Assembly (NCBI RefSeq): GCF_019931275.1
Contig: NZ_JAIOTY010000001.1
Coordinates: 372,001 to 436,000, forward strand
Source of the DNA: Nitratidesulfovibrio sp. SRB-5
Lineage (GTDB): Bacteria; Desulfobacterota; Desulfovibrionia; Desulfovibrionales; Desulfovibrionaceae
Length of the DNA stretch: 64,000 nt
Reading direction: 5' to 3'
A model generated the notes under the pieces. That model did no database searches. It saw only the letters and a list, made by a program, of their open reading frames with translations, and had not been told where the DNA came from. Below, piece by piece: positions 1-64,000 of this stretch. The translations under genes and the position numbers were made by a program. How positions within the stretch are numbered: position 1 is the stretch's first letter; the number at the start of each line of letters is the position of its first letter.

Positions 1-7
1 AAAATTA

Positions 8-1210
8 ATGCGCAACACCATGAGACACGCACTCGTCGCCCTGTTTGCCGTGCTTGCCACTGTGGTCGCCGGTTGCGGCCAGGACAGGCCCGCCGCCGGT
101 CCGGCCCCGGAACCGGAAGCCACGGTGGTCACCATCCGCCCCGGCACGGTGACGCTTTCGACCATCCTGCCGGGGCGCACAGCTGCCCTGCTTGTTTCCG
201 AGGTTCGCCCACAGGTTGGTGGCATCATTCAGAAAAGACTGTTCCGTGAAGGGGCGGACGTGAAGGAAGGCGAGGTGCTCTACCAGATCGACCCTGCCAC
301 CTTCCAGGCCGCGTACGACAGCGCCAAGGCCGTGCTGGCCAGGGCCGAGGCCGCCGTGGAGCCCGCCCGGCTCAAGGCCGCGCGCTACGCCGACCTGGTG
401 AAGACCAACGGCGTGAGCCAGCAGGACAACGACGATGCCCAGGCCGCGTACAAGCAGTATGTGGCCGAGGTGGCCTCGGCCAGGGCAGCGCTGGAAACGG
501 CGCGCATCAACCTTGGCTATACCCGGGTTGTCGCGCCCATTTCCGGGCGCATCGGTCGTTCCAGCGTAACCCCCGGCGCCCTGGTCACCGCCAATCAGGC
601 CAACGCCCTGGCCACGGTGCAGAAGACCGACCCGGCTTACGTGGACGTTACCCAGTCCACCGGCGAGTTGCTGCGTCTTCGGCGCGCCCTGGCCGAAGGG
701 CGGCTGCGCAAGGCCGGGACCGACGGCGCGAAGGTGAAGCTGCTGTTCGAGGATGGCAGCGCCTATCCGCTGGAGGGCACGTTGCAGTTCTCTGACATTA
801 CCGTGGACCCGGACACCAGCGTGGTGACCCTGCGCGCCTTGTTCCCCAACCCGAAGCGTGACCTGTTGCCCGGCCTTTACGTGCGCGCGGTGCTGGAAGA
901 GGGCGTGGACGAGAACGCCATCCTGGTGCCGCAGGCTGCCGTGACCCGCGATTCCAAGGGCAACCCCATGGTGTTGCTGGTCACCGCCGACAACACGGTG
1001 GAGCGCCGCTCCATCACCGTTGACCGCGTGGTGGGCAGCGACTGGCTGGTGGGCAGCGGCCTTGCCGCAGGCGACCGGGTAATCGTGGAAGGCCTGCAGA
1101 AGGTGCGGCCCGGCGGCAAGGTGAAGGCCACCGAGGCCGTCGCCGCCGATGCGTCCGCCGCATCCGGACAGGCTCCCGGTACGGCGGCCACCCCGGCCGC
1201 GCGCCAGTAG
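8..1210 (+). CDS. RND efflux periplasmic adaptor (AcrA/MexA-type lipoprotein)
   Basis: Membrane-fusion subunit of a tripartite drug/solvent efflux pump, expected to link the inner-membrane pump encoded next with the outer-membrane channel encoded third. The 400-residue length is normal for AcrA/MexA. A lipoprotein signal ends in V-A-G-C with Cys23 as the lipidation site. The two lipoyl half-motifs lie near residues 65-97 and 167-200 around an alpha-hairpin, followed by beta-barrel and membrane-proximal parts; the tail after about 375 is Ala/Thr-rich. Only seven bases precede the ATG, so the ribosome site, promoter and any TetR/MarR regulator lie outside the window; an ATG at 20 is a possible alternative start. 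The stop is 16 bases before the pump gene, so the two are co-transcribed. Substrate cannot be told from sequence. Confidence 0.93.
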   Translation: MRNTMRHALVALFAVLATVVAGCGQDRPAAGPAPEPEATVVTIRPGTVTLSTILPGRTAALLVSEVRPQVGGIIQKRLFREGADVKEGEVLYQIDPATFQAAYDSAKAVLARAEAAVEPARLKAARYADLVKTNGVSQQDNDDAQAAYKQYVAEVASARAALETARINLGYTRVVAPISGRIGRSSVTPGALVTANQANALATVQKTDPAYVDVTQSTGELLRLRRALAEGRLRKAGTDGAKVKLLFEDGSAYPLEGTLQFSDITVDPDTSVVTLRALFPNPKRDLLPGLYVRAVLEEGVDENAILVPQAAVTRDSKGNPMVLLVTADNTVERRSITVDRVVGSDWLVGSGLAAGDRVIVEGLQKVRPGGKVKATEAVAADASAASGQAPGTAATPAARQ

Positions 1211-1226
1211 GCGGGGAGTGTAGACC

Positions 1227-4200
1227 ATGTCCAGATTCTTCATTGACCGTCCGGTCTTTGCCTGGGTTATCTCCATCATCATCATGCTGGCGGGGGCCTT
1301 GTCGATCCTCAGCCTGCCCATATCGCAGTATCCCAAGATCGCGCCCACGTCGGTCACCATCAGCGCACAGTACCCCGGCGCTTCCGCCAAGACCATGGAG
1401 GACACCGTCACCCAGGTCATCGAGCAGAAGATGAAGGGGATCGACAGCCTGCGCTACATGTCGTCCACCAGTGACTCCACCGGCCAGACCTCCATCACCC
1501 TGACCTTCGATGCGGACACCAACCCCGACATCGCGCAGGTGCAGGTGCAGAACAAGCTCTCGCTGGCCACGCCCCTGCTGCCGGAAGCCGTGCAGCGTCA
1601 GGGCATCACGGTGAACAAGAGCACCTCCAGCTTCCTGATGATCATCGCGCTGGCCTCGGATGATCCGTCCATGACCGGTCGTGACCTCAGCGACTATGCC
1701 GCCACCTACCTGCTGGATCCCATCAGCCGCGTGGACGGTGTGGGCGAAACCATGCTGTTCGGTGCCCAGTATGCCATGCGCGTCTGGCTCGACCCGCACA
1801 AGCTGCTGAACTACAAGATGACCCCGGCGGACGTCAGTTCCGCCATCACCGCCCAGAACGCCCAGTTGTCCGTCGGCCAGATCGGCGGCACCCCGGCCGT
1901 GCCGGGGCAGGGCATGAGCTTCACCATCCTTTCGCAGTCGCTGCTGCAGAACCGCGAACAGTTCGAGAACATCGTGCTGCGGGTGAACCCGGACGGCTCC
2001 ACGGTGCGCTTGTCCGACGTGGCGCGGGTGGAGCTGGGCAGCGAAAGCTACGACAGCGTCTCCCGCTTCAACGGCAAGCCCTCCACCGGCATCGCCATCA
2101 AGCTGGCCACCGGAGCCAACGCCCTGGATACGGTAAGCCGCGTGCGCGCCATCATGGGGGAACTGGCCAAGAACCTGCCCGAGGGCATCCGCTGCGTGTT
2201 CCCCTACGACACCACCCCCTTCGTGCGGGTGAGCATCGAAGAGGTGGTCAAGACGCTGGCCGAGGCCATCGTGCTGGTGTTTCTGGTCATGTACCTGTTC
2301 CTGCAGAACATGCGGGCCACCATCATCCCCACCATCGCCGTGCCCGTGGTGCTTTTGGGTACCTTCGGCGCGCTGGCGGCCTTCGGGTTTTCCATCAACA
2401 TGCTGACCATGTTCGGGGTGGTGCTGGCCATCGGCCTTCTGGTGGACGACGCCATCGTGGTGGTCGAAAACGTGGAACGCATCATGACCGAGGAGGGCCT
2501 GTCCCCACGTGAAGCCACCCGCAAGTCCATGGGTGAGATCACCGGGGCGCTGGTGGGCATCGCGCTGGTTCTTTCGGCGGTGTTCATCCCCATGGCGTTC
2601 ATCAAGGGTTCCTCGGGGGTCATCTACCGCCAGTTCTCGCTCACCATCGTCTCGGCCATGACCTTGTCGGTCGTGGTGGCCCTTGTGTTGACCCCGGCCC
2701 TGTGCGCCACCTTCCTGAAGCCCATGCACAAGCACGAGCATCAGGCCCAGGGCGGGTTCTTCGGCTGGTTCAACCGCATGTTCGACCGTACCAGCCGGGG
2801 GTACCGCAATCAGGTTTCCGGCGTGGCGGGGCGTGTGGGCCGGATGATGTGCATCTACCTCGTGCTGCTGGTCTGCGTGGGCTACCTGTTCCTGCGCCTG
2901 CCCACGTCGTTCCTGCCGGAAGAAGATCAGGGCACCATCTTCAGTCTGGTGCAGTTGCCCACCGGGGCACCGCAGGAACGTACCCTTGAGGTGCTGCGAC
3001 AGGTGGAACACCATTACCTGGTGGATGAAAAGGACACGGTGAATTCGCTGTTCACGGTGGCGGGCTTCAGCTTTGCCGGGCGCGGACAGAACGCGGGCCT
3101 TGCCTTCGTGCAGTTGAAGCCGTGGGACGAACGCAAGGGCGCGGGCATGAGCGCATCGGCGGTAGCCGGGCGCGCCATGGGTGCTTTTGCGCGCGTCAAG
3201 AACGCCATGATCTACGCCTTTACCCCCCCTGCGGTGACGGAACTGGGCAACGCCTCGGGCTTCAACCTGTTCCTGCAGGACCGGGCGGGCATCGGCCACG
3301 AGGCGCTGATGCAGGCCCGCAACCAGTTGTTGGGCATGGCCGCGCAGAATCCGGCCATTGCGGTGCTGCGGCCCAACGGCATGGAAGACACGCCGCAGTT
3401 CCAGATCGACATCGACCAGGCCAAGGCGGGCGCGCACGGGCTGGCCATGGCTGATGTGAACAGCGTGCTGTCTACGGCACTTGGGGGCAGCTACGTCAAT
3501 GACTTCATCGACAGGGGGCGCGTGAAGAAGGTCTACCTGCAGGGTGACGCCCCCTTCCGCATGATGCCGGATGACATCAACGACTGGCACGTGCGCAATG
3601 CGCAGGGCAACATGGTGCCGTTTTCGGCCTTTGCCTCCAGCCGCTGGACCTACGGTTCGCCGCGACTGGAACGCTACAACGGCCTGCCCGCCGTGGAACT
3701 GCTGGGTTCCGCCGCGCCCGGCCGCAGTACCGGCGACGCCATGCAGGCCATCGAGGAAATGGCGGCCAAACTGCCCGCCGGCGTGGGCATAGAATGGACA
3801 GGCCTGTCCTACCAGGAACGCATGAGTGGCTCGCAGGCCCCGGCGCTGTACGCCATCTCCATCCTGGTGGTGTTCCTGTGCCTGGCCGCGCTGTACGAGT
3901 CGTGGGCGGTGCCCACGGCGGTCATCCTGGTTGTGCCGCTGGGCATCATCGGGGCGCTGGCCGCCACTCTTGGCCGGGGCATGAACAACGACGTGTTCTT
4001 CCAGGTGGGGCTGTTGACCACCATCGGCCTTGCGGCCAAGAACGCCATCCTCATCGTGGAATTCGCCATGCACCTGGTGAAGGCGGGCAAGCCGCTGCTG
4101 GAAGCCACGGTGGAAGCCGCGCGCCTGCGGCTGCGGCCCATCCTGATGACATCGCTGGCCTTCCTGCTGGGCGTGCTGCCCATGGCCATCAGTACGGGCG

Positions 4201-4424
4201 CGGGGTCCGGCAGCCAGCGGGCCATCGGCACCGGGGTCATCGGGGGCATGCTCTCGGCCACGGTGCTGGCGGTGTACTTCGTGCCGGTGTTCTTCGTGAT
4301 GGTCTACAAGTTCGCCACGCGAGGGCGAAAGGGCGCCAGGCCGGGTTCATCCGAATCCGCAACCGCCGCCGCCCTGCCTTCCAACGACAATCCTGCCGGA
4401 ACTTCCGGTGAGGTGACGCGATGA
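1227..4424 (+). CDS. RND efflux pump, HAE1 family (AcrB/MexB-type)
   Basis: Proton-driven inner-membrane pump of the tripartite efflux system, 1065 residues, the usual size for hydrophobe/amphiphile efflux RND proteins. The N-terminus [14 protein letters not shown] is typical of AcrB. The proton-relay pair falls at Asp407-Asp408 ([16 protein letters not shown]), the numbering of E. coli AcrB, and the matching lysine is Lys938 ([12 protein letters not shown]). Two large periplasmic loops follow TM1 and TM7. A GGGGAG Shine-Dalgarno lies nine bases upstream of the ATG. The end overlaps the next gene by four bases (ATGA), so translation is probably coupled. All key residues are present, so the pump should be active. 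Confidence 0.96.
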
Positions 4425-5941
4425 ACCGCCTGACTTACACCCGCAAGATCGCCCGGCTGGCGGCAGCGGCGGCGTTTGTCGCCCTGACCGTCACGCCGCT
4501 GGTCGGCTGCTCGCTGATACCTGAATACCACCGGCCTGCCCCGGACCTGCCCGCCGCCTGGAACGCGGGCGGGGCGGCGGGGAAAGCTGCCACGGCAGCC
4601 ACCATGCCTTCCACCATTCCACAGGACTGGCGGCAAGTGGTGGCGGATGCCCCCATGGCCCGGCTGATCGAACTGGCGCTGGCCGACAACCGCGACCTGC
4701 GCGTGGCCGTGCTGCAAATAGAGAAGGCACGCGCCCAGCACGCCATTGCCCGGGCCGACCTGTTTCCGCACATCGACGCCAGCGGCGGGGCGGACATGGG
4801 CCGCACACCAGCCCCGCTGTCGTCCACGGGCCGGTCGTACACCGCGCACACCTATTCGGTGGGGGTGGGCTTCAGTTCGTTCGAACTGGACCTGTTCGGG
4901 CGTGTGCGCAGCCTGAAGGAACAGGCCCTGGAACAGTATCTGTCCACGGATGCCTCCGCACGCAGCGTTCAGCTGACCCTGGTGGCCGAGGTGGGGCAGG
5001 CCTACCTGACCCTGGCCGCAGACCGCGAGAAGCTGGACCTTGCGCGCGAGATACTGGAAACGGAACGTGCCTCGTTCGAGGTGGTGAAGAACCGGTATGA
5101 CAGGGGCATCGCCGGGGAACTGGACGTGGTCCGGGCCCAGACCACGGTGGATACGGCCCGCGTGAACGTGGCCGCAGCCGAGGCCACGGTAACGGCAGAC
5201 GAAAACACTCTGGCCCTGCTGGTGGGGGCGCCCCTGACGCCGGACATGACCCCGGCCCGCAAGCTGGCCGACGTGGCCCCGCTGGCCGATGTGCCCGCCG
5301 GGCTGCCTTCGGAAGTGCTGGCCCGCAGGCCCGACGTGGCGGCGGCGGAGCATGCCCTGAAGGCGGCCAACGCCAACATCGGCGCGGCGCGGGCGGAATA
5401 CTTCCCGCGCATCGGGCTGACCGCCAGCTACGGCAACGCCAGCACCGAGATGAACGACCTGTTCCGCGCGGGTTCGCGCACCTGGAGCTTTGTCCCGCAG
5501 GCCACCCTGCCCATCTTCCATGCAGGGGCCATCCGCGCCGGGGTGGAGTCGGCCGGGGCGGAGCGGGACATTCAGGTGGCCCGGTACGAGAAGACCGTGC
5601 AGACCGCGTTCAAGGAAGTGTCCGACGCACTGGCGCAGGGCACGTCGCTGACCACCCAGGCCGAGGCGCAGGCCTCGCTGGTGCGGGCCACGGGCAAGGC
5701 GTACGCGCTCTCCACCCAGCGCTACGAACGCGGCGTGGACGACTACCTGTCCAAGCTCGACGCACAACGGTCACACGCCACAGCCCGGCAGAACCTTGTG
5801 TCCGTTCTGCTTTCGCGGCAGAGCAACCGCCTGACCCTGTTCAAGGCGCTGGGTGGCGGATGGGACGGTCAACCCATGCCCGGCACGGGACCTGCGGCTT
5901 CGGAGGGGAACGGGGCACCCGCCTCTGCCGCCATCAACTGA
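4421..5941 (+). CDS. Outer-membrane efflux channel, NodT/OprM family lipoprotein
   Basis: Outer-membrane exit duct of the RND system, 506 residues. The signal sequence ends in L-V-G-C with Cys30 as the predicted lipid attachment site, then the family-typical S-L-I-P-x-Y-H-R-P start of the mature chain. Two internally similar halves of coiled-coil helices with short beta segments follow, for example the alanine-rich helix ending near residue 320 with [17 protein letters not shown]. The start overlaps the pump stop by four bases. A strong hairpin 70 bases downstream (6015-6044) closes the three-gene operon. Confidence 0.94.
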
Positions 5942-6014
5942 CGGGCTGCCTGCCCATCCACTGCCCGTTCGTCCCCTTCCGGTTCCTCCCCGGAGGGGGA
6001 CGACGCACGAAACA

Positions 6015-6044
6015 CAAGCCCCCGCGACCGTTCGCGGGGGCTTG
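6015..6044. terminator. Bidirectional terminator between convergent operons
   Basis: A perfect 13-bp stem (CAAGCCCCCGCGA and its complement) with a 4-base loop lies between the stop of the efflux channel gene and the stop of the convergent methyltransferase gene. T-rich tracts flank it (CCGTTTT on plus, TTGTGTTT on minus), so it can serve both directions. Confidence 0.8.
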
Positions 6045-6073
6045 CCGTTTTGCCGGGGCACGGGGTGCTGCGC

Positions 6074-6751
6074 CTACCCGGCCTTGCGAACCACGAAGGC
6101 GCAGCGTCCCTTCTCCCTGCCGCCGGTGGGCAGGTTCATGAACTCGTGCAGCAGGATATGGCAGGAAAGCCCGCGCAGCATGTCGGCCACCCGTTCCGGC
6201 GGGTGCGAATCGTAAAAGAATTCCCGGTCGAACATGGTGTCGGTGAAGGCCGGGTGGGCGGACCCGCCCGCGGTGAGCATCAGCCGCCCGCCGGGGCGCA
6301 GGGCCCGCACGGCCCCGGACAGGATGTCCGCATGGCGCGCGCGGGGGATGTGGAACAGGCAGTCCCACAGGATGACGGCGTGGCAGGCCTCGTCGAAGGG
6401 GTAGGCCTCCAGGGGCGTGACCCGCCACCGGGCCTGCGGAAAGTGCTGGCGGGCCACTTCTACCATGGCCGGGGACTGGTCGATGCCCAGCACGTCGCAG
6501 CCGCGGCGCAGCACGTATTCGGCCATGGGGCGCCCGGTGCCGCAACCGGCGTCCAGCACCAGCGGCCGTGTCTTCGCTTGCCCGTGCAAGTCGCCGGGTA
6601 CGGCGGGGGCGATTTCTTCCAGCAGCAGGTCCAGGTAGGCCTGTTCGCGGCCGTAAAAGGCATGGCGCGCCCTGTCCCATTGCGGGGCCACGGCGTCGTA
6701 CGAGGCCAGGTTCAGCGTGTCGGCGGGATGAGGCGTGGTGTTGTGGGGCAT
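6074..6751 (-). CDS. SAM-dependent class I methyltransferase
   Basis: A 225-residue cytosolic methyltransferase with the seven-strand Rossmann fold. The SAM-binding motif I is LDAGCGTGRPMAEY near residue 68, an acidic residue ending strand 2 follows in VLGIDQSP, motif post-II is AVILWDCLFHIP, and a G-G-R-L-M-L strand comes near residue 155. The C-terminal third carries no known substrate domain, so the substrate is unknown. The gene is last in a minus-strand operon after a histidine kinase and a sigma-54 regulator (27 bases from the regulator stop), so it may be an output of that system. No clear Shine-Dalgarno precedes the ATG, which suggests coupling to the upstream gene. Confidence 0.85.
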   Translation of the reverse strand: MPHNTTPHPADTLNLASYDAVAPQWDRARHAFYGREQAYLDLLLEEIAPAVPGDLHGQAKTRPLVLDAGCGTGRPMAEYVLRRGCDVLGIDQSPAMVEVARQHFPQARWRVTPLEAYPFDEACHAVILWDCLFHIPRARHADILSGAVRALRPGGRLMLTAGGSAHPAFTDTMFDREFFYDSHPPERVADMLRGLSCHILLHEFMNLPTGGREKGRCAFVVRKAG

Positions 6752-6778
6752 GCCGGATGGGGAGTTGGGAACCGTCGG

Positions 6779-8212
6779 CTAGCGCAGCTTGCGCAGCAGC
6801 CGGTAGAACTGCGCGCGCGAAAGGCCCGAAAGCTGCTGGGCCTTGGCCATGTCGCCGCCCGCATAGGCCAGCAGGTTCTGGAAATAGTCCACGGCGGCGC
6901 GCTCCAGCGCCACGTCGCGGTAGGTCATCCAGGTGGGGATGGACAGCCCTGCCAGGGGCAGGTCGGGCGAATCGGACTCGGCATGGTCCGTGTTGTCCGT
7001 GTGGTCCGTGTGATCGGGCCGCATGCCTTCGGCGGTGGCGCGCATGTGGCGTACCCGGATGTGCTCCGGCAGGTGCACCGGGTACAGGGTGCGCACGCCG
7101 TCCGCAAAGGCGATCATGGTTTCCATGGTGTTGCGCAATTCCCGCACGTTGCCCGGCCAGTGGTGCGCGCCAAGGGCCCGCAGCAGTTCCTGGGTCAGGA
7201 TGCGCGAGGGCAGGTTGTTGCGTTCGCAGTACTGGTGCACGAAATGCTCGCCCAGGGGGCGCAGGTCGTCCTCTCGCTGGCGCAGCGGGGGCAGGGCGAT
7301 GTGCATGGACCGTACCCGGTACAGCAGATCCTCGCGGAATTCCCCCCGCCGGACCATCAGCGAGAGGTCGCGGTTGGTGGCGGCCAGCAGCCGGAAGTCG
7401 CATTCCACTTCCAGCCTGCCTCCCACGGGTCGAAAGCGCCGTTCCTGCAACACGCGCAGGAAGGTTTTCTGCAAGGTGGGAGACAATTCGCCGATCTCGT
7501 CCAGAAACAGCGTGCCGCCCGAAGCCTGGCGGATCAGCCCTTCGGCGTCGCGGTCGGCCCCGGTGAAGGCCCCGCGCACATGGCCGAACAGCACGCTTTC
7601 GGTCAGGTTTTCCGGCAGGGCTGCACAGTCCACCACCACGAAGGGGCGTCCGGCCCGGTCACTGTTCTCGTGGATGGCCCGCGCGGCCAGTTCCTTGCCG
7701 GTGCCCGTTTCTCCGGTAATCAGCACCGGCACGTCGCTGTGCGCCGCCTTGGCCACCAGGTCCAGGCATTCCATGAAGGCGGGGCTGGTGCCCACGAGGC
7801 CTGCGGGGTTGAACTGCCGCCCCTGCTGGGCGGTGCGGGCCAGTTTTTCGTTGCGGAATTCCAGTGCCCGCAGGATGGCCAGACGGATGGAACTGACCGG
7901 CGCGCCCTTGGTGATGTAATCCCACGCGCCGTTGCGTACGGCCATTTCTGCGGATTGTTCGGCATTCGCGCCGGTTATGATTATCACCTCGGGCCGGGGG
8001 GGCGATGCCACGAAGCGGGGCAGCGCCTCCAGCCCGTTGCCGTCGGGCATCATCACATCCAGCAGCACCACGTCGCCGAAGCCCGCGTCCGCATGGGCCA
8101 GCCCGTCGGCCAGCGAGGCGGCCCGCAACGGTACATGGCCCATGTCCTCGGCAAGGTCGGCCAGGGTTTCGGCCACCAGCGGATCGTCGTCTATGATGAG
8201 GATTTCAGGCAT
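6779..8212 (-). CDS. Sigma-54-dependent response regulator (NtrC family)
   Basis: Transcription activator of 477 residues in three parts. The receiver (1-120) has phosphoacceptor Asp52 (LLDVMMPDGNG), a Thr in IIITG and Lys in YITKG. The AAA+ domain (about 140-375) has Walker A GETGTGKE and the sigma-54 contact loop GAFTGA, followed by GGTLFLDEIGELSP. A Fis-type helix-turn-helix (about 445-477) ends in LSRAQFYRLLRKLR. The linker between the AAA+ and HTH parts contains a 9-bp tandem repeat (Asp-His-Thr units, 6984-7019). The gene starts 10 bases after the hybrid kinase stop, its probable partner. No -24/-12 target promoter was found in the window. Confidence 0.93.
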   Translation of the reverse strand: MPEILIIDDDPLVAETLADLAEDMGHVPLRAASLADGLAHADAGFGDVVLLDVMMPDGNGLEALPRFVASPPRPEVIIITGANAEQSAEMAVRNGAWDYITKGAPVSSIRLAILRALEFRNEKLARTAQQGRQFNPAGLVGTSPAFMECLDLVAKAAHSDVPVLITGETGTGKELAARAIHENSDRAGRPFVVVDCAALPENLTESVLFGHVRGAFTGADRDAEGLIRQASGGTLFLDEIGELSPTLQKTFLRVLQERRFRPVGGRLEVECDFRLLAATNRDLSLMVRRGEFREDLLYRVRSMHIALPPLRQREDDLRPLGEHFVHQYCERNNLPSRILTQELLRALGAHHWPGNVRELRNTMETMIAFADGVRTLYPVHLPEHIRVRHMRATAEGMRPDHTDHTDNTDHAESDSPDLPLAGLSIPTWMTYRDVALERAAVDYFQNLLAYAGGDMAKAQQLSGLSRAQFYRLLRKLR

Positions 8213-8222
8213 CTCTCAGGCT

Positions 8223-11200
8223 TTACGCCTTTTTGAACGAAACATGCAAGTGCTTCGATAATTCTTCGCCAGTGAACGGTTTTCCTATCAGGGTCAGGCC
8301 CGTCTCCGCCAGTTCTTCCGGAGGGATGTCGCATTCGTTGCCGGTGCACAGCACCAGCGGCAGTGCAAAACCGCGCGCCCGGATGGCGCGGGCCAGCTCC
8401 GTGCCGGAACCGCCGGGCATGCGCAGATCCAGCAGGGCCACGTCGTAGCGGCCTGCCGCCAGCAGTTGCAAGGCGTCGCTCGCATCGCTGGTGCCGGTGG
8501 ACCGGTGGCCGAGGGCATGCAGCATTTCCGCCACGGACTGGCGGAAGTCGTGCTCGTCGTCCACCACCAGCACATGCAGCGGACGCTCCTGCGGCGTGTC
8601 GGGCACGTGTTCCGGAGCGGTGGCTGCGGGGGCGGCACCTGCTTCCGCAGCCGCCAGCATGTCTGCAAGGGGCAGCAGCACGTCGAAGCACGCCCCCTGC
8701 TCCGGCTGGGAATGGGCGCGCACCGTGCCGCCATGTTGGCGGACGATGCCGTGCACCATGCTGAGCCCAAGGCCTGATCCCATGCCCTGCGGCTTGGTGG
8801 TGAAGAACGGCTCGAATACCCGCTCCAGTTGGGCGGCGGTCATGCCCTGACCGGAATCGGCCACCGAAAGGCATGCGTACCGTCCGGGCGACAGCTCCGG
8901 GTAGCCGCGCAGCACCTCGTCGCCGCCAAGGACCAGCGCTGCCAGCGAAACGTCCAGCACGCCGCCGTCGGGCATGGCATGCACGGCGTTGGTGCACAGG
9001 TTCAGCAGCACCTGGTGTATCTGGGTGATGTCGCCATGCACCGGCAGCGGGGCGACGGGCAGCAGGGTGCGCAGGGTGACGCTGGCCGGGATGGACGGTT
9101 TGACCATGTGCAGGGCGTCGGCCACGGTGCGGCACAGGTCCAGGGTGGCGTAGGGTTCGTCCGCCGGGCGACCGAAGGCCAGCAACTGGCGCACCACGTC
9201 GCGCGCCCGCAATGCGGCGCGCAGGATGCGGTCGGCGCGGGTGGCGGCCCTGCCGGTAAGCCCCGTGTCGCGCAGCATTTCGATGTTGCTCATGATCACG
9301 CCAAGGATGTTGTTGAAATCGTGGGCGATACCCCCGGCAAGGGTGCCCACGGCCTCCATCTTCTGGGCCTGGCGCAGTTGCCGCTCCAGCGCTACTTCGT
9401 GGGCCACGTCCTCGGCCAGCCAGGCCACCCGGTGCACGCGGCCCGTTTCGTCGGTGATGGGGTACAGGGTGTGTTCGAATATGTGGATGCTTCGCGCATC
9501 CCGGAACGTGGCCGGGGTTGCCGTTGCCACCACGCTGGACAGCACATTGGTCCGCCTGTCGCGCAGGTCATGGGGAACGTAATTCCCCAGCGCCCGCCCC
9601 AGCATGGCGTCCGGAGTGGTGCCCAGGCGACCGGCGCCGGTGGCGTTGCAGGCCAGCACCCGGCCCGCAGGGTCGAGCAGGAAGGCGCTGAGGCGCGGCG
9701 CGTTGAGCAGGGCGCGCAGGTTGGCCTCGCTCTCGCGCAGCGACTGCTGTTGCATGATCCGGGCAAAGGCGCTGCCGCCCTGGGCGGCCACGGCCTCCAC
9801 ATGGTGGCGGGCGGCCTTGCGCATGGGGCCGGGGCCGCGCGTGCCCGTCAGCAGGCAGGCAACGGCCCGGCCCTCGTGCAGAATGGGCAGGAGGTGGGCG
9901 CAGCAGACGGACGAGGCGGCGGCCAGCGCGTCCAACTCCACGTCACCGGTAAGCATGCAGCATGATTCCTGTTCGGGCGGCGTCTCGGGCACGGGGCGGC
10001 CCGCCTCCATCAGGCGCGTGGCCGGGGTGCCCGAAGGCAGGCAGCGCACCCTGTCCAGTACCGCCGGATTGAACCCCTGCGCCGCCACCAGCCGCCATTC
10101 GTGTCGCGCGTCACCACCGCGTGCGCCGTGCCCGGCGGGGTCTTCGGGCCGGTCGGGCCGGTCGGGAAGGTCGGGCCGGTCGGGAAGGTCGGGCAGATCC
10201 ACCCGCAGCCATGCCGCGCCCGCGTCCACGCTTTCGGCGCGCAGGGCGGTGCGCAGGCACAACCCCAGGCAGTCCTCCACCGTGGTGGTAATGCCAAGCG
10301 CCAGCAGCAGGTCGCGTTGCAGGCGCAGCAGTTCATCGCGCTGGCGTTGCTCGGTGATGTCCTGAACCATGCCGTGCACCATTACGGGGGACTTGTGTCC
10401 GGTACGGGGCGGAATATCGAAGGTTACCAGCTGCCGGGCGTGGCGATACTGCCCCGAGGGGCTCCGGTAGCGGTATTCAATGATGGTATCGATATGATGT
10501 GCCATGGCGTGGTGGCACTGTTCGGCTATCCGCATCCTGTCGTCGGGATGGATGCACTCGAAGAACCGCGCGAACGAAGGCGCTTCCGCTGCCACGGGAA
10601 AATCGAACATCCGGAACAGGTTGTCCGACCATTGCCCTCTGCCGGTTTCCAGGTCGCGCCAATAGCTGCCCAGCTGGCCGGCTCGTTCGCCGTGTTCCAG
10701 CAAGTCGCGGCTGCGGCGCAGGGCCAGTTCGGCCCGGCGGCGTTCGGCCACTTCGTGCCGCAGCAACTGGTTGGCGCGGCGCAGCTGGGCGGTGCGCTTG
10801 CGGATGCGGTTGTCCAGGCCGCGCAGGGCCCTGCGCGTGGCCTCGGCGGTGCGGGCCGCCTGCAACAGGTGCGCGGTGGTATGGGCAAGCCCTTCCAGTT
10901 GCATGTCGGTGATGGGGTCCAGGGCGGGCAGGTGCACGCCCAGCACCCCGCCGGAAATGCCCTGGCCGATGCGGATGGCGTAGGCGGTGAACATGCCGCA
11001 ATCGCAGGACAGGGGGGCGTCGGCTTCCGGCGTTGCGTGCAGCACCGGGCGCCGCGTGCTGGCCGAGGCGGCGCGGCCCACCGGGCCATGCCGGAAGGGA
11101 ATGCGGATGATGCGCGGGTCGGGCTGGGCCTGTTCCGCCGCGGCGGACTGGCAGGAGGACAAGGCCGGTTCCTCCACCACCATGTGCAGGCAGACCGGTG

Positions 11201-11891
11201 GGGTGCGCGGCGCCGTGGGGCATGGAGCCCCGGCGTGAGGGCATTGGGCGCAGCGGTCACCTTGCCGGGCCAGCCAGATGCGGCAGGACCCGGCACCGAA
11301 GATGGCCAGGATTTCCCGTGCCAGCAGGCGCAGCTTTTCCTCCGGCGCTCCGCTGTGGATGAGCGCGGCGCGCAGGTCGTTGAGCCGCTGCACCCGTTCC
11401 ACGCGCTGCGCGGAATCGTGCAGGAACGACACGTCATGCACCACCGAATGCAGCAGAACCCGGCCATTCAGCCACACCGGACCGCTGTGCACTTCCACCT
11501 CGCGCTCCAGGCCCGAGGCTGCCCGGTGCCGGAACCGGAAGGCCGTGCGTTCGCGGTGGAAGGCCTCGTCCATGTGCACGGCCAGTTGGTCTTCGTCCAG
11601 AGTGTTGATGGCGGCTATGGGCATGCCCGCCATGCGTTCGCGCGGGTGGCCATAGAAGCGGCAGGCGGAGGGATTGGCGTCCACGATGGTGCCGTTTTCC
11701 GGGTCCACCAGCAGCATGGGGGCCACGCTGTGCTCGAAGAGAGGAATGGGGTCGCCCTGCCGGTCGGGGGGCAGTCTTTCGGGATTGGCCGGATGGTTCG
11801 GCCCCGCGGCGGAAGCCGCGTCGGGCGAAGGCGCCTGCCCGGCCTGCTCTGCCTGTCCAGACTGGCGGGCTTCATGATCCTGACGAGACAT
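8223..11891 (-). CDS. Hybrid sensor histidine kinase (PAS/GAF multidomain, C-terminal receiver)
   Basis: A 1222-residue soluble hybrid kinase. Domains by inspection: PAS (about 50-160); a GAF-like region unusually rich in cysteine (about 185-345, including CAQCPHAGAPC and SCDCG); coiled coil (345-395); PAS (395-510); second GAF (520-680) interrupted by six 9-bp repeats coding Pro-Asp-rich triplets; PAS (690-810); HisKA with His857 in GGIAHDFNNIL; HATPase (965-1080, DSGQGM and GLGLSMVHGI); receiver with Asp1155 (LLDLRMPGGSG), CTGN and GKPF. No transmembrane segment is visible. A phosphorelay through the receiver to the adjacent sigma-54 regulator is likely. A GAGG Shine-Dalgarno precedes the ATG. 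The promoter is probably the TTGCGT/TATATC pair at 12025-12053. Confidence 0.92.
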   Translation of the reverse strand: MSRQDHEARQSGQAEQAGQAPSPDAASAAGPNHPANPERLPPDRQGDPIPLFEHSVAPMLLVDPENGTIVDANPSACRFYGHPRERMAGMPIAAINTLDEDQLAVHMDEAFHRERTAFRFRHRAASGLEREVEVHSGPVWLNGRVLLHSVVHDVSFLHDSAQRVERVQRLNDLRAALIHSGAPEEKLRLLAREILAIFGAGSCRIWLARQGDRCAQCPHAGAPCPTAPRTPPVCLHMVVEEPALSSCQSAAAEQAQPDPRIIRIPFRHGPVGRAASASTRRPVLHATPEADAPLSCDCGMFTAYAIRIGQGISGGVLGVHLPALDPITDMQLEGLAHTTAHLLQAARTAEATRRALRGLDNRIRKRTAQLRRANQLLRHEVAERRRAELALRRSRDLLEHGERAGQLGSYWRDLETGRGQWSDNLFRMFDFPVAAEAPSFARFFECIHPDDRMRIAEQCHHAMAHHIDTIIEYRYRSPSGQYRHARQLVTFDIPPRTGHKSPVMVHGMVQDITEQRQRDELLRLQRDLLLALGITTTVEDCLGLCLRTALRAESVDAGAAWLRVDLPDLPDRPDLPDRPDRPEDPAGHGARGGDARHEWRLVAAQGFNPAVLDRVRCLPSGTPATRLMEAGRPVPETPPEQESCCMLTGDVELDALAAASSVCCAHLLPILHEGRAVACLLTGTRGPGPMRKAARHHVEAVAAQGGSAFARIMQQQSLRESEANLRALLNAPRLSAFLLDPAGRVLACNATGAGRLGTTPDAMLGRALGNYVPHDLRDRRTNVLSSVVATATPATFRDARSIHIFEHTLYPITDETGRVHRVAWLAEDVAHEVALERQLRQAQKMEAVGTLAGGIAHDFNNILGVIMSNIEMLRDTGLTGRAATRADRILRAALRARDVVRQLLAFGRPADEPYATLDLCRTVADALHMVKPSIPASVTLRTLLPVAPLPVHGDITQIHQVLLNLCTNAVHAMPDGGVLDVSLAALVLGGDEVLRGYPELSPGRYACLSVADSGQGMTAAQLERVFEPFFTTKPQGMGSGLGLSMVHGIVRQHGGTVRAHSQPEQGACFDVLLPLADMLAAAEAGAAPAATAPEHVPDTPQERPLHVLVVDDEHDFRQSVAEMLHALGHRSTGTSDASDALQLLAAGRYDVALLDLRMPGGSGTELARAIRARGFALPLVLCTGNECDIPPEELAETGLTLIGKPFTGEELSKHLHVSFKKA

Positions 11892-12231
11892 GGGGGAAAC
11901 CTCGCGATGGCCGGGAGTCTGCCCGCGCCCTTTTCCGGGTTCGCCCGGAGTCGAAGCTTGCGGTCATGGCAGGCATGTCCGCAAGCCTGGTGGCACAACG
12001 GGAAGAGGGGTTGTCTCACCAGGTGATATAGAGTCTCGCGTTATGAGACGCAAATCTCATATCCGGATACAGGCTTAGAGATAGCGCTCCCCGTCGAAAA
12101 GAGCAACCATAGCAGAAACAGCAAGTTGCAGAAAATTAAGGCAGGCGCAGTGTCCGCTTGCTCCGCCCTGTTGCCCGGCATGGTTCTTGATATCTCCGGC
12201 AGGTCGGCCAACGTCGGCCGCAGGAGGGAAC
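11892..12231. other. Divergent intergenic region, 340 bases
   Basis: No gene is supported here. It separates the minus-strand kinase operon from the plus-strand signalling array. The central part (12011-12060) is AT-richer and holds overlapping promoters and dyads, listed separately; the remainder shows no structure I can support. Confidence 0.7.
12011..12060. promoter_or_regulatory. Overlapping divergent promoters with nested operator-like dyads
   Basis: On the minus strand TTGCGT (12053-12048) and TATATC (12030-12025) are 17 bp apart, a good promoter for the hybrid kinase operon. On the plus strand an extended -10, TGATATAGA (12024-12032), overlaps that -10. Four TCTCA/TCTCG-type half-sites form dyads: TCACC-A-GGTGA (12016-12026), GTCTC-N7-GAGAC (12033-12049, filling the minus-strand spacer) and ATGAGA-N6-TCTCAT (12043-12060). 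The likely binder is unknown; the adjacent CII-like protein is one candidate. Confidence 0.5.
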
Positions 12232-12519
12232 ATGTCCGAGAAGTGGATCACCAGAATGGTGCAGGGGGCGGTGCTCAGCAGCAGGAGCCAGGCGCGCGAA
12301 GTGGCACGCACCATCGGCAAGCCCTATCCCACCCTGATGCGCGAACTGAACCCGTTCGACCTTGGGGCAAAGCTGGGCGTGGAAACGTTTTTCCAGATAC
12401 TGCGCACCACCCGCGACGTGACGCCGCTGGAGCAGATAGCGCAGGAACTGGGGTACCGGCTGGCTCCGGTGGATGGCGGCGAGGAGGACCCCGGCCACGG
12501 GGCGCACCCCGGGCGGTAG
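12232..12519 (+). CDS. Phage regulatory CII-like small DNA-binding protein
   Basis: A 95-residue protein resembling the phage regulatory CII family (P2/P22-type helix-turn-helix proteins) seen as chromosomal genes in Desulfovibrio. The core runs from about residue 20 to 80: a helix (AREVARTIGKPYPTLMRELNP) followed by LGVETFFQILRTTRDVTPLEQIAQELGY, the usual 'leucine-rich, LGY' ending. The start is fixed by AGGAGGG seven bases before the ATG; an upstream in-frame ATG at 12187 lacks a ribosome site. The stop is two bases before the next coding frame, so it heads the signalling array. No prophage genes surround it. Autoregulation at the dyads upstream is inferred, not shown. Confidence 0.65.
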   Translation: MSEKWITRMVQGAVLSSRSQAREVARTIGKPYPTLMRELNPFDLGAKLGVETFFQILRTTRDVTPLEQIAQELGYRLAPVDGGEEDPGHGAHPGR

Positions 12520-12521
12520 GC

Positions 12522-14825
<2,304 letters not shown>

Positions 14826-14881
14826 CAGCCGCCATCGGCCACGGGTTGCACCAATCGAACAAGACTGCACGGGAGAAAGAC

Positions 14882-15334
14882 ATGAGTGGCATGCATCAGG
14901 CAAGACTCATCGACATCCTGCTGGTGGAGGACGATCCCGGCGACGTGCGCCTGACGCGCGAGGCGCTGAAAGGCAACCGCGTGTCCAACCGGCTGTTCGT
15001 GGTCGAGGACGGCGAGGAAGCCATGGCCTTTCTGCGGCGCGAAGGCCAGTACGCCGACGCGCCCCGCCCCGACCTTGTGCTGCTGGACCTGAACCTGCCG
15101 CGCAAGAACGGGCGCGAGGTGTTGGAAGAAATCAAGAAATCTCCGGAGCTGCGCACCATTCCTGTGGTGGTGCTGACCACCTCGCGGCAGGAGCGCGACA
15201 TCCTGCACGCCTACGACCTCAACGCCAACTGCTACATAACCAAACCCGTGGGCTGGGAGCAGTTTCTGGAGGTGGTGGGGCAGATCGAGCATTTCTGGAT
15301 GGGCATCGTGACGTTGCCGGTGAAGGGGGACTGA
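14882..15334 (+). CDS. Single-domain response regulator (Rcp1-like)
   Basis: A 150-residue stand-alone receiver of the Rcp1/phytochrome-partner type. It has the acidic pair in LLVEDDPGD, phosphoacceptor Asp69 ([11 protein letters not shown]), VLTTS and Lys121 (YITKPVGW), plus the longer beta4-alpha4 region typical of the group. It follows a kinase with phytochrome-type HisKA, the usual pairing. GGGAGA precedes the ATG. With no DNA-binding domain, it probably relays phosphate or acts by protein contact. Confidence 0.9.
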
Positions 15335-15469
15335 AGGCGGGGCCACATGGCGGACGGCCCGGCCTTGGCGTCGTGTCCATGTTCGGCACGGCTGCGGATC
15401 AGTCCACGGCGTGTGCACAACGCACGCCGGAATACACCGGAATAACTCCGGAAGTCCATCGGAGGCTTC

Positions 15470-18253
15470 ATGGATCAGGGGCAGGTGCGCATACTGTTGT
15501 TCGAGGACGACTCCGGCGATGCCAGGCTGTTCAGGCTGCTGCTTGCCGGGTCGGGCCTGCGGCATGCCATCGAGCGGGCGGAAACGCTGGCCGAGGGCCT
15601 TGCCCTGCTGGGCGGCGGCGCATTCGACGTGGCCCTGCTGGATCTCAGCCTGCCCGACAGCCAGGGGTGGGACACCCTGGGCAGCCTGGTTTCGTACGCG
15701 CCGGAACTGCCCGTCATCGTGCTGACCGGGCTTTCCAGCCCCACCTTCGCCGAAGAGGCCGTGGCGCGCGGCGCGCAGGACTACCTGCGCAAGGGCGAGG
15801 TGGCCGAGGGGCTCATCGTCCGTACCATCCGCTACGCCATCGACCGCAAGCGGGCGGAGGGCGCCCTGCGTCAGCACCGCCAGCGTCTGGAGACCATCAT
15901 CAGCGCCAACCCGGACGGCATGCTGGTGGTGGACGCCGATGCCCTGGTGCGCTTCGCCAACCCTGCGGCGCTGGCCATGCTGGGACGCGGCCTGCCCGAT
16001 TTGCCAGGCCTGCTGGGGCAGCCTTCGCCGGTGCCGGTGCGCGACGACGAACTGGACCTGTGCGGCGACGGCGACAATCCCTGCCTGGTGGAGGTGCGCA
16101 CCGCCCCGGTGACCTGGGACGACGCCCCGGCCACCCTGGTATCCCTGCGCGACATCACCGCCCAGCGCCAGGCGGAGCGTGCCCTGCGCGAGGCCGAACT
16201 GCGCTACCGCACCATTTTCGAGCATTCGCTCGACGGCATTTCCGTCTACGAGCATCGCGACGACGGCAGCGCCCCCCGGCTGGTGGATTGCAACCGGGGC
16301 TACGAGCGCATGGCCGGGCGCACCCGCGACGACCTGCGCGACATGGACGACGTGCGCCGGTTGCAGGTGTATCTGGGGGGGCGCAAATCCCCGGAGCCCT
16401 TCCGTGACGACGGCGGGCTGCGCGGCCCGCAGAGCGCCGTGTATTCGTGGCTGCGGCCCGACGGGCGCGAGAACTGGATAGAATCGGTTTCCGTGCCCGT
16501 GCGCGATGGCGACAGGGTGCTGGTCTTCGGCATCGGGCGCGACGTCAGCCGCCGCCGCAAGCAGGAAGAGGCCTTGCAGCAGAGCGAGGCGCGCTTTCGC
16601 GCCGTGTTCGAGCATGCCCCCCTGGGGGTGTTCATCACGGATCATGACGGCAGCTACGTCAAGACCAACCGGCTGTTCAACGTGCTGCACGGCTTTGCCG
16701 CGGCGGAACTGCCATTGGGGCACTTTTCGGAACTGGTCTACGGGCACGAGGCGGGCGACGTGCGCGCGCTGTTCGCCGAACTGCACAGGGGAGAGCGCAA
16801 CGGCTTCTTTCTGGAAACGCGGCATTTGCGGCGCGACGGCACGGTCTTTCCCGTGCGGCTGGCCGTGGCGGCCATCCGGGGGCGCAAGGCCGACCTGCAA
16901 TACGCAGTGGGCATGCTGGAGGACATCAGCGAACGCCGCGCCGCCGAGGCGGAACTGCAAGGCTATCGCGCCCGGCTCGAGAACATGGTGCTGGAGCGCA
17001 CCCGCGACCTGGAGCAGGCCCTTGGCACGGCGGAGTCCCACCGGGAGAAGATCGACCTCATCCTGCGTTCCGTGTCCGAGGGGCTGCTGGTCACCGACCC
17101 CGACCACCGGGTGTTGCTGACCAACCCGGCGGCGGAGGACATCCTGGGCCTTGCCGCCCCCGGCGATCTCGTGGCCGAGGCGGTGGCCGATCTCATAGAG
17201 GACGTGCCGCTGCGCAAGCGGCTGGTGCAGTGCCTGGACGACACCATGGGCGGCGCGCCCTGTCAGTTCGGCTTTTCGCGTCCCACGGAAGCGGGTGGCG
17301 TGCACCACTACACGGCCAGCACCTCGGAGGTGCGCGATGCGGGCGGCGGGCGCACCGGGGTGGTCACCGTGCTGCACGACGTGACCAGCGAGCGCGAACT
17401 GGACCGCATGAAGAGCGAATTCCTGACCACGGCCGCGCACGAGTTGCGCACCCCGCTCACCACCATCCTGGGGTTTTCGGAACTGCTGGTCACCGGGGGC
17501 GACATTCCCCCCGTGGAGCAGCGCCAGTACCTTGGCTACATCAACGAGCAGGCCGCGCTGGTCTCCGGCATCGTGGCGGACCTGCTGGACATTTCACGCA
17601 TCGAGATGGGGCAGGGCTTCAGCCTCAAGCGCAGGCCGTGCGACCTGGTGGCGCTGATACGGCGCAAGGTGGCCGCGCACATCGTGGGCACGCGCCGCCA
17701 TTCGTTCCGGCTGCTGCTGCCCGAAACGCCGGTGCCCGCCGTGGTGGACGCGGACAAGGTGGCCCAGGTGCTCGACAACGTGCTGAGCAACGCCGTCAAG
17801 TATTCCCCCGGCGGTGGCGTGGTGGAGGTGCGGCTGCGGCCCGGGCAGGACGCGCACGAAGTCAGCGTGCGCGACAACGGCATGGGCATGAGCCCGGAAC
17901 AGCTTTCGCGGGTGTTCGAGAAGTTCTATCGGGGCGATGCCTCGAATACCGGCATACCCGGCACGGGCCTGGGCATGAGCATCGTGAAGCATCTCATAGA
18001 GGCGCATGGCGGCGAAGTGGCGGTGGAAAGCGCCAAGGACGTGGGCACCACGGTGCGCTTTACGTTGCCGACCGGCGCGTCCGAACCGGCCGACCACCCC
18101 GAACCGGCCGACCACCCCGGGCCGGCAGGGCCACCCGGCTCACCCGGACCGACAGGGCCACCCGGCTCACCCGGACCGACAGGGCCACCCGGCTCACCCG
18201 GGCCGGCAGGGCCACCCGGCTCACCCGGACCGGCTGGACCGGCTGGCGCGTGA
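15470..18253 (+). CDS. Receiver-PAS histidine kinase with collagen-like C-terminal tail
   Basis: A 927-residue cytosolic kinase whose receiver is at the N-terminus (1-125; Asp58 in LLDLSLPDSQG, VLTGL, YLRKGE). About four PAS modules follow (roughly 140-235, 240-365, 370-495, 525-640), then HisKA with His657 (TAAHELRTPLTTIL) and HATPase (DNGMGM, GTGLGMSIVKHL) ending near residue 865. The last 45 or so residues are an uninterrupted Gly-X-Y tract (14 triplets such as GPP, GSP, GPT) after two Pro-Ala-Asp-His-Pro motifs, encoded by 18-bp and 27-bp tandem repeats. Collagen-like tails on soluble bacterial kinases are rare. The receiver could accept phosphate from the upstream kinase. GGAGGC precedes the ATG. 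Confidence 0.9.
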   Translation: MDQGQVRILLFEDDSGDARLFRLLLAGSGLRHAIERAETLAEGLALLGGGAFDVALLDLSLPDSQGWDTLGSLVSYAPELPVIVLTGLSSPTFAEEAVARGAQDYLRKGEVAEGLIVRTIRYAIDRKRAEGALRQHRQRLETIISANPDGMLVVDADALVRFANPAALAMLGRGLPDLPGLLGQPSPVPVRDDELDLCGDGDNPCLVEVRTAPVTWDDAPATLVSLRDITAQRQAERALREAELRYRTIFEHSLDGISVYEHRDDGSAPRLVDCNRGYERMAGRTRDDLRDMDDVRRLQVYLGGRKSPEPFRDDGGLRGPQSAVYSWLRPDGRENWIESVSVPVRDGDRVLVFGIGRDVSRRRKQEEALQQSEARFRAVFEHAPLGVFITDHDGSYVKTNRLFNVLHGFAAAELPLGHFSELVYGHEAGDVRALFAELHRGERNGFFLETRHLRRDGTVFPVRLAVAAIRGRKADLQYAVGMLEDISERRAAEAELQGYRARLENMVLERTRDLEQALGTAESHREKIDLILRSVSEGLLVTDPDHRVLLTNPAAEDILGLAAPGDLVAEAVADLIEDVPLRKRLVQCLDDTMGGAPCQFGFSRPTEAGGVHHYTASTSEVRDAGGGRTGVVTVLHDVTSERELDRMKSEFLTTAAHELRTPLTTILGFSELLVTGGDIPPVEQRQYLGYINEQAALVSGIVADLLDISRIEMGQGFSLKRRPCDLVALIRRKVAAHIVGTRRHSFRLLLPETPVPAVVDADKVAQVLDNVLSNAVKYSPGGGVVEVRLRPGQDAHEVSVRDNGMGMSPEQLSRVFEKFYRGDASNTGIPGTGLGMSIVKHLIEAHGGEVAVESAKDVGTTVRFTLPTGASEPADHPEPADHPGPAGPPGSPGPTGPPGSPGPTGPPGSPGPAGPPGSPGPAGPAGA
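18083..18226 (+). repeat. In-frame minisatellite (2 x 18 bp, then 4 x 27 bp)
   Basis: Two exact 18-bp units (18083-18100, 18101-18118) are followed by four 27-bp units (18119-18145, 18146-18172, 18173-18199, 18200-18226) that differ at only two positions (GGGCCGGCA versus GGACCGACA at the unit start). A partial unit runs to the stop codon. The near identity suggests recent expansion by replication slippage. Confidence 0.95.
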
Positions 18254-18322
18254 ACGGACAGGGCCGCTGCGTGGGGCACTGGATAACTGGCGAATGGGGC
18301 CGCACGCCCCGAAGGAGACGCC

Positions 18323-20116
18323 ATGACCGGCGAACGTGAACGGCGTGGAGCATTCGGCATCAAGGCCAAGATCATGGCCATCGCCATTCTGGGGCCCGTG
18401 TGCATCGCCGGTGTCATGGCCGTGCAGCGCATCGGCGACATTCGCGAGGGCGCGCACGAGGCCATCCTGGAACAAAGCCGGGCCGTGGTGCTCATGGCAG
18501 AGGCCGCGCGCGACGAGATGTCGCGCAAGCTTGAAGGCGGGCTGATCCGCCCGTTCGCGGAACTGCCGCCCGACAAGGTGGTGGACGCTGTGCCGGTGAT
18601 CACCGCCATCAAGATGGCCAGGGTCAATGCGGAAAAGCTGGGTTACGAATTCCGGGTGCCCAAGATGCATCCCCGCAACCAGACCAACGAACCCACGGAC
18701 CTGGAACGCAGGGTTCTGGAGCAGCTTTCAGCCTCGGGCCAGCAGGAACTGATCCTGCGCGAGGCGGACCGCATCCGGTATTTCCGGGCCATCAAGCTGA
18801 CGCGCGAATGCCTGTTCTGCCACGGCGACACCAAGGGCGAGCACGACGTGGTGGGCGGCATCAAGGAAGGCTGGCGCGAGGGCGAGGTGCACGGCGCCTT
18901 CGAGATCGTTTCGTCGCTGGACGCGGTGAATGCCCAGGTGCGTTCCGCCGCCCTGTCCGTGACGGGCTGGGCGCTGGGCATCGTGGCCGTGGTGGTGTCC
19001 TGCGCGTGGCTGCTGGCCAGCCGGTCCATCGCAAGGCCGCTCGAACGCATCCGCGACGTGGCCGGGCAGGTGGCCTCCGGCGACCTGACGGCGGACGTCG
19101 AGGTGAGCAGCCGGGACGAGGTGGGCAGCGTGGCCGAGGCCATCCGCACCATGACCGGCAACCTGCGCCGGGTCATCGGCGAGGTGATGGAGACCACCCG
19201 CGGCGTCACGGCGGGCAGCCGCGAACTGTCCGAGACGGCGGTGAGCATGGCCCAGGGCGCCACGGAGCAGGCCAGCGCGGTGGAAGAGGTGTCCGCCTCG
19301 GTGGAACAGATGACCTCGAACATCCAGCAGAACGCCGAGAATGCCGCCGAGACAGACCGCATCGCCCTGCGCTCGGCAGAAGACGCCCGCGAGGGCGGGC
19401 AGGCCGTGGCCCAGACCGTACGGGCCATGAAGACCATCGCGGAAAAGATATCCATCGTGCAGGAAATTGCCCGGCAGACCAACCTGCTGGCCCTCAACGC
19501 CGCCATCGAGGCGGCCCGCGCGGGCGAGCACGGCAAGGGCTTTGCCGTGGTGGCCTCAGAGGTGCGCAAGCTGGCCGAGCGCAGCGGCACGGCGGCGGCG
19601 GAAATCGGCGAGCTGTCGTCGTCCAGCGTGGCACTGGCCGAGCGCGCGGGCAGCATGCTGGGCACGCTGGTGCCCAGCATCCAGAAGACGGCGGAACTGG
19701 TGCAGGAGATCGCGGCGGGCAGCAAGGAACAGAGCGTGGGCGCGGAGCAGATCAACAAGGCCGTGCAGCAGCTCGATTCGGTGATCCAGCAGAACGCCTC
19801 CGCTTCGGAAATGATGGCCGCCACGTCGGAGGAACTGGCCGGGCAGGCCACGCAGCTGGCCCAGACCGTGGCGTTCTTCCGGCTGCCCGCGGGCGGCGGC
19901 GCGCCGTCCATGGGGCGGCCTGTTCCGTCAGTCCAGTCAGTCCAGCCGAACCACAAGGGCGGGCTGGAGATACGCCGCCAGCAGCGGGCGCACCCGTCCG
20001 CCGCCATCACCGGGGGCGGGTTGCCCGGTGACCGCTCCGCCAGGGCGGGGCAGTCCGGCGTGACCCTTGAACTTGACGAGGCCGCCACGTCCGACGCCGA
20101 CTTCGAACGCTATTGA
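18323..20116 (+). CDS. Methyl-accepting chemotaxis protein with c-type heme motif in the sensor domain (DUF3365-like)
   Basis: A 597-residue chemoreceptor with TM1 at residues 14-32, a periplasmic domain to about 215, TM2 (215-235), HAMP, and a cytoplasmic signalling domain whose hairpin tip is [36 protein letters not shown] (given here only as the well-known receptor tip, near residues 385-420). The periplasmic part contains ECLFCHGD near residue 168, a CxxCH covalent heme motif as in the DUF3365/Tll0287-like heme sensor family. A redox or gas ligand is therefore likely. AAGGAG lies six bases before the ATG. The C-terminal 60 residues beyond the hairpin are low-complexity with no methylation-enzyme docking pentapeptide visible. 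Confidence 0.92.
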
Positions 20117-20189
20117 GGTCTGCCGGTCCGGAACCGCATGCGTTCGCCGGGCCGACCCCCGGTTTTGCCGCATGCAAGGGGTAGGAGCC

Positions 20190-20555
20190 ATGAAACGGAT
20201 ACTCATCGCAGAGGACCAGTACGAGGTGCGTGAACTGGTGCAGGCCACGTTGCGGATAGGCAACTATCAGATATTGCAGGCTGAAAATGGCATGCAGGCG
20301 GTGGAGATGGCCCGCCTGCACCGCCCGGACCTGATCCTGATGGACGTGATGATGCCCGGCGAGATCGACGGGCTGGAAGCCACCCGGCGCATTCGGTCCG
20401 ACCCGGTCACGGCGGCCTGCCGGATCATCATGCTGACCGCCAAGGGCCAGACTCAGGACCGCGAGGAAGGATTGCGCGCCGGGGCCGACGACTACTTCCC
20501 CAAGCCGTTCAGCCCGTTGGCGCTGATCCGCAAGATAGAGGAGTTTCTGGGATGA
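20190..20555 (+). CDS. Single-domain response regulator (CheY-like)
   Basis: A 121-residue receiver with the acidic pair in LIAEDQYEVREL, phosphoacceptor Asp52 (LMDVMMPGEIDG), MLTAK and Lys105 (YFPKPFSP), so all catalytic residues are present. A TAGGAG site precedes the ATG at 20190; longer in-frame starts lack one. It overlaps the following kinase by four bases, so the two are probably a cognate pair. No output domain. Confidence 0.9.
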   Translation: MKRILIAEDQYEVRELVQATLRIGNYQILQAENGMQAVEMARLHRPDLILMDVMMPGEIDGLEATRRIRSDPVTAACRIIMLTAKGQTQDREEGLRAGADDYFPKPFSPLALIRKIEEFLG

Positions 20556-22096
20556 ACGGGGCGCGGGACGGGACACCCCCGGACATGCAGGCCGACGTCC
20601 GGACAGACGTGCGTCCCGAAGCCCGGCGCGACGCCGGACCGGCAGCCCCCCCCGGCGCGGGTCAGGCTGACCAAACGGACCAGGCGGACCAGGACGCATC
20701 ACCGGCGCCGGACGGCCTGCCCCCCCGCCCGGCTGCCCTGTCGGGGCTGGCCGAGTGCGGCGAGGTGTCCATGCAGACGGTGCGCTACGCCGAGGACCTG
20801 GCGGCGCTCTACACCGTGGAACGGGCTCAGCGGGCGGAATTGCAGGCCGTCAACGAGCGCTTGAGCGCGGTCATCGACTCCATGGCCGATGGCATGCTTA
20901 CTGTGGATGCGACGGGCGTGGCGGTTACCGTGAATACGGCGGCCTGCGCCATGCTGGAGCGTTCCCCGGCGGAACTGGAGGGCCGTCCGCTGCTGGAATT
21001 ACTGGGCGAGGCGGGCGCGGCGGCGGTGTTGCCGCAGGGCGGGCACGGGGCAAGACTCCCCGGCGGGGGCGGTACCGAAGGTGTGTCCGGGCCGTACATG
21101 CGCGGACAGTATGTATCCGGACAGGACCTGTACGGGGCGCGGGTGGTGGAACTGGAACTGCCCTCGCCCGAAGGGCTGGCCCGGCGGGTCGTGCGGGTGG
21201 CCACATCGCCCATGCGCGACGGCGGGCGTGTGCTGGTGCTGCACGACATCAGCATGCAACGCCGGGTGCAGCACCTGAAGCAGGATTTTCTGGCCATCAT
21301 TTCACACGAGATGCGCACCCCGCTCAACGGTATCCTTGGGTTGGGAGACGTGCTGCTGGACGAGGCGCGCCGCCGGGGCGATTCCGACGCCGAGGAACTG
21401 CTGGGCCACCTGTTGCAGGCAGCGCGGCGCATGCACGCCATGGTGCGCGAGGTGGTGCGCTTTGCCGAGGTGCAAGGCGGCCGCGTGGAGGCCGCGGATG
21501 CGCCCGTGGACATGTATTGGGTGCTGACCGGCGTGCTGGAAGAGCTTTCCGCCTTTGCAGCAGCCCACGGCGTGGTGCTGGGGCCGATGCCCATGGGGAT
21601 GCCGGTGACGGTGCGCGGCAACGCCGGGCTGCTGCGCGAACTGTTCCTGCACGTGGTGCACAATGCCATTCGCTTCAACAGGCAGGGAGGCATGGTGACC
21701 TTGCGCTGCCGTCCGCCGCGCGGCATGGCCGGGCCAGGTGTGGCGAATGGGCCCGGCGGGCCAGACGGGCCAGCCGGCAAGGGGAGTCCGGATGTGCCGA
21801 GCGGGCAGGGCTGCGCGGTCCGCGAGGTGGTGGTGGAAGTGGCGGACACGGGCGTGGGCATCGGCGCGCAGGAGCGTGAGCGGGTGTTCGAAAGTTTTTA
21901 TCAGGCGCAAGGGTACATGACGCGCAACCGCGAAGGATTGGGCATCGGGCTTACCTTGGCCCGGGCCATTGCCCGCCTGCACGGGGGAGAGGTGACCCTG
22001 GCCAGCGAGGTGGGCCGGGGAACGACGGTGTCGGTGCGTCTGCCTGCCTGCGTGGGCGTGTATGGCGCGTCCGTCCGGGAAACCTCGGCAGGGTGA
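20552..22096 (+). CDS. Soluble PAS histidine kinase
   Basis: A 514-residue kinase without membrane segments. An 85-residue low-complexity N-terminus contains a 9-bp repeat coding Gln-x-Asp triplets (20663-20689). A short coiled coil and a PAS domain (about 105-235) lead to HisKA with His252 (IISHEMRTPLNGIL) and HATPase (DTGVGIGAQE, GLGIGLTLARAI). A Gly/Pro-rich insertion (GPGGPDGPAG) lies in the HATPase between the N box and G1 box. The start overlaps the receiver gene by four bases. The PAS has no recognisable cofactor signature, so the stimulus is unknown. Confidence 0.9.
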   Translation: MNGARDGTPPDMQADVRTDVRPEARRDAGPAAPPGAGQADQTDQADQDASPAPDGLPPRPAALSGLAECGEVSMQTVRYAEDLAALYTVERAQRAELQAVNERLSAVIDSMADGMLTVDATGVAVTVNTAACAMLERSPAELEGRPLLELLGEAGAAAVLPQGGHGARLPGGGGTEGVSGPYMRGQYVSGQDLYGARVVELELPSPEGLARRVVRVATSPMRDGGRVLVLHDISMQRRVQHLKQDFLAIISHEMRTPLNGILGLGDVLLDEARRRGDSDAEELLGHLLQAARRMHAMVREVVRFAEVQGGRVEAADAPVDMYWVLTGVLEELSAFAAAHGVVLGPMPMGMPVTVRGNAGLLRELFLHVVHNAIRFNRQGGMVTLRCRPPRGMAGPGVANGPGGPDGPAGKGSPDVPSGQGCAVREVVVEVADTGVGIGAQERERVFESFYQAQGYMTRNREGLGIGLTLARAIARLHGGEVTLASEVGRGTTVSVRLPACVGVYGASVRETSAG

Positions 22097-22572
22097 CGTT
22101 TGGGGCGCGGCCACGCGCATGGGTGCCCCCCGTGTGCCCGGGCCGTTCGCCCACTCCGGGACAGGACGGCGGATGGGGGTTTCGCCGTGCGGCCCACCTG
22201 CCCTGGAGTTGACCAACCCCCGACCCAGGTCGCGCCGGGTCCCGCGCGAGCGCATGCTCGAACCCGGCGCGGCCGCAGGGAAAGTGCGGAGCGATGCAGG
22301 GGGTGGCCCGGCGCGACCGTCATGGCTCGTAACGCCGGGTCCCGCGCGAGCGCATGCTCGAACCCGGCGCGGCCGCAGGGAAAGTGCGGAGCGATGCAGG
22401 GGGGTGGCCCGGCGCGACCATAGGGAAAAAGGCGAGTGGAGTGCATGGCCCGGCGCGGCCACGGGGAAGGCACGCGAAGAATGGCGCCGCACGTTGCGGT
22501 GCCATGGGAACGGCAGGAGGCATTCACCAACGCCCGGCCACGGAGACAGGGCGCACAGCGGGGGAGGACCGC
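22097..22572 (+). other. Gene-free 476-base gap with structured repeats
   Basis: No coding region is supported here. Besides the two long direct repeats listed separately, a third shorter related stretch lies at 22444-22475, and an 11-bp stem hairpin (ATGGCGCCGCA, loop CGT, one G-T pair) lies at 22481-22505. The HD-GYP ribosome site GGGGAGGA is at the right edge. Confidence 0.75.
22233..22419. repeat. Two 86/87-bp direct repeats, each with a nested inverted repeat (REP-like)
   Basis: Copies at 22233-22318 and 22333-22419 start exactly 100 bases apart and differ by a single inserted G. Each begins with a nested palindrome: outer stem CGCCGGGT / ACCCGGCG (22233-22240 with 22262-22269; 22333-22340 with 22362-22369) and inner stem CGAGC-GCAT-GCTCG. 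They sit in the gap before the HD-GYP gene. They look like a repetitive extragenic palindrome pair or a structured untranslated leader. Confidence 0.85.
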
Positions 22573-23382
22573 ATGACGCAGGACACCACGCACGATCCAC
22601 GGCATCCCGAACGGAACCGCATTGCCGAGGAAGCGGAAGAGGCCTGCACGGCCATGGAGGAAACGCGCGAGCAATTGCGCCTGGCCCACGGGCAGTTGCG
22701 CGCCTTCGCCGACGATCTGGGGCGTACCGTGCTCGACCTGCGTGCCTCGCGCGCGGAACTGGAGCGCTCGTACCTCGACACGCTGAACAGGCTCACCCTG
22801 GCCGCCGCCTACAAGGACGACGACACCGGCGACCACATCCTGCGCATGGCCTTTTACAGCGAAGGCATCGCCGCCGCGCTGGGCATGCACGCCGACGGCC
22901 TGCGCGACATACGCGTGGCCGCGCCCATGCACGACGTGGGCAAGATCGGCACGCCCGACGCCATCCTGTTGAAGCCGGGCCGACTCACGCCGGAGGAATT
23001 CACGGTGATGCAGCAGCATGCCGTCATCGGCGAGAAGATACTGTCGGCCTCGTCGTCGCGGGTGGTGCGCATTGCCGCCACCATCGCGGGCACCCACCAC
23101 GAGCGCTGGGACGGCAGCGGCTATCCGCGTGGCCTTTCGGGCGAAGGGATTCCGCTGGAGGGGCGCATCGTGGCCGTGGCCGACGTGTTCGACGCGCTGA
23201 CCAGCAAGCGGCCCTACAAGCCCGCCTTCGAGCTGGACAAGGCCCTCGGCATCATGCGCGAAGGGCGGGGTACCCACTTCGATCCCGGGCCGCTGGACGC
23301 CTTTCTGGAAATCGCGAAAGACCTGTGGGCTGCGCGGGACGGGGTAAGCTCAACCCTGCGCACTGGCGAGCATGACGGGTGA
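22573..23382 (+). CDS. HD-GYP domain protein (probable cyclic-di-GMP phosphodiesterase)
   Basis: A 269-residue protein with an N-terminal coiled coil (about 10-65) and an HD-GYP domain. The HD pair is His120-Asp121 (MHDVGKIGTPDAILLKPG), followed by the His pair in AGTHHERWDGSGYP with Gly183-Tyr184-Pro185. The metal ligands look complete, so hydrolysis of cyclic di-GMP is likely though not proven. It lacks its own receiver; the stand-alone receivers upstream might act on it. GGGGAGGA precedes the ATG at 22573. The 476-base gap with structured repeats upstream means it may have its own transcript or a regulated leader. Confidence 0.9.
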   Translation: MTQDTTHDPRHPERNRIAEEAEEACTAMEETREQLRLAHGQLRAFADDLGRTVLDLRASRAELERSYLDTLNRLTLAAAYKDDDTGDHILRMAFYSEGIAAALGMHADGLRDIRVAAPMHDVGKIGTPDAILLKPGRLTPEEFTVMQQHAVIGEKILSASSSRVVRIAATIAGTHHERWDGSGYPRGLSGEGIPLEGRIVAVADVFDALTSKRPYKPAFELDKALGIMREGRGTHFDPGPLDAFLEIAKDLWAARDGVSSTLRTGEHDG

Positions 23383-23454
23383 ATGTTCCCCCATGCGGAC
23401 CGGGAAGGGCACCGGCAGATGGCACGCGGAGAACTGTTTCATGTGGTTTCCTTT

Positions 23455-23471
23455 CCGGAACACTGTTCCGG
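23455..23471. promoter_or_regulatory. 17-bp perfect palindrome, candidate operator
   Basis: CCGGAACA-C-TGTTCCGG is a perfect dyad in the 269-base gap between the HD-GYP gene and the first Rrf2 gene, 181 bases before the Rrf2 start. Too short-looped for a terminator, it resembles a dimeric repressor site. The binder is unknown. Confidence 0.5.
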
Positions 23472-23563
23472 ATTGAAAACATCCTGGATGGAAATGGTCA
23501 GATACAATAGTTCTCCGGTGTGCGCGCCGCAATGTCGGAGTGTGCCGATTCTGACTAATGGTG

Positions 23564-23582
23564 TTGAATGCCGTGCAGGCAT
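23564..23582 (+). promoter_or_regulatory. Candidate Rrf2-type dyad upstream of the first Rrf2 gene
   Basis: TTGAAT (23564-23569) overlaps the dyad ATGCC-GTGCA-GGCAT (23568-23582). The same form, AT(R)CC-N5-GG(Y)AT just after a TTGAAT, lies before the second Rrf2 gene. No convincing -10 is seen, so only the dyad is claimed. Confidence 0.4.
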
Positions 23583-23651
23583 GGTGTAGGTGTACCGCAG
23601 CGGACGGAGTGCAACATCGCGCGCCGCCGCAACGGGAGACCTTGAAACGGC

Positions 23652-24110
23652 ATGAAGCTTACCGCCAGAACGCGCTATGCGGCACGGGTGCTGGTGGCTC
23701 TTGCGGTGCATGGCACCGAGGGGCCGCTGACCACCACCGCGCTGTCGCGCCACACGGACATCAGCGTCCAGTTCCTGGAGCAGATTCTCAAGGATCTGCG
23801 CCGCGCCGGGCTTACGGCCAGTGCGCGGGGAGCCATGGGCGGGCACCGGCTTGCGCTGCCACCCGCCAGGATATCACTGGGCACAGTGGTACGGCTCATG
23901 GAGGGCGGCATCCGCATCGCGGAGCACTGCGACCTGCCCGCCACCCCCGGCGACAGGCTGACCTGCCTCGGCTGGACACGCGCCGCCGATGCCGTGGAAT
24001 CGGCGCTGGACTCGATCACCCTGGACGACCTGGCCAAGGGCCTGCCCGACCTGACGGACCACGACACGCCGCCTGACGGCACCACTCACGCCGACAGGCC
24101 GGGTGCCTGA
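23652..24110 (+). CDS. Rrf2 family transcriptional regulator
   Basis: A 152-residue winged-helix protein with the Rrf2 start MKLTARTRYAARVLVALAVH and the second-helix/wing signature LEQILKDLRRAGLTASARGAMGGHRLA. The effector region keeps only Cys93 and Cys105 (EHCDLP, LTCLGW); the middle cysteine of IscR-type three-Cys clusters is absent, so an Fe-S cluster, if any, would use another ligand. No clear Shine-Dalgarno is visible (CCTTGAAACGGC before ATG). A hairpin terminator follows at 24176-24216. Target genes are unknown; its own promoter carries a dyad shared with the next Rrf2 gene. Confidence 0.9.
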   Translation: MKLTARTRYAARVLVALAVHGTEGPLTTTALSRHTDISVQFLEQILKDLRRAGLTASARGAMGGHRLALPPARISLGTVVRLMEGGIRIAEHCDLPATPGDRLTCLGWTRAADAVESALDSITLDDLAKGLPDLTDHDTPPDGTTHADRPGA

Positions 24111-24175
24111 CCTGCCCCAGGGGCACGGCTTCCGTTCCTTTTCGCAGTATCCCCCTGCCGGACGCTTTTGCAGAC

Positions 24176-24216
24176 AATGGCGCCCCGCCCGTACAGGCGA
24201 GGCGCCGTTTCATTTT
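24176..24216 (+). terminator. Terminator of the first Rrf2 gene
   Basis: A hairpin with outer stem AATGGCGCC / GGCGCCGTT (one T-G pair), inner stem CGCC / GGCG and loop CGTACA, followed by TCATTTT. It begins 65 bases after the Rrf2 stop codon. Confidence 0.75.
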
Positions 24217-24302
24217 CATGCAACAGGACGCGTGTGGTGCGGTGTGGCTTGATGTGTCCGTGTTGCGGCGCGCAATGTGGATTTTGAGCGTGGCAATCCG
24301 TT

Positions 24303-24314
24303 CAATCCGGATTG
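24303..24314. promoter_or_regulatory. 12-bp palindrome CAATCCGGATTG
   Basis: A perfect palindrome 39 bases upstream of the -35 of the Rrf2/kinase operon, with an extra CAATCCG half-site at 24294-24300. It may be an activator or repressor site. No family can be assigned. Confidence 0.4.
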
Positions 24315-24352
24315 TCCTGATGTGGAGTGAATGCGTTAGTTGTGCGATGTTG

Positions 24353-24381
24353 TTGAATATACCATTTAGGTATGCTATGGT
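24353..24381 (+). promoter_or_regulatory. Promoter of the second Rrf2 operon with a dyad in the spacer
   Basis: TTGAAT (24353-24358) and TATGGT (24376-24381) are 17 bp apart. The spacer holds ATACC-ATTTA-GGTAT (24359-24373), so a bound dimer would block polymerase. Rrf2 proteins commonly autoregulate, which makes this the likely autoregulatory site. Confidence 0.55.
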
Positions 24382-24520
24382 GCGACAGTGCGCATCAAGT
24401 GTCTGCCGTTACCCGCATGCATGCGGATGCGACGGCGACGACGTGCGCGCATGCGGCATGCACGGGCGTGTGGGGCCTGGTGAATGGCCGCGAGATGATC
24501 GTCAACCGAGGGGGCAGGTC

Positions 24521-25315
24521 ATGCGACTGCTGACCAACAGCCGCTACGGCACGCGGATGATGCTGGACATCGCCCAGCACAGCCGCCTGGGGCCGGTGCT
24601 GATGCGCGACGTGGCGCGCAGGCTGGACGTATCGCAGAAGTATCTGGAAAAGATCAGCCGTTCGCTGAAGGAGGCGGGCCTGCTGATGAGCCAGCGCGGG
24701 CCCAACGGCGGACACCGGCTGGGCCGCGCACCCGATGAAATTTCAGTGGGCGACGTGGTGCGCGTGCTGGAAGGCGGGGCGGAAATGGTGGGCTGCGGCC
24801 GCGACGAGGAAAACTGCACCCATGCCCCAGGCTGCCTCACGCGCATGGTCTGGAAGGAGTGCAGCCGGGCCATGTTCGCCCGGCTGGACGCCATCACCTT
24901 CGGCGAACTGCTGCGCTATGTGGATCAGGGGGTGAAGTTCGGCGACTGGTGCCCCGGCACCGTGGACGAGCATCGTCACGAGGCGGAACGAGAGCTGCGC
25001 GCCCTGGGCGGGCTGGAGGAGCCGACTGGCATGGCGGGAGCGCAGACATTCGGCGGGCAGGCCACGACATGTTGCCCCGGCGATGCCGCGCCGATCACGC
25101 AGGCCGAGCCGATCGCACAGGCCGAGCCGATCGCACCGACGGTACCGGCCATGCCGATCACGCAGGACCCGCAGGCCGTGCCCGGGCCGCCCGGGCGGCG
25201 ACGCGTATCGGAACCGTGCGAGCCGGAGGGTCCGGTGGAACCGGACGGGGCGGAGGATGCGGAATGGTCGGGCACCCCGCGCGTCTCCCGCACAAGGCCG
25301 ATCCGCGTGCCCTGA
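24521..25315 (+). CDS. Rrf2/IscR-like regulator with probable Fe-S cluster and long repetitive tail
   Basis: A 264-residue protein. The first 160 residues are a standard Rrf2 winged helix (MRLLTNSRYGTRMMLDIAQH; LEKISRSLKEAGLLMSQRGPNGGHRL) with three cysteines Cys92, Cys99 and Cys105, nearly the IscR spacing (92, 98, 104), so a [2Fe-2S] or [4Fe-4S] sensor cluster is likely. The remaining 100 residues are a low-complexity extension absent from typical Rrf2 proteins; it includes an 18-bp tandem repeat (25100-25135, Gln-Ala-Glu-Pro-Ile-Ala). The start is taken at the ATG preceded by GGGGGCAGG. It heads an operon with the heme-motif kinase (52-base gap), so it may tie cluster state to expression of that sensor. 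Confidence 0.87.
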   Translation: MRLLTNSRYGTRMMLDIAQHSRLGPVLMRDVARRLDVSQKYLEKISRSLKEAGLLMSQRGPNGGHRLGRAPDEISVGDVVRVLEGGAEMVGCGRDEENCTHAPGCLTRMVWKECSRAMFARLDAITFGELLRYVDQGVKFGDWCPGTVDEHRHEAERELRALGGLEEPTGMAGAQTFGGQATTCCPGDAAPITQAEPIAQAEPIAPTVPAMPITQDPQAVPGPPGRRRVSEPCEPEGPVEPDGAEDAEWSGTPRVSRTRPIRVP

Positions 25316-25367
25316 CCGTGGCGGCCCGGTGTGTGGGATGCGCGCGGCGGCAGCACGGGAGGTTGCC

Positions 25368-27968
25368 ATGGCCGCAATGACCGCCGGGACGGGCGGCACG
25401 ACATCCGGTGACAGGGGCCCGGACAGGGGCCCGGACAGGGGCTCGGACGGGGGCAAGGGGCCGGGTACGGGTTCGGGCGCCGATGCGGGCGCCTCGCCCG
25501 GTTCTGCCCCTGCCGCCCGCGCGGGAAGACCCGGCAAGCCGGGATGGGGCCGACGCCTGCGCGGCCTGCCGGGCGGCAGCCTGGCCGCCAAGGTGGTGGC
25601 GGGCAGCGGCGCGGCGCTGTTCCTGGGGGTGCTGGTGCTGTCGCTGGGCAGCATCCGCTACCAGCGCGAGCACCTGCACGACGAACTGGCCGCCGGGGGC
25701 GACCGCCTGGGCACCACCATCCGCCTGGGCGCGCGCTTCGCCATGATGCTGAACGCCCGCGACGAGATCAACCAGATCATCAGCGACGTGGCCCGCCAGA
25801 AGGACATCGTTTCCATCCGCATCTACAACAAGGAAGGCGTCATCAAGTTCTCGGGCGACCCGGACGAGGTGGAACGCCGCACCAACATCCGCGACGAGGC
25901 CTGCGCCGCCTGCCACCGCACGGCGGAACCGCGCAAGTGGCTGGCCCTGCGCGAGCGCACCCGCGTGTTCACCGACACGGATGGCCGTCGCCTGCTGGGC
26001 AGCCTTACCCCCATCATGAACGAACCCGGCTGTTCGGGCGAGCCCTGCCACTTCCACCCGGCGGACAAGCTGGTGCTGGGCGCGCTGGAAGTGGTGCTTT
26101 CGTTGCAGGACGCGGAGGCCGAAGTGCTGGCCTTCCAGACCCGGGTGGTCACCCTGGCGGCGGCGGTGTTCCTGCTGGGGGCCACGGCGGTGCATCTGTT
26201 CCTGCGGCGCTTTCTGACGCGGCCCGTGGCCCGGCTCATCGAGGGCACCCGCGCCGTGGCGCGCGGCGAGAAGGTGGACCTTTCCGACGTGCGCCAGCAA
26301 GACGAGATAGGCGAACTGGCCGGGGCCATCACCCGCATGGACCGCGACATCGCCCAGAAGCGGGCGGAACTGAACCGCCAGCGCGACGAGTACCAGCGGC
26401 TGTTCGATCAGGTGCCCTGCGCCATCACCGTGCAGGACAGGAACCTGCGGCTGCTGCGCTACAACCGCATGTTTCGCGAGAACTTCACGCCAAGGCCCGG
26501 CGATTTCTGCTTTCAGGCCTACAAGGGGCGCACCGGCAAGTGCCCCAACTGCGCCGTGGAAATGACCATGCAGACCGGCCTTGCCCATTGCAGCGAGGAA
26601 AGCGGCTTCCACACCGACGGCAGCCGGGCGCACTGGATCGTGCACACCTCGCCCGTGTTCGATGCGGAAGGGCGGGTGGTGGCGGCCATGGAAATGACCC
26701 TGGACATCACCGACCGCAAGGAACTGGAAGAAAAGCTGCGCCGCTCGGAACTGAAGTACCACGCCATCTTCAACCACATTCCCAGCGCCGTGTTCGTGCT
26801 GGACCAGCAGACCCTGGAGGTGGTGGACTGCAATTCCACGGCGGAAAAGGTGTACGGCTGGCCGCGCGAGGAAATGAAGGGCCGCTCGTTCCTGGACCTG
26901 TTCCCGCCGGACGAGCGCGAACGCTACGCCTCGCAGTTGCGGGCCTTCACCGTGCTGAACCGCGCCCGCAACGTGGCCCGCGACGGCAGGCCCTTTCACG
27001 TGGACATCATGCTGTCCCCGGCGGAATACCTGGCCCGGCAGGTGCTGCTGGTGACCACCACCGACATCACCGAACGGCTGGAGGCCGAGCAGAAGGTCAT
27101 TCAGGCGGGCAAGATGGCCACCCTGGGCGAAATGGCCACGGGCGTTGCCCACGAACTGAACCAGCCGCTGACGGTCATCAAGACCGCCGGGGGCTTCCTG
27201 TTGCGCAAGGTGACGCGCGGCGAACTCATCGACCCGGAAATCCTGGCCACCATGGCCCGCGAGATCGACGGCCACGTGGACCGGGCCAGCCGCATCATCG
27301 GGCACATGCGCGACTTTGGCCGCCGCTCGGACCTGGCGCTGGAGCGGGTGGACGTGAACGCGGTGCTGCAAAGCGCCACGGAATTCTTCAGCCGCCAGCT
27401 GTCGCTGCGCGGCATCGACATCGACTGGCGGCTGGCCGAGCCGCTGCCCCCGGTCATGGCCGTGTCCAACCGGCTGGAGCAGGTGTTCATCAACCTGCTG
27501 CTCAACGCCCGCGACGCCATAGAGGAGCGCAGCGAGAAGGAGCCGGGCGCGCCGCGCCGCATCATCGTGGAAACGGTGGCCGACGACCGGCGGGTGACGG
27601 CGCGGGTGTGCGACACCGGCGGCGGCATACCTCCGGCGCTGCTGCCGCGCATCTTCGAGCCGTTCTTCACCACCAAGAAGGTGGGCAAGGGCACGGGGCT
27701 GGGGCTTTCCATCAGCTACGGACTGGTCAAGGAGTTCGGCGGGTCCATCCAGGCGTCCAACATGGCGGAGGGCGGGGCGTGCTTCACCCTGAACTTTCCG
27801 GTGACTTCCGGGGCCGTGGGCGCTGCCGGATCGGGGGGGACTGCGGGGGCAGGGGGCGACGCCCCGGGTAGGGCAGGAGGCGGGGCAGATGCGCCCGCCA
27901 CCGCGCCGGGGCCGGACGGGACCGCTGACGGCACCCCCGCCGGGGGCGTGGGAGGGGACGCGGCATGA
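25368..27968 (+). CDS. Membrane histidine kinase with periplasmic heme motifs and Cys-rich PAS
   Basis: An 866-residue kinase. A repetitive N-terminus (Asp-Arg-Gly-Pro units, 25410-25457) precedes TM1 (about 70-95). The periplasmic domain has CAACH (Cys179-His183), a c-type heme motif, and CSGEPCH (Cys222-His228), a CX4CH motif of the kind used for heme in some Desulfovibrio cytochromes. TM2 is at 257-277, then HAMP, a PAS with Cys381, Cys392 and Cys395 (C-x10-C-x2-C), a second PAS, HisKA with His595 (GVAHELNQPLTVIK) and HATPase (DTGGGI, GTGLGLSISYGL). GGGAGG precedes the ATG; the stop overlaps the next gene by four bases. A direct redox or small-ligand sensor is likely. Confidence 0.92.
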   Translation: MAAMTAGTGGTTSGDRGPDRGPDRGSDGGKGPGTGSGADAGASPGSAPAARAGRPGKPGWGRRLRGLPGGSLAAKVVAGSGAALFLGVLVLSLGSIRYQREHLHDELAAGGDRLGTTIRLGARFAMMLNARDEINQIISDVARQKDIVSIRIYNKEGVIKFSGDPDEVERRTNIRDEACAACHRTAEPRKWLALRERTRVFTDTDGRRLLGSLTPIMNEPGCSGEPCHFHPADKLVLGALEVVLSLQDAEAEVLAFQTRVVTLAAAVFLLGATAVHLFLRRFLTRPVARLIEGTRAVARGEKVDLSDVRQQDEIGELAGAITRMDRDIAQKRAELNRQRDEYQRLFDQVPCAITVQDRNLRLLRYNRMFRENFTPRPGDFCFQAYKGRTGKCPNCAVEMTMQTGLAHCSEESGFHTDGSRAHWIVHTSPVFDAEGRVVAAMEMTLDITDRKELEEKLRRSELKYHAIFNHIPSAVFVLDQQTLEVVDCNSTAEKVYGWPREEMKGRSFLDLFPPDERERYASQLRAFTVLNRARNVARDGRPFHVDIMLSPAEYLARQVLLVTTTDITERLEAEQKVIQAGKMATLGEMATGVAHELNQPLTVIKTAGGFLLRKVTRGELIDPEILATMAREIDGHVDRASRIIGHMRDFGRRSDLALERVDVNAVLQSATEFFSRQLSLRGIDIDWRLAEPLPPVMAVSNRLEQVFINLLLNARDAIEERSEKEPGAPRRIIVETVADDRRVTARVCDTGGGIPPALLPRIFEPFFTTKKVGKGTGLGLSISYGLVKEFGGSIQASNMAEGGACFTLNFPVTSGAVGAAGSGGTAGAGGDAPGRAGGGADAPATAPGPDGTADGTPAGGVGGDAA

Positions 27969-29314
27969 GCGTATCGTTGCCTTTGCCCCTGCTGTCCCTT
28001 CTGCCCCTTCTGTTGGTCGACGACGAGGAAGGCATCCGCACCGTGCTGGCGCTGCTGCTGGCCGACATGGGGTGCGCGGTGCGCACGGCGGCGTCAGGGG
28101 CGGAGGCGCTGGCCATGGTCCGCGCAGACCCGCCCGCCGTGGTGCTGACCGACGTGCGCATGCCCGGCATGGACGGCATGGACCTGCTGCGCGCGGTGAA
28201 GGCGGAATTTCCCGCCGTGGAGGTGCTGGTGCTGACCGGCCACGGGGACATGGAACTTGCCGTGTCCAGCCTGCGCTTCGGCGCGGGCGACTTCCTGACC
28301 AAGCCGGTGGCCCCGGAGGCGCTGGAAGTGGCGCTGGACCGCGCCCGCCAGCGCATGGCCCTGCGCGAGGCCCTGCGCCGCCATACCGAGGAACTGGAGC
28401 AACTGGTGGCCCAACGCACCCGCGAACTGCTGCACGCCGAGCGGCTGGCCGCCGTGGGCGAGACGGCGGCGGGCCTTGCCCACGCCATCAAGAACGTGGC
28501 GGGCGGACTGGAAGGGGCCATGTTCGTGCTGGAAAAGGGGTTGGAGCTGGACCGCCGCGATTATCTGGAACAGGGCTGGCGCATGGTGCGCGACGACGTG
28601 GCGCGGGTGCGCGACCTGGCCATGCGTTTGCTGGACATGGGCCGGGCGGCGGAACTTGCCCCGCGCCCGTGCGACCCGGATGGCCCCCTGCGCGACGTGG
28701 TTCGCCTGCTGGTCCCGCGCGCGGCGGCGGCAGGGGTTGCGCTGGTGGTTCAGGCCGGTGCCGGGCCGGAACCGGCCATGCTGGACCCGGACGCGGTGCA
28801 CCGCTGCCTGATGGATCTGGTGGTCAACGCCATCGAGGCGTTCGAGGATGATGGCGGGACGGGTGCGTTGGCCGGTGGCCCGGCCAGTGCCCCAACGACT
28901 GTCGCGGCCCGGATGGATGCTGGCGGGCCGGAGGCGGGCGGGGGTGACCCTGATGCATCCCGCCGGGTGGTCCTGCGCAGCCGCCGGGTGGTGTTGCCCG
29001 AGCCTGCGGGCGCGGAAGGAGCGCCCGGCGGTGAGCTCGGGTCGGTCAGTGCAACCGGCATCGAATACGTGGTGGAGGACAACGGCCCCGGTTTTCCGGA
29101 ACAGGCCAGACAGAGCGGACAGGCTGGACAGGAGCAGGGGAGCAATGCAGCCCCGGACGGCTTTGCCGCCTTCGTTTCCGCCAAGCCGGGCGGCAGCGGC
29201 GTGGGCCTCATGGCCACACGCAAGCTGGCCCGCGAAATGGGCGGCGAACTGGAGCTTGGCCCAGCATTACAGGGGCACGGCGTGCGGGCGGTGCTTCGGG
29301 TGCGCGTTGGCTAA
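27965..29314 (+). CDS. Receiver-histidine kinase fusion
   Basis: A 449-residue cytosolic protein. The receiver (about 14-130) has LLVDDEEGIRT, TDVRMPGMDGMD, VLTGHGD and LTKPV. A coiled coil leads to a kinase core with the phosphoacceptor-like His173 in GLAHAIKN and an HATPase (N box LMDLVVNAIEAF, DNGPGF, GGSGVGLMATRKLA). A low-complexity insertion between the N box and G1 box carries a 21-bp duplication (28961-29002). It overlaps the previous kinase by four bases, so it probably receives phosphate from it. Its stop codon overlaps that of the convergent kinase by three bases. Confidence 0.9.
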   Translation: MSVSLPLPLLSLLPLLLVDDEEGIRTVLALLLADMGCAVRTAASGAEALAMVRADPPAVVLTDVRMPGMDGMDLLRAVKAEFPAVEVLVLTGHGDMELAVSSLRFGAGDFLTKPVAPEALEVALDRARQRMALREALRRHTEELEQLVAQRTRELLHAERLAAVGETAAGLAHAIKNVAGGLEGAMFVLEKGLELDRRDYLEQGWRMVRDDVARVRDLAMRLLDMGRAAELAPRPCDPDGPLRDVVRLLVPRAAAAGVALVVQAGAGPEPAMLDPDAVHRCLMDLVVNAIEAFEDDGGTGALAGGPASAPTTVAARMDAGGPEAGGGDPDASRRVVLRSRRVVLPEPAGAEGAPGGELGSVSATGIEYVVEDNGPGFPEQARQSGQAGQEQGSNAAPDGFAAFVSAKPGGSGVGLMATRKLAREMGGELELGPALQGHGVRAVLRVRVG

Positions 29315-31392
29315 CCGCCGTTTTCCGTTCGCTCTTCCTCCGCCTCATCCCCACGCCTCACTGCCTCCGGCAGGCGGCGCGGCAGCGACACGGTGAAGGT
29401 GCTGCCCTCGCCGGGTTCGGATGCCACGGCAATGTGCCCGCCGTGCTGCCGCACCACCTGGCTGGCCACGAACAGGCCGATGCCCGTCCCGGCGGTGCCC
29501 TTGGACGAGAAGAACAGGGTGAACAGTTTTTCGCGGGTCTCGCGGTCCATGCCGGTGCCGTTGTCGATGATGGTGAAGGTCACCTCTTCCGGCGCGCCGC
29601 GCACCCGGAAGGTGACGGCGTGGTCCTGCTTGCGCCCGTCCGCCGCACAGGCTTCCACCCCGTTTTCCAGCAGGTTCACCAGCGCGGACGACAGCGCCCC
29701 GGTGTCCGCCTCGAAGGTGCCGAGGTCGGCGGTACCGCCGCTTCCCGACGATCCGGCCTGAGCCGTGCCCGTGGCCTCTCCGGCGTCCGTCGCCGTTTCC
29801 GCGTTCCCCGTGCTGTCTGCTTCCACCCCTGCCGCCGCCCCTGCTGCCGTAAAATCCCGCACAAAGCGCACCCCGCGTTCCGTGGCCTTGGCTTCCACCA
29901 GCATGGCCGTTTCCTCGGCAAAGGCGCGGGTGACCACCACTTCCCAGTTCAGTTCGCGGTTCTTGGCGTAGTACAGAAGGTCCAGCACCATCTTGCGCAG
30001 CCGGTCCACCAGGTGGCGGATGTCCTGGTGGCTGTCCTGCACCCGCGCCGCGTCGCCGCGCGCGATGCCGCTGCCCAGGCGGTACACCCCGCCGTCCAGC
30101 GCGGTGAGCAGCCCCTTGATGCCGTGCGCCGTGGAGCCCAGCAGCAGCCCCAGTTGCGAAAGCCGGTCCTGCAGGCGGCGCAGTTCGGTGATGTCCGTGG
30201 ACATCTCCATGACCTCGGTGATGGCGCCCTCTGCGTCGCGCAGGGGGGCCGTCCACACCAGCACGTTCACCTGCCGCCCGTCGCGCGCGGTGACCACGGT
30301 TTCCGCCTGATGGGGTCGCCCGTCGTCAAAGGTGCGCCCGGCGGGGCAGCCGGAGCAGGGGGCCAGGCGGTGGGCAAAGGCGTCGTGGCAGCGGCGGCCT
30401 GTGGGGTCGCCGAAATCCTCGCGGTATCTGCGGTTGGCCTCCACCACGCCGAAGTCGCGGTCCATGACGGCCACGTAACAGGGCGATTCGTCGAACAACT
30501 GGCGGAAGCGTTCGCGGGTCAGGCGCAGGTCTTCGCGCAGGCGGCGCACCTCGGAGACGTCCACCGAAAGCTCCAGCACCAGTTCCACCTCGCCGTCGTT
30601 GCCGTAGATGGGCGCGGTGTTCACGATGACCGGAATTTCCTGTCCGTTCCTGCCCAGCAGCACCTCGTTGGAGCGGAACCCCTCGCCCGTCTCCAGCACG
30701 CGCATCACCGGGCACAGCCGGTCGCCGGGGCCGCGCCCGGCGTAGGCCTCCCAGCTGCGGCTGCCGATGCGGTGCCCCAGGCGTTCCTTGTACAGCTGGT
30801 TGGTGGAGACGATTTCGAGGTCGGCGTTGTGCACGGCCACGAAGCAGGGCAGTTCGTTGAACAGCCCGCCGTCGTCCAGCGCGCTGCACAGCGAACGGAT
30901 GCCGCTGGCGATGCCGTCCATGACCTGCAACGCGGCCAGCTGGCGTTCCGCCTCCACCAGCCGGGCCGACTGGTCGCGCACCATCTGTTCCAGGTTTTCG
31001 GTGTACCCGCGCAGGCGCTGGCGCATGGATATGCGTTCCTCGGCGCGGCGCAGGGCCACTTCCAGCATGTCGTCGTTGACGGGCTTGGTGAGAAAGTCTG
31101 TGGCGTCGCGCTTCAGGCTCTGGATGGCCAGGTCCATGTCGCCGTGGCCGGTCAGCATGATGACCTCCACCTCCGGGTCGGCGGCCTTCAGGCGCTCCAG
31201 CAGGTCCAGCCCGGACAGGCCGGGCATCTTGATGTCGGTGAGCACGATGTCGGGCCTGTGCGCGGCAAAGCGGGCAAGGGCTTCTTCGCCGCTGGCGGCG
31301 GTGGTCACGTCGTAGCCCGCGTCGGCAAGCGAGATGCCGAGCACGGTGCGGATGCCTTCCTCGTCGTCCACCAGCAGGATCGATGCGCCCAT
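29311..31392 (-). CDS. Receiver-PAS-PAS histidine kinase
   Basis: A 693-residue soluble protein. The receiver (1-125) has LLVDDEEGIRT, TDIKMPGLSGLD, MLTGHGD and LTKPV, and is similar in sequence to the receiver of the convergent neighbour. Two PAS domains follow (about 175-300, 305-410). The second has Cys335, Cys346 and Cys349 in the same C-x10-C-x2-C pattern as the heme-motif kinase. Kinase core: His423 (STAHGIKG), N box LVNLLENGVEAC, DNGTGM and GTGIGLFVASQVV. The start is set by GAGGAG six bases before the ATG at 31392; a longer frame to 31641 lacks a ribosome site. It is downstream of the Tmc genes and the double-receiver gene with a 293-base gap that contains an 8-bp stem (31567-31598). 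Confidence 0.9.
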   Translation of the reverse strand: MGASILLVDDEEGIRTVLGISLADAGYDVTTAASGEEALARFAAHRPDIVLTDIKMPGLSGLDLLERLKAADPEVEVIMLTGHGDMDLAIQSLKRDATDFLTKPVNDDMLEVALRRAEERISMRQRLRGYTENLEQMVRDQSARLVEAERQLAALQVMDGIASGIRSLCSALDDGGLFNELPCFVAVHNADLEIVSTNQLYKERLGHRIGSRSWEAYAGRGPGDRLCPVMRVLETGEGFRSNEVLLGRNGQEIPVIVNTAPIYGNDGEVELVLELSVDVSEVRRLREDLRLTRERFRQLFDESPCYVAVMDRDFGVVEANRRYREDFGDPTGRRCHDAFAHRLAPCSGCPAGRTFDDGRPHQAETVVTARDGRQVNVLVWTAPLRDAEGAITEVMEMSTDITELRRLQDRLSQLGLLLGSTAHGIKGLLTALDGGVYRLGSGIARGDAARVQDSHQDIRHLVDRLRKMVLDLLYYAKNRELNWEVVVTRAFAEETAMLVEAKATERGVRFVRDFTAAGAAAGVEADSTGNAETATDAGEATGTAQAGSSGSGGTADLGTFEADTGALSSALVNLLENGVEACAADGRKQDHAVTFRVRGAPEEVTFTIIDNGTGMDRETREKLFTLFFSSKGTAGTGIGLFVASQVVRQHGGHIAVASEPGEGSTFTVSLPRRLPEAVRRGDEAEEERTENGG

Positions 31393-31685
31393 GCGCGGCT
31401 CCTCGTGGTCCGGTGCGGGCCCGGCGCGCTCCGGATGCGGTTTCGCGGGGTGGTGAATCCCGTGCCGTACCCGGCGCGGCCATGGGGGGATGGGGGCGGC
31501 ACGACAGGCGCGCTGTCGGAGGCCGCCCTGATGTCCCATTGTCCCACGCGGAGCCGCGCGCGGCAAGGGCGGGCCGTCGGAGAGGGTATTGCCCGCCCCG
31601 GTGCGGGGTGCCTTCTCTGGTGCGGGCCCGCCGCCGTCCACAAACCCGGCGGGCGCCTGCCCGCTGCTGGTGGGTTACTGGCGCG

Positions 31686-32654
31686 CTACTGGTGAGCTGC
31701 CGGCGCTTCCGCCGCCAGCTCGCCGCGTTTTTCCAGTGTGTCGCGGATGATTTCCAGCAGGCGGTTGGGGTCGAAGGGTTTCTTCAGCGAGGCCACGGCG
31801 TTGCGGATGGCCAGATGGATGCCCGACAGCCCGCTGATGACGATGACCGGGGTGTCGCGGAAGGCGTCTTCCCTGGTCATCTTGCGGTAGAAGCGCGGCC
31901 CCCACTCGTTGGGCATTTCCAGGTCCAGCGTCACGAGGTCGGGCCGCTCGCGCTTCAGCACTTCCAGCGCCTCGCTGCCGTCCGAGGCGGAGCAGGTGGC
32001 GTACCCGTTGTCGGAAAGGATATCCACCATGTACTTCACGATGTAGGGGTCGTCGTCCACGACCAGTATCTTGTACGGCATGCGCTCATTCTCCTTGGCG
32101 TCGTGCGTGGCGGCGCGCGGTGACGCCGTTGCCTGCCCTGTCTTCCGGGATATTCCGTCCGGGGTCGCCCCGGTTCCGTCCTGTTCCGCCCGTTCGGGCT
32201 GACCTGCCATTCCTGCCGTTCCGTTTCCGGTTCCGTTCAGCGCCCGGCGGGCCAGTTCCAGCAGCCTGTCCGGCCGGGGGGGCTTTTCCACGTAGGCGAA
32301 CGGCTCGTTCATTTCCGTGCTTCCGCCCCCGTTCCGTCCACCGTCCCTGCCCCTGTCGGCGGCCTGGCACATGGACAGCCCGTGGGCAAAGGAGGCCCCG
32401 CCCACGCCGGACAGCATGATCACCGGCACGGAACGCAGGGCGGGGTCGGCCTGCATGGCGCGGTACATGGGCAGGCCCCCGCCGCCCGGCATCATCACGT
32501 CCAGCACCACCAGGTCCGGGCGTCGCTTGCGGGCCGTTTCCAACCCTTCCGCGCCGTTGCGGGCGGCCACGGCCTCGTGCCCGTCGGTTTCGAACAGGGC
32601 CTTCAGGAAGAACCGGAACGACAGGTCGTCGTCCACCACCAGCACCAGCGCCAT
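31686..32654 (-). CDS. Double-receiver protein (REC-REC)
   Basis: A 322-residue protein with two receivers and no output domain. REC1 (1-145) has LVVDDDLSF and LDVMMPGGGG but an insertion of about 20 Gly/Asp-rich residues (near 95-115) before VEKPPRP. REC2 (about 192-310) has LVVDDDPYIV, LDLEMPNEWG, VISGLSG and LKKPFD. The 50-residue linker is low-complexity. The start of REC2, MPYKILVVDDD, has its own strong ribosome site (see 32079-32096), so the gene looks like a fusion of two once separate receiver genes. It lies 115 bases after the stress protein and is probably in the Tmc-linked transcript. Confidence 0.87.
   Translation of the reverse strand: MALVLVVDDDLSFRFFLKALFETDGHEAVAARNGAEGLETARKRRPDLVVLDVMMPGGGGLPMYRAMQADPALRSVPVIMLSGVGGASFAHGLSMCQAADRGRDGGRNGGGSTEMNEPFAYVEKPPRPDRLLELARRALNGTGNGTAGMAGQPERAEQDGTGATPDGISRKTGQATASPRAATHDAKENERMPYKILVVDDDPYIVKYMVDILSDNGYATCSASDGSEALEVLKRERPDLVTLDLEMPNEWGPRFYRKMTREDAFRDTPVIVISGLSGIHLAIRNAVASLKKPFDPNRLLEIIRDTLEKRGELAAEAPAAHQ
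32079..32096 (-). promoter_or_regulatory. Internal ribosome site and start codon for the second receiver
   Basis: AAGGAG (32096-32091) lies nine bases before an in-frame ATG (32081-32079). Initiation here would give a 131-residue stand-alone receiver (32081-31686) in addition to the 322-residue fusion. This is the signature of a recent in-frame merger of two adjacent genes or of a dual-product gene. Confidence 0.6.
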
Positions 32655-32769
32655 GTCGTGCCCCGTGTTCTGTCGTCGCTCGTCGTGAACCGGTTACGCC
32701 CCGGCTGGCGGGGCAGCGTGGCCGCCGCCCCGTGCCGTCATCCTCCTGCCGTCAGCCCGCAGGCGGACG

Positions 32770-33687
32770 TCAGGCAACCCGCTCCTCATGCGTGACACTG
32801 GCCACCGGACAGGCGGAGCGCAGCACCACCTGTTCCACGGTGGAACCGATTTCCGCGTCCTCGGCGGGCACTTCCCTGGCGTGGTGGGCCATGACGATGA
32901 GGTCCGCCTTGCGGTCGCGGGCGTACTTCAGGATTTCCACGTAGGGCGTGCCTTCCCAGATTTCCACCTGGTAGTTGTCGTAGTCGGTCATCTTGCTCAC
33001 GTACCTGTCCTGCATCTGCTTGCGCGCCCGTTCCAGCTGCCGCTCGATTTCTGCCTGGCTGGGGTACAGCCCCGAACCGCCAAGGTCGCAGGCGTGGAAC
33101 AGGTACAGCTTGGCGCCCACCTCGCGCGCGGTCCTGTAGGCGAACTGGAAGGCCGCGTCGGCGGGCTTGGAGAAGTCGGTGCTGAACACGATGTTGGAGA
33201 ACATGTGCCAGCAGGTGTTGCAGGGCCGGTTGACGATCAGCACCGGGCAGCGGGCGGACTTGGCCACCTTCTGCATGGTGTTGCCGATGATGGAGCGCAC
33301 CCGCGAGGCGGCGGCGTCCTCGTCGCGCCCGTGTGCGCCCATGACGATCAGGTCCACCCCTTCCTGCCGGGCAAAGCGCAGGATTTCGGTGTGCGGAACC
33401 CCGACGGCCAGTTGCAGCGCGGCGTTGGGCGGGCCGAAGTCCTTGAACTGGGCCTCGTAGACGTGCTTCAGTTCTTCGGTGACCCATTCGCGGTAGTCCG
33501 CGTCGGCCACTTCTTCCTCGCCCGACTTCAGGTCGCGCACGTACTGGCCGAAGCCGCGCGTGGGCACCCCCAGCACGTGGAAGACGTACAGGCGCGCCTC
33601 GTTGCGCCGCGCCAGTTCGAAGGCCACCTTGGCCGCGTTGTCACATGCCGGAGAGGCCGACGTTGCAAAGAGGATCTTACCGAACAT
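32770..33687 (-). CDS. Tandem universal stress protein (UspA-UspA)
   Basis: A 305-residue cytosolic protein made of two Usp domains (1-150 and 160-300). The first has a recognisable nucleotide-binding region, LIVMGAHGRDE followed by IIGNTMQKVAKSARCPVLIV. The second has LIVMAHHARE and STVEQVVLRSACPVASV, where the usual Gly-x2-Gly motif is degenerate, so ATP binding may be limited to one half. A perfect AGGAGG lies just before the ATG and overlaps the stop region of the upstream gene. It sits in the cluster with the Tmc complex, as in D. vulgaris. Confidence 0.92.
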   Translation of the reverse strand: MFGKILFATSASPACDNAAKVAFELARRNEARLYVFHVLGVPTRGFGQYVRDLKSGEEEVADADYREWVTEELKHVYEAQFKDFGPPNAALQLAVGVPHTEILRFARQEGVDLIVMGAHGRDEDAAASRVRSIIGNTMQKVAKSARCPVLIVNRPCNTCWHMFSNIVFSTDFSKPADAAFQFAYRTAREVGAKLYLFHACDLGGSGLYPSQAEIERQLERARKQMQDRYVSKMTDYDNYQVEIWEGTPYVEILKYARDRKADLIVMAHHAREVPAEDAEIGSTVEQVVLRSACPVASVTHEERVA

Positions 33688-33692
33688 GGCGT

Positions 33693-34259
33693 TTACCTCC
33701 TCAGGCTACAGTGTCTGGCGCCGCCCTGGAAGCCGAGCTCCCAGGCGAGGCCCTCGATGACTTCGAACAGGCTGAAGGTGGTCTCGCAGTCGAGCACCCG
33801 CGTCCTGTCCCCGAAAACCACGTGTCGCAGGCCGCCCAGCGAGAGCGGCAGATCCAGAAGGGCGTCGAGCGGGATGAACCTGATTTCGTGTTCCGTTTCG
33901 CCGTCGCGGCCGCAGGGGCTGTTTGCCCCCGGCGCCAGCGCCCGCAAGGACAGGTAGATTTCCGCGCGCGGGCCGCCGGGGTAGCCGATGAGGTCCACCG
34001 TCTTGCGTAGGGCAAGGCCGGTCAGCCCCTCGGCCCGGCAGTCCGTGGCGGGGCAGCGGGCCGCGTCCGCCACGGCGGCGGGCAGGAACGGGCCAAGGCG
34101 TTGCAGTTCGGCGTGCCGGGTCAGCAGGGCGAAGAACGAGCGCAACGTGCAACCGGCGTCCAGCACCGCCGCCAGCCGCAGGCAGGGCAGCGGATCGGCG
34201 TGGGTGCTTCCGTCGGGGGCGCGGAGCGTTCCGTCGGGGGCAAGGTGCACGGTGTCCAT
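33693..34259 (-). CDS. Conserved hypothetical protein of the Tmc locus
   Basis: A 188-residue protein I cannot assign to a family. It has no signal peptide or membrane segment. It contains several Cys residues (CPATDCRAEG, and single Cys elsewhere) and a C-terminal part rich in hydrophobic and acidic residues (FIPLDALLDLPLSLGGL). The stop (TAA) is five bases before the stress-protein start, so the two are translationally linked, and it lies 100 bases after the cytochrome gene. Position suggests a Tmc accessory or regulatory role. The start is the ATG at 34259; a longer frame to 34631 overlaps the cytochrome gene and is rejected. Confidence 0.7.
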   Translation of the reverse strand: MDTVHLAPDGTLRAPDGSTHADPLPCLRLAAVLDAGCTLRSFFALLTRHAELQRLGPFLPAAVADAARCPATDCRAEGLTGLALRKTVDLIGYPGGPRAEIYLSLRALAPGANSPCGRDGETEHEIRFIPLDALLDLPLSLGGLRHVVFGDRTRVLDCETTFSLFEVIEGLAWELGFQGGARHCSLRR

Positions 34260-34359
34260 GTGGTCTCCGGGATGTTCTCCGTCGGGGTGTTCTTCTTCCT
34301 GCGTGGCGCGGAATGCCGCAGGGGGCCGGTTACCGTTGTCACCGTCGCGCCATGGCGTT

Positions 34360-34824
34360 TCAGACCCTGGTGTGGCAGCCGCCGCAGGCCGTGGGGCCCT
34401 TGCCCTGTTCCCGGTGGCAGCCCATGCACTGGCGGTGGTAGGCGCGTTCCAGCGGCGTGCCCTTGCCGACCTTGCCAACCCCGCCTCCCCCGCCACCGTG
34501 GACGGCATGGCAGTCGGCGCAGGGGGTGCCCTCGGACGTGGCAGCCGTGGCGTCGCGCCGTCCGTCCTCGGTGGTGCCGTGGTGGCAGGTGCCGCATTCG
34601 TCGATCTTGGCCTTTTCGTTGTGCGTGTCATGCACGAACCGGGCGGCGGGGCGCGACTGCGGGGCCAGGGCCTCGGGCGCCAGAACCTTCATGTCTTCCT
34701 GCGCCGGGGCCATGGCCACGGGCGGCAGCAGCAGGAACAGCAGCGCGGCGGCAAGGATGGCCGCCACGATGGCCGGTTGCGTCGCAAGCCGTGGTGCCCG
34801 GGGCAGGGAACGTGGTGTCTTCAT
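34360..34824 (-). CDS. tmcA: Tetraheme cytochrome c3 of the Tmc complex
   Basis: A 154-residue exported cytochrome. A signal peptide (hydrophobic stretch around 19-36, cleavage near A-M-A) is followed by a mature part with four CxxCH motifs: CGTCH, CADCH, CMGCH and CGGCH. FVHDTH supplies two typical cytochrome c3 axial histidines. This fits the acidic type II cytochrome c3 that delivers periplasmic electrons, mainly from hydrogenase/type I c3, to the Tmc membrane complex. A run of six glycines lies between hemes 2 and 3. AAGGAG lies seven bases before the ATG; the stop of the CCG protein gene is 21 bases upstream. Confidence 0.9.
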   Translation of the reverse strand: MKTPRSLPRAPRLATQPAIVAAILAAALLFLLLPPVAMAPAQEDMKVLAPEALAPQSRPAARFVHDTHNEKAKIDECGTCHHGTTEDGRRDATAATSEGTPCADCHAVHGGGGGGVGKVGKGTPLERAYHRQCMGCHREQGKGPTACGGCHTRV

Positions 34825-34844
34825 GGGGGTGCTCCTTGCCGTGC

Positions 34845-36182
34845 CTACGCGGCGCCGGGCTTTTCCATGCAGTCGTAGATCAGGTCGCCCAGGAACTTGG
34901 TGTGCATGCCGAGCTTGTAATGGTGGATGATGTCTTCCAGCCCGCCGTGGCAGTTGTGGCAGGGGGCCACCACCGTGTGCACGCCCGTGGCGGCAAGCTG
35001 GTCGGCCTTGGCCTTGTTGCCCGCCAGCCGCACGCCCTTGAAGGGCGGGCCGCAGTTGATCACCCCGCCGCCCGCGCAGCAGCACAGGTTATGTTCCCGC
35101 GTGGGGGACATTTCCACCACGTTGGAGCACAGGGCGTGGGTAACCTCGCGCAGCTTGTCCATCAGGCCTCGCCCGCGGATGATGTTGCACGGGTCGTGGA
35201 TGGTCACCGGTTCTTCGAATTTCTTCGCCAGCCTGATCCTGCCCTCGGTCAGCAGTTCCCAGAAAAACTCCACGGAATGCACGATGGGCACGGGGTGGTT
35301 CTTCCAGCCCAGCCAGCGGTTGCCCACGTCATATACGGACCGGAAGGCGTGTCCGCACTCGCCCATGACGATGCGCCGCACCTTCAGCTTCTGGGCCATC
35401 TCGAAGTGGCAGCGCTTGAGCCGCCCCATCATTTCGTAGTCGCCGGTGAACATGCACATGTCGCTGTTGTCCCAGCCGGGTGACGAGGGCATGGTCCAGT
35501 CCACCCCGGCCTGGTCGAAGATCACCGCCGCCTGGTAGATGAGCTGGGTGCGGAACTTGGGTTCCGGCGCGATGACCGAGTACAGGAAATCCGCCCCTTC
35601 CTTGTCGAAGGGGATGCGCAGCGTGGGAATTTCGCCTCGCGCCTCGTCTTCCTGCCACACCAGGCTGTCGATCCACTCGTCGTCCTTGACCCACATCTGG
35701 TTCATGGTGCCGGAATGGCTGTGCGCGGTATCCTGGATGTACAGCGGCACCACGCCCAGGCGGTGGCAGATGCGCCGCACCAGGCTCATGACGTAGCCGG
35801 TGTCGATGCCCACGGGGCAGTAGTGCACGCAGCGGCGGCACAGGTTGCATTCCGTGTAGGCGATCTGGGCCATGCCGTAGATGTCGTCCGGGTCCACCCT
35901 GCCGCCGGTGCGCAGCAGCTTCCACATGGTCTGTTCCATCTTGCCCACGGGCGAGTAGGTGGGGTCGCCGTCGTGCGAGATGCAGTAGTGGCAGGCGTCG
36001 GCGCACATGCCGCAGCGCATGCAGGTTTCATGGTAGACGGCCAGGCGCGCCCCGGCCTCGCCCCTGGTCACCGCCTTGACCACGCGTTCGATGCGTTCGC
36101 GCGTCAGCGCGGCCACGCCCCGCACGAGGTTGGCGTCTTCTATGCGGCGTTCCGCGATGCCCGAGAATTCCGTTGCGCTCAT
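34845..36182 (-). CDS. tmcB: Tmc complex iron-sulfur protein with CCG domains (HdrD-like)
   Basis: A 445-residue cytoplasmic-side electron-transfer protein. The N-terminal ferredoxin part has two [4Fe-4S] motifs, CMRCGMCADAC and CNLCRRCVHYCP (about residues 60-135). Two cysteine-rich CCG domains follow, as in heterodisulfide reductase subunit D: the first around ECGHAFR, the second with CCCAGGG and CHNCHGG near the C-terminus. It should pass electrons from the cytochrome b subunit to a cytoplasmic acceptor of sulfate reduction. It lies between the cytochrome b and cytochrome c3 genes in the same transcript. Confidence 0.93.
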   Translation of the reverse strand: MSATEFSGIAERRIEDANLVRGVAALTRERIERVVKAVTRGEAGARLAVYHETCMRCGMCADACHYCISHDGDPTYSPVGKMEQTMWKLLRTGGRVDPDDIYGMAQIAYTECNLCRRCVHYCPVGIDTGYVMSLVRRICHRLGVVPLYIQDTAHSHSGTMNQMWVKDDEWIDSLVWQEDEARGEIPTLRIPFDKEGADFLYSVIAPEPKFRTQLIYQAAVIFDQAGVDWTMPSSPGWDNSDMCMFTGDYEMMGRLKRCHFEMAQKLKVRRIVMGECGHAFRSVYDVGNRWLGWKNHPVPIVHSVEFFWELLTEGRIRLAKKFEEPVTIHDPCNIIRGRGLMDKLREVTHALCSNVVEMSPTREHNLCCCAGGGVINCGPPFKGVRLAGNKAKADQLAATGVHTVVAPCHNCHGGLEDIIHHYKLGMHTKFLGDLIYDCMEKPGAA

Positions 36183-36277
36183 GTGGTTGTCTCCCGTGGG
36201 ATGGCGCCATGCGCCCTTCCGATGAATCCGTCCGGTCCGTTCTGCCTGCTCTTTCCCGTGCTGCCCCGTGGCCCCGC

Positions 36278-36937
36278 CTACCAGTCGGGGCAGTGGCGCA
36301 CCCCGCCGAACTCAGAGCCCATGTAGGCCCGCGTGAAGGGCGAGAAGATGGCGTGCGACAGCCGGGTGAAGGGCAGGGCCATCAGCGTGGCCTCGCCCGA
36401 CAGCACGTGCAGGGTGGACAGCAGCAGGTTGTCGCCGATCTGCTGCTTGGCCAGAAAGGCGGTGACGCACGGCACGGCCACCAGTGCCAGCACCAGCCAG
36501 TCCATGGGCCGGGTGACGAAGCGGACGACGGGAAGTTGCAGGCGTCGCCATGCAAAGAACCCGCACAGCAGGATGACCAGCACGGTCAGGGTGTCGGCCA
36601 TCCCTTCTGGTAGCGACCAGACATTGATGCCGAAGGCGTAATCCCACAGCACCGCGTGCCCCGGCGCAAAGAGCAGCAGCAGGCCGAGCGCGGTGTGAAA
36701 GGCAAAGGTGGCCACGGTGACGGCGGGGTTGGCCCGCCAGCCCAGGGTGGCGAACGGGGTTGCCCAGTGCGCCATGGAGCGCGCGGCATGGCGCACGTCC
36801 ATGTAGGCCACGGCGTTCATGTCTTTCTTGCGGGCCAGCGCCCACATGGACGCCAGGCGCCAGGCCGACCCGCCCAGAAACACGGCCCAGGCAACCCAGG
36901 CCAGGGGCCCCACGGCGAAATTGTACAGTTGCTGCAT
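36278..36937 (-). CDS. tmcC: Tmc complex cytochrome b-type membrane subunit
   Basis: A 219-residue integral membrane protein with five or six helices and several His residues suited to heme b (HAARSMAHW, FAFHTALG, STLHVLSG), similar to NarI/DsrM-type subunits. It links the periplasmic cytochrome with the cytoplasmic iron-sulfur subunit across the membrane. The start at 36937 has GGAGG seven bases upstream. An alternative ATG at 36958 shares a base with the tmcD stop (TGATG) but has a poorer ribosome site. Its stop is 95 bases before tmcB. Confidence 0.9.
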   Translation of the reverse strand: MQQLYNFAVGPLAWVAWAVFLGGSAWRLASMWALARKKDMNAVAYMDVRHAARSMAHWATPFATLGWRANPAVTVATFAFHTALGLLLLFAPGHAVLWDYAFGINVWSLPEGMADTLTVLVILLCGFFAWRRLQLPVVRFVTRPMDWLVLALVAVPCVTAFLAKQQIGDNLLLSTLHVLSGEATLMALPFTRLSHAIFSPFTRAYMGSEFGGVRHCPDW

Positions 36938-36957
36938 CGCTGTGCCTCCGCTGGCCA

Positions 36958-38313
36958 TCAGGCCCTGAAGTCTTCTGGGGTGGCCACCCACCGTTCGCAC
37001 GCCCCGCCCCGGATGCCCCGCAACAGCACGGTGCCGGGCGGACAGCCGGAATCGGCAGGGCCGAACACCGGGTTCCACGCCGTGGTGAAGCCATCGCGCC
37101 ACGGGCGGCCATCCAGCAGCACCGTTTCACGGCCCGCTTCACGCACCCGCACCGCCACGTGCCGACCGCAAGGGCTGAACACGGGCCGCCAGGCCATGTC
37201 CCACTTGCCGGGCCAGGGCACTCCGTCCACCACCACCTGCCAGGCGGCGTTGTCGTTGCTGGCCAGGGCCGCGGCGCGGGTGCCGTCGGGCGACAGGACA
37301 AGGTCGGTGATCACCGGCGCGGTGAACGGCCAGGGCGCAGCATCGCGGGCCACGGTGAAGCTGCCGTACCGGGGGGCCACGATGGCCCACAGGTGCCGCC
37401 CGTCGGGGCTCCAGGCGGGCGACCAGCACTGGAAGAAGCGCGCCTCCCACAGCAGGGTGCCGTCCAGGGCCATGCCCCATCGGCCATCCTTGCGCACCGG
37501 GGCGGCCACCGCGCCGGTGGCCGGGTCGAAGCACGGCTCCCACACGCAGGGGAAGGTGGCGGGCCACAACGTGCCGTTGACGGCCACGGAGTATTCGGCA
37601 TGGGTAAGGCGCACCTGCGCGGCCACCCGGTCGTTGCGGTTGTCGAACACCGGGGTCCACACGTTCATGAAGTTGTGGCCCCATGCCTCACCATCCACGG
37701 CCACGCTGTACACGCCCCGCACGAAGGTCTCTATGTCGGCCTGGCCCAGCGGCACGGTCTGCACCACGGCGGCGGTGCGGCGACCATCGGGGCTGATGGC
37801 GAAATTGTTGGCGTTTTCGTACAGCGTTTCCCAGGGCTCGCCGTCCATGATCATGCCGTAGCGCATGTCCTGCTGCACGGCGGCAATCACCCTTCCGGCG
37901 GGGCCGTGCAGCAGCGACCAGATGAACCCGTAGGTTTCCGGCCACGGTTCGCCGTCCACGGCCACGGTCCATTCCCCGTCCTGCTGGACGATGGCGACCA
38001 GCCGCCCGTCGGGCAGGAAGCGCGGCGACCACACCTTGTCGAATCCCGCGTCCCAGACTCCGTCGTCCACCCGCATGGTGAAACTGTCGTCCTCTTGCCG
38101 GACCACGGCGGCCACGTGCATGCCGTCGTGCGACATGAGCGGTTCTTCCTGCCATTGGTGGCCGGGCAGCGGCGCGAGGGACGGCGCGATGACCCGCCTG
38201 CCCGGCTCCCACTGGCCGGGGCCGGGCTGCGGAAGCCCCGTTGCGGCGTGCGCGGCGGGCGGCGCTTCCGGCTGGCCGTGGGCCGCTTGCGGGGTTGCGG
38301 TGGGTGTGGACAT
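36958..38313 (-). CDS. tmcD: Tmc complex Trp-rich beta-propeller-like protein
   Basis: A 451-residue soluble protein without signal peptide, made of about seven to eight degenerate 45-residue repeats, each with an Asp-Gly-x-Pro-Trp or similar Trp motif and a strand such as YSVAVDGEAW or WTVAVDGEPW, consistent with a WD40-type propeller. The fourth, Trp-rich subunit of the Tmc complex in D. vulgaris has this character. The role may be structural. It is the first gene of the minus-strand Tmc transcript; AGGAGGT lies five bases before the ATG at 38313. An N-terminal Pro/Ala-rich stretch of about 40 residues precedes the repeats. Confidence 0.87.
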   Translation of the reverse strand: MSTPTATPQAAHGQPEAPPAAHAATGLPQPGPGQWEPGRRVIAPSLAPLPGHQWQEEPLMSHDGMHVAAVVRQEDDSFTMRVDDGVWDAGFDKVWSPRFLPDGRLVAIVQQDGEWTVAVDGEPWPETYGFIWSLLHGPAGRVIAAVQQDMRYGMIMDGEPWETLYENANNFAISPDGRRTAAVVQTVPLGQADIETFVRGVYSVAVDGEAWGHNFMNVWTPVFDNRNDRVAAQVRLTHAEYSVAVNGTLWPATFPCVWEPCFDPATGAVAAPVRKDGRWGMALDGTLLWEARFFQCWSPAWSPDGRHLWAIVAPRYGSFTVARDAAPWPFTAPVITDLVLSPDGTRAAALASNDNAAWQVVVDGVPWPGKWDMAWRPVFSPCGRHVAVRVREAGRETVLLDGRPWRDGFTTAWNPVFGPADSGCPPGTVLLRGIRGGACERWVATPEDFRA

Positions 38314-38461
38314 GCGAACCTCCTGTTCTGCGCTCCTCATTGTTGCGATGAGCGCAGGAGAATGATCGTTGCTTCGTATTGCAGCGTCGCTAATGCGAAT
38401 GTGTTTGAAGGATATGTAACACAGGAAAGACTACCGTGGAAGTGGTGTTGCGAAAAATAGT

Positions 38462-38492
38462 AGTATACTTGCGTGGTAGATTTGATTGTCTA
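38462..38492 (-). promoter_or_regulatory. Candidate promoter of the tmc operon
   Basis: On the minus strand TAGACA (38492-38487) and TATACT (38467-38462) are 19 bp apart; the spacing is slightly long but both hexamers are good. A dyad GTAGA-N8-TCTAC (38476-38493) lies in and beside the spacer. The untranslated leader to the tmcD start would be about 140 bases. Confidence 0.45.
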
Positions 38493-38502
38493 CTGCAATG
38501 GT

Positions 38503-38521
38503 ATAGTTGAAATGCAACTAT
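38503..38521. promoter_or_regulatory. Perfect dyad ATAGTTG-N5-CAACTAT
   Basis: A 7-bp inverted repeat with a 5-base spacer lies just upstream of the tmc -35 element (on the minus strand) and about 290 bases upstream of the porin -35. Its size and position suit an activator or repressor of the tmc operon. No matching family consensus is claimed. Confidence 0.5.
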
Positions 38522-38809
38522 GGCGGTAGAGAATATGTGTTGCGCAGTGTGTGTCATGCGGCAACATGGGTGGGGTAATTGCTGTGGCGTGACCGGCGGC
38601 GTGTCGATGTGAACCAAAGTGTTTCACAGGTGTGCCGGAATCGGAAAATCGCCACTGGGGCGGGCGAGGGGAAAGGCCGCCCTTGCGGGCATGTGCGGCA
38701 GGCCTTTTGTGGCGTCAGGCAGTGTGTCTGCCGGGGGGCTGCGCCAGGAGTCGGGTGCGCAGGCGGGAAAGGTGCGCCGACGAGGAAGCTAAATATTGCG
38801 ACTATGAGA

Positions 38810-38838
38810 TTGACTATGAAAATCGTTTTCAGTATCTA
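38810..38838 (+). promoter_or_regulatory. Porin promoter with Fur-box-like palindrome filling the spacer
   Basis: TTGACT (38810-38815) and TATCTA (38833-38838) are exactly 17 bp apart. The spacer (38816-38832) is ATGAAAATCGTTTTCAG, built on the perfect dyad TGAAAA-TCG-TTTTCA. This is close to the Fur consensus described for Desulfovibrio (as I recall, WTGAAAATNATTTTCAW). Iron-dependent repression of the porin is predicted. The leader to the ATG is about 100 bases. Confidence 0.65.
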
Positions 38839-38942
38839 ACGCGGAAACGTCCGCCGTACCCCTGCGCGGCGCGGCGTTGCACGGGGCTGCGCGGCGCCAT
38901 TGCCGTCCGGTCCGTACATATTCCTGCAAGGAAGGAGGAAGC

Positions 38943-40349
38943 ATGAAACGTTTGATCACGCTGCTGTTGGGCGCGGCGCTGCTGTGCGGCGCGGTGTCTC
39001 CGGCAAGCGCCGCCACCATCGAGGCCAAGGGCGAATGGGCCTTCGACTTCTCGTGGACCGATGGCATGAATTACCGTTCCGCCAGCGACGGCGGCGACAG
39101 CGAAGACGATTTCGCGGCCCACCAGCGGCTGCGCACCCAGATCGACATCATCGCCAGCGAATCGCTGCGCGGCGTGGTGTTTCTGGAAATGGGCACCACC
39201 ACATGGGGCCAGGAAGACGGCGCGCTGGGTTCCGACGGCAGGTCGGTGAAGGTGCGCCGGTCGTACATCGACTGGACCGTGCCCAATACCGAACTGAAGG
39301 TCCGCATGGGCCTGCAGGGCATGGATCTGCCCGGTGCCACCTTTGGCGCCAACCCGGTGCTGAGCGATGAAGACGTGGCCGCCCTGGTGCTGAGCCATGC
39401 CATCACCGAAAACGTGGGCCTCACCGCCTTCTGGGCGCGTCCCTATGACAACAATTCCGGCAACTCCGCCGCCGACGGCAACGACTTCGACGAAGTGGAC
39501 CTGTTCGGCCTGACCGCGCCGGTGACCCTGGACGGCGTCAGCGTGACCCCGTACGTCATGTACGCCTCCGTGGGCAAGAACGTGGACGGCACCGACACCG
39601 AATCGTGGGAAACCTTCCAGGATGGCATGCAGAGCCTGGGTGAACGCACCGGCATGACCGGCGATGACACCACCATCCACAATGCGTGGTGGGGCGGCGT
39701 GGCCCTGGAGGTGTCGCTGTTCGATCCCTTTGCCCTGAAGATGGACTTCACCTACGGCAGCAAGGACGCCGACGAAGACTACGCCACCCGCGAAGGCTGG
39801 CTGGTTTCGGGCATGGTCGAGTACAAGACGGAATCCGCCACCCCCGGCGTGTTCGCCTGGTACGGCAGCGGTGAAGACGACGACCTCGACAACGGCTCCG
39901 AGCGCATGCCTTCGGTGTCGCCCAACGCATGGGCGCCCACCAGCTTCGGCTTCCCCGGCTCCGCCTTCAACCAGGACAGCCAGTTCGCCCTCAATGGCGC
40001 GGGCCTGTGGGGCATCGGCGTGCAGGTGGCGGACATCTCGTTCGTCGAAAACCTCTCGCACCTCGTCCGCGTGGCCTACATGCGCGGCACCAACGATTCC
40101 GAACTGGTGAAGGATACCGCCGGGCTGGCTGGCGAACTGGCCCCGGCACAGGGCGGCGTGTTCCTGACCGACAAGGACAGCGCCTGGGAAGTGAACTTCG
40201 ACCACACCTACCGGATCTACGAAAACCTCACCTTCATCCTTGAAATGGGCTACATCCGCCTGGATCTGGACGAAGATGTCTGGGGTGCCGACGGCAAGGA
40301 CCTGAACGCCGCCAAGAAGCTGACCTTCAATCTGGTGTACGAGTTCTAG
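38943..40349 (+). CDS. Outer-membrane porin (Desulfovibrio major porin family)
   Basis: A 468-residue beta-barrel porin. A 23-residue signal peptide (MKRLITLLLGAALLCGAVSP...) is followed by alternating aromatic/hydrophobic strands, and the chain ends in LTFNLVYEF with the C-terminal Phe required for BAM assembly. It matches the homotrimeric major porin of Desulfovibrio species in size and acidic loops. AAGGAGG lies six bases before the ATG. The promoter carries a Fur-like site; a strong terminator lies about 95 bases after the stop. It is monocistronic. The substrate preference cannot be read from sequence. Confidence 0.92.
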   Translation: MKRLITLLLGAALLCGAVSPASAATIEAKGEWAFDFSWTDGMNYRSASDGGDSEDDFAAHQRLRTQIDIIASESLRGVVFLEMGTTTWGQEDGALGSDGRSVKVRRSYIDWTVPNTELKVRMGLQGMDLPGATFGANPVLSDEDVAALVLSHAITENVGLTAFWARPYDNNSGNSAADGNDFDEVDLFGLTAPVTLDGVSVTPYVMYASVGKNVDGTDTESWETFQDGMQSLGERTGMTGDDTTIHNAWWGGVALEVSLFDPFALKMDFTYGSKDADEDYATREGWLVSGMVEYKTESATPGVFAWYGSGEDDDLDNGSERMPSVSPNAWAPTSFGFPGSAFNQDSQFALNGAGLWGIGVQVADISFVENLSHLVRVAYMRGTNDSELVKDTAGLAGELAPAQGGVFLTDKDSAWEVNFDHTYRIYENLTFILEMGYIRLDLDEDVWGADGKDLNAAKKLTFNLVYEF

Positions 40350-40443
40350 CCGTATCGTCCGGCGGTTGCGCGGCGTGACCGACGCAGGGCGCCGACCGCA
40401 GGGACGATGGGCCGCACCGGCAGTGCCGGGCGCGCAAGGTAAT

Positions 40444-40471
40444 GGGGGCATGGCCTTTGGGTCATGCCCCC
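40444..40471 (+). terminator. Porin terminator
   Basis: GGGGGCATG pairs with CATGCCCCC, extended inward by three pairs including one G-T, with a short T-rich loop, and is followed by TTCGCGTTT. Confidence 0.8.
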
Positions 40472-40618
40472 TTCGCGTTTGCCCTCTTCGTGTTCGCCGC
40501 TGCGACGGCAATTGTTCGGCTGGTGGTGTGTCGCATTTTTCAGATGGTGTGACGCTGCATTTGACGGATGCGCGCGGACCGTGAGAAGGGCTGCTATTAT
40601 ATGCCACTGGAGCGGCAT

Positions 40619-40633
40619 CGCAATATAATTGCG
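40619..40633 (+). promoter_or_regulatory. 15-bp palindrome containing TATAAT
   Basis: CGCAAT-ATA-ATTGCG is a perfect dyad whose centre contains TATAAT (40624-40629). A second arm pair ATTATA / TATAAT surrounds ATGCC / GGCAT (40597-40618). No good -35 sits 17 bp upstream. It is a plausible operator-promoter for the Cys-rich protein, about 240 bases before its start. Confidence 0.4.
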
Positions 40634-40869
40634 GTGTACAATGCGGAAAACTGCGTGCTATGCGGAAATGGATGGTCATGGACAGGGTGTGTCGATCGCC
40701 GCGATGTGTGGTTTGCGACATTCTGTCGGCGTGTTGCCCGATGCAGGCTGATGCGTGCCGATGCATTTCGGCATGTGCCTGTGCGCTGCGGGTTGTGCGT
40801 TTTCGGCATGTTTGCCGCATTTGGCGGCGGGGTGTCATGCATTCCGCCCTTCGCAAAAGGTGCACCCCC

Positions 40870-41628
40870 ATGCCCATCGACGGCTGGCTCGAAGCGTTGC
40901 CCGGACAGGATGACCGCACCGTGAACCGCGATGTGACGGATGACGTCGTCCTGTTCGCCGGTCGCGACCACCCGCTGCTTTCCTCCCGCACGGTGCGCCA
41001 CCATGTCTCCCGGCTCAGCGCGCATCTGCTTGGCGGTGAAGCTCCGGGAGCCCCGAACCTCATGGACGACGGGCTGCGCCGCGCGCTCATCGGCTATTCC
41101 CTGTACACCCGCCAGCTGGACATGGTGCAGGACCGCGCCACAAAGCACATCTGCCGCGACGGATGCGAGCGCCCCCCGCTGGGCTGCTGCAACCGCAGCC
41201 ACAACGTGGTGTTCAGCCTGTCGGACATCATGATGCAGTCGCCTACGGGACTTGCCCTGCGCATGGGCGATGCGCTGGCCCGCCTTCAGGCCGCAGAGGG
41301 CTCCCACCACTCCCACGGCGCCCCCACGGGCGAGCGGGGCTGCCCGTACCTGACGGCCACCGGCTGCACGCTGTATCTCTTCAAGTCGCCGCTGTGCGTG
41401 CACTACCTGTGCCCCACGGTGGCCGACGCCCTGAACGCCGCGCACGGCCCCGAGGCCGCGCCTTTTGTGGAGGGCATGCGCCGGGCGGCACGTCGGCAGA
41501 TAGAACGCAGCACGGACTTCATGGAACCCGGCCTGATCGAGGCGGCGGTAAGGATGTTCGCCACGCGCGGCGGGGCGGGAAGTGGTGCGGCGGGCTGGCC
41601 GGACGGCGGGGCAAGCGGCAACGCCTGA
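40870..41628 (+). CDS. Cysteine-rich protein, YkgJ/CxxCxxCC-like metal-cluster family (tentative)
   Basis: A 252-residue soluble protein with a Cys pattern like the YkgJ family of putative zinc/iron-chelating proteins: CRDGCERPPLGCC (about 98-110) and, some 60 residues later, GCPYLTATGCTLYLFKSPLC followed by VHYLC. The latter resembles the family's 'CPFL..GCSIY..RPL.CR' block. The N-terminal 90 residues and C-terminal Gly-rich tail are unassigned. The start is the ATG at 40870 with AAAGGTG upstream; an ATG at 40660 would give 322 residues. It appears monocistronic. Function is unknown; metal or Fe-S cluster binding is inferred. Confidence 0.65.
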   Translation: MPIDGWLEALPGQDDRTVNRDVTDDVVLFAGRDHPLLSSRTVRHHVSRLSAHLLGGEAPGAPNLMDDGLRRALIGYSLYTRQLDMVQDRATKHICRDGCERPPLGCCNRSHNVVFSLSDIMMQSPTGLALRMGDALARLQAAEGSHHSHGAPTGERGCPYLTATGCTLYLFKSPLCVHYLCPTVADALNAAHGPEAAPFVEGMRRAARRQIERSTDFMEPGLIEAAVRMFATRGGAGSGAAGWPDGGASGNA

Positions 41629-41874
41629 GGCAGGCGGACTTCCTGAAGGGGGCGTCATCGGCGGCACTGCCCGGCTCCGTGCCGGGCGCTGTTGCGTGGT
41701 CGTTTTTGGCAGAAAGTGCATGATGCGGGACATTGCCGCCATGGCAGGGGGGCGGTAGACTGTTCCGGTCAGGTGATCGGGTGCCCGTTTCGGCCCTTGC
41801 CCCCTGCTGCCCAGTTACCGATTGCCATTCCCAATCGGGCCGTTCGCCTGCCGTCCCCCCCCCGTGAGGTTCCC

Positions 41875-42876
41875 ATGCCGCAGTCCGCACGCCATATCGT
41901 GTTCGCTCTCTACCCCGGTTTCGTGGGGCTGGACCTTGCCGGTCCACTCGACGTGTTTTCCTGCGCGGCTCGGCTGGCCGAGCGGCAGGGCCGCCCAGCG
42001 CCGTACCGTTGCCATTTCGTGGCGCGTGCGCTGGGGCCGGTGGTTTCGTCGTCGGGGCTTTCCGTGCTGGCTGACACCACGCCCGATGCCTTTGACGCAG
42101 CCGTTGCCGGTCCGGGTTCCCCCGCTCCGCACACCCTGGTGGTGCCCGGCGGCGTGACGCCGGGGCGGGAAGGGGACGACCCGGAACTGCGCGCCATGGT
42201 GGCCGGGCTGGCCGCGCGGGCGCGCCGGGTGGTTTCCGTCTGCACCGGCGCCTTGCTGCTGGCCGCCTGCGGTCTGCTGGATGGTCGGCGGGCCACCACC
42301 CACTGGCAGGCCTGCGCCCGGCTGGCCGCCGCCTATCCGGCGGTGCGGGTGGAGCCGGACGCCATCTTCGTGCGGGACGGCGGCGTGGTGACCAGCGCCG
42401 GGGTGACGGCGGGCATCGACCTGGCCCTGCATCTTGTGGAAGAGGACCTTGGCCCGGCCACGGCCATGGAGGTGGCCCGGCTGCTGGTGGTGTACCGGCG
42501 GCGGGTGGGCAACCAGAGCCAGTTCAGCGCGCCGCTGCGGGCACAGGCGCGGGCCGGGGCGCGATTCGGCCCGCTGCACGTCTGGATGGAGGCGCGCCTG
42601 GGCGAGGACCTTGGCGTGGAGCGTCTGGCCGGGCAGGCCCACATGAGTCCGCGCCACTTCGCGCGGGTGTTTCCGCAAGAGACGGGCATGAGCCCGGCGC
42701 GCTACGTGGAGCAGTTGCGGTTGGACAGGGCGCGCGAGCTGCTGGAATCGGGCGAATCGCACATGCAGACCGTGGCCATTGCCGCCGGATTCGGCAGCGA
42801 GGAGCGGCTGCGCAGGGCCTTTCAGCGGCGCATGGGGGTGACGCCCAGCCAGTATCTGGAGCATTTCAGCGGCTGA
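41875..42876 (+). CDS. GlxA-type AraC family transcriptional regulator
   Basis: A 333-residue regulator with an N-terminal DJ-1/PfpI-like sensor domain (about 8-195: FALYPGFVGLDLAGPLDVF; nucleophile elbow VCTGALLLAACGLLDGRRAT) and a C-terminal AraC DNA-binding domain with two helix-turn-helix motifs (about 230-330: LAGQAHMSPRHFARVFPQET and VAIAAGFGSEERLRRAFQRR). GAGGT lies five bases before the ATG. Its sensor half resembles the single-domain DJ-1 protein encoded 240 bases downstream, so the two may see the same metabolite. GlxA homologues regulate amine/carnitine catabolism in other bacteria, but the target here is unknown. Confidence 0.92.
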   Translation: MPQSARHIVFALYPGFVGLDLAGPLDVFSCAARLAERQGRPAPYRCHFVARALGPVVSSSGLSVLADTTPDAFDAAVAGPGSPAPHTLVVPGGVTPGREGDDPELRAMVAGLAARARRVVSVCTGALLLAACGLLDGRRATTHWQACARLAAAYPAVRVEPDAIFVRDGGVVTSAGVTAGIDLALHLVEEDLGPATAMEVARLLVVYRRRVGNQSQFSAPLRAQARAGARFGPLHVWMEARLGEDLGVERLAGQAHMSPRHFARVFPQETGMSPARYVEQLRLDRARELLESGESHMQTVAIAAGFGSEERLRRAFQRRMGVTPSQYLEHFSG

Positions 42877-43061
42877 CGCGGCGCGCCGGGGCGGAGCGCA
42901 CGTCGATTGCCCGGTGGCGCATGACGCCCCGCGGTTTCGCCATGGCGCGAACTGCGGGGCGTGTGTCGTTGTGGCGGGCTGGCGCGCGGGTGCATGCTGG
43001 GGTGGTCCGCCGGGCAGTCCGGCTGCGCAGGGCGGACGTCGGGCACGGCCCGGCACACCAC

Positions 43062-43106
43062 GAACCGCGTCAACCGCGACAGCCGCGACAACCGCGACAA
43101 CCACAA
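43062..43106 (+). repeat. 9-bp tandem repeat just upstream of a start codon
   Basis: Five units close to CAACCGCGA (43062-43070, 43071-43079, 43080-43088, 43089-43097, 43098-43106) end 12 bases before the DJ-1-family start codon, immediately before its GGGAG ribosome site. Copy-number change here would alter the leader without affecting the reading frame. Confidence 0.9.
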
Positions 43107-43118
43107 CAGGGAGCACCC

Positions 43119-43715
43119 ATGACCACGTACGGCCTGTACATCTACGAACAGGTGGCGGAGCAGGATTTCGTCGGCCCGCAACAGGTGTTTGCCGCATCCC
43201 GGCACATTTCGGGCGGCAACGACACTATCGTGACCATCGCCGCGCGGCCCGGCCCGCTGCGGGGGGCCAGCGGCCTGCGCATGATCCCCGACCACACCTT
43301 TGCCGACGCGCCCCCGCTGGACGTGCTGGTGCTGCCCGGCACCGCCGATGTCACCCGTCACGCCCTGTCCGACCCCGGCCTGATGGAATGGGTGACGGCA
43401 CAGGCCGCCACGGCGCGCTGGGTGACGGCAGTGTGCACCGGCACGCTGATCCTGCACGCGGCGGGCCTGCTGCGCGGGCGCAGGGCCACCACCCACTGGG
43501 CCTATGCAGAGGAACTGGGCCGCGACCCGCAACTGACCCTGCTGCCGGACATGCGCTACGTGCGCGACGGCAACATCGTCACCTCGCAGGGGGTGTCGGC
43601 GGGCATAGACATGGCCCTGTGGCTGGTGGGGCAGATTCATGACCCGGACCACGCCCGCGCCGTGCGCAGGCTGATCCAGTACGACCCGGCCCCGCCGTAC
43701 ACGGCGGAAGTGTAG
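43119..43715 (+). CDS. DJ-1/PfpI family protein (isonitrile hydratase-like)
   Basis: A 198-residue class I glutamine-amidotransferase-fold protein. It has YEQVAEQDFVGPQQVFAASR near the N-terminus, as in isonitrile hydratase (InhA) and GlxA sensor domains, and a nucleophile elbow AVCTGTLILHAAGLLRGRRAT with Cys near residue 109, followed by THWAY. Catalytic Cys is present, so an enzyme is possible; the substrate is unknown. GGGAG precedes the ATG at 43119, and the upstream in-frame stretch is a 9-bp repeat, not coding. It follows a GlxA-type regulator with related sensor domain. Confidence 0.9.
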   Translation: MTTYGLYIYEQVAEQDFVGPQQVFAASRHISGGNDTIVTIAARPGPLRGASGLRMIPDHTFADAPPLDVLVLPGTADVTRHALSDPGLMEWVTAQAATARWVTAVCTGTLILHAAGLLRGRRATTHWAYAEELGRDPQLTLLPDMRYVRDGNIVTSQGVSAGIDMALWLVGQIHDPDHARAVRRLIQYDPAPPYTAEV

Positions 43716-43798
43716 GGGATGCCGAGGCGACCGGTCGCAGTGCGGTCGCCATGGGAAAGGCGGCGCGGACAGCAACGGCTGGCGCGCCGAGGCAACGG

Positions 43799-43829
43799 AA
43801 AAAGGCGTACGCGGTTGCGTACGCCTTTT
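43799..43829. terminator. Terminator of tRNA-Glu (and of the DJ-1 gene)
   Basis: A 13-bp perfect stem AAAAGGCGTACGC / GCGTACGCCTTTT with loop GGTT. On the minus strand it ends in TTTTT, ten bases downstream of the tRNA 3' end; on the plus strand it ends in TTTT after the DJ-1 gene. Confidence 0.9.
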
Positions 43830-43838
43830 GGCTTGCGG

Positions 43839-43915
43839 TGGCGTCCCCAAGGGGATTTGAACCCCTGTCGACGGCGTGAAAGGCCGTTGTCCTGGGCCAG
43901 CTAGACGATGGGGAC
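43839..43915 (-). tRNA. tRNA-Glu (anticodon TTC)
   Basis: Reading the minus strand, the 5' acceptor arm GTCCCCA pairs with TGGGGAC, followed by discriminator G and encoded CCA. The anticodon loop is CTTTCAC, giving TTC, and the T arm contains GGTTCAAATCC. The D arm GTCTAGCTGGCCCAGGAC is typical of tRNA-Glu. Length is 77 with CCA. A terminator follows directly. Confidence 0.97.
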
Positions 43916-44090
43916 ACCCTGTGCGCCTTGCAGCGCGGAAGAGACGGATACTCCGAAGGCGCGGTGCGCGTCAAGCGAAAAAGATGGTGGCGCGGCAAGA
44001 GAATGCGGAGCGGGTGGCGGAAGGGGCACTTCCTGCCGCCGGTGCGGTCCCGTTCCGTTCCGGGTGTCCGCCGTGCCCGGCCTGCCCACC

Positions 44091-44171
44091 CTATCGGCTG
44101 GGTCTGCCCGGCCCGTCCTATCTGTTGGTCCGGCCAGGTCCGTCCTATCTGTTGGGGCGGTCAAGTCCGCC
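44091..44171 (-). repeat. 27-bp tandem repeat across the dciA-like stop codon, each unit ending in TAG
   Basis: Three imperfect 27-bp units on the minus strand (44171-44145, 44144-44118, 44117-44091) each end in an in-frame TAG; the first two share CCAACAGATAG. The first contains the gene's stop codon, so the end of the gene has been copied twice downstream. Confidence 0.8.
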
Positions 44172-44681
44172 CTGCCTGTGGGTTCCGTTCCGCCCGGCGG
44201 CCCCGCCCGGCTTCGCGGCGGCATCCCCGATCTCGCGGAACATGCGCACGTAGCTGGCATAGGCGCGGCCCACGGGCGATTCCGGGTCGAAGGCGCCCAG
44301 CAGCCCGCCCAGATTGTCCGGCCTGGGGGGCACGCGCGGCGGGGGCGCGCTGCGCTCCACGCGCACCTCGTCCAGCGGGGTGCGGCGTTGCAGCAGGTGC
44401 ACCTCCACCCGTTCGAAGTACGGCCCGTCGGACACGTCGTCCATGAAGGCGTTGACCCGCTCCAGGATTTCCGGCGTCAGGAAGGTCAGGTCCTGCATGG
44501 CCATGTTGTCCTCCGCCCCCACCAGCAGGATGCGCTTGCGGTGGCCCAGCGGGTAGGCCAGCACGGCGATGTCCGTGCCCATGACCATGTCCCAGTTCTC
44601 CCACAGGCGCACGAGGCGCATCCGCTCCGGTGCGCCGCGCCGTTCCAGAAAGCCGCGCAGGGCCTCGCCGATGGTCTTCAC
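44145..44681 (-). CDS. DciA/DUF721 family protein
   Basis: A 178-residue protein of the DUF721 group, whose DciA members help load the replicative helicase in bacteria that lack DnaC. The DUF721 core is VRLWENWDMVMGTDIAVLAYP followed by a strand-helix with ILLVGAEDNMAMQDLTFL (about 20-85). The tail from about 115 on is Pro/Arg-rich and probably disordered. The start is GTG at 44681, five bases after GGAGG; no ATG start fits. It faces away from the chemoreceptor. The 3' end lies in a 27-bp repeat. Confidence 0.8.
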   Translation of the reverse strand: MKTIGEALRGFLERRGAPERMRLVRLWENWDMVMGTDIAVLAYPLGHRKRILLVGAEDNMAMQDLTFLTPEILERVNAFMDDVSDGPYFERVEVHLLQRRTPLDEVRVERSAPPPRVPPRPDNLGGLLGAFDPESPVGRAYASYVRMFREIGDAAAKPGGAAGRNGTHRQGGLDRPNR

Positions 44682-45276
44682 GACGACCTCCGGCGGGAGC
44701 CCGCCGTGCCCGCTGCGCCCTTGGTGAGGGACGCGCGGGACGCGCGGGTTGCGTGAGGATAGCAGGGAAAGCTGATCGTCATGGGCGCGGTGTAGCACGT
44801 CCGGCCCGGAAACGCACCGGGCGCGAAAGGGGGGTGGCCGGTGCGGCATGAAGGGAGGCGACCAGATGCTTCGTCCCGGCCATGCGTTGCCGCAACGCAA
44901 ACGCCACATGCGCCAGCGCGTGGTGAAAACACTGAAACCGCCACATGTTACGGAAACGTGACGCCGCCGTAACCTGATCTTCGTCCGCGTGCCCCATGAA
45001 TACGCCAGCCGCCGGGGAGGGTGGCGCGCCCCGATCGTCGTACGTGCGTCTGCCGTGCGAGCGCCTGGCCGACACCTGCCGACGGGCGGATGCGGAGCGC
45101 CCGGACGCAGTGCATTCCACAGGACGGGGGCCGCCCGGGGGGGCGCCGTTGCGCGCGCCTCGCGCACGTCCCGCCTTGCGTTCCCCGCCCCGGCCCGCAT
45201 CCACGCCGTACGGGTTCATCCCCCGGCATACTTGCCACGGGCATGCTTTCCGCTGGCATACCTCAAGGACGGGCGC
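44682..45276. other. Divergent 595-base gap between the dciA-like gene and a chemoreceptor gene
   Basis: No coding region is supported. The notable feature is the triple 7-bp direct repeat at 44945-44973. The distance of about 300 bases from there to the chemoreceptor start implies a long leader or a second promoter that I could not identify. Confidence 0.65.
44945..44973 (+). promoter_or_regulatory. Pho-box-like triple direct repeat upstream of a chemoreceptor
   Basis: ATGTTAC-N4-ACGTGAC-N4-CCGTAAC: three 7-bp units with 11-bp period, the geometry of PhoB boxes. The last unit and following bases (CCGTAACCTG) are identical to the last unit upstream of pstS. Consensus differs from the E. coli CTGTCAT. 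Confidence 0.45.
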
Positions 45277-47796
45277 ATGTTTTCCACCCTTTCGTTCCGC
45301 ACCAAGCTCATCGCGGGCTCGCTGGTCATGGTGCTGGTGACCATGGCGGCCATGCTGGTCACCAGCCTGGTGGACGCCCGGCGCGGCTACCTTGCGCAGG
45401 GGCGTGCCTCGTTGCACAACGTTTCGCAGATACTCATGGAATCCGCCCGGTTTCAGGATACGCTGAACCGCAACAAGATCGGCTCCGACCTCAAGCTGAT
45501 GCAGTTGCAGTTCGGCCTGGCCGGATTTCCCATCCCCGAGATTTTCATGGAGGTGGAGGCCGACCTGCGCGACGCCGACACCGGCCAGCGGGTCAAGGCC
45601 ACCCTGCCCGGCTTCAAGCTGGGGTCCGCCTACCTGCATCAGGGCACCGACCTCGTGGACCGCATCCGCGAACTGGCCGGGGTGGGGGCATCGGTGCTGC
45701 AACTGCACGAAGGGCGGCTGGTGCGCGTCAGTTCCAGCGTGGCCGATCCTTCCGGCTCCGCCCGCTGGACATTCCTCGGCAAGGAGCATCCCGTGACGGC
45801 GGCGGTGCTGTCCGGCAACGGCTTCACCGGCATGCTCAAGGTGGGCGGCCAGTGGAACCTGGCCGCCTACGCCCCGGTAAAAGGCATGGACGGCAGCGAG
45901 ATACTGGGCGCTGTGGAAGTGGCCCGGCCCCTGCTGACGCCGGAATTCGCCGCCGCCGTGGTGCGCCACAACGTGGGCGGCAAGGGGTATTCCCTTGCCT
46001 TCGACGGGGCGGGCATCATCCTCATCCATCCCGACCCGGCCATGGTGGGCCGCAACGTCTTCGACCTGCCGTGGGGCGCGGCGCTGAAGCAGGGCGAGGG
46101 GGCGCAGGGCCGCAATGATCCCGCTGCCCGCGCGGATGCGAACGGTTCCCGCGTGCTCGCCTGCACCATCAACGGCGAGGAGTACGAAGCCTGCGCCGAC
46201 CGTTACGCCCCGTGGGACGTCACCTTCGTCACCACGGTCAGCCGCGACGAACTCATGGACGGCGTGGGCGAGCGGCTGTGGCGCGGCGCGGCCATTGCCG
46301 CCGCCGTGGCCCTGCCCGTGGCCGCTCTGGTCATCTGGCTGATGGTGCGCCAGCTGATGGTGCCCATGCAGCGGCTGGCCACCCTGGCCCAGCAGGTGGC
46401 GCGCGGCAACTTCGACTACACCTTCGACTACGCGGCGGACGACACCATCGGGGCCACGGTGCGCGCCGTGCAGGCCATGGTGGGCGAACTGCGCATGCGC
46501 CTGGGCTTCAGTCAGGGGGTGCTGGACGGGGTGGTGGTGCCCTGCGTGGTGGTGGACCTTGCCAATGACATCACCCACGTCAACGCAGAGGCGCTGGCCG
46601 TGCTGCGGCGCGGGGGCGCCCCCGCGCAATGGCTGGGCCGCCAACTGGGCGAGCTGGTGTACGGCAGCGCCGCCGATGCCGCCCGTCCGGTGCTGACCCG
46701 GCGCAGCATGGAACGGCGCGATCGGGTGGCCGAGGACGTGGTGCTGGACCCGCAGGCCGACGGGCGCGAGGTGGTGCTGCACATGGTGGCCACACCCATC
46801 TACGACCTGGACGGCGAACTGATGGGCGCCATCTCGTTGTGGGTGGACCTGACGCACGAGCGCGCCCAGCATGCCCGGCTGGACGCCCAGAACGCGGTCA
46901 TCGCCGCCACAGCGCGCGAGGCGGAGGACATCGCCCGCCGGGTGGCCTCGTCGGCCCACGAACTGGCCGAGCAGGTGGCCCATTCCAGCGAGGGGGCCGC
47001 CCGCCAGCTGGCCCGCGTGGACGAGGTGACCGCCGCCATGGACCGCATGAACCGGACCGTGGCCGAGGTTGGCCGACGCGCCGCGCTGGCCGTGGACATG
47101 GCCGCCTCCACCATGCGGGTGGCCGAGGATGGCCGCGACGTGGTGCGCGCCTCCATGGACGTGATGCACAAGGTGCACGGACAGGTGGAGCGGTTGCAGG
47201 AAAACGTGGCGGAACTGGGGCGCGAGGCGGAAGGCATAGGCCAGATCATGGGCGTCATCAGCGACATTGCCGACCAGACCAACCTGCTGGCGCTGAACGC
47301 GGCCATCGAGGCCGCACGGGCCGGAGAGGCCGGGCGCGGCTTTGCCGTGGTTGCCGACGAGGTGCGCAAGCTGGCGGAAAAGACCATGAACGCCACCGGC
47401 CAGGTGGGCGAGCGCATCCGGGCCATCCAGCGGGCCACGCGCGGCTTTGTGGACAGCACCGCCACCGTGGCCGGGGCGGTGCGCGAAAGCGACGCGCTGG
47501 CCACCCGCTCCGGCGGGGCGCTGGACGACATCCTGGCCCGCATCGGCGATTCCGGCGGCGAGGTGCGGGCCATCGCCGCCATGGCAGAGGCGCAGGCGCG
47601 CGGCGGTGCGGACGTGGAACGCGCCGTGGCCGAGGTGGACGCCATCGCCCGCGAAACCGCGCAGGGCATGGCGGAATCGGCCCATGCCGTGACCGGGCTT
47701 TCGCGCCTGGCCGGTGAACTGCAACGCGCCATGGACGGCATGGCCTGCGATGGTGATGGCGCAACCCACTGCGATGACGGGGAATCCTTGGTGTGA
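45277..47796 (+). CDS. Methyl-accepting chemotaxis protein (Cache sensor, HAMP, PAS)
   Basis: An 839-residue chemoreceptor. TM1 is at 9-30; a large periplasmic double-Cache-type domain (about 35-340) is followed by TM2 (about 345-365), HAMP, a PAS domain (about 410-525) and the receptor signalling domain with tip [20 protein letters not shown] and [17 protein letters not shown]. The C-terminus ends without an obvious CheR/CheB pentapeptide. The ATG at 45277 is chosen because AAGGA lies eight bases upstream and the TM1 follows at once. It precedes pstSCA in the same direction, with a Pho-box-like element upstream of each, so phosphate chemotaxis is one testable idea. Confidence 0.92.
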
Positions 47797-47844
47797 CGCC
47801 GTACGTGCGCGGCGTGCGGCACGGGAAAATGGCGCGACACAGGA

Positions 47845-47873
47845 TTGTAACGGTCGTCACAACAGGCCGTAAC
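47845..47873 (+). promoter_or_regulatory. Pho-box-like element upstream of pstS
   Basis: TTGTAAC-N4-GTCACAA-N4-CCGTAAC, 7-bp units at 11-bp period; the middle unit is inverted relative to the others (TTGTAAC-N4-GTCACAA is itself a near-dyad). It lies 82 bases before the pstS start. pst operons are the classic PhoB target. Confidence 0.5.
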
Positions 47874-47955
47874 CTGCGCTGGCTACTTCTTGTGGCGCGT
47901 TGACGCTGAACCGCACACAATTACCCCCAACCGGGAATCGTCAGGGAGGCTTGCA

Positions 47956-48990
47956 ATGAAGTCGATCAAGAAAGTGGCGCTGGCCGCCGCGCTCGTGCTG
48001 TCGCTGGCCGGTGTGGCCGAAGCCCGCGACCAGGTCCGCATCGTGGGCTCCAGCACCGTGTATCCCTTCTCCAGCGCCGTGGCCGAGGAATTCGGCGCCA
48101 CCAACAAGCAGTTCAAGTCGCCCGTGGTCGAATCCACCGGTTCCGGCGGCGGGCACAAGCTGTTCTACGCGGGCGTGGGCCCCGATACCCCGGACATCAC
48201 CAACTCTTCCCGCCGCATGAAGGTCGAGGAACTGGAAACCAACATCAAGAACGGTGTCACCGAGATCACCGAAGCCAAGATCGGCTTCGACGGCATCGTC
48301 ATCGCCCAGAACATCGGCAACGCCGACATGGACCTTTCGCTGAAGGACCTGGCCCTGGCCGTGCTGGAGGAAGTGCCCGTGGACGGCAAGCTGGCGCCCA
48401 ACCCCTACAAGACCTGGAAGCAGCTGAACCCGGCCCTGCCCGACCGCAAGATCGTCATCTACGGCCCGCCCGCCACCTCCGGCACCCGCGACGCCTTCAT
48501 CGAAATGGTGGTAGAAAAGTTCACCGGCAAGGACGAGACCTTCAAGGCCGTGCTGGGCAAGGATGCCGCGCAGTACAAGAAGATCCGCCAGGACGGCCCC
48601 TACGTGCCCGCCGGTGAAAACGACAACCTCATCGTGCAGAAGCTGACCAAGGACACCGAGGCCGTGGGCATCTTCGGCTACAGCTTCCTGGCCGAGAACA
48701 AGGACCGCATCAAGGGCTGCACCGTGGTCGGCAACGCGCCCACCTTCGATGCCATTTCCTCGGGCAAGTACCCCATCTCCCGCGCGCTGTTCTTCTACGT
48801 GAAGGACGCCCACGTGGGTAAGATTCCCGGCCTGAAGGAATACGTGGAACTGTTCATGTCCGAAAAGATGATCGGCGATGCCGGCTACCTGAAGACCATC
48901 GGGCTCATTCCGCTGCCCGCCGCCGAACGCGAAAAGGTGCGCAAGGACGTGACCGGCTTCAAGAAGCTGACCGCCGAAGACCTGAAGTAG
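47956..48990 (+). CDS. pstS: Phosphate ABC transporter substrate-binding protein
   Basis: A 344-residue periplasmic phosphate-binding protein. A signal peptide (residues 1-23, ending near V-A-E-A) is followed by the phosphate-binding signatures VGSSTVYPFSSAV and ESTGSGGG and by YGPPATSGTRDAF. These supply the Ser/Thr/Arg/Asp contacts of PstS. GGGAGG precedes the ATG by six bases. The following 91-base gap before pstC contains two perfect hairpins that could stabilise the pstS transcript. Confidence 0.96.
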   Translation: MKSIKKVALAAALVLSLAGVAEARDQVRIVGSSTVYPFSSAVAEEFGATNKQFKSPVVESTGSGGGHKLFYAGVGPDTPDITNSSRRMKVEELETNIKNGVTEITEAKIGFDGIVIAQNIGNADMDLSLKDLALAVLEEVPVDGKLAPNPYKTWKQLNPALPDRKIVIYGPPATSGTRDAFIEMVVEKFTGKDETFKAVLGKDAAQYKKIRQDGPYVPAGENDNLIVQKLTKDTEAVGIFGYSFLAENKDRIKGCTVVGNAPTFDAISSGKYPISRALFFYVKDAHVGKIPGLKEYVELFMSEKMIGDAGYLKTIGLIPLPAAEREKVRKDVTGFKKLTAEDLK

Positions 48991-49005
48991 CAACAAGCCG
49001 CACGC

Positions 49006-49066
49006 GCCGGGGAAGGGATGCGCCTTCCCCGGCCTTCACCATTTCCGGGGGGCGCGTACCCCCCGG
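49006..49066 (+). promoter_or_regulatory. Two consecutive perfect hairpins between pstS and pstC
   Basis: Hairpin 1 (49006-49033): GCCGGGGAAGG / CCTTCCCCGGC, loop GATGCG. Hairpin 2 (49045-49066): CCGGGGGG / CCCCCCGG, loop CGCGTA. Neither is followed by a T run, so RNA stabilisation, processing or attenuation fits better than simple termination. Confidence 0.7.
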
Positions 49067-49081
49067 CCAACGGGAACGCAC

Positions 49082-50326
49082 ATGACCATGGGAAGCGCGT
49101 TGCAGATGGCCCTGATGGCCATATTGCCGCTTTCGGTGCTGGCGTACATGGCAGCCCGCCGCAGGGCGGGGGCCGACAATGCGCGGGGCACGGAATTCCA
49201 TTCGCCGCTCGTGTACTACGGGTGGTATTCGTGCCTGTGGGTGGCCCTGCCGTCCATGGGGCTGTTCGTGCTGGCGGGGCTGCTGCACCTGCTGCACATC
49301 GCCACCGTGCCCGGCCCTGTGCTGGCGGGCGGGGGCGTGGCGCTGGCCGCGTTCGGCCTAGTGTGGTCGCAACGGGCCATCGGGCGCGACTTCCGCGCCA
49401 TCCAACGGGTGGAAGGCGTGGTGCGCTGGGCGCTCATCGGGGCCTCGTGCATTTCCATCCTCATCACCATCGGCATCGTGGTCTCGGTGGTGTTCGAGGC
49501 CATGCAGTTCTTCCGGCTGGTGAACCTGTGGGACTTCCTGACCGGCACCAAGTGGAGCCCGGAAACGGCCTTCCTGATTTCCTCGGGCCGGGCCGACGGC
49601 AACGTGGCCACGCCGGAATTCGGTTCGCTGCCGCTGTTCGCGGGCACCTTCTACATCACCGCAGTGGCCATGTTGGTGGCCGTGCCCATGGGGCTGTTCG
49701 CGGCGGTGTACATGGCCGAATACGCCAGCAAGCGGGTGCGCCGCATCGCCAAGCCCGCGCTGGAAATCCTGGCGGGCATCCCCACCGTGGTCTACGGGTT
49801 CTTCGCGGCCATCACGGTCAGCCCGTTCATCGTGCACCTGGCGGAACTGGTGGGGCTGGAGGCGGAATACACCAACGCCCTCGCTCCCGGTCTGGTGATG
49901 GGGGTGATGATCATTCCCCTTGTGTCCTCGCTGTCGGACGACGTGATCAACGCCGTGCCGCAGGCCATGCGCGAAGGTTCGTACGCGCTGGGCGCCACCA
50001 CGTCCGAGACCATCCGCAAGGTGGTGCTGCCCGCCGCCCTGCCGGGCGTGGTTTCCGCCGTGCTGCTGGCCGTGTCGCGCGCGGTGGGCGAAACCATGAT
50101 CGTGGTCATGGCCGCCGGGCTCATGCCCAACCTGACGTGGAACCCGCTGAAGAGCATGACCACGGTTACCGTGAGCATCGTGGATTCTCTGACCGGCGAC
50201 CAGGCCTTCGACAGCCCGCAGACCCTTTCGGCCTTCGGGCTGGGCCTTGTGCTGCTGGTGCTGACGCTGGTGCTCAACGTGGTGTCGCTGGTGGTCATCC
50301 GCAAGTTCCGCGAACAGTACGAGTAG
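49082..50326 (+). CDS. pstC: Phosphate ABC transporter permease PstC
   Basis: A 414-residue permease, about 100 residues longer than E. coli PstC because of an N-terminal extension with three membrane helices (residues 5-25, 47-75, 78-95). The transport core is normal, with FAGTFYITAVAMLVAVPMGL and the ATPase-contact EAA loop at MREGSYALGATTSETIRKVVLPAA. The extended form occurs in other proteobacteria. The ribosome site is weak (CGGGAACGC); a second ATG at 49088 is possible. It lies 10 bases before pstA. Confidence 0.94.
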   Translation: MTMGSALQMALMAILPLSVLAYMAARRRAGADNARGTEFHSPLVYYGWYSCLWVALPSMGLFVLAGLLHLLHIATVPGPVLAGGGVALAAFGLVWSQRAIGRDFRAIQRVEGVVRWALIGASCISILITIGIVVSVVFEAMQFFRLVNLWDFLTGTKWSPETAFLISSGRADGNVATPEFGSLPLFAGTFYITAVAMLVAVPMGLFAAVYMAEYASKRVRRIAKPALEILAGIPTVVYGFFAAITVSPFIVHLAELVGLEAEYTNALAPGLVMGVMIIPLVSSLSDDVINAVPQAMREGSYALGATTSETIRKVVLPAALPGVVSAVLLAVSRAVGETMIVVMAAGLMPNLTWNPLKSMTTVTVSIVDSLTGDQAFDSPQTLSAFGLGLVLLVLTLVLNVVSLVVIRKFREQYE

Positions 50327-50336
50327 GGGGGGCAGC

Positions 50337-51506
50337 ATGGCATCATTGTTCGGCATCGACGAAAAGAAGCTGCTGCGCAAGCGGCGCGCGGCGGAAACGC
50401 GCTTTCGCCTGTGCGCCATATCCGCGCTGTTTCTGGCCGGGGCGTTTCTGGTGTTCTTTCTGTTCGACATCGGGCGCAAGGGCTACCCCGCCTTCCAGCA
50501 GGCGGAACTGCTGGTGGCCGTGAACTACACGGTCGAGGCGCACGACAACCCCTACGCCGCCATGGACCCGGATACGGTGCAGGTCGTCTCGCGCAGCTTC
50601 ACCCGGCTCATCCCGTCCATGATGGCCGAGAACAGCAGGCTCATCGGCACCACGCAAGAGGTGTGGGTGCTGGCCAGCGCAGACACCGACCAGTACCTGA
50701 AGGGGCGCCCCAACCGGCTGAAGCCCAGGCATCAGGCGCTGGTGGACACCATGCGCCAGGAAGGCAAGGCACGGCTGGCCTTCAACTGGGGGTTCTTCGA
50801 GTCGGGCGATTCCAAGCTGCCGGAACTGGCGGGCATCCGCGCGGCGGCCATCGGCTCGCTGTACGTGCTGCTGATAACCCTGGCCATCAGCTTTCCCGTG
50901 GGGGTGATGTGCGCGGTGTACCTGGAGGAATTTGCGCCGGACAACCGGCTGACCCAGATCATCGAGGTGAACATCAACAACCTGGCGGCCATCCCGTCCA
51001 TCCTGTACGGGCTGCTGGGGCTGGCCATCTTCATCAACTTCATGGGGGTGGCCCGGTCGTCGGCCCTGGTGGGCGGGCTTACCCTGTCGCTGATGACCCT
51101 GCCCGCCATCATCATCAGCACGCGGGCGGCCATCCGGTCCATACCCCCGTCCATCCGCGAGGCGGCGCTGGCCCTTGGGGCAACGCCGTTGCAGGTGGTG
51201 TGGCACCACGTGCTGCCGTTGTCGCTGCCGGGCATCCTGACCGGCACCATCATCGGCCTGGCCCGCGCCATGGGCGAAACCGCGCCCCTGCTCATCGTGG
51301 GCATGATGGCCTACATCCCGGAAGCGCCGGAAAACTTCAACAGCGCGGCCACGGTGCTGCCCGCCCAGATATTCACCTGGGCGTCGGATTCGCAGCGGGC
51401 CTTTTCCGAGCGCACCGCGGCGGGCATTCTGGTGCTGCTGGTGCTGCTGCTGGGCATGAACGCCACGGCCATCTGGCTGCGCAACAAGTATGAGCGCAAG
51501 TGGTAG
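50337..51506 (+). CDS. pstA: Phosphate ABC transporter permease PstA
   Basis: A 389-residue permease with a cytoplasmic N-terminus, one TM helix (about 30-50), a periplasmic loop of roughly 110 residues, then five core helices. The EAA loop is REAALALGATPLQVVWHHVLP. GGGGGG precedes the ATG. Unusually, no pstB or phoU gene follows: a terminator comes 53 bases after the stop, so the ATPase must be encoded elsewhere. Confidence 0.94.
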   Translation: MASLFGIDEKKLLRKRRAAETRFRLCAISALFLAGAFLVFFLFDIGRKGYPAFQQAELLVAVNYTVEAHDNPYAAMDPDTVQVVSRSFTRLIPSMMAENSRLIGTTQEVWVLASADTDQYLKGRPNRLKPRHQALVDTMRQEGKARLAFNWGFFESGDSKLPELAGIRAAAIGSLYVLLITLAISFPVGVMCAVYLEEFAPDNRLTQIIEVNINNLAAIPSILYGLLGLAIFINFMGVARSSALVGGLTLSLMTLPAIIISTRAAIRSIPPSIREAALALGATPLQVVWHHVLPLSLPGILTGTIIGLARAMGETAPLLIVGMMAYIPEAPENFNSAATVLPAQIFTWASDSQRAFSERTAAGILVLLVLLLGMNATAIWLRNKYERKW

Positions 51507-51558
51507 GATGCGACGGACGGTGCCCGGCGAGTGTCGGGACGGAAAATGAAGAATGAGG

Positions 51559-51588
51559 ACGGCGGCTCCGCGAGGGGCCGCCGTTTTT
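51559..51588 (+). terminator. Terminator of pstSCA
   Basis: ACGGCGGC / GCCGCCGT stem with a 10-base loop, followed directly by TTTT; a textbook Rho-independent terminator. Confidence 0.92.
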
Positions 51589-51761
51589 GTCCGTCATCAT
51601 GTTTGGCCGGTTGGTGCTTGAAGCGTTTATTGCGTGAAGTAGGCAGGCTGTATGAAGGTACGTGCCCTTTTTGGCCGGTTTGCTGGCTGGTTTCACGTGT
51701 GGTGCGTTGAAGGGAAATCTGACTGTCTTCTGACAGGGAGTCGTAGGTTGCGTACCTTTTA

Positions 51762-51790
51762 TTGACTTCGATTTTCAATTTCAATACACA
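51762..51790 (+). promoter_or_regulatory. Candidate promoter of the MoxR operon with Fur-like half-sites in the spacer
   Basis: TTGACT (51762-51767), a 17-bp spacer and TACACA (51785-51790). The spacer contains TTTTCAA and TTTCAA half-sites (minus-strand TTGAAA, TTGAAAAT), partly matching the Fur-like site in the porin promoter. The -10 is weak and the leader would be about 320 bases. Confidence 0.35.
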
Positions 51791-52113
51791 GGGGGTGCCG
51801 CCGACGAGGCCCACCCCGCACCGATGACGCCGCCCCCCTGCGCCATGACCGCGAGGCAAACGGGCCGCAACCCCCGTCGGCGTCACGCCTGCTCCGTGGT
51901 CGTTGCGAGTTGTCCGCCTTGTGGCGGAATGCGGCAATGGCCCGGCAGGGCGGCGTGCCCGGCATGTGCCTTCCCCAACATGGTGTCCGTCCAATACGCC
52001 TCGCTGCGGGGTTTGCCGGGTGCGCCGCGCCTTACGGCGGGGCGCTGTCCGACTTCGTCGGAGCGCATTTGCCGCCGTCTTCCTCTCGCCATTCCTTCAT
52101 CCCTGGAGCCTTC

Positions 52114-53097
52114 ATGATTCCTTCCCAGATTGCCCGCGCCCTTGCCACGCTGGTGGCCATCCGTCGTCCCGTGTTCCTGTGGGGCGCGCCGGGCGTGGGC
52201 AAAAGCCGGGTGGTGGCGCAGGTTGCCCACGACCTTGGCATGGACCTGCGCGACGTTCGCGCCGTGCTGCTGGACCCCGTGGATCTGCGCGGCTTGCCGA
52301 CCATCGACGCCACCGGGCGCGCCCGGTGGTGCTCGCCCTCGTTCCTGCCCGATGACGGGCGGGGCATCCTGTTCCTGGACGAACTGAACGCCGCGCCGCC
52401 GCTGGTGCAGGCCGCCTGCTACCAGCTGATTCTTGATCGCCAGCTTGGCGAATACCGCCTGCCTGATGGCTGGGCCGTGGTGGCGGCGGGCAATCGCGAA
52501 CAGGACCGGGCGGTAACCCACCGCATGCCCACCGCGCTGGCCAACCGCATGGTGCATCTGGACTTCGAGACCGACCTCGAAGACTGGCTGGGCTGGGCGC
52601 AGTCCGCGAACATCCGTTCCGAGGTCACGGCCTTCCTGCGCTTTCGCCCGCGCCTGCTGCACGACTTCGACCCTGCCGTGGTCGACCGGGCCTTTCCCTC
52701 GCCACGCACGTGGGAATACGTGTCCGACATGCTGGCCGCCGGGCCGGACGAGGCCGTGGAATACGATCTGGTGCGCGGGGCCGTGGGCGAAGGGGCCGCC
52801 GCCGAATTCGCGGGCTTTCTGCGGGTGTGGCGCGACCTGCCGGAGCCGGACGCCGTGCTGGCCGCCCCGCACGAGGCCCCGGTGCCCGACGAACCCGCCG
52901 CCGCCTACGCCATATGCGAGGCGCTGGCCCGCCACGCCGCGCCCGGCACCATGGAGGCGCTGGTGTGCTACGCCGACCGCCTGCCCGTGGAATTCGGCGT
53001 GCTGCTGATGCGCGATTCCGTGCGCGCCGACACCACGGTGGTGGAAACCCCGTCCTTCGCGCGGTGGGCGCAGGCCAACGCCCACGTGCTGCTGTGA
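52114..53097 (+). CDS. MoxR-family AAA+ ATPase
   Basis: A 327-residue AAA+ protein with Walker A GAPGVGKSRVV (about residues 25-35), Walker B ILFLDELNAAPP, a Sensor-1 Asn in VAAGNREQDRAV and a long helical C-terminal part. MoxR ATPases act as chaperones with VWA-domain partners, and the next gene encodes such a partner. TGGAG lies six bases before the ATG at 52114. The stop overlaps a GTG start by four bases (GTGA). Confidence 0.9.
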   Translation: MIPSQIARALATLVAIRRPVFLWGAPGVGKSRVVAQVAHDLGMDLRDVRAVLLDPVDLRGLPTIDATGRARWCSPSFLPDDGRGILFLDELNAAPPLVQAACYQLILDRQLGEYRLPDGWAVVAAGNREQDRAVTHRMPTALANRMVHLDFETDLEDWLGWAQSANIRSEVTAFLRFRPRLLHDFDPAVVDRAFPSPRTWEYVSDMLAAGPDEAVEYDLVRGAVGEGAAAEFAGFLRVWRDLPEPDAVLAAPHEAPVPDEPAAAYAICEALARHAAPGTMEALVCYADRLPVEFGVLLMRDSVRADTTVVETPSFARWAQANAHVLL

Positions 53098-54692
53098 GCG
53101 GGGCCGTGCATCCGGAGATTGCGGACTTCCGGCCCGGCAGGCGGCCCGTTGGGCCGGTTCTGGAGGTTCTGCCGGATGGGGCGCGGGACGTGGCGCAAAG
53201 CGTGGCGCCGGACGGGATGCCGGGCGGACATGTCACCCCCTTGTGCGAGGCATATCTTTCTGCCGCGCCTGCCGCCGAGCGCCCGGGCGCATCCAACCTC
53301 CCCGTCGCCCCCGAATCACCCGCCCCTTGCGGCCCCACCGAAAGGGCGCTGGAAGCCGAGGCCCACGGACGCATGCTGCGCGCCCGCGCCGCGCTGGTGC
53401 TGGACCATCCCTTTTTCGGCTCGCTGGCCCTGCGGCTGCACCTGAAGGCGGACCCCGCCTGCGACGGCCTGTGGACCGACGGCGTGAGCCTGGGCTTCAA
53501 CCCGCGCCGGGTGGCCGCCCTGCCGGACGCCATGGTCACGGCCATGCAGGCGCACGAGGTGCTGCACGTGGTCTGCGGCCACCACGTGCGCCGTGACGGG
53601 CGCGACGAAGGCCTGTGGAACCGCGCCTGCGACTACGCGGTGAACGGCATACTGCTGGATGCGGGCTTCACCCTGCCCGCCGGATTTCTGGACGCGCCGG
53701 AACATCGGGGCCGCACGGCGGAGGACATCTACGCCGTGCTTTCGCGCATGCAGGAAGAAGAGAAGGGCGGCGGCACCGGCGACAAGGCCCAGGGCGAGGC
53801 AGAGGCCAGCGGTGCGCGTTCCGGCGCCTCCGGCGACCAGCCGGAAGAAGCCCCGGCCACGCAGCGCCGCAGCGACCCGGAACAGGCGCCGCCGGAACTG
53901 CCGGAAGGGGACGATGCGGACGGGCGCGGCGGTGACCGCACGGGCGAGGGCGAAGGCCGCGACAACGTGGAAACGTCCTTTTCCGGCGAGGTGCGCGATC
54001 ATCCCGCGTTGCAGGGTGACGCGTCAGACGCGGCCCGTCGCCGGGCCGAACGCGACCTGCGCATCGACCTGGGGCAGGCGGTGCAGGGGGCGCGCTTCAT
54101 GGGCGACCTGCCCGCCGGGCTGGAACGGCTGGCCGGGCAGGCCCTGCACCCGCCGCTGGACTGGCGCACCCTGCTGCGCCGGTTCATCCGCCAGTGCACG
54201 GCCAACGACTATTCGTGGACGCCGCCCAACCGGCGCTACGTGCACATGGGGCTGCACCTGCCGTCATTGCGCTCGCAGGATCTGCCGGAACTGGTGCTGG
54301 TCATCGACAGCTCCGGCTCGGTGGACGACGCCGCGCTGGCCCGCTTCTGCGGCGAGGTGTCCGCCATATTGCAGGATTTCGACACCCGGCTCACGGTTAT
54401 CTACTGCGACTGCGCCGTGCAGGAAGTGCTGCACCTGACGCGCTGGGATCTGCCCCTGCGCCTGACCCCGCGCGGCGGGGGCGGCACGGACTACCGCCCG
54501 GCCTTCGCCCGCGTGGATGCCGACGGCCTGCATCCGGCCTGCTTGATCTGCCTGACCGACCTTGAATGCAACCGTTTTCCCGCGCCGCCGCCGTACCCGG
54601 TGCTGTGGGCGTCCACCCGGCCCGTGGGGGCAGACGGTGGCGACGACGCCCCGCCCTTCGGCGAGGTGCTGACCCTGCACGAAGGAGCCTGA
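53094..54692 (+). CDS. DUF2201-type protein: metallopeptidase-like domain plus VWA-like domain
   Basis: Up to 532 residues. After a variable N-terminus, a domain with the zinc-peptidase-like motif HEVLHVVCGHH (near residue 160) is followed by WNRACDYAVNGILLDAGF, as in the DUF2201 N-terminal putative metallopeptidase domain. A long charged low-complexity linker (about 235-305) leads to a VWA-like C-terminal domain with LVIDSSGSVDD and GGGGTDYRP, which are MIDAS-type sites. Partnership with the upstream MoxR ATPase is expected. The start is uncertain: GTG 53094 overlaps the MoxR stop, but ATG 53217 is also possible. Confidence 0.82.
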   Translation: MSGAVHPEIADFRPGRRPVGPVLEVLPDGARDVAQSVAPDGMPGGHVTPLCEAYLSAAPAAERPGASNLPVAPESPAPCGPTERALEAEAHGRMLRARAALVLDHPFFGSLALRLHLKADPACDGLWTDGVSLGFNPRRVAALPDAMVTAMQAHEVLHVVCGHHVRRDGRDEGLWNRACDYAVNGILLDAGFTLPAGFLDAPEHRGRTAEDIYAVLSRMQEEEKGGGTGDKAQGEAEASGARSGASGDQPEEAPATQRRSDPEQAPPELPEGDDADGRGGDRTGEGEGRDNVETSFSGEVRDHPALQGDASDAARRRAERDLRIDLGQAVQGARFMGDLPAGLERLAGQALHPPLDWRTLLRRFIRQCTANDYSWTPPNRRYVHMGLHLPSLRSQDLPELVLVIDSSGSVDDAALARFCGEVSAILQDFDTRLTVIYCDCAVQEVLHLTRWDLPLRLTPRGGGGTDYRPAFARVDADGLHPACLICLTDLECNRFPAPPPYPVLWASTRPVGADGGDDAPPFGEVLTLHEGA

Positions 54693-54694
54693 CC

Positions 54695-55153
54695 ATGCGC
54701 ATCGAATGGCGCATCGACAAGCAGCGCGGCAACCTGCGCCCCGTGCTGCGTTACACCGTGTCCCTTGAACCGCACGAAAAGGCGCTGGGCGTGCCCCCGG
54801 TGCGGGTGCAGTCCACCATCCCCGAACCGCCCGATTCGTGGCGGCCCCACTGCTACCCCGGCGAAAGCGAACGCGCGGGCGAGGCCCCCAGGGGCGTCTA
54901 CGTGCTGGATGCCCCCTCGCACGCGGGGCGCGAGGCGGAAACCACGCTGCGCCTGCCGTGGCGCGAGGACAACGAGTACCCCGAGGTGGAGGCGTCGTTC
55001 GCGCTGCTGCGCGACGCCTGCGAGGCGCAACTGACCAGCGCCCACGCCAGCGAGCCCATGAACCTGCGCGGCGAACTGCGCGCCACGGAATCCATGCGCC
55101 GCCACGTGGCCCCGGCGGTGGTGGCCGAGCGGTTGTTGCGGCTGGCCAGGTAG
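54695..55153 (+). CDS. Hypothetical protein of the MoxR/DUF2201 operon
   Basis: A 152-residue protein I do not recognise. It starts MRIEWRIDKQRGNLRPVLRY, is rich in Arg and Glu and has no signal peptide, membrane helix or Cys cluster. It begins two bases after the DUF2201 gene stop with AAGGAG eight bases upstream, so it is the third gene of this operon and probably a partner of the ATPase/VWA pair. It ends 51 bases from the convergent kdp regulator. Confidence 0.75.
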   Translation: MRIEWRIDKQRGNLRPVLRYTVSLEPHEKALGVPPVRVQSTIPEPPDSWRPHCYPGESERAGEAPRGVYVLDAPSHAGREAETTLRLPWREDNEYPEVEASFALLRDACEAQLTSAHASEPMNLRGELRATESMRRHVAPAVVAERLLRLAR

Positions 55154-55204
55154 CCACGTTGTCTTTTCGCCCGTTGGCGGGCATGCGCCGGGTGCGGAAG
55201 CCGA

Positions 55205-56764
55205 CTACTCCAGCCCCAGTTCCTTGCGCTTGCGCCACAGGGTCACGGTGGTGATGCCCAGGATGGCGGCGGCGCGCTCCATGTTGCGTTCCGTGGCCAG
55301 CACCCGGCGGATGTGCGCCTCTTCCAGTTCGCGCAGGGTGGGCAGGCGCGCGTCGTCCCCGTCGTCGCGTTGCGACAGGCCGCCCGCGCCCAGCGGGGGC
55401 AGCCCGGCGGCGGCGCGCACCGCGTCGGGCAGGTCGGCCAGCCCCGGCTGCCGCCCGGCGGCCAGCAGGGCCATGCGCTCCATGGCGTTGCGCAATTCGC
55501 GCACGTTGCCCGGCCAGCGGTGGGCCAGCAGGGCATGCAGCACCGCTGGCGGCAGGGGGGCAAGGCCCTCGCCCGATGCAACGGCGTCGTGCGCCCCTTC
55601 CGATCCCGTATCCACCCCCAGCCGCACCGACGCCGTGCGGAACAGCCGGGCCGCCAGCGGCGCGATGTCGTCGGGCCGGTCGCGCAGGGGCGGCACCACG
55701 CACTCGAACACGTTCAGCCGGTAGTACAGGTCTTCACGGAACGCGCCTTCGCGGCACAGCCGGGCAAGGTCGCGGTTGGTGGCGGCGATGATGCGCACGT
55801 CCAGCCGCAGGGGGCGGGTGCCGCCCACCCGTTCGATGACCCGGTCCTCCAGAAAGCGCAGCAGTTTGGCCTGCGACGCGGGCGACAGCTCGCCCACCTC
55901 GTCCAGGAACAGCGTGCCGCCCTCGGCCAGTTCGAACTTGCCCGCGTGGTCGCGCACCGCGCCGGTGAACGCCCCGCGCACGTGGCCGAACACCTCCGAT
56001 TCGAACAACGATTCCGCCAGCGCGGTGCAGGTCACCTCCACGAAGGGGCGGCCCGCCCGCGCAGAGCGGGCATGGATGGCCCGCGCCAGCGCGGTCTTGC
56101 CGGTGCCCGTCTCTCCGGTCAGCAGCACCGTGGCCTCGCTGGGGGCAATGCGTTCCACCAGCGTCTGCAAGGCCAGCGTGGCCGGGGCGGTAAGCCCAGC
56201 GAACCAGTCACCGCCCGCGCCTGCGGCATCCGATGCGCCCGCCGCCCGCAACCGGGCGTTTTCGCGGCGCAAGGCCACCACCGTGGCCACCTTGCCCACC
56301 AGATGCTCCAGCTGTTCCACGGAAAAGGGCTTGGGCAGGTAGTCGAAGGCCCCGGCCTTGATGGCGGCCACGGCGTTCTCGAACGAGGCGAAGGCGGTCA
56401 TGACCACGCACAGCGCGTCCGGGAGCAGCGCGCGGACTTCACGCACCAGGTCGATGCCCGATGCCCCTTCCATGCGCACGTCGGTCAGCACGAGGTCGGC
56501 GGGGTGTCCGGCCAGCAGGGCCAGCGCCTCTTCCGCGCTGGCCGCCGTGCGCACCGGGCATCCGGCGGCGGACAGGGCCAGGCGCAGGGTGGTCAGGATG
56601 CCGGAGTCGTCGTCCACCACCAGCACGTCCAGCGGGGTGCGGGCGTGCTCGTTGCCGGGGGCCGGGGCGGCGGCTGGGGCGGCTTGTGGTTGCGGTGCGG
56701 AGGGCATGGCGTCCTTCATGGGGCTTGGGAGGATTGCGGATGTGGCGGGCCTTTCCGGCATCAT
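55205..56764 (-). CDS. Sigma-54-dependent response regulator of the kdp cluster
   Basis: A 519-residue NtrC-family activator: receiver (about 30-145; VVDDDSGILT, TDVRMEGASG, LPKPFS), AAA+ domain (about 180-415; GETGTGKTALARAIH, GAFTGA, GGTLFLDEVGELSP) and Fis-type HTH ending in AAAILGITTVTLWRKRKELGLE. In most bacteria kdp is controlled by the OmpR-type KdpE; here a sigma-54 activator takes that place, as in D. vulgaris. The ATG overlaps the kinase stop by four bases. An Ala/Pro-rich segment of about 25 residues precedes the receiver. Confidence 0.92.
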   Translation of the reverse strand: MMPERPATSAILPSPMKDAMPSAPQPQAAPAAAPAPGNEHARTPLDVLVVDDDSGILTTLRLALSAAGCPVRTAASAEEALALLAGHPADLVLTDVRMEGASGIDLVREVRALLPDALCVVMTAFASFENAVAAIKAGAFDYLPKPFSVEQLEHLVGKVATVVALRRENARLRAAGASDAAGAGGDWFAGLTAPATLALQTLVERIAPSEATVLLTGETGTGKTALARAIHARSARAGRPFVEVTCTALAESLFESEVFGHVRGAFTGAVRDHAGKFELAEGGTLFLDEVGELSPASQAKLLRFLEDRVIERVGGTRPLRLDVRIIAATNRDLARLCREGAFREDLYYRLNVFECVVPPLRDRPDDIAPLAARLFRTASVRLGVDTGSEGAHDAVASGEGLAPLPPAVLHALLAHRWPGNVRELRNAMERMALLAAGRQPGLADLPDAVRAAAGLPPLGAGGLSQRDDGDDARLPTLRELEEAHIRRVLATERNMERAAAILGITTVTLWRKRKELGLE

Positions 56765-59046
56765 CCGATGTCCGGGGCGGAACGGTTCGCCGTTGTGGTG
56801 TCATCGGCCATGTCAGTGCTCGTGTCCATGCCCGATTCGTCCTCCTGGCCGTTGCGGGGCGGTAGCGGCAGGGTCACGGTGAAGCGCGAGCCGCGTTCCT
56901 CGCGCCGTTCATAGGCAATGTGCCCGCCGTGGGCATCCACGATGGAGCGGGTGATGGCAAGGCCCAGGCCATACAGGCCGCCGCGCGCGCCCGCCGCCGG
57001 GCCGTGGGCGAAGGGCTGGAACAGGCGCGCCTGCACGGCTTCCGGCAGGCCCGCGCCTTCGTCCTCCACCTCGATGACCGCGCGGCCCTGATGCTCGGTC
57101 ACCCGCACCCGCACCTCGCCATCCGTGGGGCTGGCGCGCAGGGCGTTGGCCACCAGGTTGGAGACCACCCAGGCGAAGCGTTCCGCGTCCAGACGCACTT
57201 TCACGGGGGCCTCGCGGGCATCCACGGCCAGGCGCACCCCGGTTTCGCGGGCCAGCAGCACGAAGGGCGTCAGCCAGCGGTCCAGCAGGGCGGGCAGGTC
57301 CGCCTCGTCCCGCGTCAGGTGCAGGGCGGAAGGGGTCATGCGGGCAATGTCCATGAATTGCTGGGCAAGGGTGCGCAGGCGGGCGGCGTCCTCGTGCACG
57401 GTTTCCACCAGCAGTCGGCCCTCGGCGTCCAGAGTGTCCTTGCGCCGGTCCAGCAGGTCCGCCGCAAGGCACAGCGACTGCATGGGGGTCTTCAGTTCGT
57501 GCGACACCCAGTCCATCATTTCCGAGCGCAGCCCCTCGCGCCGCCGGGCCTCGGTGACGTCGCCCAGCAGGAAGACCTGCCCGACTATGGATGTGGGGGG
57601 AGTGGGGGAAGCGGGATATGCGGGAGGCATGGGGGAATGGAACGGCACGGAGGACGCGGACGGGAAGGATGAGCGCGGTGTCTGGCTGGTGCTTCCTGCC
57701 TCCGCCAGCCCGTGGGCGTCGCCGCCGACCTCCGAGAGCCCATGTGCGCCACCGCCGACCTCCGACAGCCCGTGGGCGTCACCGCCGACCTCCGAGAGCC
57801 CGTGGGCGTCGCCGCCCACGAGATCCCGCCGCCGGGCCACGAACACCCGCTCCTCGCCGCCTTCGGTCAGGGGCACGTCGCGCTTGCCGTGCAGGCTGGC
57901 GTCCAGCGCCCCGCGCAGGGCCAGGTAGTTGGGCGCGGCGGTGGAAAGGTCGGCCCAGGGCATGCCCAGCACCTGTTCGCGCGCAAGCCCCAGCAGCGGC
58001 AGCATCCGTTCGCTGACGTGGGCCACCGTGCCCGCGCCGTCCAGCACCAGGATGGCGTCGTCCGCCGATTCCAGAATGACCTCCAGCTTGCGCTTTTCCG
58101 CCGTCAGACTGCCCACGTTCAGGGCGTCCAGTTCGCTCAGGCGTCCCCACAGCCGCACCAGTTCGTCGAACAGCACGCGCACCTCCAGCGTCTGGGGCGG
58201 GGGCAGGTGCAGCGGCGCGCCCAGCCGGGGGCGCTCCTTGAAAACTTCCGCCGCCCGGCGCAACGGGTGCGAGACGCGGGCCGCGATACTGTCGGCCAGC
58301 AGCACCGCCCATAGCGTGCCCGCCAGAAACAGCGCCGCCGCGCCCATCACGGTGGCGTCGCGCAGCAGGGTGTTGCGGTCCAGCCGCCGGAACATGCCGC
58401 GCTCGTTCACTTCCACCAGCGCGGCAAGGGTGGCGCGCAGCCCCGCGTGGGCCGCATCCACCGCGACGGGGGCATCGGGGGCGGGGGAAGGGGGTGCCCC
58501 TGTGGCCACCCGGCGGAACTCGACCCAGGCGGCGCGGATGTCCGCCAGGGCCTGCGGTTCATCCGGTTCGGTGATGTTGCGTTCCGCCCGGTCCAGCGCG
58601 GCCTCGAAGGCGGCGGCCCAGCCCGCGCCGTCCCGTTCCGGGTACTGGTCGGCAAAGCGCAGGCCGTTCATGGCCGTTTCCATCTCGCGCACCCAGGCGA
58701 TGGAATCGTAGTTCATGCGCACCAGCAGGTTGGGCATGCGCCCGGCGGCAAACACCGCGCCCACCAGCACGATGCCCAGCACCCCGAACAGCCCCACCAG
58801 CCGCAGGAAGTCGCGCCGGATGCGCTTTTGCAGGGTGGGCAGCGTAGTGGCGCGTGGCCCGGCGTGGGCGGCGGATTCCGGCCCGTAGGGCGTGCGGGGG
58901 CCGTGCGGCCCCTGCCGTGAGTCGGGGGTGTTCCTGCCGGAATGGCCCCCGCCGGAAGCATCAGGACCGGAAGCATTCGGGCCAGACGCATCCGCAGACG
59001 CACCCGCGGGCCCATCCGTGAAGGACGCATACGGGCTGGCGCTCAT
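56761..59046 (-). CDS. Membrane sensor histidine kinase of the kdp cluster
   Basis: A 761-residue kinase. A low-complexity N-terminus (Ala-Ser-Gly-Pro repeats) precedes TM1 (about 80-100), a periplasmic domain of about 150 residues, TM2 (about 245-265), HAMP-like, PAS (about 340-500), HisKA with His516 (WVSHELKTPMQSL) and HATPase (DEGAGL, GLGLAITRSI). The PAS is interrupted by about 80 residues that include four 10-residue repeats (Gly-Gly-Asp-Ala-His-Gly-Leu-Ser-Glu-Val, roughly residues 410-448) plus a Ser/Pro-rich stretch. The start overlaps the KdpD-half stop by four bases. It supplies the kinase core that the adjacent KdpD fragment lacks. Confidence 0.9.
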   Translation of the reverse strand: MSASPYASFTDGPAGASADASGPNASGPDASGGGHSGRNTPDSRQGPHGPRTPYGPESAAHAGPRATTLPTLQKRIRRDFLRLVGLFGVLGIVLVGAVFAAGRMPNLLVRMNYDSIAWVREMETAMNGLRFADQYPERDGAGWAAAFEAALDRAERNITEPDEPQALADIRAAWVEFRRVATGAPPSPAPDAPVAVDAAHAGLRATLAALVEVNERGMFRRLDRNTLLRDATVMGAAALFLAGTLWAVLLADSIAARVSHPLRRAAEVFKERPRLGAPLHLPPPQTLEVRVLFDELVRLWGRLSELDALNVGSLTAEKRKLEVILESADDAILVLDGAGTVAHVSERMLPLLGLAREQVLGMPWADLSTAAPNYLALRGALDASLHGKRDVPLTEGGEERVFVARRRDLVGGDAHGLSEVGGDAHGLSEVGGGAHGLSEVGGDAHGLAEAGSTSQTPRSSFPSASSVPFHSPMPPAYPASPTPPTSIVGQVFLLGDVTEARRREGLRSEMMDWVSHELKTPMQSLCLAADLLDRRKDTLDAEGRLLVETVHEDAARLRTLAQQFMDIARMTPSALHLTRDEADLPALLDRWLTPFVLLARETGVRLAVDAREAPVKVRLDAERFAWVVSNLVANALRASPTDGEVRVRVTEHQGRAVIEVEDEGAGLPEAVQARLFQPFAHGPAAGARGGLYGLGLAITRSIVDAHGGHIAYERREERGSRFTVTLPLPPRNGQEDESGMDTSTDMADDTTTANRSAPDIG
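57701..57820 (-). repeat. 4 x 30-bp tandem repeat inside the kdp kinase PAS
   Basis: Four consecutive 30-bp units (57701-57730, 57731-57760, 57761-57790, 57791-57820) code for near-identical decapeptides. They fall between the PAS strands ending RVFVARRRDLV and beginning VGQVFLLGDVTE, which would otherwise be adjacent. Confidence 0.95.
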
Positions 59047-60170
59047 GGGGCCTCCCGGGGGGTGGTGTTGACGATGTGCACGTCCACCCCCACCGCCTCG
59101 TGCAGAAAGTCGAGAATGAACGAGCCGCGCAGCCGCTCGCGCAGGGGCGACAGGCGCGACTTGCCGAACACCGCGTGGCGCACGTTGCGCTCGCTGGCGA
59201 AGTTCACCAGCGCCTCGGGCACGTCGTGCCCTTCCAGTTGCACCACTTCCGCCCCCAGCAGGGCGGCCAGGCGCAGGTTGTTCTGCAGCACGCGCTGCAA
59301 CCCCGCGTCGATGCGCACCGGGGTTTCGCTGGGGCGGCGCACGTACACCACGTAGCACGGCGAGCCGAACTGGCTGGCCATGCGCATGCCCCGGCGGATC
59401 AGGGTTTCCGCGTCGGTGGGGTCGGAACTCAGGGCCACCATCACCGCCTCCACGGCGTCTCCGGCGGCCTCGCGCGACAACAGGCCCTGCTCGGTGATCT
59501 TGCGCACCTGGTCGCCCGATGCCTCGCGCAGGCACAGTTCGCGCAGCAGCGACAGGTTCTGGTAGGTGAAAAAGCCCATCAGCGCCCGCTCGGCCTGCTC
59601 CGGCCCGTAGATCTTGCCCAGGCGCAACCGCTCGCGCAGTTCCTCCTTGGTCACGTCCACGTTCACCACCTGATCGGCGCGGTGCAGCACCGCGTCGGGC
59701 AGCCGTTCGCGCACCGGGATGCCGGTCACCGTCTCCACCCGCTCGGCCACCGATTCCAGGTGCTGCACGTTGAGCGTGGTGATGACGTTGATGCCCGCCT
59801 CCATGATCTCCAGCACGTCGCGGTAACGCTTGGGGTTGGGCGACCCTGCGGCGTTGGTGTGGGCCAGTTCGTCCACCAGCGCCACCTGCGGGCGGCGGGC
59901 CAGCACGGCGGGCACGTCCACCTCGGGAAACAGGGCGTCGCCCACCCGGCACATGCGCGGGGGCACCACCTCCAGCCCGTCCATGAGGGCGGCGGTTTCC
60001 GGGCGGCGGTGGGGCTCCACGTAGCCGATGGCCACGTCGAACCCGGCCTGACGCAGCCGGTGCCCTTCCTGGAGCATGGCGTAGGTCTTGCCCACCCCCG
60101 CCGCGTAGCCAAGGTAGACCTTCAGCGAGCCCTGTCGCTTGCGGGCCAGCAGTTCCGCGAAACCTTCCAT
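59043..60170 (-). CDS. KdpD N-terminal sensor half (KdpD domain plus Usp domain), no kinase
   Basis: A 375-residue cytosolic protein equal to the N-terminal part of KdpD. It has the KdpD domain with Walker A GYAAGVGKTYAML (about 20-32), HTNAAGSPNPKRYRDVLE and the rest to about residue 225, then a universal-stress-protein-like domain (about 245-370; YVVYVRRPSE, HAVFGKSRLSPLRERL). The four-helix membrane part and kinase of full KdpD are missing; a separate kinase gene overlaps its stop by four bases. It probably senses K+ or nucleotide state and acts on that kinase. AGGAGG lies seven bases before the ATG. Confidence 0.93.
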   Translation of the reverse strand: MEGFAELLARKRQGSLKVYLGYAAGVGKTYAMLQEGHRLRQAGFDVAIGYVEPHRRPETAALMDGLEVVPPRMCRVGDALFPEVDVPAVLARRPQVALVDELAHTNAAGSPNPKRYRDVLEIMEAGINVITTLNVQHLESVAERVETVTGIPVRERLPDAVLHRADQVVNVDVTKEELRERLRLGKIYGPEQAERALMGFFTYQNLSLLRELCLREASGDQVRKITEQGLLSREAAGDAVEAVMVALSSDPTDAETLIRRGMRMASQFGSPCYVVYVRRPSETPVRIDAGLQRVLQNNLRLAALLGAEVVQLEGHDVPEALVNFASERNVRHAVFGKSRLSPLRERLRGSFILDFLHEAVGVDVHIVNTTPREAP

Positions 60171-60214
60171 GTTTCCTCCTGGTGCATGACGGCCTTTTGC
60201 CCACCGGCGGCGTC

Positions 60215-60277
60215 AGATGCGCCTTTTACTCCGGTCACGCACATTAGAGTGCGCTCGCCTTCGTAAAAGACGCATCT
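60215..60277 (-). promoter_or_regulatory. Long structured hairpin in the kdpC-kdpD gap
   Basis: On the minus-strand RNA a 15-bp stem (AGATGCGTCTTTTAC with GTAAAAGGCGCATCT, one G-U pair; arms 60277-60263 and 60229-60215) encloses a second 5-bp stem CGCAC / GTGCG (arms 60253-60249 and 60242-60238, loop TCTAAT). No U run follows, so it is not an ordinary terminator. It begins 110 bases after kdpC and ends 45 bases before the KdpD half. Confidence 0.7.
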
Positions 60278-60386
60278 TCCTTGCCGGTGAACAAAACTCC
60301 TGTCATGCACGGCGCGCGAGTGCCTGCGGGCAGTCGGTCCATGTGGGGAGCGACCGGACTGGCCAATAACACGGCCAAGACACGTC

Positions 60387-60995
60387 CTAGTTGCCTTCTG
60401 CCCGGCCACCCGCCAGCGCGTCCAGCGCCAGGTTCAGGCGCAGCACGTTGACGTGCGGTTCGCCGAACAGGCCCAGTTGCGGTCCTTCCACGTGCTCCTC
60501 CACCAGCAGGGCCACGGCCTTGATGGGCAGGCCGCGCGCGGCGGCCACGCGGGCCACCTGCATGGCGGCTCCCTGCGGGCTGACGTGCGGGTCCAGCCCG
60601 CTGGCCGAGGCGGTGACCATGTCCGGGGGCAGGGGGGCCTTCCAGTCCGGGTTTTCCGCGCGCAGGGCGGCGGCGCGGGCCTGCATGGCCTCTGCCAGCG
60701 CACGGCTGGTGGGACCAAGGTTGGACCCGCCGGACGCCGAGGCGTCGTAGCCGCCTTCTCCTGCGGCAGAAGGTCTGCCGTGGAAGTACCCGGCCCCGGT
60801 GAAATGCTGGCCGATCAGGGCGGACCCCGTTACCCGGCCGTCCGCCACCCCACTCTCGGGCATCACGGGCGAGCCGTTGGCCTTGTGGGGCAGCAGGGCC
60901 TGCGCCGCACCTGTCACCAGTACAGGGTACGCGCCGCACAGCAGGGCCGCAAGCAGCAGGGTGACCGCGAGGGATTGTCTGACAAGGGTGAGCAT
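60387..60995 (-). CDS. kdpC: K+-transporting ATPase subunit KdpC
   Basis: A 202-residue membrane-anchored subunit with one N-terminal helix (about 8-30) and a periplasmic domain with the KdpC signatures SALIGQHFTGAGYFHGRPS and SNLGPTSRAL, plus GLDPHVSPQGA. Length is near the usual 190. It stabilises the KdpFABC complex. It starts 21 bases after the kdpB stop. The 216-base gap downstream separates structural from regulatory genes. Confidence 0.96.
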   Translation of the reverse strand: MLTLVRQSLAVTLLLAALLCGAYPVLVTGAAQALLPHKANGSPVMPESGVADGRVTGSALIGQHFTGAGYFHGRPSAAGEGGYDASASGGSNLGPTSRALAEAMQARAAALRAENPDWKAPLPPDMVTASASGLDPHVSPQGAAMQVARVAAARGLPIKAVALLVEEHVEGPQLGLFGEPHVNVLRLNLALDALAGGRAEGN

Positions 60996-61016
60996 GACCT
61001 TCTCCTTTGCCTGCCG

Positions 61017-63140
<2,124 letters not shown>

Positions 63141-63164
63141 GGCGTTGGTACCTTCATCATCCAG

Positions 63165-64000
63165 CTAGTAGAGCTGATTTTCAATCATTTGCAGATGTTC
63201 CACGATGGGGCCCAGTGACAGGGCGGGCAGGTAGGTCAGCGCGCCCACGATGAGGATGACCGAGGCCAGCAGCAGGGCGAAGGTGGCGCCTTCCACGGGG
63301 AACGAGGCGTCGGTGACCGGGCGCGGCCTGCGCGCCGCCAGCGAACCGGCAACGGCCAGCATGGGCAGCATGACGCCGAAGCGTCCGATGAGCATGGACG
63401 CCGCCGTGGTCAGGTTGAACACGGGGCTGTTGACGGTAAGCCCGGCAAAGGCGCTGCCGTTGTTCTGCGCGGACGAGGTGTAGGCGTAGAGCAGTTCGGA
63501 GAAGCCGTGCGCGCCCGCATTGGCCATGGCCTGCGGCCCCCAGCCCACGGCGGCCAGCGCGGTGAAGCCCAGCAGGGGCAGGGCGGGCAGCAGCAGGGCG
63601 GCCACGGCCAGGGTCACCTCGCGCCCTTCGATGCGCTTGCCGAGGTAGTCCGGCGTGCGGCCCACCATCAGCCCGGCCAGGAACACGGTCAGGATGATGA
63701 ACAGCACCATGCCGTACAGGCCGGACCCCACCCCGCCGAAGATGATTTCGCCCAGCTGCATGTTCAGCAGGGTCACCAGCCCGCCCAGCGGGGTCAGGCT
63801 GTCGTGCATGGCGTTCACCGCGCCGCACGAGGCGTCGGTGGTGACGACGGCGAACAGGGAGGAGGAGAAGATGCCGAAACGCACTTCCTTGCCTTCCATG
63901 TTCGGGACGGAGACGGAAACCGCCACGGGGACGGGGGCGCTGGCGGGAGGGGATGCGGGGGGCGAGGCGACGCCGGACGCGGCAATGGGCGCGGGCACGG
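63165..64000 (-). CDS. kdpA: K+-transporting ATPase subunit KdpA (5' end beyond window)
   Basis: C-terminal portion of about 278 residues; the gene runs off the right edge, so the N-terminus is missing. The third and fourth selectivity loops are present: [15 protein letters not shown] and [13 protein letters not shown], as is [11 protein letters not shown]. Just before the conserved [11 protein letters not shown] is a Pro/Ala/Val-rich stretch of some 25 residues not found in E. coli KdpA. The operon continues to kdpB 24 bases downstream. The operon promoter is outside the window. Confidence 0.95.

Follow-up and report, generated by a model that had tools for sequence, protein, structure and literature searches.

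The window analysed here, a stretch of 64,000 nucleotides from Nitratidesulfovibrio sp. SRB-5, contains a chemoreceptor gene followed by genes of a phosphate transporter, and arrays of short repeats lie upstream of the chemoreceptor gene and of pstS, one before each. The chemoreceptor (hereafter MCP; 45277-47796, forward strand) is a protein of 839 amino acids (aa) with a Cache_3-Cache_2 sensor (PF17201, 90.7 bits, cut-off 27.7), a HAMP domain, a PAS domain and an MCP signalling domain (PF00015, 131.5 bits, cut-off 34.6), as assigned by Pfam, and is thus a Cache_3-Cache_2 chemoreceptor; among named relatives, Nitratidesulfovibrio liaohensis, N. oxamicus and Desulfovibrio sp. A2 carry close copies of it. 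The transporter genes, all on the forward strand, are pstS (47956-48990), encoding a PstS-family phosphate-binding protein (TIGR02136, 151.9 bits, below the cut-off of 206.6), pstC (49082-50326), encoding a phosphate permease subunit (TIGR02138, 287.2 bits, cut-off 196.45), and pstA (50337-51506), a second permease subunit gene named from its position and its Pfam domains (DUF3333/BPD_transp_1). A divergent DciA-like gene on the reverse strand (44145-44681; Pfam DciA, 59.8 bits) is the other gene that the repeats upstream of MCP could in principle serve.

Two arrays of PhoB-box type

The initial annotation described two matching triplets of 7-bp repeats, and all six are present in the 7-4-7-4-7 layout: ATGTTAC (44945), ACGTGAC (44956) and CCGTAAC (44967) before MCP, and TTGTAAC (47845), GTCACAA (47856) and CCGTAAC (47867) before pstS, with the shared CCGTAACCTG found at 44967 and 47867. 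The PhoB box of Desulfovibrio vulgaris Hildenborough (regulator DVU1083) is given as (c/t)GT(n)AC in PMC3333781, where the spacer is printed as 4 bp, compared with a register of 6 + 5 bp here. The MCP array (44946-44973, forward strand) reads TGTTAC-N5-CGTGAC-N5-CGTAAC, that is, direct repeats with a period of 11 bp (44946-44951, 44957-44962 and 44968-44973), all three of which match the D. vulgaris unit; it lies 304-331 bp upstream of the MCP start codon.

The pstS array (47835-47873, forward strand) differs in part from its first description. The outer repeats, TTGTAAC and CCGTAAC, hold as units (TGTAAC, 47846-47851; CGTAAC, 47868-47873), but the middle one, GTCACAA, does not: in register it reads TCACAA (47857-47862), fits two of the five fixed positions and varies between relatives, being TCACAA, GCACAA or CTACAA in the genus and in genome G028, where TGTAAC and CGTAAC are kept 22 bp apart. 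A weaker outermost unit, CGACAC (47835-47840), missed in the first reading, lies 11 bp before the next unit and completes a four-slot array of the form 1-2-x-4; several distant genomes have TGTCAC, CGTCAC or TGTAAC in this slot. The exact pair spaced by 22 bp is found at pstS in 13 of 14 genomes, compared with 0.007 expected from shuffles, and an exact adjacent pair at 11 bp in five of the 14; SRB-5 is not among these five, its pstS array containing no exact adjacent pair (at best 9 of 10 positions).

This arrangement resembles the pstS promoter of Escherichia coli (NC_000913), which also has four 11-bp slots with a degenerate third (CTGTCAT, CTGTCAT, CTTACAT and CTGTCAC); in both, the last unit is followed by CTG and, after 10 bp, by a -10-like hexamer, TATTTT in E. 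coli and TACTTC (47884-47889, forward strand) here. By their analogous spacing and, for TACTTC, an alignment of relatives, these hexamers are putative -10 elements. The two promoters differ in the unit, CTGTCA(T/C) in E. coli and (C/T)GTAAC here, and in the weakness of the first unit here. As corrected, the pstS array is evidence that Desulfovibrionales retain a four-slot arrangement similar to the one in the E. coli promoter. A CRP/FNR-like palindrome, TTGTAA-N6-TCACAA, of the HcpR-type consensus, can be drawn through the pstS array; it was rejected because its right half varies among relatives (GCACAA, CTACAA) and the 22-bp direct-repeat register is kept.

The position of the box about 10 bp before a -10 element fits for pstS and for MCP in several genomes of genus g39, most members of which have CATTTT or a similar hexamer 10 bp past the MCP array. 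In an alignment of members of the SRB-5 genus, no -10-like hexamer occurs 10 bp past the MCP array; a conserved CATGAA lies 11 bp beyond the expected -10 position. Directly 3' of the MCP box, a block at 44990-45035 (CCATGAATACGCCAGCCGCCGGGGAGGGTGGCGCG) is near-invariant in the genus, more so than the remaining leader. An RNA element in the leader was considered and rejected, since Rfam yields no match at E up to 1 across 44600-48200, a range that includes the leader and this block. A conserved small open reading frame is likewise unsupported, the leader being gapped at many points among relatives.

The MCP box in orthologs and paralogs

A search of 348 genomes of the order for the sensor domain gave matches with an E value of 1e-50 or lower in 57. 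Orthologs were defined by a score above about 220 bits, at a break in the score distribution, and number 30, or 31 with the SRB-5 protein; partial matches on short contigs (in G064, and the second one in G070) were left out, and two orthologs with 95 and 114 bp of upstream sequence were counted as they fell. Within 450 bp upstream and on the forward strand, 16 of the 31 orthologs have an exact two-unit box, compared with 0.005 expected from dinucleotide shuffles, and 26 have a box with at least 9 of 10 positions (0.81 expected); in the other five, the best box reaches only 7 or 8 positions. Exact boxes within 200 bp are fewer (8/31) because the box sits further off in the SRB-5 genus. Among 20 upstream regions of paralogs, none contains an exact box and one contains a box with 9 of 10 positions.

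Since genomes of the same genus do not count as independent cases, the genus count is the fairer figure. The exact box occurs in five of seven genera, namely g1, to which SRB-5 belongs (8/8 orthologs, its own included), those of G028 and G039, g39 (5/8) and g5 (Pseudodesulfovibrio; 1/11), with G111 and G023 reaching 9 of 10 positions. The weak signal in g5 counts against an order-wide rule. Judged by its conservation across the order and its absence from paralogs, the MCP box is more than chance.

Linkage to phosphate transport genes varies. Of the 31 orthologs, nine are encoded immediately upstream of pstS in the same orientation, five face a pstSCA operon and two are near pstA alone; for the remaining 15 no pst gene was seen, four of these lying in stretches of at most 4 kb. 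Where MCP and pst are separated, as in G058 and G039, MCP carries a box itself, and the start of a PstS-like match is likewise preceded by an exact pair, at 169 and 326 bp. A rival possibility is that the box regulates the dciA-like gene on the opposite strand, which would couple replication to phosphate and make MCP a bystander. The middle and outer units of the MCP array do pair on the other strand as well, but the full three-unit array points to MCP, and among the 31 ortholog loci the dciA-like gene adjoins MCP in the SRB-5 genus only, whereas the box stays with MCP in G028, g39 and G039. We consider regulation of the dciA-like gene by this box very improbable.

Sites across the genome

Without mismatch, the triple YGTNAC-N5-YGTNAC-N5-YGTNAC occurs at three distinct places in the 4.12-Mb genome (11 contigs): the MCP array, C2:53797, which is a GC-rich repetitive stretch, and C2:446200, close to the gene of a PhnS-like binding protein. 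The last of these triples (G000:C2:446200-446227, L091) adjoins the PhnS-like gene (2-aminoethylphosphonate-type, below family cut-offs) and has one mismatch when read toward it.

The exact pair gives 29 rows, at about 18 places, and the reversed pattern 21 rows; the corresponding numbers are 27 and 27 in genome G007 and 19 and 49 in G028. Since the reversed pattern is found about as often or more often, the raw genome count was rejected as proof, and because the count of two-unit sites hardly exceeds that of the reversed pattern, location and conservation alone carry the argument. The expected enrichment near phosphate genes thus stands as to location, with sites before several such genes, but not as to raw count.

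Of the 29 rows, 25 were classified, and the other four (L076, L088, L089 and L092) are overlapping rows of listed sites. Twelve genes of SRB-5 have an exact-pair site within 400 bp before the start. They include phoB (with two sites, and pstB next to it), a PhoU_div gene followed by a PiT-like gene (the PiT-like gene named by eye) and a PhoH-PIN gene. Also among the twelve is a kinase gene, its protein, cut by the locus, having PnpS and PhoR as best families, both below cut-offs; the others are MCP, the genes for an EAL protein and GpsA, an aconitase-like gene (by eye), two genes without a Pfam match, and two genes whose site overlaps the coding sequence of the preceding gene, namely a second dCache chemoreceptor gene and a membrane-protein gene (by eye). 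Seven of the twelve recur with a site in G007 (MCP, phoB, PhoU_div, PhoH, the kinase, EAL and one gene without a Pfam match), as do both genes with overlapping sites. In G028, the kinase gene keeps its site and stands opposite a gene for a PHO4-family transporter, and the EAL gene keeps a site. As a control for location, 7 of the 21 reversed-pattern sites have a same-strand gene start within 400 bp downstream (six distinct genes; one site lies inside another gene), and no phosphate gene was recognised by eye among the N-termini downstream of these seven.

The putative regulator is encoded at L095, a response regulator gene preceded by two boxes and followed by pstB; the best NCBIfam model of its product is PhoB (TIGR02154), at 257.5 bits, below the cut-off of 296.2. 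The pattern might still be chance, or a similar direct repeat of another regulator, as the bare pair occurs at its many places in numbers like those of the reversed pattern, and some of these places are intragenic, for example within a ribosomal-protein cluster (named by eye). Against this stand the conservation of the MCP box with its paralog control, the published binding motif, and the boxes before phoB and phosphate genes, and we regard coincidence or a different regulator as highly unlikely.

SRB-5 has about 44 chemoreceptor genes (45 rows for the signalling domain, of which two share a frame), and only MCP and the second dCache chemoreceptor have an exact pair shortly upstream. The latter is not claimed as a Pho target. 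Its pair (G000:C1:1381474-1381490; L083, L228-L235), 216 bp upstream, shares sequence with the final codons of a MarC-like gene (by eye), so that its conservation, exact in 5 of 8 genus members, is confounded.

Identical copies of CGTAACCTTTCCGTAAC precede the gene for a 459-aa protein without a Pfam or NCBIfam match in SRB-5 (G000:C2:942016-942032, L093) and in G007 (L147/L148), and this gene is a candidate Pho-regulon member. The EAL-domain gene has upstream PhoB-type pairs in SRB-5 (G000:C2:1519705, L098), G007 and G028 (L140/L141, L160), in line with the EAL/HD targets reported for D. vulgaris PhoB.

Regulation, ligand and relation to known systems

The initial reading of the repeats as PhoB boxes that place the chemoreceptor in the phosphate regulon is well supported by the published D. 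vulgaris motif, the conservation upstream of orthologs, the absence from paralogs and the same motif before other phosphate genes, beside which stands the linkage of MCP to pst genes. On this sequence evidence, MCP is predicted, with high probability, to be a member of the Pho regulon. Counting against membership are the raw count of sites, no higher than in the reversed control; the single exact box among 11 orthologs in g5 and the five orthologs overall whose best box has 7 or 8 of 10 positions; the lack of a -10-like hexamer in the SRB-5 genus; the distance of the box from the start codon, above 300 bp; the PhoB candidate scoring below its cut-off; and the second pst operon of D. vulgaris, DVU2667-2663, reported in PMC3333781 to be without the motif.

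PhoB binding, induction, ligand and taxis are what we infer for MCP. When phosphate is scarce, phosphorylated PhoB would bind the three direct 11-bp units before MCP and the four-slot array before pstS, and the bound regulator would activate both genes. Cells probably make the MCP sensor to forage during phosphate starvation, and the receptor would then most likely steer them toward phosphate or a phosphorus source, either through a small anion bound by the outer Cache module or, in the manner of CtpL in Pseudomonas, by reading PstS loaded with phosphate.

An AlphaFold2 model built from 30 sequences covers residues 31-353 (mean pLDDT 85.9) and shows a double Cache domain. Taken as a whole, the model resembles PscC (6mni; Z 15.7, rmsd 4.5, 234 aligned). 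Its outer Cache module is similar to two sensor domains with bound formate, 8py0 (Z 17.8, 151 residues aligned) and 8py1 (Z 17.0, 137 aligned), each with an rmsd of 2.3. A profile search of the PDB recovers the same two domains (E 1e-15 and 7e-16, respectively); the best match of a single-sequence search of the PDB is only at E 0.1. The outer module shares with 8py0 and 8py1 the fold and an R-(S/T)T motif; MCP differs in having two Cache modules and an identity of 15-18%, and likeness of fold does not show the ligand. When 24 of the 31 orthologs are aligned with six paralogs, R150 of the shared motif is present in 24/24 orthologs and 5/6 paralogs, and K114, H121, S139 and E214 in 22-24 of the 24 orthologs versus 0-1 of the six paralogs, so that the pocket may differ. 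The cytoplasmic PAS domain is probably not the conserved sensor, because the g39 orthologs L013 and L015 lose similarity beyond the HAMP region and have shorter open frames, of 703 and 687 aa.

That the MCP ligand is a small anion is a fair guess from the model, which does not separate phosphate from formate. PhoB might therefore control MCP while the ligand is formate or another short carboxylate, starvation merely raising general foraging. The similarity of the outer module to the formate-bound domains and the arginine shared by all 24 orthologs agree with a carboxylate, as does the finding, reported in PMC9864684, that phosphate deficiency in P. aeruginosa increases further receptors to which no phosphate role is assigned. 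The ortholog-specific residues, the point that a shared fold does not reveal the ligand and the linkage of MCP to pstSCA in 14 of the 31 orthologs speak the other way, and we hold a carboxylate ligand to be a real but, on balance, doubtful possibility.

As for phosphate taxis, the chances that taxis toward phosphate or phosphorus is the job of MCP appear to us evenly balanced. The more specific proposal, that sulfate reducers have in MCP their receptor for phosphate taxis, a double-Cache protein controlled by PhoB in several genera, linked to pstS and sensing phosphate directly (with K114, H121 and R150 as candidate residues) or via PstS, is tentative and somewhat short of an even chance. If it is true, phosphate taxis would have arisen more than once, by the wiring of different sensors to PhoB. 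The ligands of most chemoreceptors are unknown, and a conserved starvation switch points the ligand of MCP toward the phosphorus economy and singles out a specific gene for testing. How sulfate reducers live in phosphate-poor sediments also depends in part on whether motile anaerobes forage for phosphate.

The PhoB (DVU1083) regulon of D. vulgaris is similar in its (c/t)GT(n)AC direct repeats and in its reported targets, which include PhoU, pstSCA and EAL/HD genes (PMC3333781). At low phosphate, PhoB of D. vulgaris activates the high-affinity phosphate transport genes, as measured on pstS (DVU2477), and its site upstream of phoB has been validated (both reported in PMC6456213). The difference lies in the chemoreceptor: the accessible text of PMC3333781 names none as a target, though a legend that covers the DVU1083 targets (presumably the legend of Figure 6) explains the abbreviation 'MCP', and a D. 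vulgaris chemoreceptor may already be depicted there under the control of one among several regulators. In D. alaskensis, the chemoreceptor Dde_3561 appears in a low-phosphate fitness table (PMC5193443). Pho-controlled chemoreceptors are already known; a literature search for such a receptor or for phosphate taxis in Desulfovibrio yielded no report that we recognised.

The closest precedent comes from Pseudomonas aeruginosa, where phosphate is bound by the chemoreceptor CtpH and PstS-phosphate is sensed by a second one, CtpL; both are used for phosphate taxis (as reported in PMC4926252), and the expression of both is lowered by phosphate (as reported in PMC9864684). The likeness to MCP would lie in regulation and possibly in role; the receptor described here is a Cache_3-Cache_2 protein, encoded beside pstS.
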